Below are positions 1 to 64,000 of a stretch of DNA of 64,000 bases, in pieces (position 1 is the first letter of the stretch; each line of letters starts with the position of its first letter). The stretch is from the NCBI RefSeq assembly GCF_003568845.1, contig NZ_CP030126.1, positions 2,507,001 to 2,571,000 on the forward strand, in the 5' to 3' direction. The notes under the pieces are model-generated. The model had not been told where the DNA came from. It made no database searches and saw only the letters and a program-made list of their open reading frames with translations. The translations under genes and the position numbers were made by a program. Source of the stretch: Indioceanicola profundi (GTDB taxonomy: Bacteria; Pseudomonadota; Alphaproteobacteria; Azospirillales; Azospirillaceae).

Positions 1-633
1 CTGCAGATCCACTGGCCCGACCCCGTGACACCGATGGAGGAGACGGCGCAGGCCATGGCCGACCTGCTGAAGGCCGGGAAGATCCGCGCCATCGGCGTCA
101 GCAACTTCAGCCCGGCCCAGATGGACGCGTTCCGCGCCGTGGCCCCGCTGCATGTCTGCCAGCCGCCCTATAATCTGTTCGAGCGCGCCATCGACCGGGA
201 CGTGCTGCCCTATTGCGAAAGCAACGGCATCGCCACCCTGACCTATGGCGCGCTCTGCCGCGGGCTGCTGTCCGGCCGCATGTCGGCGGAGACGAGGTTC
301 GAGGGCGACGATCTGCGCCGCCACGACCCCAAGTTCCAGCAGCCCCGCTTCGGCCAGTATCTGGCGGCCGTGCGGAAGCTGGAGGAGGTGGCGGGCCGCC
401 ATGGCAAGCGCGTGGTCCATCTGGCGGTGCGCTGGCTGCTGGACCGGCCAGGCGTCAGCGTCGCCCTGTGGGGTGCCCGCCATCCGGGGCAGCTCGATCC
501 CGTGGGCGACGTCATGGGCTGGTCCCTGGACGCCGATGCCATGGCGGAGATCGACCGCATCCTGGCGGAAACCGTGACCGACCCCGTGGGGCCGGAATTC
601 ATGGCCCCGCCGCTCCGCAAGTCCGCCGCCTGA
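1..633 (+). CDS. Aldo/keto reductase, C-terminal part (cut by window edge)
   Basis: The reading frame is open from base 1 and ends at a TGA at 631-633, so the start lies outside the window. About 210 residues remain. They begin in the strand that carries the catalytic histidine of the family (QIHWPDP) and continue through KIRAIGVSNFS, the usual GVSNF strand, and on to the C-terminal part with a WGAR cofactor-side segment. The N-terminal Asp/Tyr/Lys part of the catalytic tetrad is missing because of the edge. Family members are cytosolic NADPH-dependent carbonyl reductases; the substrate cannot be told. The next gene starts 12 bases after the stop on the same strand, so the two are probably co-transcribed. 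Confidence 0.9.
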   Translation: MQIHWPDPVTPMEETAQAMADLLKAGKIRAIGVSNFSPAQMDAFRAVAPLHVCQPPYNLFERAIDRDVLPYCESNGIATLTYGALCRGLLSGRMSAETRFEGDDLRRHDPKFQQPRFGQYLAAVRKLEEVAGRHGKRVVHLAVRWLLDRPGVSVALWGARHPGQLDPVGDVMGWSLDADAMAEIDRILAETVTDPVGPEFMAPPLRKSAA

Positions 634-645
634 GGGAGATTGGAT

Positions 646-1701
646 ATGAGCAATCCGAGTTCCGCCAGGGTCGCCCTGGTCGCCGGGGCCGGCGGCATCA
701 TCGGCCATGCCGTCTGCCATGAGCTGAAGGCGCAGGGCTGGCAGGTCCGTGCCCTGGCCCGCCGCGCCGTGCCCGGCATCGACTCCGTCACCGCGGACCT
801 GACCGACGCGCGGGCCACGGCGGAGGCGTTGCGCGCCGCCAAGGACACCACGCACCTGTTCTACGCGGCCCTGAGCCCCGATCCCGACCTGTCCACGGAG
901 GCGGAGCGGAACGGGCGCATGCTGGGCAACCTGCTGGACGGGCTGGAGGAGGCCGGCGCGCCCCTGCGCCGGGTGGTGATCTATCAGGGCTTCAAGATCT
1001 ACGGCATCCATCTGGGGGCGAAGGTGCCGACGCCGGCGCGGGAGAGCGATCCGCCCCACATGCCGCCCAACCTGTATCTGGCGCAGGAGGCGCAGTTGAA
1101 GCGCCGGGCGGAGCGGAGCGCCTGGGACTATGTGGCCCTGCGGCCGGACGTGGTGGTGGGCGACGTCCATGGCAATCCCATGAACATCGCGCTGGTGGTC
1201 GGGGTCTTCGCCGAGATTTCCCGCGCCCTGGGCATCCCGATGCGCTTTCCCGGCACCGACCTTGCCTACCGGCAGCTTGTCCAGTTCACGGATTCCGGCC
1301 TGTTGGCGCGGGCCAGCGCCTGGGCGGCGGAATCCGAGCGGGCGGCGGGCGAAGCCTTCAACGTCACCAATGGCGACGTCTTCCGGTGGGAGCGGATGTG
1401 GGAGGATGCGGCCGGGCATCTCGGCCTGAAGACCGCCGCGCCGGTTCCCCTGACCCTGACCCGCCACATGGCCGACAAAGGGCCGCTGTGGCGGGAGATC
1501 GCGGAGGCCAAGGGGCTGGTGCAGCCCGACCTTTCCGCCCTGGTGGGCTGGGGCTTCGGGGATTTCATCTTCCATACGGAGACGGACGTGATCTCCGACG
1601 TGAACAAGATCTACCGCCACGGCTTCACGGAACGGATGGATTCCACCCTTTCCCTGCTCACCGCCATCGACAGCCTGAAACGGCAGCGCGTGCTGCCCTG
1701 A
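646..1701 (+). CDS. NAD(P)-dependent SDR, PRISE / progesterone 5-beta-reductase-like
   Basis: A 351-residue extended short-chain dehydrogenase. The N-terminus has a Rossmann glycine motif (VAGAGGIIG, about residues 11-19) and a strand ending in ALARR, whose arginines suit NADPH. The segment YQGFKIYGIHLG holds a lysine in the place of the PRISE family's catalytic Lys, and NLYLAQE resembles the family's Tyr-containing NFYY motif. PRISE enzymes reduce enones such as progesterone or iridoid precursors; bacterial members have wide, mostly unknown substrates. An in-frame TTG exists 6 bases upstream, but ATG at 646 is preferred because GGGAG lies just after the previous stop. It follows the partial aldo/keto reductase closely, suggesting a small carbonyl-reducing operon. 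Confidence 0.82.
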   Translation: MSNPSSARVALVAGAGGIIGHAVCHELKAQGWQVRALARRAVPGIDSVTADLTDARATAEALRAAKDTTHLFYAALSPDPDLSTEAERNGRMLGNLLDGLEEAGAPLRRVVIYQGFKIYGIHLGAKVPTPARESDPPHMPPNLYLAQEAQLKRRAERSAWDYVALRPDVVVGDVHGNPMNIALVVGVFAEISRALGIPMRFPGTDLAYRQLVQFTDSGLLARASAWAAESERAAGEAFNVTNGDVFRWERMWEDAAGHLGLKTAAPVPLTLTRHMADKGPLWREIAEAKGLVQPDLSALVGWGFGDFIFHTETDVISDVNKIYRHGFTERMDSTLSLLTAIDSLKRQRVLP

Positions 1702-1759
1702 GCACGTCACGGGCCGGGTGCGTGACGGGTTCGTATCGGCCCTGTTGCGCTGACCCGCG

Positions 1760-1788
1760 GTGCCTGCCGGTTCCGACCGGACAGGCGC
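1760..1788 (+). promoter_or_regulatory. Stem-loop in the leader of hflX
   Basis: A 13-bp stem (left arm GGTGCCTGCCGGT) with one bulged A, one G-U pair and a four-base loop TCCG ends 36 bases before the hflX ATG. No T-tract follows, so it does not look like a plain intrinsic terminator of the upstream SDR gene. It could be a processing or translation-control element. Function is inferred from shape only. Confidence 0.4.
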
Positions 1789-1824
1789 CGCACCGACCCG
1801 TGACGCCCGTGAGGTGAAGGAACA

Positions 1825-3189
1825 ATGGCGACCTTGCTGAAGAATGGGCCGGCCCGCAGCGGCCGCGCCATGGTCCTGCGGCCGGTGATCCGTGGCGAGG
1901 ACCGTGCGGATTCGCGCGACCACGCCGGGGCCATAGCGGAGGCGGTCGGCCTCGCCAAGGCCATCGGGCTGGAGGTCGTGCATGCCGAGCGCATGAATCT
2001 GGACCGGCCCACCGCCGCGAAGCTGCTGGGCAGCGGCAACGCGCAGCGCATCGCCGACATGGTGAAAAGCGCCGCCGCCCAGGGCTCCCCCATCGACGTG
2101 GTCTTCATCGACCACGCCCTGTCGCCGGTGCAGCAGCGCAACCTGGAGCGCTGCTTCAAGGCCAAGGTGATCGACCGCACCGCCCTGATCCTGGAGATTT
2201 TCGGGGAGCGCGCCCGCACGCGGGAGGGCCGGTTGCAGGTGGACCTCGCCACGCTGAGCTACCAGCGGTCGCGGCTGGTCCGGTCCTGGACGCATCTGGG
2301 CCGGTTGCGCGGCGGCTTCGGCTTCATGGGCGGCCCTGGCGAGACCCAGCTTGAAACCGACCGCCGGCTGCTGTCCCAGCGCATCGCCAAGCTGCGCCGC
2401 GACCTGGGCGAGGTGCGCCGGACCCGCACCCTGCACCGTGAGGCCCGCAAGCGCGGCGGCCACCCGGTGGTCGCCCTGGTCGGCTACACCAATGCCGGCA
2501 AGTCCACCCTGTTCAACAAGCTCTCGGGCGCGTCGGTCGGGGCGGAGGACATGCTGTTCGCCACGCTGGACCCCACCATGCGCGGCATCAGGCTGCCCAA
2601 CGGCCGGGAGGCGATCCTGTCCGACACGGTGGGCTTCATCTCCGCCCTGCCCCACGGCCTGGTCGAGGCGTTCCGGGCAACGCTGGAGGAGGTGCAGGCC
2701 GCCGACCTGATCCTGCATGTGCGCGACGTCGCCCATCCGGAGACGGAGGCGCAGAAGGAGGATGTGGACGCAACCCTGCGCGACCTCGGCATCGATCCGG
2801 ACGCCAACCGGATCATCGAGGTGGCGAACAAGCTGGACCTGCTGGACCCGGACGGCCGCACCGAATACCGCAACCGGGCACTCCGCTCCGACCGCATGGT
2901 CGCGGTCTCCGCCAGGACCGGCGAAGGACTGGACGAGTTGCTGGAAGCGGTGGCCCGGCAGCTTTCCGCCGCGGAGACGGTGGTGGAGTTGGATGTGGAC
3001 CTGTCGGACGGGGAAGCCCTGTCCATGGTGCACGACCGGACCCGCGTGCTGGAGCGGGAGGACCGGGACGGCCACGCCCATATGCGCGTGGCGACCGACC
3101 GCGGCACCCTGGCCCGCCTGCGCGACCATGCCGGCGTGGCGGTCACCGGACGCGGGGACGGCGGCACGCAACGGCCAAGGGAGATGTAG
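1825..3189 (+). CDS. hflX: GTPase HflX
   Basis: A 454-residue protein with the full HflX layout. The N-terminal HflX domain (about 20-190) contains the helical region LSYQRSRLVRSWTHL and the glycine-rich GGFGFMGGPGETQLE motif. The G domain has G1 GYTNAGKST, G3 DTVGF and G4 NKLD in order. HflX is a cytosolic, ribosome-binding GTPase that splits or rescues stalled 70S ribosomes under heat and other stress. The ATG is preceded by GAGGTGAAGG, a good ribosome-binding site. In many proteobacteria the gene follows hfq; here it does not, and a stem-loop lies in its leader. The C-terminal region ends in a Thr/Gly-Arg-rich tail without unusual features. Confidence 0.97.
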   Translation: MATLLKNGPARSGRAMVLRPVIRGEDRADSRDHAGAIAEAVGLAKAIGLEVVHAERMNLDRPTAAKLLGSGNAQRIADMVKSAAAQGSPIDVVFIDHALSPVQQRNLERCFKAKVIDRTALILEIFGERARTREGRLQVDLATLSYQRSRLVRSWTHLGRLRGGFGFMGGPGETQLETDRRLLSQRIAKLRRDLGEVRRTRTLHREARKRGGHPVVALVGYTNAGKSTLFNKLSGASVGAEDMLFATLDPTMRGIRLPNGREAILSDTVGFISALPHGLVEAFRATLEEVQAADLILHVRDVAHPETEAQKEDVDATLRDLGIDPDANRIIEVANKLDLLDPDGRTEYRNRALRSDRMVAVSARTGEGLDELLEAVARQLSAAETVVELDVDLSDGEALSMVHDRTRVLEREDRDGHAHMRVATDRGTLARLRDHAGVAVTGRGDGGTQRPREM

Positions 3190-3321
3190 GCGCGGCCTTC
3201 CGCCGTCCCGGCCGCCCGATGCCGCAGGAAGGTTTCAGCCCGGATCGAACCAGTCGCCTCCATTCCTGTTGGTTCCAGTCCATGGGACATCACGCCATGC
3301 GGGTGTCCCGAGGCTACAATA

Positions 3322-3344
3322 GGGGCCGTTCGCGAAACGGTCCC
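3322..3344 (+). promoter_or_regulatory. Leader hairpin before the Gly-rich gene
   Basis: GGGGCCGTT pairs with AACGGTCCC (one G-U pair) across a five-base loop, immediately before the GGAGG ribosome-binding site of the next gene. A TACAAT hexamer at 3315-3320 could be a -10 box, but no matching -35 is visible, and a start from it would place transcription within the stem. The element might stabilise the mRNA or limit ribosome entry. Confidence 0.35.
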
Positions 3345-3359
3345 ATGGAGGATACAACC

Positions 3360-4124
3360 ATGCGGCATATCCTTATCGGTGCTGTTTCGGCCGTTGCCCT
3401 GATCGCCGGCTCCGCCTTGGCGCAGAGCGGTGCGGCCGGCGGCACCAGCACCGGCACGGCCGGTGGCGGCGCTACCACGGGCAGCACGGCCAGCGGCACC
3501 GGCGGAACCACCATGGGCGGCACCGGAAGCACCATGGGCGGGACCGGAAGCACATTGGGTGGAACCGGGAGCACGACCGGTTCGACTGGAACCATGGGCG
3601 GTTCAACGGGCACGATGGGCGGCACCGGCACGACCGGCACGCTGGGGGATGCGACCGGATCGACGGACGGCATCGGTACCGGCACCGGCACCGGCACGAC
3701 CGGGACCATGGGCGGCACGACGGGCAGCCGTGGAACGACCGGCACGCTCGGCGATCCCACCGGTTCCGGCGGCACGCTGAACGATCCGACCGGCTCCCGC
3801 GGGACGCTGGGCGATACCGGGACAGGTTCCACCGGCACCATGGGCGGAACAGCCGGAAGCGGCAGCAGCCAGGATGAGGTCGGGCTCGGCGGCACCGGAA
3901 CCAGCGGCACGAGCGGGCTCGGAACCGGCACCGGCGGAACGAGCGGCGGCACGCTTGGCGGCACGACCGGAACGGGAACCGGCGGCATGTCCGGCACGGG
4001 CGGAACCGGCGGCTCCAGCACCGGAGGCGGATCGTCCAGCGGCGGCGGGTCGTCGGGCGGGTCTTCCGGCGGCGGCTCCTCCGGCGGTGGCGGCTCTTCC
4101 GGCGGCGGTGGCGGCGGTCGCTGA
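3360..4124 (+). CDS. Secreted Gly/Thr/Ser-rich low-complexity repeat protein
   Basis: A 254-residue protein with a clear Sec signal peptide (MRHILIGAVSAVALIAGSALA, cleavage after about residue 21). Nearly all of the rest is Gly, Thr and Ser in degenerate short repeats of the type GGTGST, GTTGTLGDPTGS and, at the end, SSGGG. There is no cysteine and very few hydrophobic or charged residues, so the mature chain is probably disordered. The start is chosen by GGAGG eight bases upstream and by the signal peptide; an in-frame ATG at 3345 would put the ribosome-binding site inside the gene. Codon use looks like the neighbours. It may be a surface, matrix or envelope linker protein; no known family is recognised. 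A strong terminator follows. Confidence 0.8.
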   Translation: MRHILIGAVSAVALIAGSALAQSGAAGGTSTGTAGGGATTGSTASGTGGTTMGGTGSTMGGTGSTLGGTGSTTGSTGTMGGSTGTMGGTGTTGTLGDATGSTDGIGTGTGTGTTGTMGGTTGSRGTTGTLGDPTGSGGTLNDPTGSRGTLGDTGTGSTGTMGGTAGSGSSQDEVGLGGTGTSGTSGLGTGTGGTSGGTLGGTTGTGTGGMSGTGGTGGSSTGGGSSSGGGSSGGSSGGGSSGGGGSSGGGGGGR

Positions 4125-4140
4125 GGCTTGATGGCGGATC

Positions 4141-4169
4141 GGGGCGGGCGCATGGCGTCCGCCCCTTTT
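4141..4169 (+). terminator. Rho-independent terminator of the Gly-rich gene
   Basis: An 11-bp stem (outer arm GGGGCGG with CCGCCCC, inner GCGC with GCGT) closes on a three-base loop and is followed directly by TTTT. It starts 16 bases after the stop of the Gly-rich gene and ends just before the stop of the convergent esterase. Confidence 0.88.
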
Positions 4170-4170
4170 C

Positions 4171-4944
4171 TCAATCCCCGGTCATGCGGCCCAGGAAGAA
4201 GTCCGTCGCCTCGCGAACAATGTCCGGCGGCACCACATGGCCGTCCGGGAATTCCCGGTACAGCACGGAGTAGCCCGCCTCTTCCAACCGGGGAACGATG
4301 CGCCGGCTACAGGACCGGATCGGCAGCACCTGATCCTCGACCCCATGCGAGATGTAGATTTCCGGCTCCCCCACCGTGGAAAGCGGGACGATGAAGCCGG
4401 GGGAAAAGGCCAGGATGTGGCTGAACAGATCCCCGTTCATGACGCCCAGCGACAGGGCATAGGATGCCCCGTCGGAAAAGCCGGCCAGGGCGATGCGGTC
4501 GGGGTCGATGGGCTGCTCCGCGAAAAGCTTCGCCAGCGCCTTGTCGATAAAGTCCACGTCCGGCCCGTAATCGCCCCTGATCACGTCCCATGTGGCGGCC
4601 CGGCTGTCCGGAAACAGCAGCGCGATGCCCTCGGCATCGGCCTGTCCCCTCAACAGCTCCACCATGCCCGCCGCGTCGCCGCCCGCCCCGTGCAGCATCA
4701 CGATCAGCGGCATCGGCCCGGAACCCGCTCTGTCCGGAAGATAGACCACCCCGTCACGCGCCTCATCCAGACGCAGGGCGCGCAGGCCGGGCTCCGAAAC
4801 GGATGTTCCCGCGTTCAAGGGACGCGCCGTCAGCCGTCCCCGTTCCGCTGCACGCCCATTTGCCATCGCTGCATCTCCTCCGCACCCCGGTCCGATGAGC
4901 AGCAGGCCCAACAGTGCGGTCGGCACCATTCCCATGGTCCTCAT
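4171..4944 (-). CDS. Secreted alpha/beta-hydrolase esterase (PHB depolymerase/LpqC-like)
   Basis: A 257-residue exported esterase. The N-terminus is hydrophobic (PTALLGLLLIGPGCGG), either a Sec signal or a weak lipobox, since IGPGC lacks the usual leucine. The hydrolase fold shows the oxyanion segment MLHGAGGD, the nucleophile elbow GFSDGAS, an acid in GVEDQVLP and a histidine in DGHVVP. This is the layout of carboxylesterases and polyhydroxybutyrate depolymerase-like proteins. The start at 4944 is preferred over an upstream ATG because the complement reads GGGAGGC shortly before it. The substrate is unknown; an ester released in the periplasm or outside the cell is likely. It is convergent with the Gly-rich gene. 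Confidence 0.85.
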   Translation of the reverse strand: MRTMGMVPTALLGLLLIGPGCGGDAAMANGRAAERGRLTARPLNAGTSVSEPGLRALRLDEARDGVVYLPDRAGSGPMPLIVMLHGAGGDAAGMVELLRGQADAEGIALLFPDSRAATWDVIRGDYGPDVDFIDKALAKLFAEQPIDPDRIALAGFSDGASYALSLGVMNGDLFSHILAFSPGFIVPLSTVGEPEIYISHGVEDQVLPIRSCSRRIVPRLEEAGYSVLYREFPDGHVVPPDIVREATDFFLGRMTGD

Positions 4945-5019
4945 CGGAAGCCTCCCTGGACCTGCCGCGGTGTGCTGCAACCTCGCGCCAGCACGGCGGT
5001 TCCGGAGATGGGCGGCGGT

Positions 5020-5859
5020 TCAGCCCTTCTCCGCCACCTGATCGGAAGGAGGCACTGCACGTTGCGCCCGCTGCCAGTGCGTGTGGCCCGGCACCTCCTG
5101 GCTGAGGAAGCGATAGCCTAGGGCCTCCAGGGCCGCGGCGTCCTGCGGCCAGCGGTGGCGGTCGTCCAGGAAGACCTCCCGATCCTCCAGCCGGACGCCA
5201 AGGATCAGATGGTGTCCCTGCCCGTCCGGCAATTCGACCAGGGTGGCCCGCAACGCGCCGCGGGGATAGCCGCGGCGGATCAAGCGGCTGATCGTGGTCA
5301 TCACCACGTCGTCGCAGTCCCCCTGCATGCCGGTGCCGCGGGTGCCCAGGATCTGCCAGACATCCTCCGCCTCCGGGGTGTAGGCGAGATCGGTCACTAC
5401 CTCGCGGTGGATATGCGTGGCCATCGAAAGGCTGGCCTTCCGCCCCTTCAGCCGGTCCGGACCGGCCAGGGCGGCGGCCCGACCGCCAAGAGCGGCGGCG
5501 CAGCCGGGATCGCGGGCGCCGTAGGTCTTGCAGTAGCTCGCATATTGCGGCAACGGCTCCACCTCCCCGCCCCAGACAATGGTCTGGGCGTTCGCCGTGA
5601 CGGCCACGCTGACCAGCAGGAACAACCCGACAAAGGGAACCAGCCGGTTGTGCAGCGGTCTGGAGCCGGGATCGTGCGTGAGCAGGCGGACGGCATCGTG
5701 CCGCAACACAAATGCCCCGACCAGAAGCACTATCCCCGCCACAGCAAGCAGACGGCCCGGCAGGATGGATCGCGGCAGGTCATTCCGCAGTTGCGAAGTG
5801 CGGAATGACATATCGCGGCGGACCGCCACATCCGTGGCGGTCGGAAATATCGGTCTCAT
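5020..5859 (-). CDS. Transglutaminase-like cysteine proteinase (BTLCP / LapG-like), membrane anchored
   Basis: A 279-residue protein. The C-terminal domain has the BTLCP catalytic signature: GDCDD with the cysteine, GHHLILGV with the histidine and FLDDRH with the aspartate. LapG, the best-known member, is a periplasmic proteinase that clips large adhesins and is held by the c-di-GMP receptor LapD. Here the N-terminus has two hydrophobic stretches (about residues 37-52 and 74-92), the second resembling a signal ending in TANAQ. The start is uncertain: ATG at 5859 has no clear ribosome-binding site, and ATG at 5811 or a non-ATG start before the second hydrophobic stretch is possible. No LapD, adhesin or GGDEF gene is nearby. 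Confidence 0.8.
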   Translation of the reverse strand: MRPIFPTATDVAVRRDMSFRTSQLRNDLPRSILPGRLLAVAGIVLLVGAFVLRHDAVRLLTHDPGSRPLHNRLVPFVGLFLLVSVAVTANAQTIVWGGEVEPLPQYASYCKTYGARDPGCAAALGGRAAALAGPDRLKGRKASLSMATHIHREVVTDLAYTPEAEDVWQILGTRGTGMQGDCDDVVMTTISRLIRRGYPRGALRATLVELPDGQGHHLILGVRLEDREVFLDDRHRWPQDAAALEALGYRFLSQEVPGHTHWQRAQRAVPPSDQVAEKG

Positions 5860-5868
5860 TTTATTTGT

Positions 5869-5894
5869 CTGACGGCGTTTCCTCTGCCCGTCAG
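5869..5894. promoter_or_regulatory. Dyad CTGACGG-N12-CCGTCAG upstream of a consensus -10 box
   Basis: Perfect 7-bp inverted arms (5869-5875 and 5888-5894) lie two bases before TATAAT at 5897-5902. This is the shape of a two-turn dimeric-regulator operator. On the plus strand it would cover the -35 region of a promoter with no recognisable -35; on the minus strand it lies 10-35 bases before the start of the LapG-like gene. Confidence 0.45.
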
Positions 5895-5896
5895 TC

Positions 5897-5979
5897 TATA
5901 ATGAGCCGTGTCTCAAGGCACGTTGTTTCAGGCATGGCGACGGAACCGGCCGCGGCCGGTTCCGTCCACAGCTTTTTTT
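5897..5979 (+). ncRNA. Candidate small RNA with consensus -10 and palindromic terminator
   Basis: A perfect TATAAT lies at 5897-5902. If transcription starts near 5909, a short RNA of about 70 bases would run to a 28-bp perfect palindrome (5939-5966, arms GACGGAACCGGCCG and its complement) followed after six bases by seven Ts (5973-5979). A small CGTG/CACG hairpin can form in the 5' half. No plus-strand protein gene precedes this terminator-like element, which is why an sRNA is proposed. The palindrome has no loop, so a hairpin must open its centre. No -35 is visible. Untested inference. Confidence 0.4.
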
Positions 5980-5988
5980 GAAGCGGGT

Positions 5989-6270
5989 TCAGGCCGCCAG
6001 ACCTGCCCCGTGCCCTGCATTGGCATGGCTACGGCGGTAGCGCACGGCCATCGTGCCCTGGTCGGCCCTGGCCAGATTGCGCTCATACCGGGCCAGCAGC
6101 CGCGTGAAGGTGGTCACGCGGATGGGCTGGCTGTCGCGCATCCGCCGCCAGGTGCTCTCGCTGATGCCGTAGGTCTCGCGGAGCCCGGCTTTGGTCACGG
6201 ATGTGAGGTGCCGTCTGAATTCCAGGAACTGCGCACGGGTGACCGACATCATGATGCCTGCCATGCTCAT
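5989..6270 (-). CDS. Small basic HTH-like protein of unknown family
   Basis: A 93-residue basic protein with AGGGAG about seven bases before the ATG. Residues about 22-55 (VTKAGLRETYGISESTW then RRMRDSQPIRVTTFTRLL) have the spacing of a helix-turn-helix followed by a supporting helix, as in small phage-type or Cro-like regulators. There is no signal peptide and the tail is rich in Arg, His and Ala. It lies 73 bases downstream of the cytochrome c gene on the same strand, with a strong hairpin between, so it may be a weakly expressed last gene of the amine-oxidation cluster. DNA binding is inferred from pattern only. Confidence 0.6.
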   Translation of the reverse strand: MSMAGIMMSVTRAQFLEFRRHLTSVTKAGLRETYGISESTWRRMRDSQPIRVTTFTRLLARYERNLARADQGTMAVRYRRSHANAGHGAGLAA

Positions 6271-6307
6271 GTCTCCCTGACTGCGAAAAGTCGGAGTGTG
6301 GGGTGGA

Positions 6308-6337
6308 AGGGACCGGCCGCCCCTGCGGCAGGTCCCT
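6308..6337 (-). terminator. Hairpin between cytochrome c and the small HTH-like gene
   Basis: AGGGACC and GCCGC pair with GCGGC and GGTCCCT across a four-base loop, with one mismatch. It begins just past the cytochrome c stop on the minus strand. No T-run follows, so it may be a Rho-assisted or partial terminator, or an mRNA-stabilising 3' end. Confidence 0.4.
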
Positions 6338-6343
6338 CCGGGG

Positions 6344-6757
6344 TCACTCGGCGGGACGGGTCGATGTCACGTCCTCAGGCGTCACCGGATCGGTGTAGCC
6401 GTTGCCGAAATGGGTGCGGATGAAGTTCACCACCGCGGCGACCTGGGCATCGGACAGCCCTTCGAAGGATGGCATCGCCTTGCGGCCGTTCACGACCATG
6501 TAGATGGGATAATCCCCGGCCTCCAGGTTCGGGTTCGACGCCAGGGACGGGTAAATCCCGGCCCCTTCCGCCCCTTTCCCGTCGGGCATGTGGCAGCCCT
6601 GGCAGATGGCCCGGTACAGCGCCTCCCCATCCTGGTAGGAGAAGCGGTCTGCCGTTGCGAAGGCGTTGGACTGGGCATCCGTGGACTGCGCCATGGCCGG
6701 CAGGCAGGACAGGCAGAGCGCCGCGGCGGCCGCGGCAAGGGTCAGGCGGGATCGCAT
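6344..6757 (-). CDS. Periplasmic c-type cytochrome
   Basis: A 137-residue protein with a Sec signal (MRSRLTLAAAAAALCLSCLPAMAQ) and one haem-binding motif CQGCH at about residue 52. A likely axial methionine lies in GRKAMPSFEGL, followed by the typical C-terminal helix VAAVVNFIRTHFG. This is a class I monohaem cytochrome of the alcohol/amine dehydrogenase-partner type. GGAGGA stands eight bases before the ATG at 6757; an earlier ATG at 6773-6775 overlaps the stop of the amine oxidase but would add a non-signal-like extension. The tight link to the Tat-exported flavin oxidase suggests it takes electrons from that enzyme in the periplasm. Confidence 0.9.
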   Translation of the reverse strand: MRSRLTLAAAAAALCLSCLPAMAQSTDAQSNAFATADRFSYQDGEALYRAICQGCHMPDGKGAEGAGIYPSLASNPNLEAGDYPIYMVVNGRKAMPSFEGLSDAQVAAVVNFIRTHFGNGYTDPVTPEDVTSTRPAE

Positions 6758-6771
6758 CTTTGAATCCTCCG

Positions 6772-8427
6772 TCATGGCCGCGACGCCGAGCTGTGGGTCG
6801 TGGATGTGACGCGCTGGTGCAGGCGGGTGATGGCGTCGAGGGAGGAGGTCACCGCCCCCTCCTGCCAGGCCGGGATGTAGGAGGCATGTTCGCCCGCCAG
6901 CAGGATGCGGCCATCGATCTGGCATAAATCCTTGTAATGTGCGGCTCGGGTCTCCTCCGTCCAGGCGCCGAAGCAGCCCAGCGTCCAGGGCACGCGATGC
7001 CAGGCGACGGCCACGCCGGTGTCGAACTCGGTCTTGTACTGCGGGTGGATCTGGGCGCCGAACTCCACGGCCCGCTTCACCCTCTCCTCCGGCGCCATGG
7101 CGGCGAACTCGTAGGCGAAGGGACCCCAGGGATAGGCCCCCAGCACCACGGCCTTGCCCTTGGAGCCGTAGCCGGTGTTCGGATAGGCGATCAGGGAAAT
7201 CGGCAGGTCCGTGTAGCTGATACCGCCATAGATCGCCTCGTCCTGCTCCCAGAAGCGGCGGTTGAACTGAAGCCCGACCTTCAGGGCGGCATGGTACGGC
7301 ACGGCGGATATCGCGTCGGCCATGGGCTGGCTGACATCCATGGGAATCTGGCTGAGCACCGAGAGCGGGATGGTGCAGAGGCACCATTGGGCCGAGGCGG
7401 TCTGCATCGCGCCGCCATGGCCGTCATCGAAGCTGACCGTGACGCCGGAGCCGTTCTGCCGGATTTCGCGGACACGCGCATTGTAGCGGATCTTGTCCTT
7501 CAGCCGCTCCGCGAACGCCCTGGGCAGCATGTCCATGCCGCCGACGGGCTGGAACAGGCTGGTCTGGAACTCATAGCCCGCACCGGTGCCGATATGCCGC
7601 CACAGGCCGGACTGCAGCAGTTCGGAGAAGCCGATGGGTTCGGACGGCACCGGCTCCCCGCTGAGCCCGCCGCCGGGGTCCTTGGCGAAGCCGCGGCGCA
7701 TGCTGGACGTTTCGCCGGCCCGGTACTTCATGTCCTTGTCCAGAGCGCCCCACTGGCGCAGCGCCTCCAGAAGCTTCTCCTGATCCTCCTGCCCCACCAG
7801 CTCGTCCATGCCGGGCTTGTGCGCCAGCTTGCCGAGCAGTTCCGAGACATGGCCGTGGAAGTCGGCCTGGACCTCGCGGTAGCGCACCGGCTTCCCGCCG
7901 AAGGCGTTCTTGGAATGGACATAGGCGTTGTAGTTGACCTGGAAGAAAGGCTCCAGCGTCACGCCCAACTCGTGGCAGTAGTGCATCATGGCGTGGTGGT
8001 GGTAGGGCACCCGCCACGGGCCGGGATTGATGTAGTTTCCCGCTTCGAACCCGACATTCTGGGTGAAGCCGCCCAGCTCGGTATAGGTGTCGCCGCCCCG
8101 CAGGGTCCAGGCGCGACCGCCAGCCCGGTCCCGGTATTCCAGAACCTGAACGTCGTAACCGGCCTTGCCCAGCTCATAGGCGGCGACCAGACCCGCAAGG
8201 CCCGCGCCCAGGATCAGCACGGAGGCGCCCTTCGGCGCGCCGTCCAGCCGGGGCACATGCGTGAATTCGGACTTCGCGGCGAAGCCGAGGCTGCTGGCCG
8301 CCTGATACATGACGGTGCTGCCGGCCGACATGCCGATCATGGCCAGCAGACGACGCCGCGTCATCGGCTGACGGTCTGCCGCCTGACGGCCCGGCGCGCC
8401 GGAGCGCATCGAAGAAAATGGTCCCAT
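6772..8427 (-). CDS. Tat-exported flavin amine oxidase / amine dehydrogenase
   Basis: A 551-residue flavoprotein. A twin-arginine signal lies at about residues 22-50 (TRRRLLAMIG, then a hydrophobic stretch ending near LGFA). The FAD site follows: GAGLAG at about 74-79, the ribose-binding Glu in VLEYRDRAGG and the GGRAWT doublet; the C-terminus has the FAD-binding AGEHASYIPAWQEGA segment. This is the monoamine/L-amino-acid oxidase superfamily. Such enzymes turn an amine into an imine; members beside a cytochrome c gene (for example nicotine oxidoreductase) pass electrons to the cytochrome rather than oxygen. The start at 8427 is chosen because GAGG lies five bases upstream; ATG at 8364 would also keep the twin arginines. 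The ATG at 6773-6775 overlaps its stop, showing tight coupling to the cytochrome. Confidence 0.88.
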   Translation of the reverse strand: MGPFSSMRSGAPGRQAADRQPMTRRRLLAMIGMSAGSTVMYQAASSLGFAAKSEFTHVPRLDGAPKGASVLILGAGLAGLVAAYELGKAGYDVQVLEYRDRAGGRAWTLRGGDTYTELGGFTQNVGFEAGNYINPGPWRVPYHHHAMMHYCHELGVTLEPFFQVNYNAYVHSKNAFGGKPVRYREVQADFHGHVSELLGKLAHKPGMDELVGQEDQEKLLEALRQWGALDKDMKYRAGETSSMRRGFAKDPGGGLSGEPVPSEPIGFSELLQSGLWRHIGTGAGYEFQTSLFQPVGGMDMLPRAFAERLKDKIRYNARVREIRQNGSGVTVSFDDGHGGAMQTASAQWCLCTIPLSVLSQIPMDVSQPMADAISAVPYHAALKVGLQFNRRFWEQDEAIYGGISYTDLPISLIAYPNTGYGSKGKAVVLGAYPWGPFAYEFAAMAPEERVKRAVEFGAQIHPQYKTEFDTGVAVAWHRVPWTLGCFGAWTEETRAAHYKDLCQIDGRILLAGEHASYIPAWQEGAVTSSLDAITRLHQRVTSTTHSSASRP

Positions 8428-8546
8428 TCTCGCCTCGAAAGTGGCGGCCGGCGCCCGCATCGCCATCGCGGCAGCGCCGACCGGAGAGCATTCAAAGGGG
8501 GAGCAGGACGGGGACCCTTCCCGGCCTGCTCCGCAGGTCGTCAGGG

Positions 8547-10997
<2,451 letters not shown>

Positions 10998-11202
10998 TAT
11001 TGGCTCCCTGTTCATTCGAGAAGAGTTGTCGCTCTTCCTGGGAGGCCGTTCCGTCCCTGCTCCTTGTTCTTCTCAGGATCGCGGCGCCGTATTTCTTGCG
11101 CTTAGCGCCGCCGGGACCGCCCTTTGGGTTCTGATCCCGACCTGTTCATTTCATCGCGTCCTGCGGGCCGTACCCGCGACCTGATGCAGGACCGATGTAG
11201 GC

Positions 11203-11229
11203 GGCGGACGGTGGCGCGCACCGTCCGCC
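11203..11229 (-). terminator. Hairpin after the secreted RidA gene
   Basis: GGCGGACGGT pairs perfectly with ACCGTCCGCC across a seven-base loop, 22 bases past the ridA-like stop on the minus strand. No T-run follows, so it may only partly end transcription before the TonB receptor gene, or mark a processed 3' end. Confidence 0.45.
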
Positions 11230-11251
11230 CTGCGCGGCTGGGTCGCCGCGG

Positions 11252-11743
11252 TCACTTGGCCTTTGCGGCCACGACCTCGATTTCGACCAGCATGCCCGGC
11301 CCGGCCAGGCTCGCCACCTGCACGGTGGAGCGGGCCGGCTTGTTCGGCTGTTCCGGCGTGCCGAAGAACTTGGTGTAGCCGGCCATCATGCCGCCGAAGT
11401 CCATCATCCCTTCCTTGGCGGGATCGCCCACCAGGAAGACCGTCATCTGGATGACGTCGCCCATGGAAAGGTCATGGGCGGCCAGGGTCTCCTGGATGCG
11501 GGTCAGGACGTTGACGGTCTGCGTCTCGGTGTTCCCGTAGACCTGGGTGCTGCCCTTCGGCGCCTCCTTGTCGATGACGGGAGGCACGGTTCCGCTGAGG
11601 AAGATGAGATCCGATCCGGCTGGAACGATCACGGCGGAAGCAATCGGGAAATTCGGAACGTCCGTCCGCTTGATCCCCTCTGCCTGGGCGCTCCCGGCCA
11701 GCATGGCCAATCCAAACCCGATAATGGCACCGATCCGCTTCAC
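11252..11743 (-). CDS. Secreted RidA/YjgF-family imine deaminase
   Basis: A 163-residue protein with a Sec signal (KRIGAIIGFGLAMLAGSAQA) on a full RidA/YER057c/UK114 domain. The RidA C-terminal signature is kept: ARSTVQVASL with the substrate-binding arginine, and VEIEVVA with the conserved glutamate. RidA trimers hydrolyse reactive imines and enamines such as 2-aminoacrylate; most are cytosolic, so an exported form is notable. The start is GTG with GGGGA seven bases upstream. It is the first gene of a minus-strand series with a TonB receptor, a Tat-exported amine oxidase and a cytochrome c. The imine product of that oxidase is the natural candidate substrate. Confidence 0.9.
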   Translation of the reverse strand: MKRIGAIIGFGLAMLAGSAQAEGIKRTDVPNFPIASAVIVPAGSDLIFLSGTVPPVIDKEAPKGSTQVYGNTETQTVNVLTRIQETLAAHDLSMGDVIQMTVFLVGDPAKEGMMDFGGMMAGYTKFFGTPEQPNKPARSTVQVASLAGPGMLVEIEVVAAKAK

Positions 11744-12234
11744 TCTACGTTCCCCTTTTTATTGTGGCGTGGTTCCCGGCATGCGCCGGGCCGTGAATGG
11801 TGATCCGTGTTTTCCTTGGAAGGATTGCCTGCCTGTTCCGACCTCTGCTCCGATCGTCCGTTCTAGAGTACGTCGCTGGACCTTCTGCCATCCGGCAGGC
11901 GGGATCACCATGGCCCGAATACATGTTCAGCAAAGCGCGTGCCAACCGGCCGTGTTCGCAAAAGCGAGATAATCCTTAGCTATCGCAGCACCATGCCCGA
12001 CGAAAAATCGGGCATGCAGCCGCCGAATGAAGCAGTTGCCTAGTCAAAGGGCATGCATCTGCATACGCCGGTCCCCTGCATGCGGCAGAGGCAGTCCGGA
12101 TGCATAGGCCGTTTGCAAGGGCAGTAATCTTCCGCGGCCTGCCTTACAAATCAGGGTCTCGGTCGAGCGGCCTATCCCGCCTTGCGCCAGCCCCGCTGGC
12201 CCGGACCGGCACCTTCCGACACGATGACCAGCCG
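11744..12234. other. Intergenic region between the divergent RidA-like and HWE kinase genes
   Basis: This stretch of 491 bases holds no gene I can support. It should carry the promoters of both divergent genes. Visible structures are a hairpin CCCGGC-ATGC-GCCGGG at 11775-11790 in the ridA-like leader and a dyad at 11992-12016 (CATGCCCGA, loop CGAAAAA, complement). Around 12050-12110 several GCATGC/TGCAT words cluster. No clear -35/-10 pair was found. Confidence 0.5.
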
Positions 12235-14259
12235 ATGACAAGAAGTTCAGACGCCCTCCCCGCCCCCGATTTCCTGGCGCATGATGGCGAGGCGGCGGCG
12301 CTCCTGCGGGCGCATGACTGGCGGTCATCGCCGCTCGGCCCGCCCGACGCCTGGCCGGAACCGCTGAAAACGCTGGTCGGCGTCATGCTCGGGTCAAACC
12401 AGCCAATGTTCGTGGCCTGGGGGCCGGAGCGCATCATGATCTATAATGATGTGTATGCGCCCCTATGCGGCGCGCGGCACCCCGAGGCCCTGGGCCGCCC
12501 CTTCGCCGAGGTCTGGCACGACGTCCAGGAGGAGATGGCGCCCATCATGGACCGGGCCTTCACGGGCACGCCCGTGAACATGACCGACATCCATCTGGTG
12601 ACCACCCGGCACGGCCGGCCGGAGGAGGCGCACTTCGCCTTCTCATATACTCCGGTGCGCACCGGGCGCGGGGTGGACGGGGTGTTCTGCATCTGCACGG
12701 AGACGACGGAGCAGGTTCTTGCCGACCGGCAGCGGGCCTTCGTGCTGGCGCTGGAGGATTATCTGCGGAACGAAATCTCCGCGGAAAACATGAAGATCAT
12801 GACGGCGGAGCTGCTGGGCCGGCAAGTGGGTGCTGCCCGCGCCGGCTATGGCGAGATCGACGAAGCCGGAACGACGGTCATCGTCAACCGCGACTGGACC
12901 TCCGGAATGGGAAGCCTTGCCGGCAAGGTCCGGCTCCTCGACGCCTTCGGGCCGCAGGTGATCGCGGAACTGCGCGCCGGGCGCACCCTGGTGGTTGAGG
13001 ATTGCCGCACCGATCCCCGCGCCGGCAGCGCCCATGCGGCGGCATGGGACAGCATCGGAACCCGCGCGCTGATCGTCGTGCCCCTGGTCAGGGACGGACG
13101 CCTGCGGGCGATCCTGTATCTGCATGAGGCCGTCCCCCGCCGCTGGACGGACCTCGACGCCGCGCTGGCCGAGGCGGCGGCCGAGCGAACCTGGTCGGCG
13201 GTGGAGCGGGCAAGGGCAGAGGCGGCGTTGCGCGAAAGCGAGGCGCGCTTCCGCAATCTCGCGGACCATACGCCGGTGATGATCTGGGTAACCGACGCGA
13301 ACGCCCGGTGCATCTATGTCAACAGGCCCTGGTACGATTTCACCGGCATGGACGAGGCGGGCTCACTGGGGTTCGGCTGGATTAACGCGATCCACCCAGA
13401 CGAGCGCGCCGAGGCTGAGCGGATGGTGATGGAAGCCAAGACCGCACAGGCGCCCTTCCGGATCGAATACAGGCTCCGTCGCGCCGATGGCGCCTATCGC
13501 TGGGTGATCAATGCCGCCTCCCCCCGTTTCGGACCGGATGGCGCTTTCCTCGGCTATGTCGGCTCGGTGATCGACATCGATGAACGCCGGGAGGCTGAGG
13601 CGCGGCAGACCCTGCTGGCCCGCGAGGTGGACCACCGGGCGAAGAATGCGCTGGCCGTGGTGCAGGCCGTGGTCCGCCTGACCCGTGCCGAGAATCCGGC
13701 GGATTTCCTGGAAGCGGTGGAGAAGCGCGTGGCGGCGCTCGCCCGCGCCCACAGCCTGCTGGCGGAGGGGCAGTGGAGCGGTGCGCGGCTGGAGGTGCTG
13801 GCCGCGGCGGAGCTGGCGCCCTATGCGGGCAAGGACCGGTCGCGGGTGCGCCTGTCCGGGCCGCCTGCGGTGCTTGCGGCCGACGCCGTGCAGCCGACCG
13901 CCATGGTGCTGCACGAGCTGAGCACCAATGCCGCCAAGTACGGGGCGCTGTCCGCTCCCGGCGGCGGCATCGACCTGTCCTGGAGGATCGAGCCGGACGG
14001 CAGCCTGCGGCTGGACTGGCATGAGGTGGGCGGTCCCGCCGTTCCCGGCACGCCGGTGCGGCGCGGCTTCGGCTCGCAGATGGTCAGGGCGGCGGCCACC
14101 CAGCTCGGCGGCGCCGCCGCGTTCGAGTGGGATGTGAATGGCCTGCGCTGCAGCCTTACCATCTCCTCCGCCCATCTGGCCGCCACGGATACCGTGAACG
14201 GCCCCCGGACGGAGGATGGCCGGAACGTCGGCCATGCGACCGCAACGACCGCGTCGTAA
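12235..14259 (+). CDS. HWE-family sensor histidine kinase (PAS-GAF-PAS-HWE)
   Basis: A 674-residue soluble kinase without membrane segments. Order: a PAS-like sensor (about 20-150, with AHDWRSSPLGPP and FVAWGPERIMIYND), a GAF domain (about 160-320), a PAS/PAC domain (about 335-455), then the HWE dimerisation domain with EVDHRAKNALAVVQ and the HATPase part with ELSTNAAKYGALS. HWE kinases are common in alphaproteobacteria and often work in light or general stress signalling. The ATG at 12235 starts a sensible PAS domain but has no strong ribosome-binding site. Its first 150 residues closely match the N-terminus of the hybrid kinase at 45658-48552, suggesting both sense a similar signal. No response regulator is adjacent. 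Confidence 0.92.
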   Translation: MTRSSDALPAPDFLAHDGEAAALLRAHDWRSSPLGPPDAWPEPLKTLVGVMLGSNQPMFVAWGPERIMIYNDVYAPLCGARHPEALGRPFAEVWHDVQEEMAPIMDRAFTGTPVNMTDIHLVTTRHGRPEEAHFAFSYTPVRTGRGVDGVFCICTETTEQVLADRQRAFVLALEDYLRNEISAENMKIMTAELLGRQVGAARAGYGEIDEAGTTVIVNRDWTSGMGSLAGKVRLLDAFGPQVIAELRAGRTLVVEDCRTDPRAGSAHAAAWDSIGTRALIVVPLVRDGRLRAILYLHEAVPRRWTDLDAALAEAAAERTWSAVERARAEAALRESEARFRNLADHTPVMIWVTDANARCIYVNRPWYDFTGMDEAGSLGFGWINAIHPDERAEAERMVMEAKTAQAPFRIEYRLRRADGAYRWVINAASPRFGPDGAFLGYVGSVIDIDERREAEARQTLLAREVDHRAKNALAVVQAVVRLTRAENPADFLEAVEKRVAALARAHSLLAEGQWSGARLEVLAAAELAPYAGKDRSRVRLSGPPAVLAADAVQPTAMVLHELSTNAAKYGALSAPGGGIDLSWRIEPDGSLRLDWHEVGGPAVPGTPVRRGFGSQMVRAAATQLGGAAAFEWDVNGLRCSLTISSAHLAATDTVNGPRTEDGRNVGHATATTAS

Positions 14260-14408
14260 CTGCGACGGGACGTAAACCGCTCCTGGAAGGTTCCGCTCTT
14301 TCGCACAGCCCCCGGTCTCGCCCGCCCTTTCCAGAACGGTCGGCAGGGCTTACAGCTTTGGCGGCGATTTCAGGGCCGGGGCCGGCCGGCGGGGAATAGG
14401 GGCGGCGC

Positions 14409-15290
14409 ATGGTTTCCAGCGGGTTCTTCATCGGCGTCGATGGCGGCGGCACCGGCTGCCGCGCCCGCCTTTACGACGCGGACGGCGCGCCCCTGGCCCA
14501 GGGTGCGGGCGGACCGGCGAACATCCGTCTCGGCCTGCCTGCCGCCTGGACCGCCATAATGGAAGCGGTGGACATGGCGCTCGGCCGGGCGGGGCTGGAC
14601 CGCTCGGCCCTGCCCAGCATCCGTGCCGGTCTTGGACTGGCCGGGATCGTCACGGAAGTCGACCGCGACCGGGTCGTCGCCTCGGCCCCGGCCTTTGCCG
14701 AGACCCAGGCCGCCAGCGATGCGCACACCGCCTGTCTGGGCGCCTTCTCCGGCCGGGACGGCGGGATCGTCATCGCCGGAACCGGCAGCGCCGGCCATGC
14801 CGTGATCGGCGGGCGGGGCATCGGCATCGGTGGTTGGGGATTCGAGGTGTCGGACGACGGGTCCGGAGCCTGGATCGGGCGGGAAAGCGTCCGTGCGGCG
14901 CTGCACGCCCATGACGGGCTGATCCCCGCCAGCGCTTTCACCCGGCAGGTGCTGGACCAGTTGGGCGGCGGTCCCGACATTGTGGTCGGTTGGGCCGGCC
15001 GGGCCACGCCCGGCGACTACGCCCGCTTCGCACCGGCCGCGCTGGCCGCGGCGGCGGAGGGCGACCCGGTTGCCGCCCGTATCGTCGCGTCAGCCGGCGA
15101 GGCCCTTTCCGCCCTCTGCCGCCGGCTGTTGGAGCTGGGAGCGCCCAAGGTCTGCCTGATGGGCGGGCTGGCCGTGCCGCTCCGCCCCTGGCTGCCGGCC
15201 GGGCTGCTTCCCAGCCTGACGGAACCGGAAGGCGATGCCATGGACGGGGCCATGCTGCTGGCCCGCGTCGCCGCCGGAGCCGCCCCATGA
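14409..15290 (+). CDS. BadF/BadG-type ATPase, probable N-acetylglucosamine kinase
   Basis: A 293-residue member of the ASKHA fold. It has the phosphate-binding loop GVDGGGTGCRARLYD at the start, GLGLAGIV, the second phosphate motif IVIAGTGSAGHAV and the adenosine motif VCLMGGLAVPL. The BadF/BadG/BcrA family includes bacterial and animal GlcNAc kinases. Its stop overlaps the first possible ATG of nagA, so it most likely phosphorylates N-acetylglucosamine (or GlcNAc/MurNAc-type sugars) to give the 6-phosphate that NagA then deacetylates. It acts in the cytosol. No sugar transporter, regulator or glucosamine-6-phosphate deaminase lies beside it. Confidence 0.87.
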   Translation: MVSSGFFIGVDGGGTGCRARLYDADGAPLAQGAGGPANIRLGLPAAWTAIMEAVDMALGRAGLDRSALPSIRAGLGLAGIVTEVDRDRVVASAPAFAETQAASDAHTACLGAFSGRDGGIVIAGTGSAGHAVIGGRGIGIGGWGFEVSDDGSGAWIGRESVRAALHAHDGLIPASAFTRQVLDQLGGGPDIVVGWAGRATPGDYARFAPAALAAAAEGDPVAARIVASAGEALSALCRRLLELGAPKVCLMGGLAVPLRPWLPAGLLPSLTEPEGDAMDGAMLLARVAAGAAP

Positions 15291-15316
15291 TCCCGCAGGA
15301 CAGAGGAGTCGACGCC

Positions 15317-16468
15317 ATGCGGCACGCGCTGGCGGGAGCCCGCATCTTCACGGGCGAGGAGTTTCTGGACGGCCACGCCGTGCTGCTGGAGGGCGGGCGC
15401 ATCCTGGACCTGCCGCCCGAAGGCAGCCTTCCCCCCGGCTTGCCGGTGGAGCGGCTTCCGGCCGGCAGCCTGCTTGCGCCCGGCTTCATCGACACGCAGG
15501 TGAATGGCGGCGGCGGGGTGCTGTTCAACGACAGCCCCACGGCGGAGGCCTGCCTGGCCATCGCGGCCGCACACCGCCGTTTCGGCACCACGTCGCTGCT
15601 GCCGACCTTCATCACCGACGCGCCGGACCGCATGGCGCAGGCGGCAGCGGCAGCGGCCGAAGCCGCAGCAATCCCCGGCAGCGGCGTGATCGGCGTGCAT
15701 CTTGAGGGGCCGTTCCTGGCGCCGGCCCGCAAGGGCGTGCATGAGGAAGGCTTCATCCGCACGCCCGGCGAGGCGGATATCGAGGCGCTTTGCGCACTGC
15801 CCGCCCGTTTCGCGCCGGGCCGGGTACTGGTGTCGCTGGCGCCGGAGATGGTGACGGACGCGCAGATCGCGCGGTTGGCAGCGGCCGGGGTGGTGGTGGC
15901 GGGGGCGCATTCGGCGGCCGGCTTCGATCGCACCCTTGCCGCCGTTAGAGCCGGGCTGAGGGGGTTCACCCACCTGTTCAACGCCATGCCGCCGCTGATG
16001 AGCCGGGAGCCGGGCATCGCCGGGGTGGCGCTGTCCACCCCGGATACTTTCTGTGGCCTGATCGTGGACGGGGTGCATGTGCATCCGGCCATCCTGCGGC
16101 TGGCACTGGCGGCGAAGCCGGCGGGAACCCTGTTCCTGGTGACCGACGCCATGCCGCCGACGGGCACGGACGTGACCAGCTTCCCCCTGTACGGCCGCAC
16201 CATCCACCGCCGCAACGGCAGGCTGGAGACACAGGACGGGGTGTTGGCCGGGGCGGATATCGACATGGCCACGGCGGTGCGCAACTGCGTCACGCTTCTG
16301 GGGCTGGATTTGGGGGAGGCTCTGCGCATGGCCAGCCTGTACCCGGCGCGTTTCCTGACGCTGGACGACCGTCTGGGCCGGATCGCGCCCGGCCATGTCG
16401 CCGATCTGGTGCTGTTGGACGGCGAAGTCCGGGTCCTGGACACCTGGGTCGCGGGACGGCGGGGCTGA
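15317..16468 (+). CDS. nagA: N-acetylglucosamine-6-phosphate deacetylase
   Basis: A 383-residue amidohydrolase, almost the length of E. coli NagA. Conserved metal and catalytic positions are present in order: HLEGPFLAPARKGVH with the metal-ligand Glu, GAHSAAG and FTHLFNAMPPL with metal histidines, and VTDAMPPTGT with the catalytic Asp. It turns GlcNAc-6-phosphate into glucosamine-6-phosphate and acetate. The ATG at 15317 has AGAGGAG eight bases upstream and gives the usual length; an in-frame ATG at 15287 overlaps the kinase stop and would add ten residues. It forms an operon with the upstream kinase. A minus-strand terminator lies directly past its end. Confidence 0.95.
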   Translation: MRHALAGARIFTGEEFLDGHAVLLEGGRILDLPPEGSLPPGLPVERLPAGSLLAPGFIDTQVNGGGGVLFNDSPTAEACLAIAAAHRRFGTTSLLPTFITDAPDRMAQAAAAAAEAAAIPGSGVIGVHLEGPFLAPARKGVHEEGFIRTPGEADIEALCALPARFAPGRVLVSLAPEMVTDAQIARLAAAGVVVAGAHSAAGFDRTLAAVRAGLRGFTHLFNAMPPLMSREPGIAGVALSTPDTFCGLIVDGVHVHPAILRLALAAKPAGTLFLVTDAMPPTGTDVTSFPLYGRTIHRRNGRLETQDGVLAGADIDMATAVRNCVTLLGLDLGEALRMASLYPARFLTLDDRLGRIAPGHVADLVLLDGEVRVLDTWVAGRRG

Positions 16469-16470
16469 AA

Positions 16471-16503
16471 GAAAAAGGGCGGATACGCCCAGCGCATCCG
16501 CCC
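16471..16503 (-). terminator. Rho-independent terminator of the outer-membrane protein gene
   Basis: Read on the minus strand, an 8-bp stem (GGGCGGAT with ATCCGCCC) plus an inner CGC/GCG pair is followed by TTTTTC. It lies 46 bases past the outer-membrane protein stop and abuts the nagA stop, so it may also limit read-through from nagA on the plus strand, though without a T-tract there. Confidence 0.85.
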
Positions 16504-16549
16504 GTCCAGTCCGACGCCGGCCATGGCCGGCGAAGCATCCAGTTGGCGC

Positions 16550-17224
16550 TTAGAACTTGTAGCCGACCGAAACCATGATCTCATGCACGTTGAGATCGGA
16601 GTCGATGCCGCCCTGGGTGGAACTCAGCCCGACCTCGCCCAGATCGGCATAGCGGTAGCCGATATCGGCGAACATGTTGGTGGAGAAGTCGAAGGCGACG
16701 CCGGCCATGAGCTGCCAGGCGAACTGGTCGTCCTCATCGCCGAAGAAGTCGCGGAACTCCCCTTCCAGATTGTCATTGTCGATGTCCACGAAGACCGTGG
16801 CGTCATCGACCTTGGTCGTGGACAGGCCAGCGCCGACGCCGACATACGGACGAACGCCTGCCACCGGACCGAGATTCATGGTCGCGAAGTCGTAATAGGC
16901 GTTGAACATGTAAGCCTGGTTCTCGACCTGGCTGTCCAGATCGGCTGCACCCGGCACCACGCCGCGGCCGCCTTCCACGATGTAACGGTCGCGCCAGTCG
17001 GCCATCACGTCGACGCGGATGTTCGGCGTGAAGCGGTACCCGACGCCAAGGCTCCAGAGCGGGGAGTAGTCGATCTCGTCCTCGCCGGAGATGGAGTAGC
17101 CGAGACCGCCCCGGATGTAGATCCCCGGATCGGTGGCGCCGCTCTGCTGCGCCATGGCCGGCACAGCCGACATCAGCAGAACCGGGGCGACGAGGGCGGG
17201 AAGTGTACGGGACATACGGCCCAT
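16550..17224 (-). CDS. Small outer-membrane beta-barrel protein (opacity/Omp25-like)
   Basis: A 224-residue protein with a Sec signal (RTLPALVAPVLLMSAVPAMAQ) and alternating hydrophobic strands typical of an eight-stranded barrel: GIYIRGGLGYSI, WSLGVGYRF, IRVDVMADWR, PYVGVGAGLS, WQLMAGVAFDF, MFADIGYRYAD and the C-terminal IMVSVGYKF ending in phenylalanine. An acidic loop (DDNDN-like, about residues 140-160) lies between strands. The ATG at 17224 is preferred because the complement has GGAG six bases upstream; ATGs at 17236 and 17215 are alternatives. Such barrels are structural or small-solute proteins; the precise role is unknown. It is divergent from the MscS-family gene. Confidence 0.87.
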   Translation of the reverse strand: MGRMSRTLPALVAPVLLMSAVPAMAQQSGATDPGIYIRGGLGYSISGEDEIDYSPLWSLGVGYRFTPNIRVDVMADWRDRYIVEGGRGVVPGAADLDSQVENQAYMFNAYYDFATMNLGPVAGVRPYVGVGAGLSTTKVDDATVFVDIDNDNLEGEFRDFFGDEDDQFAWQLMAGVAFDFSTNMFADIGYRYADLGEVGLSSTQGGIDSDLNVHEIMVSVGYKF

Positions 17225-17481
17225 GGAAGTCTCCATTGTTACGGGTGGCACTCCAACGCCCAAACCTTCGGATCGCTCCAACGAAAATCCAGCAAAACAA
17301 AGGATCGTTGCACATCCGCAACAATATACCTTCGATAGGAAAAGGGGTGGGCGTACCCGCAGCCGGGCGGTCGGACGGGCCCCGCCGCCCATGCCATGTC
17401 AGCGGATCGGCTGTTGGGGAGCGTGACGCCAAGCTGTTCCGGCCACGGGCCGGCGCCTTTCCCCGATCACAGCGGACCCGC

Positions 17482-19743
17482 ATGTCCCGTCTTCTCGCCA
17501 CGATCCTTCTCGGCCTTCTGCTGCTGTCCTGCCATGCGCCGCAGCCCAGCCATGCGCAGACTCTGCCCGGCATTCCGGCCACGGCCCCCGAAGCGGGGGA
17601 ACCGGCGCGCGAGCCGCCATCTCCGGAGGAAATCCGCCAGCTGACCGCTCTCCTCCAGGACCCTGGACAGCGGGAGGAGCTGATCCGGAGACTGGAGCTG
17701 CTGGCCGCTGCCGCCGAGCCGCCGCAGGAGGTGGAGCGCCCGTCCGAGGCGATCGGGTCGCAGCTGGTCGATGCCATCTCCGAGCAGGTCGGCGGGCTGC
17801 GGGACGAGCTGTGGATCGTCGGCTGGACGATGGCAGGACTGACCCAGGCCGGCGACTGGATCGAGGAGCAGTTCCGCGACCGTCAGCGGCTGAGAAACGG
17901 CGCCATCCTGGGCGGGGAGCTGGCCTTTGCAATTGCCCTGGGCTTCGGCGCCGGATGGGCGGCACGACGCCTGCTGTCCGGGTTGAGACGCTCGATGAGC
18001 AGCCGTATACCGGCAGGTCTCATGGGGCGCGCAGGCGTGCTGGCCGCCCGGACCCTGCTCGACCTGATTCCGATCCTTGCCTTCGCCGCGGCCGGGTACG
18101 GGGCGCTGGCGCTGCTGGACCCGCCGCGGACGTCACGGCTTGCGGCGCTGGCGATCCTCAACGGCGGCATCGTCTATCAGATGCTGGTGACGGTGAGCCG
18201 GGCCATCCTGACGCCGGCCTCGCCGAACCTCAGGCTGGTATCCATCGGCGACGGGGCCGCGCGGGAGATCTACAAATGGGGCCGCCGCATCGGCGGCGTG
18301 CTGATCTACGGCTATTCGGCGACGGCTACCGCCGACCTCCTCGGCCTTCCGCCGTCCGCGCAGTCGGCCGTGCTCAAGCTGCTCTGGCTTGTCGTCGGCG
18401 TACTGGCCGTGGTCGCCATCCTGCGGAACAGGCGGCGGGTCGGGGAATGGATCGCGGGTTCCGGCTCCGCCTCCGGTCAGACGGATGAAGCCGGCCTGCA
18501 GACATCCCTGTATTCGCTCGCCCTGGCGCGGCAGCGCTTCGGCCGGATCTGGCATATCCTCGCCATCGGCTATGTGGCGGCGATGTACGCCGTCTATTTC
18601 CTAGAGATTCCGGACGGCGCATGGCTGGTGCGCCGCGCGGTCTATGGAACGCTGGCGATCCTGGTGGCGCTGGTCGTGCTGCAAGGCATTCTGGAGCGGA
18701 CGCGCGACAAGCTGGCAGGATCGGCGGAGGGGGCCGCCCCGGCGGGCCGCATGCCGGGACGGGTCGCCAGCCTGCTGCAGGTATTGCAGCTGGCGGTAGG
18801 CATATTGGCGGTGGGCCTGATCCTGATGGCCTGGGGAGTCGATATCCCCGGCTGGCTGGCCTCGCCGGCGGGCGAGCGCATCGCCGGTTCCGCCGCCACC
18901 ATCGCCCTGATCATCGGCATCGCTTATGTGGTGTGGGAGTTCGCCAGCGGCGCCATCGAACGCAGGCTGGCCCGATCCGACCGGCAGGGCAAATCCATCG
19001 AGCCCAGCGCCCGCGTCCGCACCCTGCTTCCCCTGCTGCGCAGCACCCTGCTGATCTCGATCATCACGGTGGCCGGGCTGACCATCCTGGCGGAGATCGG
19101 CGTGGATGTGACGCCGCTGCTGGCCGGCGCCGGCGTCTTCGGCCTTGCCATCGGCTTCGGGTCCCAGGCGCTGGTCAAGGACCTGATCACCGGGCTGTTC
19201 TTCCTGCTGGAGGACGCGATGTCGGTGGGCGACGTGGTCAACGTGTCGGGCAAGGGCGGGCTGGTCGAGGCGATCAGCATCCGCAGCCTGCGCCTGCGCG
19301 ATCTGGATGGAACGGTGCACACCATTCCCTTCGGGTCGGTCACCATGCTGTCGAACATGACCAAGGGCTTCAGCCACTACGTCTTCGACGTCCGGGTCTC
19401 GTTCCGGGAGGACACCGACCGGATCATCGCCGTCATGCGCGAGCTGGACGAGGAGTTGCGCAGCGACCCGGACTTCAAGCACCTGATCCTGGAACCGCTG
19501 GAGGTGCTGGGCGTCGACGGGTTCCTGGAGAATGCGGTGCTGGTCAAGGCGCGCATCAAGACCCGCCCGATCCAGCAATGGAATGTCGGGCGGGAGTTCA
19601 ACCGCCGCCTGAAGAAGCGTTTCGACAGCATGGGGATCGAAATCCCCCTGCCCCAGCTCAAGCTGCATACCCCGCAGGAACAGCTTTCCGACCAGGGGGC
19701 GGAGCCGGATCGCGCCCGGCTCCGGGTGCCGGGTCAGGTGTAG
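17482..19743 (+). CDS. Large MscS-family mechanosensitive channel
   Basis: A 753-residue inner-membrane protein. It starts with a signal peptide (LLATILLGLLLLSCHAPQPSHA), then a periplasmic region rich in Glu and Pro with coiled-coil potential (about 35-140), several membrane segments (about 150-520) and the MscS core. The pore helix shows the Gly/Ala pattern LLAGAGVFGLAIGFGSQALVKDLITG, followed by the beta domain with GDVVNVSG and GTVHTIPFGSV. This is the size and layout of MscM/YbdG/MscK-type channels, which release solutes on osmotic downshock. The ribosome-binding site is weak (AGCGGA). Its last ten bases overlap the end of the convergent gloA. Confidence 0.93.
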   Translation: MSRLLATILLGLLLLSCHAPQPSHAQTLPGIPATAPEAGEPAREPPSPEEIRQLTALLQDPGQREELIRRLELLAAAAEPPQEVERPSEAIGSQLVDAISEQVGGLRDELWIVGWTMAGLTQAGDWIEEQFRDRQRLRNGAILGGELAFAIALGFGAGWAARRLLSGLRRSMSSRIPAGLMGRAGVLAARTLLDLIPILAFAAAGYGALALLDPPRTSRLAALAILNGGIVYQMLVTVSRAILTPASPNLRLVSIGDGAAREIYKWGRRIGGVLIYGYSATATADLLGLPPSAQSAVLKLLWLVVGVLAVVAILRNRRRVGEWIAGSGSASGQTDEAGLQTSLYSLALARQRFGRIWHILAIGYVAAMYAVYFLEIPDGAWLVRRAVYGTLAILVALVVLQGILERTRDKLAGSAEGAAPAGRMPGRVASLLQVLQLAVGILAVGLILMAWGVDIPGWLASPAGERIAGSAATIALIIGIAYVVWEFASGAIERRLARSDRQGKSIEPSARVRTLLPLLRSTLLISIITVAGLTILAEIGVDVTPLLAGAGVFGLAIGFGSQALVKDLITGLFFLLEDAMSVGDVVNVSGKGGLVEAISIRSLRLRDLDGTVHTIPFGSVTMLSNMTKGFSHYVFDVRVSFREDTDRIIAVMRELDEELRSDPDFKHLILEPLEVLGVDGFLENAVLVKARIKTRPIQQWNVGREFNRRLKKRFDSMGIEIPLPQLKLHTPQEQLSDQGAEPDRARLRVPGQV

Positions 19744-20129
19744 CGGCCGCCGCGCTGCAACACCTCGATCTTGTAGCCGTCCGGGTCGGTCAGGAAGAAG
19801 AACTTCGCCAGGGGCTTCCCGTCCTGGCTGAGCTGCTTCAGCGGGGTGGGCTCGAAACCCTGCTCCACGGCGCGCCTGTGCTCCGCCTCCGCGTCATCGA
19901 CCGAGAAGGCCAGATGGCCGTAGCCGTCGCCGATGTCGTAGGGCTCGGTACGGCCATGGTTCAGCGTCAGCTCCACCTCGAAATCCGCCTCCGCGTTGCG
20001 GAGGTAGACCAGCGTGAAGCCGTCGAAATCGTACCGGTCCGCAAGCTCCAGCCCGAAGGCCCTGCCGTAGAATGCCATGGACCGGTCCAGGTCCAGCACC
20101 CGGATCATGGAATGGATCGCCTTGGCCAT
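19734..20129 (-). CDS. gloA: Lactoylglutathione lyase (glyoxalase I)
   Basis: A 131-residue vicinal-oxygen-chelate protein of typical GloA length. The four metal ligands can be placed: His in AIHSMIRV near the start, Glu in VELTLNHG, His in GYGHLAF and Glu in GYKIEVLQR. GloA converts the hemithioacetal of methylglyoxal and glutathione into S-lactoylglutathione in the cytosol. The lone gene is convergent with and overlaps the MscS-family gene by ten bases. Its upstream side faces the CRP-type dyad at 20220-20237. Confidence 0.93.
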   Translation of the reverse strand: MAKAIHSMIRVLDLDRSMAFYGRAFGLELADRYDFDGFTLVYLRNAEADFEVELTLNHGRTEPYDIGDGYGHLAFSVDDAEAEHRRAVEQGFEPTPLKQLSQDGKPLAKFFFLTDPDGYKIEVLQRGGRYT

Positions 20130-20219
20130 TGGTCTGCTCCTGCTCGAATGAACCGCTCTGTTTTAAACGGAACCGGCTCCTGGGGAAGGTTCGGATGCGC
20201 ATGCAGGGCATGCCGCCCA

Positions 20220-20237
20220 CTGTGACCCCGGTCACAG
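20220..20237. promoter_or_regulatory. Perfect CRP-type operator
   Basis: CTGTGACC-CC-GGTCACAG is a perfect dyad and fits the classic CRP rule TGTGA-N6-TCACA exactly. It lies about 80 bases before the membrane protein gene and about 90 bases upstream of gloA on the other strand, so it could control either. A Crp/Fnr-family regulator is encoded 3.4 kb away at 23572-24282, but that link is only a guess. Confidence 0.55.
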
Positions 20238-20300
20238 CCGACCCCAACCCGGAAAAGCTGGGATCGTATCGACGGGCGGCAAGGGCCGCGCCGTGCTTCC

Positions 20301-20993
20301 GTGATTCGGACAGCCATGATGCAAATGATCTTCTGGGCAGCGCCCCTGCTGGTGTTTGTCGTGGCCCTGGCGCTCGAGATCGGGCTGGGCCTTCCCCTGA
20401 CCGCGGACGAACTGGCCCCGGTGGAGATGTTCCAGGCCGTCCTTCTGGGCTTGGGCGTGATCGCCGCAATCCGCGCCTACCGGTGGAGCCGGGCCGAGCA
20501 TTCCCCCCTCGCCTTGTGGTTCGTCCTGGCCATTGCCGGCTGCACCTATGTGCTGCTGGAGGAGGTGAGCTACGGCCAGCATCTGTTCGGCTGGGCAACG
20601 CCCGAGGGCTGGAACGCGCTCAACGACCAGGGGGAGACCAATCTGCACAACACCTCCGCCTGGTTCGATCAGAAGCCGCGCATCCTGCTGGAGGTCGGCG
20701 TCCTTACCGCGACCCTGGCCGCCACCTTCTGCGCTTTCCGCAGTCGCCCGCTGCTGCCGCGGCTGGGATCGGTCATGCCGGGTTCCGCCGTGATCGCCCC
20801 CGGCTGGATCGCCGTGGCGGCATTCATCCTGGACGAGGTTCTGCTGAACACGCTCGGCCTCGATTTCGGCATCGCCCGGCCGAGCGAACTGGAAGAGCTG
20901 TACCTGTACTGGACCGTGCTGGCCTATCTGGCCGAACGCTATCCCCAGGCGCGGCACCTTCCTGCCGCCCGCGGACAGGCGGGATTACGGTGA
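20301..20993 (+). CDS. Conserved multi-pass membrane protein, function unknown
   Basis: Up to 230 residues with about six hydrophobic segments (starting near 9-30, 42-60, 70-88, 128-145, 160-180 and 195-215). Between segments 3 and 4 there is a striking polar motif: LEEVSYGQHLFGW, then the acidic/Asn stretch QGETNLHNTSAWF. Paired Glu and several His in such a place suggest a metal site in or near the membrane, as in membrane hydrolases, but I do not recognise a characterised family. GTG at 20301, ATG at 20316 and ATG at 20325 are all possible starts; the ribosome-binding site is weak. A perfect CRP-type site lies upstream. Confidence 0.75.
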   Translation: MIRTAMMQMIFWAAPLLVFVVALALEIGLGLPLTADELAPVEMFQAVLLGLGVIAAIRAYRWSRAEHSPLALWFVLAIAGCTYVLLEEVSYGQHLFGWATPEGWNALNDQGETNLHNTSAWFDQKPRILLEVGVLTATLAATFCAFRSRPLLPRLGSVMPGSAVIAPGWIAVAAFILDEVLLNTLGLDFGIARPSELEELYLYWTVLAYLAERYPQARHLPAARGQAGLR

Positions 20994-21098
20994 ACGGCCG
21001 GCCCGCGCGGATTGAAGTTCCGTGACAGGCGAACAACAGCGCAGCCGCGGCGTTCAACAGGGGACCGGCGGAATGCCAGACGATACCAGGACGGACCG

Positions 21099-22481
21099 AT
21101 GCCCCACCGACGCAGCCCCGCGTCCAGCCTGACGGAGAAGCGGATTCCGGCAGGTCGGCCCCGGAGCGCATGGTTCAGCGGCCCGGCCGCCCTTCTCCTC
21201 CTGCTCCTTGCCGCCGGTTGCAGTTCCGCTCCCGACAGGGCTCGGGTCCCGGATATCGCGGCCGAACCGCCGGCCTACGACTACCCCATCGACAATCCCT
21301 GGCTGGCGACCATCATCCGCACGCCGCCGGAGCAGCGCGCGATCCTGCCGGAGCCGGAGGAGACCGAGCGCAGGACCATCAGCATTTTCCCGGACCGGCA
21401 GGTGCCGGAAGGATTCTGGTACTATCGCGGACTGAACTATACCGCGATGACGCAGCCCGGCCCGGCGCCCCTGGCCTTCGTGATCGCGGGAACCGGGGCG
21501 GACGACCGCGCCGGAGTGGCGGCGACGTTGGGCCGGGCGTTGTACGCGGCCGGCATGCATGTGGCGTTGCTGCCCTCCCCCACCCATCCGAACTTCATCG
21601 TCACCGCCTCCGCCACCAGCCTTCCCGGCCGGGCCACGCAGGATGCGGCGGACCTGCTGCGGGCGATGCGTGCGGTCGAGGAGGATCTGGGGAAGGACGG
21701 CGTCGGGATCACGGGCTTCCACCTGACCGGCTACAGCCTCGGCGGCTGGCATGCGGCCTTCGTGGCGATGCTGGACGGGCAGGACCCGCATTTCCGGTTC
21801 GGCCGCGTGCTGCTGCTGAACCCGCCCATAAGCCTGTACAGCTCCATCCGCACCATCGACCGGATGCTGACCGAAAGGCTGCCCCACGGGGTGGACGATC
21901 TCACCACCTATCTGGATCAGGCGACCGAGCGCGTGTCCAGCGTGCTCCGCACCACCGACGCGCTGGAGTTCGACGGCGCGAACCCGGCCCTGACGCTGTA
22001 TGAGCAGATCGATCCCGACGACGACGATCTGGCGGCCGCCATCGGCCTGTCCTTCCGCCTGTCCTCAGCGAACCTGATCTTCACCGCCGACGTGATGAGC
22101 AACAGCGGCTACATCTTCCCGCGCAACAGGCCATTCCTGTCCACCACGCCGCTTCAGGACTATTTCGCTGTCAGCATCCGGACCAGCTTCCTGGATTACT
22201 TCCGGGACATCTATTCGGAGTTCTACGGGCGTGGACCGGACCCGGACCGCGAGGCGCTGATCCGGCAGGCGAGCCTGACCAGCATCGCAGGGTTCCTGAC
22301 CGACGCCGGGCACGTCGCCGCATTCACGAACCGCGACGACGTCATCCTCGCCCCTGGGGATCTTCAGGAACTCCAGCGCCTGTTCGGGTCCAGGCTCCAC
22401 GTCTATCCGAACGGCGGCCATCTTGGGAACGTGGAGCACCGCGCCGTCGTCGCCGACATCGTCAACTTCTTCAAGGGTTGA
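21099..22481 (+). CDS. Outer-membrane-type lipoprotein with alpha/beta-hydrolase domain
   Basis: A 460-residue protein with a textbook lipoprotein signal: LLLLLLAAGC, cysteine at about residue 43, followed by Ser-Ser, which suits outer-membrane sorting. The rest is a serine hydrolase: GYSLGGWHAAF is the nucleophile elbow, NRDD may give the acid and GGHLGN the histidine. Several regions (WYYRGLNYTAM, FVIAGTG) look like a conserved family without a known name. The start at 21099 follows AGGACGG. Only seven bases separate its stop from mlaA, so the two are co-transcribed. A lipid or lipid-linked ester as substrate is a reasonable inference from the neighbour. Confidence 0.85.
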   Translation: MPHRRSPASSLTEKRIPAGRPRSAWFSGPAALLLLLLAAGCSSAPDRARVPDIAAEPPAYDYPIDNPWLATIIRTPPEQRAILPEPEETERRTISIFPDRQVPEGFWYYRGLNYTAMTQPGPAPLAFVIAGTGADDRAGVAATLGRALYAAGMHVALLPSPTHPNFIVTASATSLPGRATQDAADLLRAMRAVEEDLGKDGVGITGFHLTGYSLGGWHAAFVAMLDGQDPHFRFGRVLLLNPPISLYSSIRTIDRMLTERLPHGVDDLTTYLDQATERVSSVLRTTDALEFDGANPALTLYEQIDPDDDDLAAAIGLSFRLSSANLIFTADVMSNSGYIFPRNRPFLSTTPLQDYFAVSIRTSFLDYFRDIYSEFYGRGPDPDREALIRQASLTSIAGFLTDAGHVAAFTNRDDVILAPGDLQELQRLFGSRLHVYPNGGHLGNVEHRAVVADIVNFFKG

Positions 22482-22488
22482 GCTGCCC

Positions 22489-23256
22489 ATGCCACCACGG
22501 ACGGATGGATGGCGGCCATTGGCCTGCCTTGCGGGATTGCTTCTGCTGGCGGGGTGCGCCTCCCAGCCGGACGCCGGCGTACCGCCGGAACCGCCGCGTC
22601 GGCAATTGTCGGAGCTGTCCAGCGATGCCGACGAGGCCAACCCCATCCTCATCTACGATCCCATCGAGAGGACGAACCGCGGTCTCTACAAGTTGAACGC
22701 CCGTGTCGACGAGGCGATCCTGCTGCCCGTCGTGGACACCTATCAGGAGGTGACGCCGAGCTTCCTGCGCCGGCGGGTCTCCTCCTTCTTCCTGAATCTG
22801 GGAGAGGTCGGAAACTTCACAAATGCCGTCCTGCAGCTCAGGCCGAAGAAGGCCGGGCAGACGCTGGTGCGCTTCGCCCTGAACTCCACCATCGGGCTTC
22901 TGGGTCTGTTCGATGTGGCATCGGAAGCGGGGATCAGCCGGCAGAAGGAGGATTTCGGCCAGACGCTGGGCTATTGGGGCGTTCCCGAGGGCCCTTATCT
23001 CATGCTGCCGCTGCTGGGTCCGTCGAACCTGCGTGACGGCGTCGGGCGGGTGATGGACAGCTTCGTCCTGAATTTCGACGTCGTGCCGGACGTGGTGGAC
23101 CACAGCGACGGATATGAGGTCGCGCAATACGGGCTGCGCCCCATCGATGTCCGCTACCGCACCGGCTTCCGCTACCACCAGACCGGCTCGCCCTTCGAAT
23201 ACCAACTGGTCCGGTTCGCCTATACCCAGGCGCGCCGGCTACAGATTCTGCAGTGA
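22489..23256 (+). CDS. mlaA: Phospholipid-retrieval lipoprotein MlaA (VacJ)
   Basis: A 255-residue lipoprotein: lipobox LLLLAGC, then the MlaA core with YDPIERTNRGLYKLN near the start, NFTNAVLQLRPKKAG, RFALNSTIGLLGLFDVA, and EDFGQTLGYWGVPEGPYLMLPLLGPSNLRDGVG. MlaA sits as a ring in the outer membrane and takes phospholipids out of the outer leaflet for return by MlaC and MlaFEDB. No mlaBCDEF gene is in the window. The ATG is seven bases after the stop of the upstream lipoprotein hydrolase. Confidence 0.95.
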   Translation: MPPRTDGWRPLACLAGLLLLAGCASQPDAGVPPEPPRRQLSELSSDADEANPILIYDPIERTNRGLYKLNARVDEAILLPVVDTYQEVTPSFLRRRVSSFFLNLGEVGNFTNAVLQLRPKKAGQTLVRFALNSTIGLLGLFDVASEAGISRQKEDFGQTLGYWGVPEGPYLMLPLLGPSNLRDGVGRVMDSFVLNFDVVPDVVDHSDGYEVAQYGLRPIDVRYRTGFRYHQTGSPFEYQLVRFAYTQARRLQILQ

Positions 23257-23571
23257 GCGCGGGGAAGGCGGCCACTCTCCTTCTGCTGGCGGAGATGCAG
23301 AACGGCTGGAAGATTATTTGACTGAAGCCGTTACGAGATGAACCAGACCAACAGCATCACCGAGACGGTGCTGCGCAAGCGCGGGCGATGGGCGGCAGCC
23401 CACCCTCCACCATCCGCGCCGCCAGCGCTCCGCCCACAGCCGGGCTGGGATGCTTGATCTTGGAAAGCGCCGCCTAACCGCCCATACTGCCCTCATCGCT
23501 CCCAGGAACAACCGGCGGGAGCGGCTGAGAGATGCGTGTGCTCCCGCCTACCATGTGCAGGGAGCGCGCCC
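23257..23571. other. Intergenic region before the Crp/Fnr gene
   Basis: These 315 bases carry no convincing gene. A short frame from 23338 is open for under 40 codons, and on the minus strand a stretch near 23380-23460 reads KHPSPAVGGALAARMVEGG in frame, which looks protein-like and could be a fossil of a lost gene. The region should hold the promoter of the Crp/Fnr gene; no clear -35/-10 or FNR-type dyad was seen. Confidence 0.35.
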
Positions 23572-24282
23572 GTGCCGCATTCCATTCCATCCGCTCCCGT
23601 GCAGAACCGTATCCTGCTGGCCCTGACGGCGGCAGATCGTGACCGTCTGCTGGGCGTTCTGGAACCGGTGGAACTGCCTCTTCACCAAGTCCTGCACGAG
23701 GCCGGCGAATCGATCCGCCATGTCTATTTTGTCGAGGACGGTGTCGTCTCCCAGCTGGCCCCGCTGGAGGGCGGCCAGGAGATCGAGGTCGGGCTGATCG
23801 ACCGTGAGGGGCTGGTCGGCTTTGCCGCGGCCCTTGGGGCCGAGACCACCAACACCGAAGCCATGGTCCAGATGCCTGGGCGGGCCCTGCGCATGAGTGC
23901 CGAGGCCCTGCGGGCGGAGATGGAGCGGGGTGGGCTCGTGCCGGCCCGCATCCTGCGCTTTGTGCACACCATGTTGGTGCAGACCAGCCAAGTGGCCGCC
24001 TGCAACATCCGGCACACGCTGGATGAGCGCCTGGCGCGCTGGTTCTTGATGATGCACGACCGGGCGCATGTCGACCGGATGCCGATCACCCATGAGTTCA
24101 TGGCCATGATGCTGGGCGTCCGCCGCGCCGGCGTGACGGTCGCGGTCAACACGCTGGCGAAGTCGGGGGCGATTGCCCAAGAGCGCGGATTCGTCAACGT
24201 GCTCGATCGCTCCCGCCTGGAGGGCGCATCCTGCGAGTGCTATCAGGCAATCCGCCAGGAAGTGGACAGGGTGCTGGGGTAA
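23572..24282 (+). CDS. Crp/Fnr-family transcriptional regulator
   Basis: A 236-residue regulator with an N-terminal cyclic-nucleotide-binding-type beta roll (about 15-125, with GESIRHVYFVEDGVVS) and a C-terminal Crp-type winged helix (about 150-220, with ITHEFMAMMLGVRRAGVTVAVNTL as recognition region). No four-cysteine FNR cluster is present, so oxygen sensing through Fe-S is unlikely. The family is abundant in alphaproteobacteria and often of unknown signal. GTG at 23572 is preferred because GGGAG lies seven bases upstream; an in-frame GTG at 23536 is possible. The lone receiver gene follows 251 bases later. Confidence 0.9.
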   Translation: MPHSIPSAPVQNRILLALTAADRDRLLGVLEPVELPLHQVLHEAGESIRHVYFVEDGVVSQLAPLEGGQEIEVGLIDREGLVGFAAALGAETTNTEAMVQMPGRALRMSAEALRAEMERGGLVPARILRFVHTMLVQTSQVAACNIRHTLDERLARWFLMMHDRAHVDRMPITHEFMAMMLGVRRAGVTVAVNTLAKSGAIAQERGFVNVLDRSRLEGASCECYQAIRQEVDRVLG

Positions 24283-24533
24283 GCGGCATCCAAATCGGGG
24301 GAAAGCGATCCGGGCTGTCGAACCGGAAGACATGGTTGTTCTGAACAGCGCGCATCGGGCAAGTGCGCGGCAAGCGATCCGGCTGCTGGCATCTGGCCGT
24401 GTATAACGTTCACGAAGAGGTAAGTCGGTGCGCTATCGGACAGACCAGAAGCGCTATCCGCACCACGGTGCCGCCTGATGAGGTCTCTCCCTAACCGGGA
24501 GGGCATGACGATGGGCTACGGTGAGGTGCGGAT

Positions 24534-24887
24534 ATGAGTGATCTGCTCAATCGCAAACGCGTGCTCCTCGCAGAAGATGATATCCTTGTTGCCCTGGGTT
24601 TGCAGGCCTGTGCCCATGATGTGGGTCTGGAAACCCTGGGCCCGGTCAGGTCGGCCCAGGCCGCCCGGAACGTTCTTTTTGAGAAACGCCCCGACTATGT
24701 TCTGCTGGACTACCGGCTTGCCGATGGCGCGGCGGAAGGCCTGGCAGAGATATTGCGCGCCGAGGGCATTCCCTTTGCCTGGATGACCGGCTGTTCGCGA
24801 TGGGAAATACCACCGGGGCCTGAGCCGATCCTGCAGAAACCCTGGGAGCCGGCCGCTCTGCGGAAGCTGTTCACATCCATTTCCTGA
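24534..24887 (+). CDS. Single-domain response regulator
   Basis: A 117-residue stand-alone receiver domain. The acidic pair is in LLAEDDILVA, the phosphate-accepting Asp in YVLLDYRLADG and the conserved Lys in ILQKPWEP; WMTG carries the switch Thr. No output domain is attached, so it probably works as a phosphate sink or by protein contact. It resembles the receiver fused to the HWE kinase at 39091-41793, and such receivers in alphaproteobacteria often pair with HWE kinases. GAGG lies eight bases before the ATG. The cognate kinase is not adjacent; four kinase genes occur elsewhere in the window. Confidence 0.9.
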   Translation: MSDLLNRKRVLLAEDDILVALGLQACAHDVGLETLGPVRSAQAARNVLFEKRPDYVLLDYRLADGAAEGLAEILRAEGIPFAWMTGCSRWEIPPGPEPILQKPWEPAALRKLFTSIS

Positions 24888-25190
24888 TCGGCTCTTTCGG
24901 CGGCTGGTGCCCGCGAGCTTGTAGCCGTCGCGGTCGTTGGCCCCAGGCCTTTCCCTGTCGCGTTTTGACACGCGACTGTCTTTCCGGAGAAATCTCCGAC
25001 ACAGCCTAACTGCCGGAATAATGCCGATCGGACGGGGATGGTGTCATCCCACCCATGCCATCGGCAACGGCAAAGCCGCCGCACTCGCCTGATTCCGGGT
25101 GAATCCCAAGTATCAGGCGAACGCGACGGCTTGCCCCAGTTTAAGCTCGGGGATAGGGGCGATCTCGCCCCCTCCCGAGGGAGTCCGGAT
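24888..25190. other. Intergenic region with several dyads, no gene
   Basis: Between the receiver gene and the end of the PfpI gene (convergent) I find no coding sequence. Visible inverted repeats are GTCGCG-N8-CGCGAC near 24957-24976, GGAGA-AA-TCTCC near 24985, and CGCCTGAT with ATCAGGCG about 18 bases apart near 25085-25120. They could be 3'-end structures of the two genes; none has a good T-tract. Confidence 0.4.
25156..25183 (-). terminator. Tandem hairpins past the PfpI-like gene
   Basis: GGGGCGA-TC-TCGCCCC (25156-25171) and CTCCC-GA-GGGAG (25172-25183) lie directly past the stop of the minus-strand PfpI gene. They lack a following T-run, so termination is only probable. Confidence 0.4.
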
Positions 25191-25766
25191 TTACTCCGCC
25201 GCCTGCTGACGACGATTGTCGTGACGGCCCTCGCGGATTTCCTCGATCACCTTGCGGGTGAAGGCCGGGATGTCGTCCGGCTTGCGGGACGTCACCAGCC
25301 CGTTGTCCGTCACCACCTGCTCATCCACCCAGGTGGCGCCCGCATTGGTGAGGTCGTTGCGCAGGGAGGGCCAGGATGTCATGCGCTTGCCCTTCACCCC
25401 GCCGGCATCGATCAGCGTCCAGGGGCCATGGCAGATGGCCCCGATGGGCTTGGCGGACTGGACGAAGTGGCGCACGAAGTCGATGGCCTTGGATTCCAGC
25501 CGCAACTGGTCGGGATTGATCACGCCGCCCGGCAGCACCAGCGCGTCGTAGGAGGACGGATCGGCGCTGTCGAGCGCCGCATCCACCGGGATCATGTCGC
25601 CCTTGTCATGGTGGTTCATGCCCTGGATCTGCCCGCCCTTCGGGGCGATCACATGAACGGTGGCGCCGGCCTCCTTCAGCGCCTTCACCGGTTCGGTCAG
25701 CTCGACCTGTTCGACGCCGTCGGTGGCCAGGACGGCGACCTTGCGGCCCTTCAGTTCGTCTGCCAT
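25191..25766 (-). CDS. DJ-1/PfpI-family protein (YhbO/YraA-like)
   Basis: A 191-residue class I glutamine-amidotransferase-like protein. The conserved Glu is in DGVEQVELTEP, the nucleophilic Cys in the elbow GAICHGPWTLIDA, and LVLPGGVINPD marks the family. PfpI/YhbO proteins are linked to stress survival and to removal of glyoxal-type damage; their enzymatic role is debated. The start at 25766 has GGAG about ten bases upstream; a longer frame upstream is a shadow. It is downstream of the acidic protein gene on the same strand, 94 bases apart. It could work with GloA in aldehyde stress, which is inference. Confidence 0.92.
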   Translation of the reverse strand: MADELKGRKVAVLATDGVEQVELTEPVKALKEAGATVHVIAPKGGQIQGMNHHDKGDMIPVDAALDSADPSSYDALVLPGGVINPDQLRLESKAIDFVRHFVQSAKPIGAICHGPWTLIDAGGVKGKRMTSWPSLRNDLTNAGATWVDEQVVTDNGLVTSRKPDDIPAFTRKVIEEIREGRHDNRRQQAAE

Positions 25767-25860
25767 GGGAAACTCACTCCAGGAATGGTTGGAACGGCCC
25801 CTCCAACCACCGGGGCGCCCGGATGTTGCGGCAGCGAATGCAGCCGGGCGCCCGCTGTCC

Positions 25861-26280
25861 TTAATCGGCTTCCAGCACCTGCTCCACCTCCGCGACCGCC
25901 TCCTCACAGGCGGTGGTGTTGCCTTCCTGGTCGAAGGAGCGAGCCTGGTTCAGCTTGGCCTTGGCCTGTAGAACGCGGTCGCCCCCGCCTCCGGCTTCCT
26001 CCGCCTGCTCGACGGCTTCCTCCTCTTCTTCCGGCTCCTGATAGGGCACGGCGGGGGCCTCCACCGGCTCGTCCTGGTTCTCGGCGTTGACCGCTACGCC
26101 CTCGCGGGCGCCGGCGACGCCCTGCCCGCCCGAGGAGGCGGAGATGGAGGCTTCCGCCTTCTCATCCAGCACCGTCTCCAGCTCGGCGATGCGCTCGCCG
26201 CAGGACTGGGCCTGCGCCTGGGCCGGCCCGAAGGCCAGGATGCCCCCGACCGCGATCGCCAGCGTCATAAAGGTCTTCAT
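25861..26280 (-). CDS. Small acidic periplasmic protein, function unknown
   Basis: A 139-residue protein with a Sec signal (MKTFMTLAIAVGGILAFGPAQA). The mature part is very acidic, with a run of Glu around residues 84-93 (PEEEEEAVEQAEE), and has just two cysteines, in QSCGERI near the N-terminus and TTACEEAV near the C-terminus, which may form a disulfide between two short helices. The central part is probably disordered. GGA stands a few bases before the ATG. It follows the molybdenum hydroxylase large-subunit gene by 15 bases on the same strand, so a link to that enzyme is likely from context. No known family is recognised. Confidence 0.75.
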   Translation of the reverse strand: MKTFMTLAIAVGGILAFGPAQAQAQSCGERIAELETVLDEKAEASISASSGGQGVAGAREGVAVNAENQDEPVEAPAVPYQEPEEEEEAVEQAEEAGGGGDRVLQAKAKLNQARSFDQEGNTTACEEAVAEVEQVLEAD

Positions 26281-26295
26281 GGCATGTTCCTTCGG

Positions 26296-28587
26296 TCAGG
26301 CGGTGAGCTGGTCGCCGATGGGGAGCTGGCGGATGCGCTTCCCCGTGGCGGCGAAGATGGCGTTGGTGATGGCCGGCACGACCGGCGGAAGGCCAGGCTC
26401 GCCGACACCGCCCAGCGGCATGTCCGGGCTGTCCGCCGGGATCAGGTGGACATGGATTTCCCGCGGAGAGGTATTCATGCGGGCCAGCTCGTAGGTGTCG
26501 AAATTGTTCTGCTGCGCCCGCCCGTTCTCGAAGGTGATCTCCGCCGACAGCGCCTGCCCCAGACCCATGATCACCGCCCCCTCCATCTGGGAGCGGATGC
26601 GTTCGGGGTTGACGTGCGGGCCGCAATCCACGGCGATGTCCACCCGCGGGATGGTCACGGCGCCGTTCTCGGCCACCGCCACCTCCGCCGCCACGGCCAC
26701 ATAGGTGACGAAGCTGTAATGGGCGGCGATGCCGAGGCCGCTGCCCTTCGGAACCTGCCGGCCCCAGCCGATCCCCTTCGCCGCGGCATCCACGACCCGC
26801 CGCAGCCGGCCGGTGTCGATGACGTACAGCTCGGGGTTCTCGCCATAGTTCCAGACATCGCCGATCTCGGTCGGGTCGATCTTCCGCGGCGGCCCGATCA
26901 GTTCCAGCAGGTAGTCCTTGGGATCGCGCCCGGCCTCGTGCGCCAACTCGTTGACGAAGGACTGGATGGCGAAGGCGTGCGGGATGTTGGAAACGGATCG
27001 GTACCAGCCGACGCGGACATGGGCCGGCGCTTCCGGATTCTCCCCCCGGAAGTTCGGGATGTCGAAGGGCGTATTGGTCAGGCCCATGCCCAGCTCGAAG
27101 GGAAGCTGGTGCTTCGGGTCCGGCGCGAAGATCGCCCCGATGGTCGGGGCCACGCTGCGGTGCAGCCAGGCGATCGGCCTGCCCTTCTCGTCCAGCCCCG
27201 CCTCCAGCCGCTCGACCGAGACGGTGTGATAGTAGCTGTGGTGCAGGTCGTCCTCGCGGGTCCAGGTGACCTTCACCGGAGCGCCATCCATGGCCTTGCT
27301 CAGCAGCCCGGCCTCCAGCACGAAGTCCGGCTTGGATTTGCGCCCGAATCCGCCGCCCAGCAGGGTCACATGCACCGTGACGTCCTGTTCCGACAGGCCC
27401 AGCCGCTCGGCAAGGCGCAGCTTTGTGACCTGCGGCGCCTGGGTGCAGGCCCAGGCCTCGCACTTGCCGTCGACGATGCGGGCCACGGCGGCCGGCGGCT
27501 CCATCGGCGCCTGGGCCAGATGGGGGATGTAGTACTCCGCGGTGACGCGCTTCGCCGCCTTGGCGATGGCGCCGTCGAAGTCGCCCTGGGCGCGCACCAG
27601 CTTGCCGGGCTTGCGCGCGGCCTCTTCGAGCTGCTTGCGGTAGGCCGGGGAGGAGTAGCCGGCGTTCGGCCCGTCCTCCCACTGGATTTTGAGCTGCTCC
27701 CGCCCCTTGATCGCCGCCCAGGTGTTCCGCGCGATCACGGCGACGCCGCCCAGCGGATGGAACTCGGAGGGAATCTCCGGCGCATCGATGGCGACGACCT
27801 TGACCACGCCCGGCACCTTCAACGCTGCGGCGTCGTCATAGCTGGCGACCTTGCCGCCATAGACCGGCGGGCGGGCCACCACGGCGTAGAGCATGTCGTT
27901 CAGCCGGACGTCGATGCCGTAGGTCGTGTGGCCGGTGGTGATGTCCCAATTATCCACCAGACCGATATTGTCCTTGCCGATATAGCGGAAGGCATCCGGC
28001 GACTTCAGTCGCACCGCGTCGCCTTCCGGCACCGGCAACTGCGCCGCGGCCTTCGCCAACTCGCCATATCCCAGCGACCGGCCGGACGCCTGGTGCACCA
28101 CTGCGTGGTTCTGCGCCCTGACCTCCCCGACCGGCACGCCCCACTGGGCCGCGGCCGCCTGCTCCAGCATGGTGCGGGCCGCAGCGCCGGCCCGGCGCAT
28201 GGGCATGAAGAAGTGGCGCAGGCTGCGGGAACCGTCGGTGTCCTGGTTCCCGTAATATTCCTCGTTGCCGTCCGCCTGGGCCACATGGACCCGGTCCCAG
28301 TCGGCTTCCAGCTCGTCCGCCAGCACCATGGCGATGGAGGTGCGGACCCCCTGCCCCATTTCGGAACGGTGGCAGGTGAGAGTGACGGTGCCGTCCTCGG
28401 CGATGGAGATGAAGACGTTGGGATCGTCGCGCCAGCCATTCGGCATGGCATCGCGCCCGAACTCCTTCTTCTCCTCGTCCTGGGCGCGGCCCAGCCGGGG
28501 CAGCCCGACGGCGATGACGAAAGCGCCGGCCCCGAGCCCGGTCAGGAAGCCGCGGCGGCTGGCATTGATGAGGGTCACGTCGCGCAT
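26296..28587 (-). CDS. Tat-exported molybdenum hydroxylase, large subunit (aldehyde/IorB-type)
   Basis: A 763-residue xanthine-oxidase-family catalytic subunit. It starts with a twin-arginine signal (NASRRGFLTGLGAGAFVIAVG). Molybdopterin-cytosine-binding regions include LTCHRSEMGQGVRTS, LLGGGFGRKSKPDF and, at the end, GGVGEPGLPPVVPAITNAI with the catalytic glutamate. Two-subunit enzymes of this kind (isoquinoline 1-oxidoreductase and periplasmic aldehyde oxidoreductases) hydroxylate N-heterocycles or oxidise aldehydes with water as oxygen source. The start overlaps the stop of the 2Fe-2S subunit gene by one base. No FAD subunit or XdhC-type chaperone is adjacent, so electrons probably go to a cytochrome or membrane carrier. 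Confidence 0.92.
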   Translation of the reverse strand: MRDVTLINASRRGFLTGLGAGAFVIAVGLPRLGRAQDEEKKEFGRDAMPNGWRDDPNVFISIAEDGTVTLTCHRSEMGQGVRTSIAMVLADELEADWDRVHVAQADGNEEYYGNQDTDGSRSLRHFFMPMRRAGAAARTMLEQAAAAQWGVPVGEVRAQNHAVVHQASGRSLGYGELAKAAAQLPVPEGDAVRLKSPDAFRYIGKDNIGLVDNWDITTGHTTYGIDVRLNDMLYAVVARPPVYGGKVASYDDAAALKVPGVVKVVAIDAPEIPSEFHPLGGVAVIARNTWAAIKGREQLKIQWEDGPNAGYSSPAYRKQLEEAARKPGKLVRAQGDFDGAIAKAAKRVTAEYYIPHLAQAPMEPPAAVARIVDGKCEAWACTQAPQVTKLRLAERLGLSEQDVTVHVTLLGGGFGRKSKPDFVLEAGLLSKAMDGAPVKVTWTREDDLHHSYYHTVSVERLEAGLDEKGRPIAWLHRSVAPTIGAIFAPDPKHQLPFELGMGLTNTPFDIPNFRGENPEAPAHVRVGWYRSVSNIPHAFAIQSFVNELAHEAGRDPKDYLLELIGPPRKIDPTEIGDVWNYGENPELYVIDTGRLRRVVDAAAKGIGWGRQVPKGSGLGIAAHYSFVTYVAVAAEVAVAENGAVTIPRVDIAVDCGPHVNPERIRSQMEGAVIMGLGQALSAEITFENGRAQQNNFDTYELARMNTSPREIHVHLIPADSPDMPLGGVGEPGLPPVVPAITNAIFAATGKRIRQLPIGDQLTA

Positions 28588-29060
28588 CACTCCGTCCCTC
28601 CCTGGGCGGTATCGCTCTTGGCCGCCTGCTTGATCGCGGCACGGATGCGGGGGTAGGTGCCGCAACGGCAGAGATTCCCGCTCATCATGTTGTCGATATC
28701 TTCGTCCGTGGGCTCCGGCGTGGTCGACAGCAGGGCCGCCGCCTGCATGATCTGCCCGGCCTGGCAGTATCCGCATTGGGAGACGTTCAGCTCCCGCCAG
28801 GCGACCTGGACCGGGTGGTTGCCGTCGGACGACAGGCCTTCGATCGTGGTGACCTCGGCGCCTTCGGCGGCCGAGACCGGGGTGATGCAGGAGAAGGCGG
28901 GCGCGCCGTCGACATGCACGGTGCAGGCGCCGCAAAGGGCTTGGCCACAGCCGAACTTGCTGCCGGTCAGGCCGATCTCATCCCTCAGATACCAGAGCAG
29001 CGGCATCTCCGGATCGCCATCGAAGCGGCGTTCTTCGCCGTTAACGGTCAGGGTGATCAT
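28587..29060 (-). CDS. Molybdenum hydroxylase, 2Fe-2S small subunit
   Basis: A 157-residue two-cluster ferredoxin-type subunit. The plant-type cluster motif is in [15 protein letters not shown] with a further Cys in FSCITP, and the second cluster motif in CGYCQAGQ and [10 protein letters not shown]. It moves electrons from the molybdenum centre of the partner subunit. It has no signal peptide, so export must be by riding with the Tat-signal-bearing large subunit. AGGA stands about nine bases before ATG at 29060. A longer upstream frame is not supported. It is divergent from the RND adaptor gene at 29343. Confidence 0.93.
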
Positions 29061-29342
29061 CGAGGCTCGTCCTTTCCCGACAGATAGGAACATGGCCGCA
29101 CGGGCCGGCCAGCCGCGCGGAACGGCGCGGTTCGGGTATAAACCCGAATTCCGGGGGCGGGGTTTCATGCCTGCGGCCAATTGCTTCGGATGGCAGGCAC
29201 GAGGAGGGCCAATCCTGCCGCATGGCGGCCATCGCCCTTGGCAGACCCGCCTGTTTCGCCAGCGCCGGTTGTGCGGCTGCACAGGAACGAACCGCACCGG
29301 GTTCCTGTTGCGTCAAGCATCACAGGCGCCGGGGTTCCGTCG

Positions 29343-30542
29343 ATGGCAAGCACCACAAGTCCAGCATCCATGCCTGTCCGCTCCCTTCTGGGCGCGGCAT
29401 CGCTTGCCTTCCTGATGGTCACGGCCGTTCCCGCCGCAGCACAGCAGCCCGCACCGCCGCCCCCCGCCGTGGTGGTGGAGACGGTGACGACCGCGCCCGC
29501 CGAAGCGCCCAACGAGTTCGTCGGGCGGGTAGAGGCGGTGCGGTCGCTGGACGTGCTGGCACGGGTCCAGGGCTACATCGCGGAGGTGGCGTTCCAGGAA
29601 GGGGCAGCCGTCGAGACCGGCCAGCTCCTGTTCCGGCTGGACCGCGCGCAGTACGAGGCGGAGCTTGCCGCCGCCGAGGCGCAGCTCCGGCGGGCGGAGG
29701 CCGCCGCCGTGGAGGCGGAGCGCAGCCTGGCCCGCTCCCGGGAGCTGCGGGAGAACAACACCGTGGCCCAGGCCCGGCTCGAGGAGGAGATCGCCGCATT
29801 CGAAGGCGCGCAGGCCGACCTGATGGAGCGCCGGGCCAATGTGGATCTGGCGCGACAGAACCTGTCCTATACGGAGATCACCGCCAGCATCGACGGCCGC
29901 ATCGGGCGCGCATTGTTCACCATCGGCGCGCTCGTCGGTCCGCAGAGCGGTCCGCTGGCCCGGATCGTCCAGATCGATCCGCTACGGGTCGTCTTCTCCC
30001 TGACCGAAACGCAACTGATCGAGGTGCGGCAGGCGCAGGCCCGCGGTGATGCCGTCGCCGCTGAAAGCCTGGCATTCCAGGTCCGCCTGCCCAACAACCA
30101 GATCTACCCGCTGACCGGCACGCTGGACTTCATCGGAAGCGAAGTGGACCCGAACACCGGCACGGTTCCCGTCCGCGTGCTGTTTCCCAATCCGGATTCC
30201 ATTCTGCTTCCTGGCCAGTTCGTCTCGCTCGTGGTGTCGCCCAAGGACCCGCAACGGCTTCCAGTCGTCCCCTTCTCCGCCGTGCAGCGTGACCGCGAGG
30301 GGCCCTATGTCTTCGTCGTGGCGGAGGATGACACGGTGAGCCGCCGCCGCATCGCCACGGGCGCCCGCCTGACCGGCGGCTGGGCCGTGCAGGAAGGGCT
30401 GGAGGCAGGCGAGGTCATCGTGGTGCAGGGCACCCAGCGCCTGCGCGACGGCGCTCGCGTCCAGCCCGCCGAACAGGGGGTGGCTGACGCCTCCGGCGGG
30501 GCACAGGGCGAGGCATCGGCCGGCCAGGATGGCGGCCAATGA
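29343..30542 (+). CDS. RND efflux periplasmic adaptor (first system)
   Basis: A 399-residue membrane-fusion protein with a Sec signal ending in AVPAAAQ (no lipobox, unlike the adaptor at 34505). The lipoyl half-motifs lie around [19 protein letters not shown] and [19 protein letters not shown], and a long alpha hairpin with heptads (about 105-170, rich in Glu, Ala and Arg) joins them. It bridges the inner-membrane pump to an outer-membrane channel. The start is unsure: ATG at 29343 or 29370; both keep the signal. Its stop overlaps the pump start by an ATGA, giving strong coupling. No outer-membrane factor gene is present nearby. Confidence 0.9.
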
Positions 30543-33500
30543 TTTCCAGCACCTTCATCTCCCGGCCGCGGCTCGCGGCGGCCATTTCCATCGTTATCGT
30601 GCTGGCCGGCGCCATCGCCTTCTTCTTCCTGCCGGTCACCCAGTACCCGAACATCACCCCGCCGACGGTGAACGTCTCGGCGACATATCCCGGCGCCAGC
30701 GCCGACGTGATCGCGGACACGGTCGGCGCGCCCATCGAGGCCGCCATCAACGGCGTGGAGAACATGCTCTACATGTCCTCCACCAGCTCCAACGCCGGCG
30801 TCTATTCGCTGAGCGTGACCTTCGAGGTGGGGACCGATCCCGATATCGCGCAGGTGAATGTACAGAACCGGGTGCAGTTGGCGACATCCCAGCTTCCCCC
30901 CGCCGTGGCCCAGCAGGGGGTCACGGTGCGCGCCCGGTCGCCCGACTTCCTGATGGCCATCGCCTTCTTCGCCGCGGAAGGCGGCCCCGACCCGCTGACC
31001 GTCAGCAACTATGTCGGCACCACCGTCGCCGATTCCATTTCCCGTGTGAACGGCGTCGGCGAAGCGGCCACCATCGGCACCGCGGATTACGGCATGCGGG
31101 TCTGGCTGAACCCGGATCGGATGGCGGCCCTTTCCATCACGCCGGGCGACGTGGTCGCCGCGATCGAGCGCCAGAACCTCCAGGCCTCGCTGGGTCAGGT
31201 GGGCGGGTCGCCCGCGCCCGCGGGACAGGCGGAGCAACTCACCATCACCTCCCAGGGCCGGCTGCCGGATGCAGAGGCCTTCGCCGGCATCATCGTGCGG
31301 ACGGGCGACGAAGGCGCCATCGTGCGCATTCGCGACATCGGCCGGGTCGAGCTTGGCGCGCAGAGCTATCAGGCGCAGGCCGACTTCAACGGCGTGCCCA
31401 CCACCATGCTGCAAATCTCCCAGTCGCCCGGCGCCAACGCGCTGGAAACGGCCGACCAGGTGGCGGCCGAGCTTCAGCGGCTGGAGGCGACCTTCCCGCA
31501 GGGGCTCGAGTACGCCGTCGTCTACGACGCGACGCGCTTCGTCCGGGCGACGGTAGAGGAGATCATCCTCACCCTGCTGATCACCTTCGCCATCGTGGTC
31601 GCGGTCACCTACATCTTCCTGCAGAGCTGGCGCGCCACCCTGGTTCCTGCCCTGACCATCCCGGTCTCCCTGATCGGCACGCTCGCGGTGCTGCTGGCGG
31701 CGGGCTACTCGGCGAACACAGTGAGCCTGCTGGCTCTGATCCTGGCCATCGGCCTCGTGGTGGACGACGCCATCCTGGTGGTGGAGAACGTCCAGCGCAA
31801 TCTGGAGGAGGACGAGAATCTCGGCCCCGTGGAGGCGACCCGCCGAGCCATGTCGCAGGTCACCGGCCCGATCATCGCCACCACCCTGGTATTGCTGGCC
31901 GTGTTCGTGCCCACGGCCTTCCTGCCCGGCATCAACGGGCAGCTCTACCGCCAGTTCGCGGTCACCATCTCCTCCGCCCTGGTGCTGTCCTCGGTGATGG
32001 CGCTGACCCTGGCGCCCGCCCTGGCCGCCGTGCTGCTGCGCCACACGGCACCGCACCGACGGGGGCCGCTGGCCTGGTTCTCCCACGGGCTGGACCGGAC
32101 CCGGTCGGGTTACGCGCGGATAGTCGAGTGGATCGCGCGCAGGGCCGCGGTGGCGTTCCTGGCCGTCGCCGCCTTCGCCGGCATCGCGGCGTTCCTGTTC
32201 ATCGGCCTGCCGACCACTCTTGCCCCGGCGGAGGATCAGGGCGCCCTGTTCGTGGATGTGCAGCTTCCCGACGCCGCCTCGCTCCAGCGCACCGAGAACA
32301 TCATGGGCGAGGTGCAGCAGATTCTGGCCGACACGCCGGGCGTGGAGAATGCCGTCACCGTCGCCGGCTTCAGCATCCTGCAAGGCTCCGTCCAGCCCAA
32401 TGGCGGCCTCGCCATCGCCTCGCTCGAGCCATGGGACGAACGGACATCGGCGGAGGAGCAGCTCGGCGGCATCCTGGGCAGCCTGCAGCAGCGGTTCGCC
32501 ACCATTCCAGGCGCCATCATCGGCGCCTTCCCACCGCCGCCCATCCCCGGCGTCGGCTCCGTCGGCGGGTTGGAGCTGCGGCTCCAGGCCCAGTCGGGCC
32601 AGTCCCCGGCGGAACTGGCCGAGGTGGCCCGGGCCTTCGCCGCCGCCGCCAATGAAAATCCGGCTGTCGGCAACGCCTCCACCACCTTCTCCGCCGATGT
32701 GCCGCAGGTCTATCTCCGCGTCGACCGCACGCGGGCGGAGGCGTTCCAGGTCGGGGTCGGCGACATCTACGCCACCGTGGGGGCCATGTTCGGCTCGCGC
32801 TACGTCAACGACTTCACGCTGGGCGGGCGCGTCTATCAGGTGCTTCTCCAGGCCGACGCCCCCTTCCGCGCCGCGCCGGAGCAGATCCTGAAGCTCTATG
32901 TCCGCAATGCCGCGGGCGATATGCTGCCGGTCCGCTCGGTCGCCAGCATCGAGAACTCCTTCGGCCCCTATTCCCTGTCGCGCTACAATCTCTATCCGGC
33001 GGCGCAGATCAACGCGCAGCCCGGACCGGGCGGAAGCGCCGGCGCCGCCATCGCGGCCATGGAGCAGGTGGCCGCCGAGACCTTGCCGGAGGGATACGGG
33101 TTCGAATGGACCGGCACCGCCTTCCAGCAGCAGCAGTCCAGCGCCCAGGCCCCGGCCATCTTCGCCATCGCCCTGATCTTCGCCTACTTGTTCCTGGTGG
33201 CGCAGTATGAAAGCTGGGCCCTGCCGGTGCCCATCATCCTGTCGCTGACCGTGGCGGCGCTGGGCGCCGTGGCACTGTCATGGCTGGTGGGGACCGAGAA
33301 CAGCCTCTATTCCCAGATCGGCCTGATCCTGCTGATCGGGCTGGCGAGCAAGAACGCGATCCTGATCGTCGAGTTTGCCCGCACCCAGCGGGATGCCGGC
33401 CACTCGATCCAGGAGTCCGCCGTGATCGGGGCCGTGCAGCGGTTCCGGGCCGTGCTGATGACGGCGATCTCCTTCATCGTCGGCGTGATCCCGCTGGCCA

Positions 33501-33700
33501 TCGCGTCGGGCGCTGGCGCCGGCGCCCGCCATGCCATCGGCGTGACCGTGCTGGGCGGCATGGTGGCGGCCACCACCATCGGCATCCTGGTGATCCCCGG
33601 CCTTTATGCCGGCATCGAGTCCCTGTCGGAGCGGCTGTCCAGCCACTTCGGCTCGTCCCGCCCGCAGGAGCTGGACCGGCGGCACCGCCCGGCCGAGTAG
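30539..33700 (+). CDS. RND multidrug efflux permease, HAE1/AcrB type (first system)
   Basis: A 1053-residue inner-membrane pump with two copies of the six-helix unit and two large periplasmic loops. It has [27 protein letters not shown] near the start and the proton-relay helix 4 with [17 protein letters not shown] (paired Asp). The second half has [17 protein letters not shown]1 pumps expel hydrophobic drugs, dyes, detergents and solvents. It is translationally coupled to the adaptor upstream. The convergent TetR gene ends ten bases past its stop. Two further pump genes in close range make this a tandem efflux region. Confidence 0.95.
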
Positions 33701-33709
33701 CGCCGCCGG

Positions 33710-34375
33710 TCAGGCCGCCGCCCCCTCCTGCTCCACGCCGGGGCGGGCGCCGTCCAGGAACAGGCGGACGGCGACGTGGATGGCAGGCTCCACCTCCTCC
33801 ATCCGGATCGGCCGGTGGGGAAGGACCAGCCGTTGCAGCATCATGTTGCTGGTGATCATGCCGATGAAGGCGCGCGCCGCCAGAGTGGGCTCCTCGATGC
33901 GCAGATACCCTTTTTCAGAGGCGCAACGAAGATAGTCCGCCAGCCGCTGGGTGGCCGTTTCCGGCCCGATCTTCCAGAAACTCTCGGTCACGGCTGGAAT
34001 CCGCTCCGCCTCCGTCACCAGGATGCGCAGAACGGCCAGCCCCTCCTCATCCATCAGCGCCTTCACGAAGCTGATGGCGAACTGGGTCAGCGCCTCCTCC
34101 GGCGTGCGCCAGCTATTCGCCTGACACGCCGCCATCTCGCCCAGAATCCGGCTGTTGCTCTCTTCCATCATGGCCCGGAAGAGGCCATCCTTATCCCCGA
34201 ACAGCTCATAGAGCGTCGCGCGAGAGCCGCCGGCACGTTCCAGAATATCGCTCAGCGTCGTCTTCTCGAAACCCTTCTCCACAAACAGGGCGGCCGCGGC
34301 ATCCAGCAGGGCGCGCCGGCGCGCCTGTCCCCGCGGGCCGATGCAGGATGCATTCCTGCTTCTCTCAACGGACAT
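33710..34375 (-). CDS. TetR-family repressor, AcrR-like
   Basis: A 221-residue regulator. The N-terminal helix-turn-helix (about 18-65) contains LLDAAAALFVEKGFEKTTLSDILERAGGSRATLYELFGDKDGLF, the standard TetR core. The C-terminal ligand domain resembles AcrR-type sensors with an AefR-like region. It is divergent from the second adaptor gene and convergent with the first pump gene. The 129-base gap to the adaptor carries a perfect dyad that overlaps likely promoters of both genes, so it very probably represses itself and the second RND operon; control of the first operon is not shown. Confidence 0.93.
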   Translation of the reverse strand: MSVERSRNASCIGPRGQARRRALLDAAAALFVEKGFEKTTLSDILERAGGSRATLYELFGDKDGLFRAMMEESNSRILGEMAACQANSWRTPEEALTQFAISFVKALMDEEGLAVLRILVTEAERIPAVTESFWKIGPETATQRLADYLRCASEKGYLRIEEPTLAARAFIGMITSNMMLQRLVLPHRPIRMEEVEPAIHVAVRLFLDGARPGVEQEGAAA

Positions 34376-34412
34376 TCCAAAGCTCCTTGCCGGACGAACG
34401 CTCCGGACATAC

Positions 34413-34442
34413 TTTACATCCCAGTGTACTGAGCAGTACAGT
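34413..34442 (+). promoter_or_regulatory. Putative promoter of the second RND operon
   Basis: TTTACA (34413-34418) and TACAGT (34437-34442), 18 bases apart, resemble a sigma-70-type promoter reading toward the adaptor gene. On the other strand TGGACG and TACACT, 17 bases apart (34446-34451 and 34423-34428), could serve the tetR gene. Both overlap the dyad at 34425-34440. Confidence 0.45.
34425..34440. promoter_or_regulatory. TetR operator candidate
   Basis: TGTACTG-AG-CAGTACA is a perfect 7-bp-arm dyad in the middle of the tetR/adaptor gap. Its size and place fit a TetR dimer site that would block both divergent promoters. Confidence 0.65.
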
Positions 34443-34504
34443 TCGCGTCCAGTTCGGAGAATGGCGGCCTGCGGCCCCCGGTCCGATTGTCAAGGGAAGC
34501 TGAA

Positions 34505-35689
34505 ATGTCGACATCGAACGTGATGGCCCGATTTGTGGGCCTTGCCGCGTTGGCCGCCCTCCTGTCCGGCTGCGGCGAGCAGGAGCAGAACCAGGCCGGC
34601 GCGCCGGCGGCCGGCCCGGTTGAGGTCGGCGTTGTGGAAATCCAGCCGCGCCGGCTGGAGGTCTCGACCGAACTGCCCGGCCGCACGGCTCCGTTCCGCG
34701 TCGCCGAAATCCGTCCCCAGGTCAGCGGCATCATCCTGAAGCGGCTGTTCGAGGAAGGCTCCACCGTCAAGGAGGGGCAGCAGCTCTACCAGATCGACCC
34801 GGCCCCCTATGAGGCCGCGCTGCAGAGCGCCAAGGCCGATCTGGCCCAGGCGGAAGCCAATCTGAAGGCCGTCCGCGCCCGCGCCACCCGGTACGAGGAG
34901 CTGGTGAAGCGCAGCAATGTCAGCCAGCAGGCCTATGACGACGCTATCGCGGCGCTGGGCCAGGCGGAAGCGCAGGAGCTGGCGGCCCGCGCCGCCGTTG
35001 AGACGGCGACCATCAATCTGGAATATACACGCGTCTACTCCCCCATCTCCGGCCTGATCGGCAAGTCGTCGGTCACGGAGGGCGCGCTGGTCACCGCGAA
35101 TCAGGCCACGGCCCTGGCCACGGTGCAGCAGATCGACCCGATCTATGTCGACATCAACCAGTCGGTCGAGCAGCTGATGCAGCTCCGCCGCGATGCCGCC
35201 GAGGGCCGGATCGAGACGGTGGAGGGCCGTGCGCCCGTGACCCTGGACATCCAGGGCCGCCCCTATCCGCACAAGGGCGAGCTGCAGTTCGCCGATGTGA
35301 CCGTGAATCCGGGCACCAGCTCGGTGCAGCTCCGCGCCGTCGTGCCCAATCCCAACCACGAGCTTCTGCCGGGCCTGTTCCTCCGCGCCCGCGTGGCGCA
35401 GGGCGAGCGGGAGAACGCCATCCTCGTCTCGCAGCGGGCCGTGACCCGCACGCCGGACGGCGGCGCCCAGGTCTGGATCGTCAACCCCGACGGCACCGTG
35501 GCGCCCCGCCCCGTCAAGACGGAGCTGGCCGCCGGCACCGACTGGCTGGTGACCGAAGGCCTGAACCCCGGTGAGCGCGTCGTCGTCGACGGACTTCAGA
35601 AGATCCAGCCCGGCGCGCCCGTGAAGCCCGTACCCGTCGGCGGCCCGCAGGTGGCCGGCCGCGAACCGCAGCCGGCGGCCGCACAGTAA
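34505..35689 (+). CDS. RND efflux adaptor lipoprotein, AcrA/MexA type (second system)
   Basis: A 394-residue membrane-fusion lipoprotein: lipobox AALLSGC with the Cys at about residue 23, then ELPGRTAPFRVAEIRPQVSGIILKRLFEEG as the classic AcrA start of the lipoyl domain, an alpha hairpin (about 105-165) and the beta-barrel part with YVDINQSVEQLMQLR. It links the AcrB-like pump to an outer-membrane channel. AGGGAA lies six bases before the ATG. It is 21 bases upstream of the pump gene and divergent from tetR. It is closer to AcrA/MexA than the adaptor of the first system. Confidence 0.95.
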   Translation: MSTSNVMARFVGLAALAALLSGCGEQEQNQAGAPAAGPVEVGVVEIQPRRLEVSTELPGRTAPFRVAEIRPQVSGIILKRLFEEGSTVKEGQQLYQIDPAPYEAALQSAKADLAQAEANLKAVRARATRYEELVKRSNVSQQAYDDAIAALGQAEAQELAARAAVETATINLEYTRVYSPISGLIGKSSVTEGALVTANQATALATVQQIDPIYVDINQSVEQLMQLRRDAAEGRIETVEGRAPVTLDIQGRPYPHKGELQFADVTVNPGTSSVQLRAVVPNPNHELLPGLFLRARVAQGERENAILVSQRAVTRTPDGGAQVWIVNPDGTVAPRPVKTELAAGTDWLVTEGLNPGERVVVDGLQKIQPGAPVKPVPVGGPQVAGREPQPAAAQ

Positions 35690-35710
35690 GCCCCGGGAAG
35701 GACAGCCATC

Positions 35711-38700
35711 ATGGCAAGGTTTTTCATCGATAGGCCCGTGTTCGCATGGGTCATCGCCATCGTCATCATGCTGGCGGGCCTGCTCTCGATCCGGGCGCTG
35801 CCCATTGAGCAGTATCCCAAGATCGCCCCGCCGGCGGTGACGATCAGCGCGACATATCCCGGCGCGTCGGCGACGACGCTCGAGCAGACGGTCACCCAGG
35901 TCATCGAGCAGCGGATGACCGGCATCGACTATCTGCGTTACATGTCGGCCACCAGCGATTCCGCCGGCAACGTCGCGATCACCCTGACCTTCGAGCCGGA
36001 GGCCGATCCCGACATCGCCCAGGTGCAGGTGCAGAACAAGCTGCAGCTTGCCATGCCGCAGCTCCCCCAGGAGGTGCAGGAACTGGGCCTGACCGTCACG
36101 AAGTCCAGCAACGACTTCCTGCTGATCATCGGCTTCATCTCCGGCGACGGGTCGATGGAGCGCGGCGACATCGCCGACTTCGTCACGTCCAACGTCCAGG
36201 ACCCGATCAGCCGCGTCACCGGCGTCGGCGAGGTGCAGGTGTTCGGCCCGCAGCATGCCATGCGCATCTGGGTGGACCCGGACAAGCTGACCAGCTTCAA
36301 CCTGACCATCAACGACCTGACCGCCGCCATCCGGGCCGAGAACGCCCAGGTGTCCGCCGGCCAGCTCGGCGGTCTGCCCGCCGTGCCGAACCAGGAGCTG
36401 AACGCCACCATTACGGCGCAGACCCGCATGCAGACGCCGGAGGAGTTCGCGAACATCCTTCTGCGCGTCAATCCGGACGGGTCCCAGGTCCGCCTGCGCG
36501 ACGTGGCGCGGATCGAGGTGGGCCAGGAAAGCTATGCGGTGGAAGCCCGCTACAACGGCAAGGCTGCTGCCGGTCTCGGCATCCGGCTGGCCGCCGGCGC
36601 GAATGCGCTGGACACGGCCGAAGCGGTCAAGGCGCGGATGGAGGAGCTGAAGCCCTTCTTCCCGCAGGGGCTGGAGATCATCTATCCGTACGATTCCACG
36701 CCGTTCGTGAAGCTGTCCATCGAAGGCGTGGTGCATACGCTCATCGAAGCCGTCATCCTGGTCTTCGTGGTGATGTATGTCTTCCTGCAGAACTTCCGGG
36801 CAACGCTGATCCCCACGATCGCCGTGCCGGTGGTGCTGCTGGGCACCTTCGGCGTGCTGGCGGCCTTCGGCTTCACCATCAACGTGCTGACCATGTTCGC
36901 CATGGTGCTGGCCATCGGCCTTCTGGTCGATGACGCCATCGTCGTGGTGGAGAATGTCGAGCGCGTGATGGCGGAGGAGAAGCTTCCGCCCAAGGAGGCC
37001 ACCCGCAAATCCATGGACCAGATCACCGGCGCCCTGGTGGGCATCGCCCTGGTCCTGTCCGCCGTGTTCGTGCCCATGGCCTTCTTCGGCGGGTCGGCCG
37101 GCGTGATCTACCGCCAGTTCGCCATCACCATCGTCTCGGCCATGGCCCTGTCGGTGCTGGTCGCGGTGGTGCTGACGCCGGCGCTCTGCGCCACCATGCT
37201 GAAGCCCCATGTGGATCACGGGCCGCGGCGCGGCTTCTTCGGCTGGTTCAACCGCAATTTCGACCGCGGCAGCAACGCCTACCAGGGCGTGGTGCGCGGC
37301 GCCGTCCGGCGTCTCGGCACCTACGGCGTCGCCTATGTGCTGATCCTGGCCGGTCTGGCCTTCCTGTTCACCCGCATGCCGACCTCCTTCCTGCCGACGG
37401 AGGATCGCGGGCAGCTCATGGTGGTCTATACGGCCCCGCCGGGCGCCACGCAGGAGCGCACAAGGGAAACCACCTACGCCGTCGAGAAGCACTTCCTGGA
37501 GACGGAGAAGGAAGCGGTCGAGGGTCTGTTCACCATCAACGGCTTCAGCTTCGCCGGTCGCGGCCAGAACATGGGCCTGGCCTTCGTCCGTCTGCGTCCG
37601 TGGGAAGAGCGCGAAGGTGCGGCGCTGAAGGCCGATGCCGTTGCCGGCCGCGCCATGGGGGCCCTGTCGAAGCTTCGTGACGCCATGGTCTTCACGATCC
37701 TGCCGCCATCGGTGCCCGGCCTCGGCAACGCCACGGGCTTCGACCTTCAGCTCGTGGACCGCGGCGGTCTGGGCCACGCCCGACTGCTGGAGGCCCGCAA
37801 CCAGCTTCTCGGCATGGCGGCCCAGGACCCGCGCCTAGCCGGCGTCCGCCCCAACGGCATGGAGGACACGCCGGAGTACCGGATCGAGGTCGATCGGGAG
37901 AAGGCGCGCGCCCTCGGCCTGTCGCTGACGGAGATCAACACCACGCTGAGTGCGGCCTGGGGTTCCACCTACGTCAACGACTTCATCGAGAATGGCCGCG
38001 TGAAGCGCGTCTACCTCCAAGCGGATGCGCCCTTCCGCATGCTGCCGAGCGATCTGGAGCGCTGGTACGTCCGCAACAATGACGGGGAGATGGTGCCCTT
38101 CTCCGCCTTCACCACCTCGCACTGGACCTATGGGTCGCCGAAGCTGGAGCGCTTCAACGGCGTGCCGTCCATGAACATCCAGGGCGGCGCCGCACCCGGC
38201 ATCAGCTCGGGCGAGGCGATGGCGGCGATGGAGGAGCTGGTGGCCAAGCTGCCGCCGGGCGTCGGCATCGAGTGGACGGGCCTCTCCTACGAGGAGCGGC
38301 AGTCCGGTTCGCAGGCCCCCGCCCTCTACGCCCTGTCTATGCTGGTCGTCTTCCTCTGTCTGGCCGCCCTGTATGAGAGCTGGTCGGTCCCGGCGGCGGT
38401 GATGCTGGTGGTGCCGCTGGGCGTCGTCGGCGCGGTTATCGCGGCGACCCTGCGCGGGCTGCCCAGCGACGTGTACTTCCAGGTCGGCCTGCTCACCACC
38501 ATAGGTCTGGCGTCCAAGAACGCCATCCTGATCGTGGAGTTCGCGAAGGCGCAGTACGACGAGGGCATGGGGCTGATCGAGGCGACCATCGAAGCGTCGC
38601 GTCAGCGCCTGCGCCCGATCCTGATGACGTCCCTGGCCTTCACGCTGGGCGTGCTTCCGCTGGCCACCGCCAGCGGGGCCGGTGCGGAAAGCCAGAACGC

Positions 38701-38848
38701 CATCGGCGTCGGCGTGATGGGCGGCATGATCTCGGCCACGGTGCTGGCGATCTTCTTCGTGCCGGTCTTCTTCGTGGCCGTCATGAAGCTGTTCAGCCGC
38801 CGGACCAGCGCCGGCAGCGCTGCCCCCGTGCCAGTCGGCTCCGACTGA
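35711..38848 (+). CDS. RND multidrug efflux permease, AcrB/MexB type (second system)
   Basis: A 1045-residue inner-membrane pump, the usual length of AcrB. It starts [23 protein letters not shown] as in AcrB, followed by [12 protein letters not shown] and a proton-relay segment [17 protein letters not shown] with paired Asp; the second half has [15 protein letters not shown]. It expels lipophilic drugs, bile salts, solvents and dyes. It follows its adaptor by 21 bases and ends in a terminator at 38875-38907. It is a clear paralogue of the pump at 30539-33700. Confidence 0.97.
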
Positions 38849-38874
38849 CCAGACGGCCTTGCCGGCCAAGCCTG

Positions 38875-38914
38875 ACGCCGCCGCCTGCACCCTGCGGGCG
38901 GCGGCGTTGTGTTA
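38875..38914 (+). terminator. Terminator of the second RND operon
   Basis: A perfect 11-bp stem (ACGCCGCCGCC with its complement) and an 11-base loop that can itself pair are followed by a T-rich stretch (TGTGTTA). It begins 27 bases after the pump stop. Confidence 0.75.
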
Positions 38915-39090
38915 TCCATAGCGTGCAAATCCAGTGGCAGATCCTACCATGACGTTCCTATTCCTGAGTGACATGAACCGGAGGGAGGTCGATCAGGAGT
39001 TGCTCAACTATTTTGCAGCAACATCAGCATCTCCAATCGTGTTAACCATAAGCCGCTGCGGCTGCCGAAGTCGTGTGCGAGGACGTTGGC

Positions 39091-41793
39091 ATGGTCCGGG
39101 ACCCGATCTGCATGGCCTGCGGTGTTGAGGAAGAAGTGCGCGGCGCATCGTCCGAACTCGATGAGCATCATGTGCTCGAACTCGTTGCCGCGGGCGCTCC
39201 CCTCACCCGGATTCTCGAGGCGGTCTGCCGCCTGACGGAGAACGATATCCCCGACTCCGTCTGCTGCATCGCGCTGCATGACGACAGCCGGAGCATCATG
39301 CACGATGCGGTGGTGCCCAGCCTTCCGGAACTCGGCATCGCGCTCGAAGGGCAGTCCGCCATCGATGGCAACGGGGCGTGCGGCAGTGCCTGCGCGCGCG
39401 GTCAGGCCGTCGTCGTGGCCGATATCGAAACCGATCCGCTGACCAGCGGATTGAAGAGCATGCTGCTTCTGCTGGGGCTGCGGGCCTGCTGGTCCAAGCC
39501 GATGCTGTCGCCCAGCACCGGGCGGGTGATGGGATGCTTCGCCGTGTATTTCCGCACTGCGCCGGCGGTTCCCACGGAACAGGAGATGCAGCGCCGCGAC
39601 GTGCTGCTCCGCTGGGCCGCCATCGCCATCGAGCGCTGGCAGGTCGAGAGGGCGCTCCGCGAAAGCGAGGAGCATCTGCGCTACACGGTGGAGCTGAGCC
39701 CGCAGATCCCCTGGACGGCGGAGCCCGACGGCTCCATCTCCAGCGTCAGCGCGCGGTGGGTGGAATTCACCGGCTACAGCCGGGAAGAGGCGTTGAGCGA
39801 GGGCTGGCTGGCGGCGCTGCACCCGGACGACCATGCCCGGATCGCGAAGGCCTGGGCGGACAGCACCGCCAGGGGCGAGCCGGTCGACGTCCAGTACCGC
39901 CTGCACTCCGCGGCCGACGGTTACCGCTGGGTGCGCGCCCGCGCCTATCCCAGGCGGGACGCGGCTGGCCGGATCGTGCGCTGGTACGGCGTGCTCGAAG
40001 ACATCCATGAGCACAAGCTGTCCGAGGACGCGCTCCGCCAGGAGAAGGAGCGGCTGCGGCTGCTGACCGACGGGCTGCCCGTCCTGATCGGTTATCTGGA
40101 CAGGGATCTCATCTACCGCTTCGCCAACAGGGCCTACCAGGACTGGTTCGGCCTTCCCGCGGAGGACATCGTCGGGCGGCATCTGGTGGAAGTCATCGGC
40201 CAGGACGCCTTTCATGCCCGCCTGCGCATGCTGAAGGAGGCGCTGTCCGGCCGTGCCGTTCGGCTGGAAGGCTTCCTTCCCCATCAGGACGGGCATCTGC
40301 GCCACAATGACACCCAGTACCTGCCGGACATCGGCGAGGACGGTGAGGTCCGGGGCATCTATGTGCTGGTCGTGGACACCAGCGTCCGCCGGCACGCCGA
40401 AGAAAAGCTCCGCCAGAGCGAGGCGCGGCTGACCACCATCTTCAACCAAGCCAGCGTCGGCATCGCGCAGACCGATACGCAGGGCCGGCTTCTACTGGTC
40501 AATGGCCGCTACTGCGAGATCACCGGCCGCGGCGCCGACGACCTGATCGGCCGGCGGACGCAGGATCTGATCCACCCGGACGACCGCCCCCGCGGAGAAG
40601 AGAAGCTGGCGGGCCTGCTGAAGACCGGCGAACCCTATTTCATCCAGAAGCGGATATGCCGTCCGGACGGCTCCTGGCTGTGGGTCAACAATCATGTCTC
40701 GATAACCCGCGGTCCCGACGGGCGCCCGCGCGAGATCATCACCGTGGTCCAGGACATCACCGAGCAGAAGGAGGCCGAGCAGCGCCAGTACCTGCTATCG
40801 CGCGAGGTGGATCATCGGGCCAAGAACATGCTGGCCGTGGTCCAGGCCATGCTGCGCCTGACGCGGGCGGATAGCCGAGAGAGCTTCATCGAGGCGGTCG
40901 AGGGCCGCATCGGCGCGCTTGCCCGCGCCCACACGGCCCTGGCGGCCAGCCGCTGGACATCGGTGGATCTGGGTGAGCTTGCCCGCGATGAGCTGGCCGC
41001 CTTCCAGCAGAGCGGCGGCACCCGGATCGAGCTGAATGGGCCGGCCGTCGGCCTGGACGCGGACGCCACCCAGGCGATCGCCATGACCCTGCACGAGCTT
41101 GGCACCAACGCGACCAAGTATGGCGCACTCTCCGCGCCGGGCGGGTCCGTCCTTCTGTCCTGGTCCCGCAACACGGCGGACGGCGCGCTTCTGATGACAT
41201 GGCGCGAGCAGGGCGGCCCCGGTGTGGTCGCGCCGACCCGCACCGGCTTCGGCTCGATCGTCATCCGCCAGACCGTCGGTCACCAGCTCGACGGTTCGGT
41301 CGAGCTGGACTGGCTGCCGGACGGGCTGCAATGCCGGATCACCATCCCTGCCGGCCATCTCAGCAGGGTCAGCCGGCGCGAGACGGCTGGCAGACCTGCC
41401 AGCGCGATTGGGGAAGGACAGGCCGTGGTCCGGTCCTGCCGCATCCTGGTCGTCGAGGACGATGCCCTGATCGCCATGGAGGTGGTCCAGCTCGTGCGCG
41501 AGATGGGGCATGAGGTTATCGGTCCCGCCGCCAGCCTGGAGGCGGCGGCGAACCACCTGGAGTCAGGTCCCGTCGACGCCGCCATCCTGGATGTGAAGGT
41601 CCGGGACGAGCTGATCTTCCCCATCGCGGACCAGATGGCGGAACGATCGATTCCGGTGCTGTTCGCGACCGGGCACGGCCGGGATGTTCTGCCGCCCCGG
41701 TTCTCCAACGCCCTGTCCGTGCGCAAGCCTTTCGCCAAGGCCGATTTCGTCGAATCCCTGCAAGGATTGCTGCGGCGCGTCAGACAGCGGTGA
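39091..41793 (+). CDS. Hybrid HWE histidine kinase (GAF-PAS-PAS-PAS-HWE-REC)
   Basis: A 900-residue soluble protein. Order: GAF (about 25-185), three PAS/PAC domains (about 200-320, 325-440 and 450-570), the HWE dimerisation helix with EVDHRAKNMLAVVQ, the HATPase with ELGTNATKYGALS, and a C-terminal receiver (about 780-895) with VVEDDALIAMEVV, phospho-accepting Asp in AAILDVKV and Lys in VRKPF. The receiver on an HWE kinase suggests phosphate storage or a phosphorelay. GAGGA about seven bases before ATG at 39091 decides the start; GTG at 39073 is possible. A second kinase gene follows after 75 bases on the same strand. Confidence 0.92.
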   Translation: MVRDPICMACGVEEEVRGASSELDEHHVLELVAAGAPLTRILEAVCRLTENDIPDSVCCIALHDDSRSIMHDAVVPSLPELGIALEGQSAIDGNGACGSACARGQAVVVADIETDPLTSGLKSMLLLLGLRACWSKPMLSPSTGRVMGCFAVYFRTAPAVPTEQEMQRRDVLLRWAAIAIERWQVERALRESEEHLRYTVELSPQIPWTAEPDGSISSVSARWVEFTGYSREEALSEGWLAALHPDDHARIAKAWADSTARGEPVDVQYRLHSAADGYRWVRARAYPRRDAAGRIVRWYGVLEDIHEHKLSEDALRQEKERLRLLTDGLPVLIGYLDRDLIYRFANRAYQDWFGLPAEDIVGRHLVEVIGQDAFHARLRMLKEALSGRAVRLEGFLPHQDGHLRHNDTQYLPDIGEDGEVRGIYVLVVDTSVRRHAEEKLRQSEARLTTIFNQASVGIAQTDTQGRLLLVNGRYCEITGRGADDLIGRRTQDLIHPDDRPRGEEKLAGLLKTGEPYFIQKRICRPDGSWLWVNNHVSITRGPDGRPREIITVVQDITEQKEAEQRQYLLSREVDHRAKNMLAVVQAMLRLTRADSRESFIEAVEGRIGALARAHTALAASRWTSVDLGELARDELAAFQQSGGTRIELNGPAVGLDADATQAIAMTLHELGTNATKYGALSAPGGSVLLSWSRNTADGALLMTWREQGGPGVVAPTRTGFGSIVIRQTVGHQLDGSVELDWLPDGLQCRITIPAGHLSRVSRRETAGRPASAIGEGQAVVRSCRILVVEDDALIAMEVVQLVREMGHEVIGPAASLEAAANHLESGPVDAAILDVKVRDELIFPIADQMAERSIPVLFATGHGRDVLPPRFSNALSVRKPFAKADFVESLQGLLRRVRQR

Positions 41794-41868
41794 ACTCCTA
41801 CTCCGAAGTGGTATGGAAGAGCAGTGTCTGAGTCGTTACTCTGAACTCCTCGGGGAGAGAGAAGCGCC

Positions 41869-42951
41869 ATGCCGATCCATTTGCCGATTGGGGGCAGCGA
41901 GGCGTCCCAACCCGTTGACCTGAGTACGCTCGTCGTCGAGAAGGCGGCCGATTCCATTTTCGTCCTGGATGCGGAAGGGCGCACCGTCTACGCCAACTCC
42001 GCGGCGGAACGGACCTTCGGCTGGACGCGGGAAGAGCTTGCCGGGAAGCTGCTGCACGACCTGGTGCACCATCACCGCCCCGACGGACGCCCCTACCCCA
42101 TGTCGGAATGCCCCTTGGGCCATGTGTTCGGATCGGGAACGCAGCTCGAAAAGCATGAGGACATGTTCTTCCGCCGCGACGGAACGCCGATCCATGTAGC
42201 CTGCTCCAACGCTCCCCTGGAGCATGAGGGCCGGATGGTCGGAGCCGTGCTGATCGCGGTGGACATCACGGAGCGGAAGCGGATCGAGGAGAGGCTGGCC
42301 GAGGCGCTCGCCGCGAAGGACGGGCTGATCAAGGAGGTCCACCACCGGGTCAAGAACTCCCTGATGATGGCGATCGGGCTTCTCCGCCTTCAGGCGCAGG
42401 AGGTGGCCGATGCCACGGCCCGCCGTCAGTTGGAGGATGCGTGCGCCCGCGTCGCCACGGCGGCGCGGATGCACGAGCATCTGCACCGGGTCGAGGATCT
42501 GGAGACGGTTGAATTCTCCCAGTTCCTGAAGGAGCTGTGCGAGCAGGTGGTCAGCACCAGCCAGGTGGCCGACAGGGTCGCCTTCGAGTTCCATGCCGAA
42601 CCCATGGTCCTGCGCACGGACCTTGCCCTTCCCTTGGCGCTGGTAGCCAACGAGCTTGTGGTCAACGCCTTCAAGCATGCCTTCAGGGACGGTCGGGCGG
42701 GCCGCATCCAGGTGCGGTTCGGCCCCACAGGCGAAGGCTGGAGTCTACAGGTGTCGGACAACGGGGTCGGCCTGCCGGAGGATGTGGACTGGACATCCTC
42801 CAGATCGCTGGGGACGAAGCTGGTCTACGGCCTGTCACGCCAGATCGCCGCATCCGTGACGCTCGACCGGACGGCCGGGTCCACCATCACCGTCAGTTCC
42901 GCCCAGACCGGCCACGACACCGGAGGAATCGGCGCGCCGACGCCGGGATGA
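41869..42951 (+). CDS. PAS-HisKA_2 sensor histidine kinase
   Basis: A 360-residue soluble kinase. The PAS domain (about 15-140) is followed by a HisKA_2-type dimerisation domain with LIKEVHHRVKNSLMMAIGLLRLQ and a HATPase domain with LALVANELVVNAFKHAF and VSDNGVGLPEDVDW. HisKA_2 kinases are sister to the HWE group and usually give their phosphate to single-domain receivers or PhyR-type proteins. GGGGAGAGA stands a few bases before the ATG. It lies 75 bases after the HWE hybrid gene; both might act on the same receiver, which is inference. Confidence 0.92.
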   Translation: MPIHLPIGGSEASQPVDLSTLVVEKAADSIFVLDAEGRTVYANSAAERTFGWTREELAGKLLHDLVHHHRPDGRPYPMSECPLGHVFGSGTQLEKHEDMFFRRDGTPIHVACSNAPLEHEGRMVGAVLIAVDITERKRIEERLAEALAAKDGLIKEVHHRVKNSLMMAIGLLRLQAQEVADATARRQLEDACARVATAARMHEHLHRVEDLETVEFSQFLKELCEQVVSTSQVADRVAFEFHAEPMVLRTDLALPLALVANELVVNAFKHAFRDGRAGRIQVRFGPTGEGWSLQVSDNGVGLPEDVDWTSSRSLGTKLVYGLSRQIAASVTLDRTAGSTITVSSAQTGHDTGGIGAPTPG

Positions 42952-43012
42952 ACTTGCCCGCCGGGCGTTGAATCACCGGGTGCGGTCGGGAATCCGCACC
43001 GGAAGGGGATTC

Positions 43013-43537
43013 ATGCCGGACGACGCCCAGCCTCAGCTTCGCCCCACCACCATTTCCGCGGAACCGCCGGGCGGCAACGGCCTGTCCGGCGCCATCGGCG
43101 GCTTCGCAGCCACCGTGCCCATGACGGCGGCGATGGTGACCATGCACGCGGTCCTGCCCGCCCGGGAGCAGTATCCGCTGCCACCCAACCCGATCACCCA
43201 CGGCATCCTGCCCAGGATGGGCATTCCGGAGCGGATGGTCGCCGCCTTCGATCCGCTGCCGACCCTGGCCGCCCATTTCGGCTTCGGCGGCTTTGCCGGG
43301 GCCGGCTATCCGGCATGGCGACGCTCCTGGCCACGGGCCGGGCGTGCGCAGGCCGGCATCTCCTATGGCCTGCTGGTCTGGGCTTTGAGCTATCTGGGCT
43401 GGGTTCCGGCGGCACGGCTGCTGCCGCCGGCCAGCCGGCATCCGCGCCGCCGCGTGCTTCTGATGCTGGCGGCGCATGTCGTCTGGGGCTACGTGACGGC
43501 CCTTGCCGCCGAACGCGGAGGGCGGCGGCATGGCTGA
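43013..43537 (+). CDS. Small membrane protein, function unknown
   Basis: A 174-residue protein with about four hydrophobic segments (near residues 28-48, 83-100, 115-135 and 150-170) and a proline-rich stretch (YPLPPNPITHGILPRMG) after the first. It resembles uncharacterised alphaproteobacterial membrane proteins; I cannot name a family. AAGGGG precedes the ATG by four to five bases. Its last eight bases overlap the start of the patatin-like phospholipase gene, so the two are translationally coupled and may act together at the membrane. Confidence 0.75.
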   Translation: MPDDAQPQLRPTTISAEPPGGNGLSGAIGGFAATVPMTAAMVTMHAVLPAREQYPLPPNPITHGILPRMGIPERMVAAFDPLPTLAAHFGFGGFAGAGYPAWRRSWPRAGRAQAGISYGLLVWALSYLGWVPAARLLPPASRHPRRRVLLMLAAHVVWGYVTALAAERGGRRHG

Positions 43538-44696
43538 GCGGCTGCGGACGTTCATGGTCCTGGGCGGCGGCGTCGGGCTCGGCGCCTATCATGCCGGCGC
43601 CTATGCCCGCCTGCGCGCGGCGGGGCTGGAGCCTGAATGGATCGCCGGCAGCTCCGTCGGCGCGGTGACGGCGGCTGTCATCGCCAGCACCCCGGCGGAT
43701 CTGCGGGTGGAACAGTTGATGAAGTTCTGGGGCCGGCTGGTCTGGCCCGCCGCCTCCCTCGATCCCGGCCCCGGACCGCTGAGCCGGCTGACGTCGCTGG
43801 CCTCCGTACTGTCCACCCGGTTAACCGGCCATCCCGCCCTGTTCACGATGCGGGCAGCCTGGCCGGGGGCGTTGATGCCAGGCGATCCTGCCCGTCAGGC
43901 GATGTACGGGCTGGAACCGTTGAAGCGGCTGCTGCACGAATTCGTGGATTTCGACCGGCTGAACCGCGGGCCGATGCGCCTGACCGTCTGCGCCACCGAT
44001 CTTGCGACCGGGGAACCGGTGATGTTCGACACGGCGCGGGAGCGCATCGGGATGGAGCATCTGCTCGCCAGCTCGGGCTTCCTTCCCGACTTCCCGCCGG
44101 TCCGGATCGGGGACCGCTGGCTGGGCGACGGCGGGCTATCGATGAACGCGCCGCTGCTGCCGATACTGGAAGAGGAAAGCGGCGACCTCACCTGTTTCCT
44201 GCTGGACCTTTACGCGCCGCCGGGACGGGTGCCTTCCAGCATCGATCAGGCGCTGGAGCGGCGCTATGACCTGCTGTTCGCCAGCCAGACCCGCGCCACG
44301 GTCCGTGCGGAGGCGGAGATCGGGCGGCTGCGGGCCACGCTGGCGGAGCTTATGGACCGGATGCCGCCCGCCGCGCGGGCATCGCTTCCCACCGAGCTGC
44401 GGGAGCTGGCGTCGAGCCGTCGGGTGGAGCTGTTCCACCTCGCCTATGCCGAAACGGCGGATGATTCCGGCACCAAGGCCTTCGACTTCTCCGCCCCGAC
44501 CCTGCGCCGCCGCTGGACGGCGGGGGAGCGGGACATGGATGACGCCATCGACCGGCTGCGGAGCCTGAAATTCGGACAGCGCCCCGCCGGCGTGCATGTC
44601 CACAGCTTTGGCGCCGCCACCCCCGCGGGAGCGGCGGCGACGAACCGGGAGTACATCCCGTCAGACCAGCCGGAACGGCACGGTCGAGCGGGATAG
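43530..44696 (+). CDS. Patatin-like phospholipase
   Basis: A 388-residue lipid acyl hydrolase. The oxyanion loop GGGVGLGAYHAGAY lies near the N-terminus, the nucleophile in AGSSVGAVTAAV (GxSxG) and the dyad Asp in GDGGLSMNAPL. Patatin-like enzymes cut acyl chains from phospholipids with a Ser-Asp dyad. GGAGG eight bases upstream sets the ATG at 43530. There is no signal peptide, so it acts in the cytosol or on the inner membrane face. Its 3' end overlaps the convergent DUF2971 gene by 36 bases. The C-terminus is rich in Ala and Thr and may be a low-value tail. Confidence 0.9.
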   Translation: MAERLRTFMVLGGGVGLGAYHAGAYARLRAAGLEPEWIAGSSVGAVTAAVIASTPADLRVEQLMKFWGRLVWPAASLDPGPGPLSRLTSLASVLSTRLTGHPALFTMRAAWPGALMPGDPARQAMYGLEPLKRLLHEFVDFDRLNRGPMRLTVCATDLATGEPVMFDTARERIGMEHLLASSGFLPDFPPVRIGDRWLGDGGLSMNAPLLPILEEESGDLTCFLLDLYAPPGRVPSSIDQALERRYDLLFASQTRATVRAEAEIGRLRATLAELMDRMPPAARASLPTELRELASSRRVELFHLAYAETADDSGTKAFDFSAPTLRRRWTAGERDMDDAIDRLRSLKFGQRPAGVHVHSFGAATPAGAAATNREYIPSDQPERHGRAG

Positions 44697-45554
44697 GCGG
44701 ACCTGCTCGGAAAAGCCCTGCTGGCGCAGCAGGGCGGACACGGCGGGCACCGACAGATGTTGGTGGCGCGACGGGCCGATCCAGACCTCGCGCAGGGTGG
44801 CGGGATCGTAGGATACCGGCAGGTAGCTGGCGATGCAGGTGGCGCGCGGGAGGAAATGCAGCTCCCCCACCTCATCCGGCCCGATCAGCCGCACCAGCCG
44901 CCACTCCCGCTCCTCCGCGAACCCCGGATGCTTGAAGAAGGCCGCGAACCAGGCAAGGCGGCCGAACGCCTCGTCCAGCAGCTCCTCATCTGTCGAGGCC
45001 GCCCGTGCGGAGTTGCGCCAGAGGTCGGCCACCATCCCGACCAGATCGTCCGCGAACCGGTCCTGGACATCCCCATCGTAGAGGCAGGGGGCCATCAGCG
45101 CCTGCGGCCATTTCAGCCCGGTCGTCAGCCCCTTGATGTCGAAGCCAAGCGCATAGCCGCTCTCCAGCTCCCCATAGCCGCGCCACTGGGACAGCAAATC
45201 GGCTGCGCCGGAGAAGCTGACGACATAGACGGCCGGGATCGTCTCCTCCGACTGCTTGAGCCGGTCCCTGACCCCGTCCAGGAAGGGTCGGTCCGAACTC
45301 TCCGCCCCGCGGGCGAGGCGCGTCACCGCCTGTCCGATGCGCTCCAGGCTGAGGTAGTATTCGGTGCTGTCGTTGAGGAACGCCACATTGGTGGCGCGGA
45401 AACGGCGGTCCCCCAATATGCCCAGCAACCCGTCCGGTCCAGTATAATGGTAGACCGTCCTGTCCCCTGCCCTGTCGGCAGCCAGGCGGTCGTACCAGGT
45501 ACGGCAGAAATGGTCGAGAACCTCGTCCATAGGCTTGTCCGAGAGACTGAACAT
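44661..45554 (-). CDS. DUF2971-family protein
   Basis: A protein of up to 297 residues with the DUF2971 pattern: VYHYTGPDGLLGILGDRRFRATNVAFLNDSTEY near the N-terminus, VVSFSGAADLLSQWRGYG in the middle and FFKHPGFAEEREWRLV with EVWIGPSRHQ near the end. The fold resembles a small-molecule or ADP-ribosyl-type pocket, but the function of the family is not established; members appear in defence-like and mobile regions as well as in plain chromosome. The start at 45554 or 45530 cannot be decided from ribosome-binding sites. It overlaps the patatin gene tail to tail by 36 bases. Confidence 0.85.
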   Translation of the reverse strand: MFSLSDKPMDEVLDHFCRTWYDRLAADRAGDRTVYHYTGPDGLLGILGDRRFRATNVAFLNDSTEYYLSLERIGQAVTRLARGAESSDRPFLDGVRDRLKQSEETIPAVYVVSFSGAADLLSQWRGYGELESGYALGFDIKGLTTGLKWPQALMAPCLYDGDVQDRFADDLVGMVADLWRNSARAASTDEELLDEAFGRLAWFAAFFKHPGFAEEREWRLVRLIGPDEVGELHFLPRATCIASYLPVSYDPATLREVWIGPSRHQHLSVPAVSALLRQQGFSEQVRLSRSTVPFRLV

Positions 45555-45657
45555 CCAGGCACCAGCGGCAAATCGGCAGCCCGCAGATTCGCCGGAGGTC
45601 CGGCAGTCCCGCGTCCTGCTCACAAGGGCTGGTGCCAACAGGCCGGAATGCCGGTCG

Positions 45658-48552
45658 TCACCTGTCCCCCGGACCGCCTTGATCCTTCTCCTGCCGTCCA
45701 CCCTCCCGCGCCGCCGCCAAAGCGGAGGCCAGGGCGCGGAGCAGATCCTCGACCTGATAAGGCTTGGAGAGCACCTGCACGCCGCCGGCGCGCGCCACAT
45801 CCTCGCTGTAGCCGGTGGTGAGAACGACCGGAAGCCCCGGACGCAGCCGTTGCGCCTCGTGGGCGAGATCGACGCCGCTGAGCCGGCCCGGCATCACCAC
45901 GTCGGAGAAGAGCACGTCCACGCGCGCCCGGCCCGCCAGCAGCGGCAGCGCCTCGTCCGCCGTGGCGACGTGGGCGACCTCGTACCCCACATCCTCCAAC
46001 GCCGCCGCGATTGTCGAGGCTACGACCGGATCGTCCTCCACCAGCAGCACGCGCCCGCTGCCGCGCCCGATGGGCGCAGCGCTGCCGGATACCGCCGCCG
46101 CCGTCCGCGCCGGCGTTCCGGAGCGTCGCATCCACAGGATGACCGTGGTGCCCCTGCCCACCTTGCTCTCGATCCGGGCGGTGCCGCCGGTCTGGCGCGC
46201 CATGCCATAGACCTGCGCCAACCCGAGGCCGGAGCCTTTCCCCAGCTCCTTGGTGGTGAAGAATGGGTCGAACGCCTTGGCCAGAACCTCTGCCGGCATG
46301 CCCTCGCCGGTATCCGCCACCGACAGACGGACGAACTCCCCCGCAAGCCCGATGGGGTTGCCGGGCGGCAGCACCACATTCGCCGCCTCGATCGTCAACT
46401 GGCCGCCGGTCGGCATGGCGTCGCGGGCATTGACGGCCAGATTGATCAGCGCCAGCTCGAACTGGGTGGGGTCCACCTCCACGGGCCAGAGGTCGGGGCC
46501 GAAGGTCGTGCTGACGCCGATATCGGCCCTGAGCGCCCGCTCCAGCAACCCGGACATGCCCAGCACCCGGTCGCGCACGTCGATGGGCTCCGGCCGTAGG
46601 CTTTCGCGCCGGGCGAAGGCCATCAATTGCTGCACCAGCTTGGCGCCCCGCTGAACCGCCTGCTGCCCGGCGTTCAGCAGCGGCTTGACCCTCGGCTCCT
46701 CCGTACGCCGGCCGATCATGGTCAGGCAGCCGCCCAGCGCCTGGAGCAGGTTGTTGAAGTCGTGCGCCACCCCGCCGGTGAGCTGGCCCACCGCTTCCAG
46801 CTTCTGCGCCTGACGCAGATGCTCCTCCGCTTGGCGCAGGGCTGTTTCACGCTCCCGCTCGGCAGTGACGTCGCGCCCCACGGCATGGATCAGGCTTTCA
46901 TCGGGCACCGCGATCCAGGAAATCCAGCGATAGGACCCGTCTTTGTGCCTGTAGCGGTTCTCGAACCGCAGCGTGGTATGGCCCTGAGCCAGCCTTCCCG
47001 CCTCCGCCCTCGTGGCGTCCAGATCGTCGGGATGCACCAGATCGAGGAAGCTGGAGCCGAGAAGCTCGTCCTCATTCCAGCCGAGGAGCGCGGTCCAGGC
47101 CGGGTTCAGGGCGGTGATGGTTGCATCGAACCGGGTCACCAGCATGATGTCGGTGGATAGCCGCCACATGCGGTCGCGGTCGGCCGTGCGCTCCTCCACC
47201 CGGCGTTCCAGCGTGGCGTTCAGCTCCCGCAACGCCTCCTCGGCGCGGTTGCGCTCCGTGGTGTCGTAGCAGACGCCCACCACGCGCGGTCCCTCCTCCG
47301 CTGTGCTCGCGACCATTTCCGCCCGCCGCGCCATCCAGCGCTCCTCGCCCGTATCCGGGCGGACGATACGGTATTCGACATAGCGCAGCCCGTCCGCCGC
47401 AGGTGGACCGGCCCGCAGGGTGGTGAGCTTGGAACGGTCGTCGGGATGGACGATTTCCGCCAGCTTTTCGAGAGCCACCGTCGGCCGCGGTTCGATGCCC
47501 CAGAGGCGGCAGAACTCTTCCGACACCTCCATGGTGCCGTCGCTCCGCAGCTCGAACGTGCCGACGCCGCCGGCCTCCTGCGCCACCCGCAGCCGTTCCT
47601 CGCTGGCGCGCAACGCCTCTTCAGCGCGCTTGGCCTCCGTCACGTCGCTGCCTTCGACGAAGATGCCGGACACCCGGCCGTCCGCGCCTTTGATCGGCTG
47701 GTAGACGAAGGTGACGAACCGCTCCTCCAGCGGGCCGCCGGGGGTGCGCCGGATGGTGATCGGCTCCCCCTGGCCGACGAAGGACTCGCCGGACCGGTAG
47801 ACGCGGTCCAACAGCTCGAAGAAGCCCTGCCCCGCCACTTCGGGCAGCGCCTCGCGCACCGATTCGCCGACCAGGTCGCGCCGGCCGACAAGCTGGTGAT
47901 AGGCGGCATTGGCCAGTTCGAACACATGGTCCGGGCCGTGCAGAACGGCCATGAAGCCGGGCGCCTGCCGGAAAAGTTCGCGGAGATGCTTCCCCTCGGC
48001 GGCGAGCCGGGCATTCGCCTCCCGCAGCTCCGCCTCTGTGGAGCGCAGCCGGCGCTCCGCCAGCACCTTCTCCGTCGTTTCCGTACAGGCGCAGAACATG
48101 CCCATCACCTGCCCGGTCTCGTCGCGGAGCGGGCTGTAGGAGAAGGTGAAGTAAGTTTCCTCCGGATAGCCGTGGCGCACCATCACCAGCGGCAGATTTT
48201 CATGGAAAGAGGCTTGGCCGGCCAGCGCGCGGTCCACCAGCGGCCTGATGTCGTGCCAGATATCCGACCAGACTTCCGCGAAGGGGCGGCCCAGCGCCAT
48301 CGGGTGCTTGGCCCCGAAGATCGGGCGGTAGCCGTCATTGTAGAGGAAGGCCAGCTCCGCCCCCCAGGCCACGAACATCGGGAACTGGGAGCTGAGCATC
48401 AGGCCGACCACCGTGCGCAACGCCGGGGGCCAGCCTTCCGGCGGGCCGAGCGGAGAAGTCGTCCAGTCATGGGCGCGCATGCGCGCGCCCATCTCACCGC
48501 CGCCCATCAGAAAATCGGGACTGCCGGCATCCCCGGCTGGACGGGTTCTCAT
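45658..48552 (-). CDS. Hybrid histidine kinase (four PAS, HisKA, HATPase, receiver)
   Basis: A 964-residue soluble hybrid kinase. The N-terminal sensor (about 20-165, AHDWTTSPLGPP and FVAWGAELAFLYND) is nearly the same module as in the HWE kinase at 12235. Three PAS/PAC domains follow (about 190-310, 320-440 and 460-580), then HisKA with VGQLTGGVAHDFNNLLQ, HATPase with NLAVNARDAM and DTGEGM, and a receiver with VLLVEDDPVVAS and Asp in VLFSDVVMPG. GGVAHDFNNLL is typical of NtrB/CckA-like kinases. A receiver at the end suggests a phosphorelay. The ATG has a weak ribosome-binding site; a start a little downstream is possible. Confidence 0.92.
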   Translation of the reverse strand: MRTRPAGDAGSPDFLMGGGEMGARMRAHDWTTSPLGPPEGWPPALRTVVGLMLSSQFPMFVAWGAELAFLYNDGYRPIFGAKHPMALGRPFAEVWSDIWHDIRPLVDRALAGQASFHENLPLVMVRHGYPEETYFTFSYSPLRDETGQVMGMFCACTETTEKVLAERRLRSTEAELREANARLAAEGKHLRELFRQAPGFMAVLHGPDHVFELANAAYHQLVGRRDLVGESVREALPEVAGQGFFELLDRVYRSGESFVGQGEPITIRRTPGGPLEERFVTFVYQPIKGADGRVSGIFVEGSDVTEAKRAEEALRASEERLRVAQEAGGVGTFELRSDGTMEVSEEFCRLWGIEPRPTVALEKLAEIVHPDDRSKLTTLRAGPPAADGLRYVEYRIVRPDTGEERWMARRAEMVASTAEEGPRVVGVCYDTTERNRAEEALRELNATLERRVEERTADRDRMWRLSTDIMLVTRFDATITALNPAWTALLGWNEDELLGSSFLDLVHPDDLDATRAEAGRLAQGHTTLRFENRYRHKDGSYRWISWIAVPDESLIHAVGRDVTAERERETALRQAEEHLRQAQKLEAVGQLTGGVAHDFNNLLQALGGCLTMIGRRTEEPRVKPLLNAGQQAVQRGAKLVQQLMAFARRESLRPEPIDVRDRVLGMSGLLERALRADIGVSTTFGPDLWPVEVDPTQFELALINLAVNARDAMPTGGQLTIEAANVVLPPGNPIGLAGEFVRLSVADTGEGMPAEVLAKAFDPFFTTKELGKGSGLGLAQVYGMARQTGGTARIESKVGRGTTVILWMRRSGTPARTAAAVSGSAAPIGRGSGRVLLVEDDPVVASTIAAALEDVGYEVAHVATADEALPLLAGRARVDVLFSDVVMPGRLSGVDLAHEAQRLRPGLPVVLTTGYSEDVARAGGVQVLSKPYQVEDLLRALASALAAAREGGRQEKDQGGPGDR

Positions 48553-48840
48553 CCCAGGCTGACCTTTTCCGTACCGTACGCAGCTTCACCGAACGAGCCT
48601 GCCCGGACACCCCTTGCCAAGCAGATTGGCCGCCAGCCGCCGGAAGCGGCCTTCACGACCCATGAAGTCCTGAACGCTTGGGAACGGAAATGGGTGCCGC
48701 AGCGCGGGCTGCCTGACACTCGAGCATAAGGACGGATGCAGTGCGGTACAACGCAAGCAGGCATATCCTTTGGGATTAATCCGTCTTTCCAGGATTTGGA
48801 CCGGTCCAGCGCATCGGATGGGCCGGACCGGTTCCGCGGA
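48553..48840. other. Intergenic region with GGACCGGTCC repeats
   Basis: This 288-base gap carries the promoter side of the minus-strand kinase and the 3' side of the minus-strand aldo/keto reductase. GGACCGGTCC near 48798 and GGACCGGTTCC near 48826 can pair across about 20 bases and form a stem past the reductase stop. No gene is seen. Confidence 0.35.
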
Positions 48841-49668
48841 TCACCTGTCCCAGGCCGGGGCCAGCCCCGCCGGGCTGACGATGCGGCCGTCCGGCCGGGC
48901 AAGCCCGTGGATGGCCGCCATCTCCTCCGCTGACAGCTCGAAGTCGAAGATGGCGAAGTTCTCGGCCGCGCGGGCCTCCCCCACCGTCTTGGACAGGACG
49001 ATCAGGCCGTCCTGCTGCACCACCCAGCGCAGCACGAGCCGGGCGACGCTCTTGCCGTGGCGGGCGGCGATCTCCTTCAGGACCGGGTCGGCCAGGATCT
49101 TGCCGTCGGCCATGGCGTAGTAGGCGGTGACGGACATGCCGGCCTTCCGCGCCGCTTCCAGCACCCTGGTCTGGTCCAGATAGGGATGGTACTCGATCTG
49201 GTTGGTGACGATGGGCGCGTCGCTGAGGCGCACCGCCTCCGCCATCAGGGCGGTGTTGAAGTTGCTGACGCCGATATGGCGCACCTTGCCCGCCGCCTTG
49301 ACCGCGTTCAGCGCCGAAATCTGCTCGGCCAGCGGCACGGCCTCGTTCGGCCAGTGCAGCAGCAGCAGATCCACATAGTCGGTGCGGAGCTTGCGCAGGC
49401 TCTCATCCACCGACGCCAGGAAGTCGTCATGGCGGTACTTGTCCACCCATACCTTGGTGGTCAGGAAGATGTCGCCGCGCTTGACCCCGCTGGCCTGGAT
49501 GCCCTCCCCGACCTGGGCCTCGTTGCCGTAGATCTGGGCGGTGTCGATGTGGCGGTAGCCGAGGGACAGGACATGCGGCACCATCCGCAGCACATCCTCC
49601 CCGCCGACGCGGAAGGTGCCGTAGCCGATGGCCGGGATCTGCGCGCCGTTGGCGGATACCATATGCAT
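48841..49668 (-). CDS. Aldo/keto reductase, 2,5-diketogluconate reductase (DkgA/B)-like
   Basis: A 275-residue NADPH-dependent reductase with the full catalytic tetrad: Asp and Tyr in HIDTAQIYGNE, Lys in LTTKVWV and His in LLLHWPN; the strand GKVRHIGVSNFN and the cofactor segment VLSKTVGEARAAEN follow. DkgA/B-type enzymes reduce 2,5-diketo-D-gluconate, methylglyoxal and other aldehydes in the cytosol. GGAGA six bases before the ATG decides the start. It follows the MFS gene by 72 bases on the same strand, with a divergent LysR gene beyond, a typical stress-inducible carbonyl reductase plus efflux unit. Confidence 0.94.
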   Translation of the reverse strand: MHMVSANGAQIPAIGYGTFRVGGEDVLRMVPHVLSLGYRHIDTAQIYGNEAQVGEGIQASGVKRGDIFLTTKVWVDKYRHDDFLASVDESLRKLRTDYVDLLLLHWPNEAVPLAEQISALNAVKAAGKVRHIGVSNFNTALMAEAVRLSDAPIVTNQIEYHPYLDQTRVLEAARKAGMSVTAYYAMADGKILADPVLKEIAARHGKSVARLVLRWVVQQDGLIVLSKTVGEARAAENFAIFDFELSAEEMAAIHGLARPDGRIVSPAGLAPAWDR

Positions 49669-49740
49669 TGAACTCTCCTTTCCATCCCTGGAACCCCGAT
49701 GGTCCCAGGGATAGCCGTATGAAATCGGATTGAACAGGGA

Positions 49741-50916
49741 TCAGGCCGCCTGAAGGGCCGGCCGCCGGTCCAGCGCGCCGCTCCACAGCGTCAGGACCAG
49801 CCCGCCCAGGACGAACAGCCCACCCACCCAGGGCGTTGCCGCCATGCCGAGCGGAGAGGCCACCACCTGACCGCCGAAGAAGGCGCCGGCGGCGATGCCG
49901 AGGTTGAAGGCCGCAATGTTCAGGGCGGAGGCGACATCCACCGCGCCCGGCGAATGGCGCTGGGCCAACTGCACAACATAGAGCTGGAGGCCGGGCACGT
50001 TGGCGAAGGCCAGGGCCCCCATGAAGGCCAGCGTGATCAGGGCCGGGATCTTGGCCGATGCCGTGAAGGTGAAGACGAACAGCACCAGCGCCTGCAGCGC
50101 GAACAGCCAGACCAGGGCGCGGACGGGATTCCGGTTGGCGAGCTTGCCCCCCACCATGTTGCCCACCGCGATGGCTGCGCCGTAGAGCACCAGGACCAGG
50201 CTGACCGTGCTGTTGGAGAAGCCGGTGATGGTTTCCAGGATCGGGGCCAGATAGGTGAAGGCGACGAAGGTGCCGCCATAGCCCAGCGCCGTGATGGCGA
50301 AGGCCAGCAGCAGGCGCGGCTGGTCCAGTACCCGGACCTGGTTGCCCAGGCTGGCCGGGGCCGGCTGGCTGAGCTTGCCCGGCACCAGGGCGGCGACGCC
50401 GATCCCGCCGATCACGCCCAGCGCGGAGACGGCCAGGAAGGTGGCGCGCCAGCCGAAATTCTGCCCGATCCAGGTGCCCAGCGGCACGCCGGTGACGATG
50501 GCGATGGTCAGGCCGGAGAACATCATGGCGATGGCGGAAGCGCGCCGGTCCTCCGGCACCAGATCGGCGGCGATGGTGGCGCCGACGGAGAAGAAGACGC
50601 CGTGCGCGAAGGCGCTGAGCACCCGTGCGACCAGCAGGATTTCATAGTTCGGGGCGAAGCCGGCCAGCAGGTTGCCGGCCACGAACAGCCCCATGAGGCC
50701 GAGCAGCAGCGGCTTGCGCCGGAACCGGCCGGTGAGCGCCGTCAGCACCGGGGCGCCGAAGGTGACGCCAAGCGCGTAGATGCTGACGATCAGGCCGGCA
50801 AGCGGCAGGGTGATGTTCAAATCTTGGGCCACGGTGGGCAGCAGGCCGACGATCACGAACTCCGTGGTTCCGATCGCATAGGCGCTGATGGCCAGGGCCA
50901 ATAAGGCGAGAGGCAT
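49741..50916 (-). CDS. MFS transporter, AraJ/YdhP-like drug or sugar efflux
   Basis: A 391-residue transporter with twelve membrane segments. It starts PLALLALAISAYAIGTTEFVIVGLLP, the usual first helix of the DHA1 arabinose-efflux group, with the family-A loop motif GRFRRKPLLLGLMG between helices 2 and 3. These carriers move sugars, drugs or small metabolites out with proton exchange. The ATG at 50916 has GGAGT seven bases upstream; GTG at 50925 is possible. It is divergent from LysR and upstream of the aldo/keto reductase. The transported compound is unknown. Confidence 0.93.
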   Translation of the reverse strand: MPLALLALAISAYAIGTTEFVIVGLLPTVAQDLNITLPLAGLIVSIYALGVTFGAPVLTALTGRFRRKPLLLGLMGLFVAGNLLAGFAPNYEILLVARVLSAFAHGVFFSVGATIAADLVPEDRRASAIAMMFSGLTIAIVTGVPLGTWIGQNFGWRATFLAVSALGVIGGIGVAALVPGKLSQPAPASLGNQVRVLDQPRLLLAFAITALGYGGTFVAFTYLAPILETITGFSNSTVSLVLVLYGAAIAVGNMVGGKLANRNPVRALVWLFALQALVLFVFTFTASAKIPALITLAFMGALAFANVPGLQLYVVQLAQRHSPGAVDVASALNIAAFNLGIAAGAFFGGQVVASPLGMAATPWVGGLFVLGGLVLTLWSGALDRRPALQAA

Positions 50917-50957
50917 GGAAATCACTCCAACTGTGCAGGCCCATGAGATGCGCCATC

Positions 50958-50974
50958 ATTCCGCTGGCGGGAAT
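50958..50974. promoter_or_regulatory. LysR-type operator candidate (ATTCC-N7-GGAAT)
   Basis: A dyad ATTCCGCTGGCGGGAAT lies mid-way between the divergent MFS and LysR genes; it contains T-N11-A at 50960-50972, the LysR rule. A second dyad CTTGTC-N7-GACAAG is at 50995-51013, close to the lysR start. Confidence 0.5.
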
Positions 50975-51021
50975 ACCGTCCAGTTTCCTATCATCTTGTC
51001 CACCAGTGACAAGGTGGCCTG

Positions 51022-51921
51022 ATGAGCGATACCCGCGCCTGGGAGATGAGGGTGTTCCTGCGCGTCGTTGCCCGCGGCAGCTTCAGTGCCGCGGGGCGGG
51101 AACTGGGCATGACGCCCTCCTCCACCGCCAAGCTGATCACCCGGCTGGAGGACCGGCTGGGCGTGCGGCTGGTCGAGCGGTCGACCCGGCATCTGCGCCT
51201 GACGGCCGAGGGCGAACTCTACCGGGACCGGGCGGAGGGGCTGCTGGAGGAGCTGGACGCGCTGGAGGTGGAGGTGGCGGGCGGTGCGCGCTCCCCCTCC
51301 GGGCTGATCCGCATCAATGTGTCGGTGCCCTTCGGCCGGCACTGCCTGCTGCCGCTGCTGCCCGCCTTCCGGGAAGCCTATCCGGACATCCGGCTGGACC
51401 TCGGCCTGACGGACGAGATCGTGGATCTGTATTCGGCCCAGGTCGACATCGCCTTCCGCACCGGCAAGATGCCGGATTCGGCGCTGCTGTCCGTGCGGCT
51501 GGGCGATGTGCGCCGGCGGATCGTGGCCTCCCCCGACTATCTGGCGCGCAGGGGCACGCCGCGCACGGCCGCCGACCTGGAGCATCACGAGTGCCTGGGC
51601 TTCAACTTCCGCCGGGCCGCCGCCGTCTGGCCGTTGCAGGCCGGCGGGCGGCTGGTGAACCGGGAGGTGCATGGGCACATCGTCGCCAACAATGGGGAGA
51701 CCGTGCGCCACCTGGCGGTGCTGGGGCTTGGACTGGCGCGGCTGGCGGAGTTTCATGTGCGCGCGGATCTGGAGTCCGGTCGGCTGGTCAGCGTGCTGGA
51801 CGACACGCTGGTGGACAGCGAGGAGATCCACGCCCTCTATATCGGGCGGGAGCGCGCACCCCGGCGCATCCAGGCCTTCCTGGATTTCATGACGCCGCGG
51901 CTGCGGGCATTGCTTGCCTAA
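51022..51921 (+). CDS. LysR-family regulator
   Basis: A 299-residue LysR-type protein. The winged helix (about 5-62) has FLRVVARGSFSAAGRELGMTPSSTAKLITRLEDRLGVRLVERSTRHLRLTAEG, and the effector-binding domain follows with LPLLPAFREAYPDIRLDLGLTDEIVDLYSAQVDIAFR. It is divergent from the MFS and aldo/keto reductase genes by 105 bases, where two dyads lie, so it most likely controls them. The inducer is unknown. It ends nine bases before the end of the convergent ohrR. Confidence 0.94.
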   Translation: MSDTRAWEMRVFLRVVARGSFSAAGRELGMTPSSTAKLITRLEDRLGVRLVERSTRHLRLTAEGELYRDRAEGLLEELDALEVEVAGGARSPSGLIRINVSVPFGRHCLLPLLPAFREAYPDIRLDLGLTDEIVDLYSAQVDIAFRTGKMPDSALLSVRLGDVRRRIVASPDYLARRGTPRTAADLEHHECLGFNFRRAAAVWPLQAGGRLVNREVHGHIVANNGETVRHLAVLGLGLARLAEFHVRADLESGRLVSVLDDTLVDSEEIHALYIGRERAPRRIQAFLDFMTPRLRALLA

Positions 51922-51930
51922 AGGCGCCGA

Positions 51931-52410
51931 TCAGCGGAGGTCGAGCTTCCGCTCCGCATCCTCGAGGGCGAGGCGGAGGCGCTTCAAATCCTCCCGCAGC
52001 TCCCCCAGCTCCGGCAGGGTGCGGCCGGACGCGGCCAGCACATGGCTCGGCACCGCCTGCGCCTTGCCCTTCAGCGATTTGCCCTCGGGCGTCAGATTGA
52101 TGCGCACAATGCGCTCATCCGCCGGATCGCGCGACCGCCGGACCAGCCCCTGGCTTTCCAGCCGCTTCAGCAGCGGGGTCAGCGTGCCGCTGTCCAGGCC
52201 CAGCCTCTCCCCCAACTGCTTCACGGCGCAGCCCTCCTCCTCCCACAGCACCAGCATGACCAGGTACTGCGGATAGGTGAGCCCCAGCTCCTCCAGGATC
52301 GGCCGGTAGACGCGCGTCATCGCATGCTGCGCCGAATAAAGGGCAAAGCAGACCTGGTTGGACAGAAGCAGCGGATCGTTCCGGTCGGAGGGCATGTCGG
52401 TCGGGGTCAT
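51931..52410 (-). CDS. ohrR: MarR-family peroxide sensor OhrR
   Basis: A 159-residue MarR-type regulator. It has the OhrR signature: reactive Cys in LSNQVCFALYSAQ near the N-terminus, TYPQYLVMLVLWEEEGCAVKQLGERLGLDSGTLTPLLKRLE as the DNA-binding part, and DERIVRINLT in the wing. The sensing Cys is oxidised by organic hydroperoxides, which releases the protein from DNA and turns on ohr. AGGA eight bases before the ATG at 52410 decides the start. It is downstream of ohr, with a strong hairpin between. Confidence 0.95.
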   Translation of the reverse strand: MTPTDMPSDRNDPLLLSNQVCFALYSAQHAMTRVYRPILEELGLTYPQYLVMLVLWEEEGCAVKQLGERLGLDSGTLTPLLKRLESQGLVRRSRDPADERIVRINLTPEGKSLKGKAQAVPSHVLAASGRTLPELGELREDLKRLRLALEDAERKLDLR

Positions 52411-52432
52411 GGCGGGGTCCTTAATCAATAAC

Positions 52433-52464
52433 GCGCGATCCCCCGGCTTTCCAGGGGATCGCGC
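52433..52464 (-). terminator. Hairpin between ohr and ohrR
   Basis: A perfect 11-bp stem (GCGCGATCCCC with its complement) and a ten-base loop lie 36 bases past the ohr stop on the minus strand, followed by GTTATTGATTAA. It probably attenuates read-through into ohrR. Confidence 0.6.
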
Positions 52465-52499
52465 AATATGGAACCGCGCAGGAGCTGCAGGGTCGCGGG

Positions 52500-52919
52500 T
52501 CAGGCGATGGTGGTCGTCACCTGGATGTTACCCTTGGTGGCATGGCTGTAGGGGCAGACGCGGTGGGCGCGGGCCACCAGCTCCTCCGCCTGGGCGCGGT
52601 CCACGCCGGGCAGGTTGACGGTGAGGTCCACGGCAAGACCGAAACCCTCGCCATCATCGCGCGGGCCGATGCCGACCTGGGCGGTCACGGTCACGTCGGC
52701 CGGCACGGCGATCTTGTCGCGGGCGCCAACGAATTTCAGCGCGCCGATGAAGCAGGCGGAATAGCCGGCGGCGAACAGCTGCTCGGGGTTCGTGGCCCCG
52801 CCCTTGCCGCCCAGCTCCTTGGGCGTGGCGAGGGCGACGGAGAGCAGCCCGTCATCGGTCACGGCGCGGCCGTCCCGGCCTCCGGTGGCGGTCGCGGTGG
52901 TGGAGTAGAGGGTCTTCAT
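52500..52919 (-). CDS. ohr: Organic hydroperoxide resistance protein Ohr
   Basis: A 139-residue OsmC-fold thiol peroxidase of typical Ohr length. The peroxidatic Cys is in [12 protein letters not shown] and the resolving Cys in [12 protein letters not shown]; a conserved Arg and Glu of the active site lie in the N-terminal half (GGRDGR and NPEQLF regions). Ohr reduces fatty-acid and other organic hydroperoxides with lipoyl-bearing proteins as donors. The upstream gap to the small periplasmic protein is 83 bases with no obvious operator, so it may be transcribed with the genes before it. Confidence 0.97.
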
Positions 52920-53002
52920 GGCTTCATTCCTTCCCAGGTGCGGCGACCGCAGCCGCCGCGTTGCAGGATCGAGGTTCGAACAGGGGATCGGGGGGCGGGC
53001 GG

Positions 53003-53287
53003 TCAGCGGGCTTCGGCGATCTGGGCGGAGGTGTTCACCGCCGCTTCGATCTCATCCCGGGCCAGCCGCTGCCACGCGCTGGAGAGGACCTGGTCGCCTG
53101 CGGTCTCGGCCGCGTCGGCGTTCTTCAGCAGGTTCTCAATGCGGCTGCGGGCTTCCGCGGGGATGGAGGTCGGCACGGAGGCCGCGGCCTGGACGGCGTT
53201 GGCGCTGTCCTGCACCGGGACGGAGGTTTCGGCGAAGGCCGGGCCGGAGATCAAGATGGCGGCGGCGATCAGGGCATTGCGGATCAT
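53003..53287 (-). CDS. Small periplasmic protein, function unknown
   Basis: A 94-residue protein with a Sec signal ([19 protein letters not shown]). The mature part is a Ser/Ala-rich helical segment (about 30-90) with no cysteine. The ATG at 53287 is preceded by AGGA about nine bases away; an upstream ATG would add a non-signal N-terminus. It lies between an exported esterase gene and ohr on the same strand, 89 bases after the esterase stop. No family recognised. Confidence 0.7.
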
Positions 53288-53376
53288 GGCTTGGTTTCCT
53301 TCTCGGATGGGTATGGTCGGGATCGGTGGCCCGGCGGCATCCGCCGGGCGCACCCTGGTGGGGAAATCGGTCGTGG

Positions 53377-54393
53377 TTACCTGGCGAGGGCGGATTTCAG
53401 CGCGGCCCCGGCCTGGGCGATGGCGCCCTTGGCGGCGGGCGTGTCGGCCAGCGCGTTCAGCATCACGAAGTCGTGGATGGTGCCGTTGTAGCGGGTGGAG
53501 GTGACCGTCACGCCGGCCTGGGCCAGCTTGGCGGCATAGGCCTCCCCCTCATCCCGCAGGACATCGTTCTCGGCGACGATGACGGTGGCCTCCGGCAGGC
53601 CCTTCAACTGCTCCACGCTGGCCTTCAGCGGGAAGGCGGTGGGCTCGTTCCGGGACGCCTCGGGGTAGTTGGCGTCGATGAAGTAGTGCATGGCCTTCGT
53701 GGTCAGCCACGGCCCGTCGGCGAAGCGGGTATAGGAGCCGTTCTCCGACACATCGTCCGTCACCGGGTAGAACAGCACCTGGTGCCGGAACGCCGGCCCC
53801 TTGCGGCTCTTGGCCAGCAAGGTCACCGCGGCGGCCATGTTGCCGCCGGCGCTGTCGCCGGCCACCGCGATGCGGGAGCCGTCGAGCTTCAGCTTGGCCC
53901 CATGCTGGGCCACATAGTTCGCGGCGGCGTAGGCCTGCTCGATATTGTCGGGGTACTTCACCTCCGGCGCCCGGTCGTAATCGACGAAGACCACGGCGGC
54001 ATTGGCGGCGGCGGACAGCTCACGGATCAGGTGGTCATGGGTGTTCCGGTCGCCCAGCACCCAGCCGCCGCCATGATAGTACAGGACCACCGGCAGCGTG
54101 CCCTTGGCCCCTTCCGGCCGGACGATGCGCACCTTCACGCTTCCGGTCGGGCCGACGGGGAAGCTGGTATCCTCCACCGTGGTGGCGGCGCTGGGGATCG
54201 CGGAGGACTGGGCGCCGGCGAGGACCTTGCGGGCATCCTCGTAGCTCAGCGTGTAGATCGGGGCCAGGTCGGCCTTGGCGAGCTGGTCGATGAAGGCCTG
54301 GGTCTTGGGCTCCAGCACCGGCTCCGCCGCGAAGGCGGGAGTGGCGGCGGTGAGCAGTGCGGCGGCGGAAACACCGGCGAGAATCTTGTTCAT
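53377..54393 (-). CDS. Exported alpha/beta-hydrolase of the HSL-type esterase family
   Basis: A 338-residue esterase with a Sec signal (NKILAGVSAAALLTAATPAFA). It has the hormone-sensitive-lipase oxyanion motif YYHGGGWVLGD, the nucleophile elbow VAGDSAGGNMA, an acid in AENDVLRDEG and a histidine in GTIHDFVML. It cuts short or medium ester chains in the periplasm. GGAGGA stands four bases before the ATG. It is the first gene in a minus-strand series leading to ohr and ohrR, and two ATTGCGC-type dyads lie upstream, suggesting peroxide control of the whole set. Confidence 0.93.
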   Translation of the reverse strand: MNKILAGVSAAALLTAATPAFAAEPVLEPKTQAFIDQLAKADLAPIYTLSYEDARKVLAGAQSSAIPSAATTVEDTSFPVGPTGSVKVRIVRPEGAKGTLPVVLYYHGGGWVLGDRNTHDHLIRELSAAANAAVVFVDYDRAPEVKYPDNIEQAYAAANYVAQHGAKLKLDGSRIAVAGDSAGGNMAAAVTLLAKSRKGPAFRHQVLFYPVTDDVSENGSYTRFADGPWLTTKAMHYFIDANYPEASRNEPTAFPLKASVEQLKGLPEATVIVAENDVLRDEGEAYAAKLAQAGVTVTSTRYNGTIHDFVMLNALADTPAAKGAIAQAGAALKSALAR

Positions 54394-54480
54394 CTTTTCC
54401 TCCTGTCGCTTGGACGGGCGCCCCTCGGGGCTTCCCTGGACCGGTCCGCAGGATGGCGTGGCCGTTCGGTGAGAGGAAAG

Positions 54481-54541
54481 ATTGCGCACAATTCGATTGA
54501 CGGCAAGCTATTTGATCGAGCGCAGTTGTATTGCGCGCAAT
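54481..54541. promoter_or_regulatory. Two MarR/OhrR-like dyads upstream of the esterase-ohr series
   Basis: ATTGCGCACAAT (54481-54492) and the perfect palindrome ATTGCGCGCAAT (54530-54541) lie about 90 and 140 bases before the esterase start. Their likeness and even spacing suggest binding by one dimeric regulator; ohrR at the end of the series is the nearest candidate. The half-site GCGCAAT recurs between ohr and ohrR at 52461-52467. Confidence 0.5.
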
Positions 54542-54607
54542 GCATCTGGCGAATGGCTGCTGGTCCGGCGCTTGCTTCGCGCGCGACCGCGGACGGACGG
54601 CTCTTCC

Positions 54608-54653
54608 AAAATGATCAGGGCCGGCGGGAATATCCGATTCCCGCCGGCCCTGA
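54608..54653 (-). terminator. Rho-independent terminator of the FMN reductase gene
   Basis: A perfect 17-bp stem (arm TCAGGGCCGGCGGGAAT) with a five-base loop lies 28 bases past the FMN reductase stop on the minus strand; the end of the stem is followed by TCATTTT. Confidence 0.85.
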
Positions 54654-54680
54654 GCCGCTACCGCACTGGAAAATCGATGC

Positions 54681-55238
54681 CTAGCGCGCCGGCGCCAGCT
54701 TGGACACCAGCTCCGCGAACCCGTCCATATAGGCCTGGAGGAAGCCGCGGGTGCTGTCGTTCGTGATCGCGCCGCTGGCGTCGATCAGGTCGGGCTTGAA
54801 GGAGATATAAGCCTCCCCGCCCATCACGGTGCTGCCGAGCACGGCCAGAATCTGGCGCAGATGCTGCTGGCCCACCGCCGTGCCGATGGCGCCGGGGGAG
54901 GTGCCCGTGATGGCCGCCGGCTTGCCCTTCCAGACATTCTGCCCGGCCGGCTTGGAGCCCCAGTCGATGGCGTTCTTCAGCACGGCGGGGATGGAGCGGT
55001 TATGCTCCGGCGTCACCACGAAGACGGCGTCCGCCGCCGCGATCCGGCTGGTGAAAAGATTGACGCTGTCCGGCCGGTTGCCCTCCAGATCGGCGTTATA
55101 CATGGGAAGTTCGTCGATCCCGACGAACTCGAACTCCAGCCTGCTCTCCACCAGCCCGGTCATGGCCCGGGCCAGCTTGCGGTTGATGGAGTCCCGGCGG
55201 TTGCTGCCGACGATCACGGCCACCTTGAACTTGCTCAT
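54681..55238 (-). CDS. NADPH-dependent FMN reductase (ChrR-like quinone/chromate reductase)
   Basis: A 185-residue flavodoxin-fold protein. It has the FMN phosphate loop VGSNRRDSINRKLA, the ChrR motif LPMYNADLE and the family signature TPEHNRSIPAVLKNAIDWGS. Such enzymes reduce quinones by two electrons and can reduce chromate or azo dyes, so they protect against redox cycling. AGGAGG seven bases before the ATG sets the start. It is divergent from the alpha/beta hydrolase at 55383 and ends in a strong terminator. Confidence 0.93.
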   Translation of the reverse strand: MSKFKVAVIVGSNRRDSINRKLARAMTGLVESRLEFEFVGIDELPMYNADLEGNRPDSVNLFTSRIAAADAVFVVTPEHNRSIPAVLKNAIDWGSKPAGQNVWKGKPAAITGTSPGAIGTAVGQQHLRQILAVLGSTVMGGEAYISFKPDLIDASGAITNDSTRGFLQAYMDGFAELVSKLAPAR

Positions 55239-55382
55239 CGCTTTCCTCCTTGCGGAGCCGCTGTGGCTCCTCACCTAAGTAACTGCGAGGCGGCACGGAT
55301 TTCACAATAGCCATGCCGGTGCCGACTCTGTTGGACCCGCCATGTCCCGCACCGTCAGACCTGGAAGGAGCTTGTCTATCCG

Positions 55383-56399
55383 ATGAAGAGGCTGTTCGCG
55401 ATCCTGCTCGCCGCACTCTGCCCCGCCGCGGCGTGGGCCCAGTCCGCCGATGTCCCGGCCTATGGGGCGGAGCTTGAGGGGTTCGACTACCCGCACGAGG
55501 TGGAGCGGTTCGCCCTCACCTCCCAGCGGCAGGACTTGCAGATGGCCTTCATGGACGTGGCCCCGACGGGCCAGGCCAACGGGCGGACGGTGGTGCTGCT
55601 GCACGGCAAGAACTTCTGCGGGGCGACGTGGGAGGCCACCATCGCCACCCTGGCCGAGGCCGGCTACCGCGTGATCGCCCCCGACCAGATCGGCTTCTGC
55701 AAATCCACCAAGCCGGAGCGGTACCAGTTCAGCTTCGACCAGCTCGCCGCCAACACCCATGCGCTGCTGACCTCCCGCGGGGTGGAGCGGGCCACCATCG
55801 TCGGCCATTCCATGGGCGGCATGCTGGCGTCCCGCTATGCCCTGATGTTCCCGGAGACGGTGGAGCAGCTCGTCCTCGTCAACCCCATCGGGCTGGAGGA
55901 TTGGCGGGCGGAGGGCGTGCCCTACGCCGCCATCGACCAAGCCTACCAGAATGAGCTGAAGACCAGCTTCGACAGCATCAAGGCCTATCAGCAGCGCGTC
56001 TATTATGACGGCGACTGGCGGCCCGAATATGACCGCTGGGTCGCCATGCTGGCCGGCATGTACAAGGGCGAAGGGAAGGAGCGCGTGGCCTGGAACCAGG
56101 CGCTGACCTCCGATATGGTGTTCACCCAGCCGGTGGTGCACGAGTTCCCCCGCATCCAGCCGCCGACCCTGCTGCTGATCGGCCAGACCGACCGCACGGC
56201 CCCCGGCGCGAACCGTGCGCCGGAGGATGTGGCGAAGCGGCTTGGCAACTATCCCGAACTGGGCCGCCGCGCGGCGGAAGCGATCCCCAACGCCACGCTG
56301 GTGGAGTTCCCGGACCTTGGCCACTCCCCCCAGGTGGAAGCGCCGGACCGCTTCCATGAGGCGCTGCTGAAGGGGTTGGCCGCCCGGGCCGGGAAGTAA
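55383..56399 (+). CDS. Exported alpha/beta hydrolase
   Basis: A 338-residue hydrolase with a Sec signal (KRLFAILLAALCPAAAWA). The oxyanion segment is VVLLHGKNFCGATWEAT, the nucleophile elbow VGHSMGGMLASR, the acid in GQTDRTAPG and the histidine in DLGHSPQVEAP. This is the epoxide hydrolase/haloperoxidase-like group with unknown substrate. AGGAG is about 12 bases upstream, somewhat far. It is divergent from the FMN reductase and convergent with the epimerase, ending three bases from it. Confidence 0.9.
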   Translation: MKRLFAILLAALCPAAAWAQSADVPAYGAELEGFDYPHEVERFALTSQRQDLQMAFMDVAPTGQANGRTVVLLHGKNFCGATWEATIATLAEAGYRVIAPDQIGFCKSTKPERYQFSFDQLAANTHALLTSRGVERATIVGHSMGGMLASRYALMFPETVEQLVLVNPIGLEDWRAEGVPYAAIDQAYQNELKTSFDSIKAYQQRVYYDGDWRPEYDRWVAMLAGMYKGEGKERVAWNQALTSDMVFTQPVVHEFPRIQPPTLLLIGQTDRTAPGANRAPEDVAKRLGNYPELGRRAAEAIPNATLVEFPDLGHSPQVEAPDRFHEALLKGLAARAGK

Positions 56400-56402
56400 C
56401 GC

Positions 56403-57368
56403 CTAGATGCTGCGGAGGCCGGACAGCGTGGTGCGGACGGCCTCCGCCAGCGGCGTATGCGGCTCTTCCCCCAGCGCTGCCACCAGCCGCGAATTGTCCA
56501 GCCTCACCGGCCTTTCCCAGAGATAGCGCATCTCCCCCAGTTCCCGGAACAGCGGCACGACCGGGGAGGCCAGCCGGACCAGCCTCCAGGGGAAGGCCCG
56601 TATCTTGGGCTTGCGCCCCGGAACGGCGTCGCGGATCGCGTTCGCCATGGCGGTGCCGTCCGCATCCCAATGGCCGCCCATATGGAAGCTGGCGAAATCC
56701 GGCAGCGCATCGCCCCGATCCACCAGCCGCACCATGGTTTCGGCGACATCGGGCAGATAGGCCCATTGATGCCCGATTCCGCACCGGCCGGGATTGGTGA
56801 TCGTCGCGACCGGCCGGCCGGGCTTCACCAGCCCTTGTGAGAACCAGTTGTTGGCGGCCTGCGGGCCGAAGAAGTCGCCGGCCCGCACGATCAGCACACG
56901 GGGCCCCTGCCCCGCCGCAACCCGCAGCCGCCGCTCCATCTCCACCCGGATGCGGCCCTTGCGGGTCCCGGGGTTCTGGGGCGCATCCTCATCGATCAGG
57001 GGGAAGGCGTCGGGGCCGTAATTATAGACCGTGCCCGGCAGCAGGATGCGTGCGCCGTTCGCACGGGCCGCCTGGATGCTGCTGTCCAGCATCGGCAGCA
57101 CCAGCTCCTCCCACTTCCGGTAGCCGGGCGGGTTGACGGCATGGACGATCAGGCCGGCCCCTTCCGCCGCCGCCGCGACATCCGATGCCCGCATGGCGTC
57201 GCCCTGGACCCAGGAGATGCCGCTTTCCGGCCCGGTCGCGCGCGACGCCTCCGCCGGGCGGCGGTGCAGCGCCCGCACGGCCCAACCGCTTGAGGCAAGC
57301 CGCCGCGCCATTTCCCCGCCGATCCCGCCGGTAGCCCCCAGCACCAGCGCCGTCCGATTCCGTGTCAT
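56403..57368 (-). CDS. NAD(P)-dependent epimerase/dehydratase-type SDR
   Basis: A 321-residue extended SDR. It has the Rossmann motif VLGATGGIGGEMAR, NPPGYRKWEELVLPMLDS, a YNYGPDAFP segment in the active-site region and a C-terminal nucleotide-sugar-type half with HQWAYLPDVAET. The usual Tyr-x3-Lys pair is not clear, so it may be an atypical or NmrA-like reductase. AAGGGA precedes the ATG. A LysR gene is divergent, with the dyad GGAATT-GTTG-AATTCC between them. Confidence 0.85.
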   Translation of the reverse strand: MTRNRTALVLGATGGIGGEMARRLASSGWAVRALHRRPAEASRATGPESGISWVQGDAMRASDVAAAAEGAGLIVHAVNPPGYRKWEELVLPMLDSSIQAARANGARILLPGTVYNYGPDAFPLIDEDAPQNPGTRKGRIRVEMERRLRVAAGQGPRVLIVRAGDFFGPQAANNWFSQGLVKPGRPVATITNPGRCGIGHQWAYLPDVAETMVRLVDRGDALPDFASFHMGGHWDADGTAMANAIRDAVPGRKPKIRAFPWRLVRLASPVVPLFRELGEMRYLWERPVRLDNSRLVAALGEEPHTPLAEAVRTTLSGLRSI

Positions 57369-57425
57369 GGTCCTGTCCCTTCCATCCTCTCGGTCGGCAA
57401 AAGGATGGCCCGTTCGGCTTGGAAA

Positions 57426-57441
57426 GGAATTGTTGAATTCC
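57426..57441. promoter_or_regulatory. Dyad GGAATT-GTTG-AATTCC between epimerase and LysR genes
   Basis: A perfect 6-bp-arm dyad in the 96-base gap between divergent genes, 23 bases before the lysR ATG and next to a TATACA hexamer (57452-57457). It is a good candidate LysR operator and autoregulation site. Confidence 0.5.
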
Positions 57442-57464
57442 GTGCGCTTGCTATACAGAAATTT

Positions 57465-58358
57465 ATGAGCCGGACCGATCCAAGCTGGGACCTGTACCGA
57501 AGCTTCCTGGCCGTGCTGCGAGAGGGTTCGCTGTCGGGGGCCGCCCGCGCGCTGAACCTGACCCAGCCCACCATCGCCCGCCATGTGGCGATGCTGGAGG
57601 ATGCCGTGGGCTGCACCCTGTTCCTGCGCTCCCAGCGCGGGCTGGCGGCGACGCAGGCGGCGTTGGAGCTGCAACCCTATGCGGAGGCGCTGGCCGCCAC
57701 GGCGGCGGCCCTGGTGCGGGCGGCGTCCGGCCAGGGGGATGCCGTGCGCGGCACGGTGCGCGTCACCGCCAGCGAGGTGGTGGGGGCGGAGGTGCTTCCC
57801 CCCATCCTCACCACCCTGCATGAGCTTCATCCCGGACTGGTCGTGGAGCTGGTCCTGTCGAACGAGGTGGAGGACATCCTGCAGCGCGACGCCGACATCG
57901 CGGTGCGGATGGTGGAGCCGGTGCAGCAGGCGCTGGTGGTCCGCCGCATCGGCGACATCCCGCTGGGGCTGCATGCCCATCCGGCCTATCTGGCCCGCCG
58001 CGGCACGCCCCGGACCCTGGAGGAGCTGGAGCATCACAGCCTGATCGGCTTCGACCGGGAAACGCCGGCGATCCGCAACGTGCTGCGCCGGATGCCGTGG
58101 CTGGAGCGGACCCGCTTCGCGCTGCGCACCGACAGCGATCTGGCCCAACTCGCCGCCATCCGGGCCGGCTTCGGCATCGGGGTCTGCCAAGTGCCGCTGG
58201 CCCGGCGCGAACCCCGGCTGGTCCGCCTGTTGCCGGACCGGTTCGCGCTGAACCTGGGCACCTGGCTGGTGATGCATGAGGATCTGCGCAGCACCCCGCG
58301 CTGCCGCGCCGTGTTCGACGGGCTGGCATCGGGGCTGAAAAGCCATCTCAGCCCCTGA
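57465..58358 (+). CDS. LysR-family regulator
   Basis: A 297-residue regulator. The DNA-binding part (about 5-65) has SFLAVLREGSLSGAARALNLTQPTIARHVAMLEDAVGCTLFLRS, the effector part starts around GTVRVTASEVVGAEVLPPIL. It is divergent from the SDR gene at 56403-57368 and most likely controls it. The ATG at 57465 has no strong ribosome-binding site. It is convergent with the next SDR gene. Confidence 0.92.
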   Translation: MSRTDPSWDLYRSFLAVLREGSLSGAARALNLTQPTIARHVAMLEDAVGCTLFLRSQRGLAATQAALELQPYAEALAATAAALVRAASGQGDAVRGTVRVTASEVVGAEVLPPILTTLHELHPGLVVELVLSNEVEDILQRDADIAVRMVEPVQQALVVRRIGDIPLGLHAHPAYLARRGTPRTLEELEHHSLIGFDRETPAIRNVLRRMPWLERTRFALRTDSDLAQLAAIRAGFGIGVCQVPLARREPRLVRLLPDRFALNLGTWLVMHEDLRSTPRCRAVFDGLASGLKSHLSP

Positions 58359-58370
58359 CGCCCCGGCTGT

Positions 58371-59216
58371 TCAGGCGGCACTTTCGACGATGTCGGTGGA
58401 GGCGGAGAGGCTGCGCCAGCGCTCCAGCTCCTCCAGCCGCGCCGTCAGGGTCGCGGCGATCCCCTCCAACGCATCGGTGCCGGCGGCATAGCGCAGCGGC
58501 GGCTCGGCGGCACCCGCCAGGGTCACCAAAGCCCGGCCCAGCTTGGCGGGATCGCCGGCCTGACGGTGGCTGTACTGGTCGTAGGCGGCGCGGCGGGCGG
58601 TGGAGGACGGCACATAATCCTCGATCACCTTGCTCCCATAGCGCACGGAGCTGCCATCCAGGAAGTCGGTGCGGAAGAAGCCGGGCTCCACGATGGTGAC
58701 GCGGATGCCGAACTCGGCGACTTCCAGCGCCAAGCTCTCGGAATAGCCCTCCACCGCGTATTTGGTGGAGCAGTAGACGGACGCCCCGGCGAAGCCCTTG
58801 GTCCCGCCCATGGAGGACAGGTTGAAGATGCGCCCGGCGCGCTGCCGCCGCATGACCGGCAGCACGGCGCGGGTCACGTTGAACAGGCCGAACACATTGG
58901 TCCCATACTGCCGGACGATGTCCTCCGCCCCGACCTCCTCGAACGCGCCGAGCTGGCCGAAGCCGGCATTGTTGACCAGCACGTCGATGCGCCCGAAGCG
59001 GGCCACGGCGGCATCCACCGCGGCCTGGGACTGCCCCTCCTCCGTGACGTCGAGGGACAGGGCCAGCAGGCGGTCGGCCTCGCCGGGGAAAGCGGCCTCG
59101 ACCTGCTGCGGATTGCGGGCGGTGGCCACGACCATGTCGCCGGCCGCGAGCGCCGCCCTGGCCACCTCGCGGCCGATGCCGCGGGATGCGCCGGTGATGA
59201 ACCAGACCTTGCTCAT
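58371..59216 (-). CDS. Classical short-chain dehydrogenase/reductase
   Basis: A 281-residue SDR. Cofactor motif TGASRGIG, NNAGFG, catalytic Ser in NLSSMGG and the pair YCSTK (Tyr-x3-Lys), followed by EPGFFRTDF. It is a cytosolic oxidoreductase; substrate unknown. GGAGA six bases before the ATG. It is the third gene in a same-strand series with the Atu4866-like gene and another SDR upstream. Confidence 0.94.
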   Translation of the reverse strand: MSKVWFITGASRGIGREVARAALAAGDMVVATARNPQQVEAAFPGEADRLLALSLDVTEEGQSQAAVDAAVARFGRIDVLVNNAGFGQLGAFEEVGAEDIVRQYGTNVFGLFNVTRAVLPVMRRQRAGRIFNLSSMGGTKGFAGASVYCSTKYAVEGYSESLALEVAEFGIRVTIVEPGFFRTDFLDGSSVRYGSKVIEDYVPSSTARRAAYDQYSHRQAGDPAKLGRALVTLAGAAEPPLRYAAGTDALEGIAATLTARLEELERWRSLSASTDIVESAA

Positions 59217-59319
59217 GTCATGTCTCCTGTGTGTCCAGGGATGCGCACTGGGCAGGGCATCCCCGTTCCGGCCACATCGGGTGCGGCCGGGCGTTTGAAT
59301 CACCGGTTCGGACGAGGGG

Positions 59320-59643
59320 TCAGCGCTGGCGGTAGAGCACCATGCCGGCGTGATGCAGGACCCCGTCGATAAAGTCGCCGTCGGCGGTGAAGCCGGTATC
59401 GTCGACATAGTCGATATGGTTGCCGGTGATTGTGTAGCTGCCCTGATAGGCCTTTTCCCGCCGGCCGCGGGCCTCGACATAGCGGCCGTCGGGCAGCAGC
59501 TCGTGCCTGATATGCCCGTCTGCGGTGACCCACATCCCGACAAAGCTCTGCTCGGTCATGTCCGTTCCTTTCTCGGCGAAAGCGGGAAGCGTGGCGAAGA
59601 TCACGGCCGTCAGGGCCGTGGCGATGCCGCGTGCGATGGTCAT
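59320..59643 (-). CDS. Atu4866-family small secreted protein
   Basis: A 107-residue protein with a Sec signal (TIARGIATALTAVIFATLPAFA). The mature part has the Atu4866 pattern VGMWVTADGHIRHELLPDGRYVEARG, AYQGSYTITGNHIDYVDDTGFTADGDF and GVLHHAGMVLY, a small beta barrel of unknown function, known from an Agrobacterium structure. GGAGG seven bases before the ATG. It stands between two SDR genes, 13 bases after the upstream one, which suggests it may bind or shield a small compound handled by them. Confidence 0.88.
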   Translation of the reverse strand: MTIARGIATALTAVIFATLPAFAEKGTDMTEQSFVGMWVTADGHIRHELLPDGRYVEARGRREKAYQGSYTITGNHIDYVDDTGFTADGDFIDGVLHHAGMVLYRQR

Positions 59644-59656
59644 CCTGCTTCCTCCT

Positions 59657-60499
59657 TCACGCCGCATGGGCCGTGCTGCGGCCGACGGCTTCCCACCGCT
59701 CCATATCCTCGTCCAGCCGGTTCAGCCGGACGCGGGCGCGGTCATAGGCATCGGCGCCGATCAGCAGGTCCAGCGGCGGCTCGTCGGCCTCCACGGCCTG
59801 GATGATGGCCTGCGCGCCCCTCGCCGGGTCGCCGTCCTGCCGTCCGTCCTTAGCGGCGAGCAGGTCCAGGACGCGCCGGCTTTCCGCATAGCCGCCATCG
59901 TCCCCCGCCGTCCGGCGCATGGACCGGCCGGACAGGAAGTCCGTGCGGAAGGAGCCCGGCGACACCACCGTGACCCAGAGGCCGAGCGGGGCCACTTCCT
60001 GCGCCAAGCTCTGTGACAGCGCCCAGAGCGCAGCCTTGGTCGCGGCATAGATGCCGGAACCGGGGGCCGGGGCGATGCCGGCGATGGAGGAGATGTTGAC
60101 GATGTGCCCCCTGCCCTGCGCCCGCAGCAGCGGCAGCGCCGCCCGGATCACCGCCAGGGGACCATGGACGTTGACGGCGAACACATGCTCGATCTCCGCC
60201 GCCGTGCCCCCGGCCACGGGGCCGAGCAGCCCGTAGCCGGCATTGTTGACCAGGACGTCGATCCGCCCATGCAGGCCGGCGGCCTCCGCCACGGTGCGCT
60301 CGATGCCGCCGATATCGGTCATCTCCAGGGGAAGGACCGTCAACCCCCCGTGGGCGAGTTGATGCGGGGCGAGTTGCGGCGGAACGGTTCCGTCGCGGGT
60401 GGTGCCGACGACCAGATCGCCCTTGTCGAGAACGGCTTTGGCCAGCTCATAGCCGAAGCCGCGCGAGATGCCGGTGATGAACCAAATTTTCCGGGTCAT
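59657..60499 (-). CDS. Classical short-chain dehydrogenase/reductase
   Basis: A 280-residue SDR with TGISRGFG as cofactor motif, NNAGYG, catalytic Ser in NISSIAG, YAATK as Tyr-x3-Lys and SPGSFRTDF. It resembles the SDR at 58371-59216 and may be an older duplicate. GGAGA before the ATG. A LysR gene lies upstream on the same strand, and the gap contains a T-N11-A dyad and a leader hairpin. Confidence 0.94.
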   Translation of the reverse strand: MTRKIWFITGISRGFGYELAKAVLDKGDLVVGTTRDGTVPPQLAPHQLAHGGLTVLPLEMTDIGGIERTVAEAAGLHGRIDVLVNNAGYGLLGPVAGGTAAEIEHVFAVNVHGPLAVIRAALPLLRAQGRGHIVNISSIAGIAPAPGSGIYAATKAALWALSQSLAQEVAPLGLWVTVVSPGSFRTDFLSGRSMRRTAGDDGGYAESRRVLDLLAAKDGRQDGDPARGAQAIIQAVEADEPPLDLLIGADAYDRARVRLNRLDEDMERWEAVGRSTAHAA

Positions 60500-60517
60500 C
60501 CGATGTCTCCTGCCAGG

Positions 60518-60536
60518 GCCGGCGGAAATCGCCGGC
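60518..60536 (-). promoter_or_regulatory. Leader hairpin of the SDR gene
   Basis: GCCGGCG-N5-CGCCGGC lies 19-37 bases upstream of the SDR start on the minus strand, within the probable 5' leader. It could act on mRNA stability. Confidence 0.35.
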
Positions 60537-60603
60537 GGGGTGGTGGGAGGAAGATGGCCCGGTACGGCCCGCAGGATAATCGGCCGCCTTATGCCAAGGC
60601 TTT

Positions 60604-60616
60604 TAAGCCCGGCTTA
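60604..60616. promoter_or_regulatory. LysR box T-N11-A
   Basis: TAAGCC-C-GGCTTA is a symmetric dyad that fits T-N11-A exactly. It lies just past the lysR stop and about 105 bases before the SDR start. The nearby AT-rich stretch (TTATATAA) may be a promoter. Confidence 0.5.
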
Positions 60617-60621
60617 TATAA

Positions 60622-61542
60622 TCAGCGCCGCGGCGTTCCATCGGCGGCGCGCAGGAAATCGATGAAGGCGCGCAGGGCGGGCGCCATCTGGCGCTGCCGC
60701 GGAAAGCAGATGTGATAGCCGGGATAGGGCTGCGACCACGCCTCCAGCATCGGCACCAGCCGGCCGGCGGCCACATGCTCCGCCACCTCAAGATTGGTCA
60801 GGAAGGCGATGCCGACGCCGTCCAGTGCGGCGCGCAGCATCATGCTCCGGCAATTGGCGATCAGCGGCCCCTCCACCGCCACCTCGAACCAGGTGCCGTT
60901 CTCGCAGAATTCCCAGTTATAGGGCGTCGGCCGTCCCGCCCAGCGCCAGCGGACGCAGCTATGGGCGTGCAGGTCGCGCGGCGTCGCCGGCATGCCGTGC
61001 CGCTCCACATAGGCGGGGGCGGCGACGGCGATCTGGCGGTGCTCCCGCCCCACCTTGACCGCCACCATGTCCCGCTCGATCACCTCGCCTGGGCGGATGG
61101 CGGCGTCGAATCCGCCGGCCACCACATCCACCACGGCATCGTCCGCCGTGATGTCCAGCACGATGTCCGGATGGGCCTCATGGAAGACGGCCAGCAGCGG
61201 TTCCAGATGGATCACCCCGGCCAGCCGGCTGCAATGAAGCCGGACGGTGCCGGAGGGGCGGTCGCGGAAGCGGGACACGCTGCCCACCGCCGCCGCGATG
61301 TCCGCCATGGCGGGACGCAGCCGCTGAAGCAGCGCGTCGCCCGCCGGCGTCGGGGCGACGCTACGGGTGGTGCGGTTCAGCAGGCGGACGCCCAGCCGCT
61401 CCTCCAGCCCGCGGATGGTCTGGCTGAGGGCGGAGGGGGAAATGCCCAACTGCTCCGCCGCGCGGCTGAAGCTCGCCTGGTCGGCGACGGCGACGAAGGC
61501 GCGCAATTGGGCGAATTCGCTGCCCTGGATATTCGGCTCCAT
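60622..61542 (-). CDS. LysR-family regulator
   Basis: A 306-residue regulator of the AaeR/DsdC-like group that often controls SDR and aldo/keto reductase genes. The helix-turn-helix part (about 10-68) has FVAVADQASFSRAAEQLGISPSALSQTIRGLEERLGVRLLNRTTRSVAPT. The effector domain follows. It stands upstream of the SDR, Atu4866-like and SDR genes on the same strand, unlike the usual divergent plan, and a T-N11-A box lies in the gap. Confidence 0.93.
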   Translation of the reverse strand: MEPNIQGSEFAQLRAFVAVADQASFSRAAEQLGISPSALSQTIRGLEERLGVRLLNRTTRSVAPTPAGDALLQRLRPAMADIAAAVGSVSRFRDRPSGTVRLHCSRLAGVIHLEPLLAVFHEAHPDIVLDITADDAVVDVVAGGFDAAIRPGEVIERDMVAVKVGREHRQIAVAAPAYVERHGMPATPRDLHAHSCVRWRWAGRPTPYNWEFCENGTWFEVAVEGPLIANCRSMMLRAALDGVGIAFLTNLEVAEHVAAGRLVPMLEAWSQPYPGYHICFPRQRQMAPALRAFIDFLRAADGTPRR

Positions 61543-61606
61543 GCCGGATCATTGGCGTGAAACCGGTGGATGGGCAATGGCGAACTGGCTTCCATCCCCG
61601 CAACCG

Positions 61607-62128
61607 TCACCCCGCCAGATGTGCTGCCAACTGGTCCATGGTCCCGCCCCAGCCCTGGCGCATGGATTCGTGCCCCGCCTTGAAGGTGCGGATTTCCGCC
61701 TCCGCAGCATTGATCGGCACGCCATGGAGGTGGAGCCGCGTCCGCCCGCCCAGATCCTCGAACACCATGGTGCTGAGGGTTTCCAGCGGCCATTCGGCGG
61801 AGAAGGGCGCCCGGACGATGCCGCCGCTGGGGTCGGAGAAGGAGCTGACATAGACCATCCGCTCCGGCCGCACGATCTCGCGGTAGACGAACCGGCCCCA
61901 CATGTCGAAGCCGGCATCGTTGCGCATGCGGTAGAGGAACGTGCCGCCCGGCCGCGGATCGATCCCGGCCACGGTCAGGGCGAATCCCACCGGCCCCCAC
62001 CAGCGTTCAAGCTGCTCCGGCTCCGTCCAGGCGCGGAAGACCGCCTCGCGGGAGGCATCGAACTCGCGGGTGATGGTGAAGGCCGCATCGTCCGATGCGC
62101 TGCTGTTCGTCAGGGCGTCCTGGGTCAT
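61607..62128 (-). CDS. SRPBCC / AHSA1-domain protein
   Basis: A 173-residue START-like protein with the AHSA1 pattern: ITREFDASREAVFRAWTEPEQLERWWGP at the start, GGTFLYRMRN, and TMVFEDLGGRTRLHLHG near the end. These proteins have a hydrophobic pocket and often occur with ArsR or ECF42 sigma genes; the ligand is unknown. GGAA before the ATG. It is last in the YCII, sigma, VOC and AHSA1 series. Confidence 0.93.
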   Translation of the reverse strand: MTQDALTNSSASDDAAFTITREFDASREAVFRAWTEPEQLERWWGPVGFALTVAGIDPRPGGTFLYRMRNDAGFDMWGRFVYREIVRPERMVYVSSFSDPSGGIVRAPFSAEWPLETLSTMVFEDLGGRTRLHLHGVPINAAEAEIRTFKAGHESMRQGWGGTMDQLAAHLAG

Positions 62129-62166
62129 CTCGCTTTCCTGCCTGATTGTCGTTGCTCGTCGGTGGT

Positions 62167-62595
62167 TCAGCGCATCGGCGCCGCCAGGCTCCAGGAGATG
62201 CCGAACGGGTCCCGCACCTGCCCGTAGCGCTGCCCCCAGAACATGAGCTGGAGCGGCAGAACCACTTCGCAGCCCGCGGCCACGGCCCGCTCCCACCAGC
62301 CATCCACATCCTCCACCTGCATGTGCAGGGTGAAGCCCTGGGCGGGTACGGAGGCGCCGCAATGTTCCGGGAAGGGATCGCTGAACATGACGGAATTGCC
62401 GTTGATCCAGAGGTGGAGGTGCATGGTCCGCCCCTGCTCATCCACCGGATGGCGGCCGGCCTCCTGCGCGCCGAAGGCGCGGGCATAGAAGTCGCCGGCC
62501 TTCACCGCCCCCTCCACCACCAGATAGGGCACCACCCCGCCCTTCACCTCCGGCTGGACGGTTTCGGTCGGCTGCTCGAGTTCCGCTGTGGTCAT
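62167..62595 (-). CDS. VOC-family protein, PhnB-like
   Basis: A 142-residue vicinal-oxygen-chelate protein of the PhnB/YdcJ-like group: VVPYLVVEGAVKAGDFYARAFGA, HLHLWINGNSVMFSDPFPE and FWGQRYGQVRDPFGISWSLA. Function of the group is mostly unknown; glyoxalase or ligand binding are options. GGGAG seven bases before the ATG. It is between the ECF sigma gene and the AHSA1 gene. Confidence 0.92.
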   Translation of the reverse strand: MTTAELEQPTETVQPEVKGGVVPYLVVEGAVKAGDFYARAFGAQEAGRHPVDEQGRTMHLHLWINGNSVMFSDPFPEHCGASVPAQGFTLHMQVEDVDGWWERAVAAGCEVVLPLQLMFWGQRYGQVRDPFGISWSLAAPMR

Positions 62596-62704
62596 GCTCG
62601 GTCTCCCTGTTCCGCCTTTGCCGGCGGGGCTCCGGATCATTCCGTTCGCCTGCCCCAAGGACGAATGAGCCCGGCCGATGCCGACAGGGAGTCGGAAAAT
62701 TTCT

Positions 62705-63955
62705 TCAGGACACGCTGTCCTTCATCAGCCGGTCCAGATGCTGGCGGATATGCGCGGCCTCCGCCGCCGTGTTGGCCAGCGCGATAGCGCGGTCGAACGC
62801 CTCCCTCGCCCCCCCCGCCCGGCCGAGCTGGAGCAGCAGCGCGCCCCTGACGCCGAAGAAATTGAAATAGCCGGACAGTTTGGACGCCAGCGGCTCCACC
62901 ATGTCGAGCGCGGCCTGCGGTCCCCGCGCCTTCGCCACCGCCACGGCCCGGTTCAGCGTGACGACGGGGGAGGGCTGCATGCGCTCCAGCGCGCCGTAGA
63001 GCAGATCGATCTGCGCCCAGTCCGTATCCTCCGCGCGGGCCGCGCGGGCATGCAGGGCGGCGATGGCGGCCTGGATCTGGTAGGGGCCGGGCGTGCGGTG
63101 GCGCATGGCCTTGTCGATCAGGGCCAGGGCCTCGGCGATCGGCTTGGGATTCCACCGGCTGCGGTCCTGGTCCTCCAGCAGGATGATGTTGCCATCCGTG
63201 TCGAACCGGGCCGGTGCGCGGGAATGCTGGATCAGCATCAGCGCCGCAAGCCCCATGATCTCCGGCTCCGCCGGGAACAGGCGCAGCAGCAGCCGGGCCA
63301 GCCGGATCGCCTCGTCGCACAGGGGCGCGCGGGCCGCCACCGCCTCCCCCGTCGCGGAATAGCCCTCGTTGAACAGCAGGTAGATCATGGCGGCAACGGC
63401 CCCCAGCCGCTCCGCCCGGTCCACCGCCCCCGGCGCTTCGAAGGGCACGCCGGCCCCGCCGATGCGGGACTTGGCACGGGTGATGCGCTGTTCCATGGCG
63501 CTCTCCCCCACCAGGAAGGCGCGGGCGATCTGGCGGACGGACAGGCCGCAGACGATGCGCAGGGCCAGCGCGATCTGCTGGGTGGCCGGCAGCTCCGGAT
63601 GGCAGCAGATGAAAAGCAGGCGCAGGACGTCGTCGCGGTAGCGGTCGCCATCCATCCGCTCGGCGATCTCGGCTTCCGCATCCTCCAGGTTGGACAGCGC
63701 CTCCTCCGGCGGAAGTGCCGTCTGCCGGCTGCCGCGGCGCACCTGGTCCAAGGCGACGTTGCGGCCGACGAAGATCAGCCAGGCCGCCGGATCGCGCGGC
63801 GGTCCGTTCTGCGGCCAGTGCTTCAGCGCCCGCAGGCAGGCCTCCTGGAATGCCTCCTCCGCCGCGTCCAGGTCGCGGAAGTAGCAGAGCAAGGCCCCCA
63901 CCGCCTGGGGCCGGGCCGCCGTCAGCGCGGCGTCGATCCAGGCGGGGTCGGTCAT
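62705..63955 (-). CDS. ECF42-type RNA polymerase sigma factor with C-terminal TPR-like domain
   Basis: A 416-residue sigma factor. Region 2 (about 10-85) has AEEAFQEACLRALKHWP and PAAWLIFVGRNVALDQVRR; region 4 (about 110-170) has QQIALALRIVCGLSVRQIARAFLVGESAMEQRITRAKSRI. The long C-terminal part (about 180-416) is the helical extension of the ECF42 group, with the conserved DRSRWNPKPIAEALALIDKA and NRAVAVAKARGP motifs. ECF42 genes usually stand beside a DGPF/YCII gene and no anti-sigma gene, as here. The start overlaps the stop of the upstream partial gene by an ATGA. Confidence 0.95.
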   Translation of the reverse strand: MTDPAWIDAALTAARPQAVGALLCYFRDLDAAEEAFQEACLRALKHWPQNGPPRDPAAWLIFVGRNVALDQVRRGSRQTALPPEEALSNLEDAEAEIAERMDGDRYRDDVLRLLFICCHPELPATQQIALALRIVCGLSVRQIARAFLVGESAMEQRITRAKSRIGGAGVPFEAPGAVDRAERLGAVAAMIYLLFNEGYSATGEAVAARAPLCDEAIRLARLLLRLFPAEPEIMGLAALMLIQHSRAPARFDTDGNIILLEDQDRSRWNPKPIAEALALIDKAMRHRTPGPYQIQAAIAALHARAARAEDTDWAQIDLLYGALERMQPSPVVTLNRAVAVAKARGPQAALDMVEPLASKLSGYFNFFGVRGALLLQLGRAGGAREAFDRAIALANTAAEAAHIRQHLDRLMKDSVS

Positions 63956-64000
63956 GGCGCGGGCTGTCCGGGGAAGAACAGGCCGATGGGCCGGATCTCA
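63952..64000 (-). CDS. YCII/DGPF-type protein, C-terminal end only (cut by window edge)
   Basis: On the minus strand a frame from the window edge reads EIRPIGLFFPGQPAP and stops at a TGA that overlaps the sigma-factor ATG. An EVRPI-like ending just before an ECF42 sigma gene is what DGPF/YCII proteins show. Only about 15 residues are visible, so the call rests on context. Confidence 0.5.
   Translation of the reverse strand, partial: EIRPIGLFFPGQPAP

Follow-up and report, generated by a model that had tools for sequence, protein, structure and literature searches.

The 64,000-nucleotide stretch of Indioceanicola profundi DNA that was analysed (hereafter the window) carries on its (-) strand four genes in the order rid3 (11743-11252), a gene for a TonB-dependent outer-membrane receptor (11015-8547; Pfam Plug and TonB_dep_Rec), lao (8364-6772), and a cytochrome c gene (6757-6344). 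The first encodes a Rid3-subfamily imine deaminase precursor of 163 residues with a GTG start, as judged from the open reading frame, the PF01042 match, the nearest solved relatives (9bka and 9bkc), and the catalytic residues. The product of lao is a homologue of flavin L-amino-acid oxidases/dehydrogenases (PF01593, E 5.6e-58) that begins with MTRRRLLAMIGMSAGSTVMYQAASSLGFAA, a Tat signal, and whose best solved match is the L-amino acid oxidase 2jae (E 1.3e-89). In 2jae, the substrate carboxylate is bound by Arg84 and Tyr371. The positions that we equate with them through the alignment, Arg118 and Tyr411 of the window protein, are conserved across 60 of 60 homologues, consistent with an amino acid as the substrate. 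Several other proteins of the amine-oxidase family are encoded in the same genome, and the one at 6772..8364 is the one sitting with rid3. Directly after lao comes the gene of a mono-haem cytochrome c (CQGCH; PF13442 and PF00034), which has a Sec-type signal and is the probable electron acceptor. The three gene types of the lao-cccA-ridA operon are all found on the (-) strand within 6344-11743, with the TonB receptor gene in between. A Tat signal on the flavoprotein (MTRRRLLAMIGM...), together with the exported CQGCH protein encoded directly downstream, makes a dehydrogenase likelier than an O2-using oxidase by published criteria (PMC12224317), and the window enzyme is probably a cytochrome-c-linked dehydrogenase.

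Two further frames flank these genes. Just 3' of the cytochrome gene, a small frame (5990-6270, (-); MSMAGIMMSVTRAQFLEFRRHLTSVTKAG...) looks like the helix-turn-helix type. Upstream of rid3, a divergent gene (12100-14259, (+); LAREVDHRAKNALAVVQ...) encodes what looks by eye like an HWE-type sensor histidine kinase containing PAS/GAF domains, and is possibly unrelated to the cluster.

The first 21 residues of Rid3 (11681..11743, (-)) form a predicted Sec signal of the signal peptidase I type, with the predicted cut between AQA and EG. The N-terminus read from the translation, MKRIGAIIGFGLAMLAGSAQA followed by EG, has the positive, hydrophobic, and AxA parts of such a signal, and the AlphaFold2 model has its low confidence mainly there (pLDDT 53-56 for residues 1-20). 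A Shine-Dalgarno-like AAGGGGA lies about 7 bases 5' of the GTG, and the frame, 168 residues open in total, is closed about 5 codons upstream of this start. The further in-frame starts (TTG12, ATG14, and GTG38) are located within either the hydrophobic core or the conserved domain, and no downstream start that removes the signal keeps this domain intact. The sequence-only reading had proposed a Sec signal on a RidA protein and had named a start beyond the signal region as one observation that would overturn it: the signal is there and has been kept in diverged homologues, and the placement of the Shine-Dalgarno and GTG and the positions of the later starts make such a start unlikely.

A Rid3 protein by sequence and fold

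The PF01042 match spans residues 45-160 (E 1.2e-19; 70.9 bits vs a cut-off of 27.3) and, with the RidA fold (Foldseek E 2e-18 to 9bka), places the protein in the Rid superfamily. It falls outside the archetypal RidA subfamily, scoring 53.2 bits with TIGR00004 against a curated cut-off of 106.25. Its closest solved relatives are PSPTO_3006 (9bka, E 2.6e-45) and PFL_1385 (9bkc, E 5e-42), to which it is 48-52% identical, and the next entry follows at 7e-9. The AlphaFold2 model, made from 27 relatives, has a mean pLDDT of 90, and a Foldseek search with it returned 9bka first (TM-score 0.96, 52% identity) and 9bkc next. The reference Rids lie outside the Rid3 group in a quick tree whose base is poorly resolved. 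The window protein belongs to Rid3, clustering with PSPTO_3006 and PFL_1385 by sequence and fold.

Three residues, Arg138, Glu154, and Glu156, are invariant in the alignment of 74 out of 74 subfamily members (compare Arg105 and Glu120 of RidA). The key Arg and Glu of an active RidA that the sequence-only reading had recognised are therefore intact (Arg138 and Glu156). Archetypal RidA (YjgF/UK114) shares the fold and these active-site residues, but it is cytoplasmic, is about 30% identical, and has a GPY motif whose Tyr is replaced by Ile34 in the window protein (P33-I34 for P-Y), as it is in PSPTO_3006 and PFL_1385. These two proteins have been assigned to Rid3, and both deaminate iminoarginine and the imines made by L-amino acid oxidase in vitro (PMC5619798). 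From these assayed relatives, we infer that the window Rid3 is an imine deaminase. It is not the sole active-arginine Rid of its genome, since a second PF01042 protein with an ARS motif is encoded at G000:C1:520506-520907.

Export signals and gene neighbours among relatives

The comparison covered 95 related loci, taken from family relatives, a genome scan, and an even draw of about 400 Pseudomonadota genomes. Signals were called by a home-made script based on hydrophobicity and cleavage site (not by SignalP), which demands that a charged start be accompanied by a hydrophobic run free of charges and by a cleavage motif or lipobox. It scores an export signal in 86 of the 95 Rid3 loci, 14 of them of the lipoprotein type. 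Most of its misses are fragments or lie near the threshold, where a signal can still be read by eye (L081, L198), and three loci scored without a signal (L101-L103) have a signal-like sequence further upstream. The real signal-less exceptions are L187 and L188, which come from one genus, the one closest to the PSPTO_3006 sequence. Among about 30 other PF01042 proteins inspected in the relatives and in this genome, none has a clear signal of this kind.

Rid3 homologues at only 45-75% identity keep an export signal made of unrelated letters, and conservation of such a signal despite diverging letters extends over Alpha- and Gammaproteobacteria; the signal is not a product of chance. Where the window protein has a signal peptidase I signal, its Niveispirillum relatives (73-80% identity) have a lipobox signal, LTAC followed by NKEE or LTGC followed by AKEE. 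Two routes at one position would be hard to explain unless export itself matters. These Niveispirillum proteins (L033:7420-7914, L035:8612-9106, and L058:9941-10435) suggest that tethered and free forms of Rid3 occur within one bacterial family. In a gammaproteobacterial subgroup (L099:9899-10399 and L101-L103), signal and Rid domain are separated by an additional stretch, EIQLRGTLAGPLVVTS.... The prediction that the window Rid3 is exported through Sec is well supported by its sequence and by this conservation, and the location outside the cytosol assigned to it by the sequence-only reading stands on the same ground.

The link with lao is strong. A same-strand homologue of the Tat-type LAO lies within 6.5 kb of rid3 in 82 of the 95 loci, and the distance is often no more than a few hundred bases; the even Pseudomonadota draw has it in 24 of 25 loci, the remaining one (L191) being a fragment. 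A CXXCH protein with a signal is encoded near rid3 in 69/95 loci (17/25 in the even draw). Azospirillaceae (at least 12 loci) retain the order rid3, TonB receptor, lao, cytochrome c, and Caulobacter and most Gammaproteobacteria have the order lao, cytochrome c, rid3. Judged from the gene content of these loci, the Rid3-LAO arrangement is widespread in Proteobacteria. When the PF01042 genes and the LAO genes among the matches listed for the relatives' genomes were compared, no LAO was found near a PF01042 gene other than rid3. Seven loci (L042, L048, L072, L087, L092, L095, and L104) have no detected LAO near Rid3, for which contig ends are no plain explanation.

Two of these seven encode an exported Rid3 adjoining molybdenum-hydroxylase-like genes (L042:9221-9718 and L048:8547-9044, (-)). 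The neighbours in L042 resemble a Tat [2Fe-2S] subunit and a large molybdenum-hydroxylase (xanthine dehydrogenase-like) subunit, which suggests another periplasmic source of imines. Conversely, LAO paralogues with 56-69% identity to the window LAO are found with an adjacent cytochrome c and no Rid gene (L210:8044-9756, L211:8540-10285, and L212:8628-10445); in these genomes Rid3 is located elsewhere, with a more distant LAO.

The signal-less proteins are informative about the pair. The Rid3 of L187 and L188 and the PSPTO_3006 chain begin directly with (M)SDSIQRTS. The oxidase of L187 and L188 keeps TRRE, but the stretch that follows, SSIAAVGGEKAVKDALAVLG or SSIAAVGGEQAAKDALAALG, is broken by charged residues, four in the first and three in the second; no other scored homologue has more than two in its Tat region. 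No cytochrome was found near these two loci. L189, a relative of the same genus, has both the Rid signal and an intact Tat region. In the tree, a quick one with unsure deep forks, the three signal-less proteins form a single clade (99) that arises from within the signal-bearing ones. The simplest reading is that both enzymes of this Pseudomonas lineage moved to the cytoplasm together. Since the Rid signal, an intact Tat region, and the cytochrome are missing together, Rid3 and the oxidase appear to be found in one compartment, although a single event allows no statistical test.

Proposed deamination in the periplasm and its alternatives

We propose, with a probability of roughly 0.8, that the exported Rid3 deaminates imines in the periplasm in partnership with the Tat-exported L-amino-acid oxidoreductase encoded nearby. 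The oxidoreductase would oxidise an amino acid by hydride transfer to its FAD and release the imino acid, as its family and residues suggest. The electrons would then reach the respiratory chain by way of the exported cytochrome c from the adjacent gene, as published relatives with the same Tat and cytochrome layout suggest. Mature Rid3 would hydrolyse the imine to a 2-oxo acid and ammonium, an activity published for two Rid3 proteins; this would speed up deamination and keep the imine from reacting with other molecules. From its position, one might guess that the TonB receptor brings in the substrate. Several points count against this scheme. Imino acids hydrolyse spontaneously in water, so the need for a periplasmic enzyme is unproven. 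There are also the seven Rid3 loci without LAO, and the three with LAO and cytochrome c and no Rid. The sequence-only reading had taken the neighbouring amine oxidase as the source of the imine: the tie to a Tat-exported oxidase holds in the even draw, but the match to 2jae and the conserved carboxylate residues do not fit a generic amine oxidase, and the enzyme is probably a dehydrogenase.

That the window Rid3 is cytoplasmic, because translation starts downstream or the hydrophobic stretch has no export function, is highly improbable. Rid proteins are normally cytoplasmic, and PSPTO_3006, L187, and L188 have no signal; yet the oxidase of the signal-less relatives has a damaged Tat region too, the signal persists across two proteobacterial classes in diverged letters, with a lipobox instead in Niveispirillum and others, and the placement of the Shine-Dalgarno and GTG, the frame closed just upstream, and later starts that destroy the conserved region all speak for a translated signal. 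An exported Rid3 could also be a non-catalytic or stabilising subunit of the oxidase complex, like Mbeta of Chlamydomonas, sent out for assembly and not for hydrolysis. The very tight linkage of rid3 and lao agrees with this, as does the periplasmic oxidase complex of Chlamydomonas, in which the catalytic LAAO subunit is accompanied by a RidA subunit described as non-catalytic (cited in PMC5053998). We consider it unlikely, since the three active-site residues, needless in a structural subunit, are invariant, and two close relatives are active as enzymes alone (PMC5619798).

The exported Rid3 might instead act mainly on other imines, from the oxidation of D-amino acids or N-heterocycles, the link with LAO reflecting a shared regulon and not a hand-over. 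Here one can invoke L042 and L048, which keep the exported protein beside Tat molybdenum-hydroxylase-like genes without LAO, and the action of Rid3 proteins on iminoarginine from D-arginine dehydrogenase (PMC5619798). A same-strand LAO in most loci, often a few hundred bases away, makes this quite doubtful. We lean towards a broader view in which the Rid3 and LAO families form a dedicated extracytoplasmic amino-acid deamination module across Proteobacteria, with the location of Rid selected to match that of the oxidase. Such selection is suggested by one Pseudomonas lineage, in which both export signals disappeared along with the cytochrome, which would be a switch to a cytoplasmic pair.

A whole widespread Rid lineage would thereby gain a location and a partner. 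PLP enzymes of the kind that RidA protects are not expected outside the cytoplasm, and with this lineage one can ask directly why imines should require enzymatic hydrolysis there. A ready-made comparison is available in the Pseudomonas lineage, from which both signals are gone. The predicted export is also a warning that the Rid3 proteins assayed so far were handled as if cytoplasmic.

Relation to known systems

The sequence-only reading saw here a new extension of RidA to the periplasm. This part is not supported. The window protein is a Rid3, Chlamydomonas is known to pair LAO1 with RidA in the periplasm (PMC10805672), and a paper of 2016 described the lao-cccA-ridA operon of Gluconacetobacter diazotrophicus PAL5, whose LAAO is probably periplasmic (PMC5053998). 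The clustering of Rid3 with FAD amine oxidases was noted in 2015 (PMC4433059). A signal on Rid itself is not stated in the available texts of these two bacterial papers; the words signal peptide or periplasm are absent from that of PMC4433059 (2015) and from PMC5619798 (2017), and the latter makes no mention of export. No open-licence paper was found that describes export as common to the Rid3-LAO lineage, which is weak evidence of absence. The gene set is thus already published, and the modest new point is the predicted shared export of this lineage.

PFL_1385 (9bkc) and PSPTO_3006 (9bka) share with the window protein the subfamily, the fold, and the active residues, and their imine deaminase activity was measured, with snake-venom oxidase and DauA and not with a native partner (PMC5619798); unlike the window Rid3, PSPTO_3006 has no signal. 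The predictive value of a Tat signal with an adjacent Sec cytochrome c for dehydrogenase rather than oxidase behaviour comes from superfamily kinetics of 2025 (PMC12224317), following NicA2 and Pnao (PMC9396064). NicA2, Pnao-CycN, and related dehydrogenases resemble the window system in the Tat-exported flavin amine oxidoreductase and the adjacent Sec-exported cytochrome c; they differ in having nicotine-type amines as substrates and no Rid partner mentioned (PMC9396064, PMC12224317), a word search for Rid in PMC12224317 having found none. Chlamydomonas LAO1 and LAO2/RidA likewise pair an extracytoplasmic L-amino acid oxidase with a RidA protein, but the system is eukaryotic, its oxidase makes hydrogen peroxide, and it has no cytochrome partner (PMC10805672).

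The closest parallel is that of G. diazotrophicus, as described in the available text of PMC5053998. Tn5 insertions in lao lowered the expression of the whole lao-cccA-ridA cluster and abolished the production of indole-3-acetic acid from tryptophan, and the conservation of the cluster in Caulobacter and Xanthomonas was noted. The RT-PCR primer for its ridA (GDI2454) had no match in 397 genomes of one family, probably the wrong one. Unlike the window, this cluster has no reported TonB receptor between the genes, a signal is stated for the oxidase only, and the substrate is tryptophan, on the route to indole-3-acetic acid. The two systems have in common the three gene types, with an LAAO predicted to be exported by Tat and thought to be periplasmic, a cytochrome c, and a RidA protein proposed as the helper of the oxidase.
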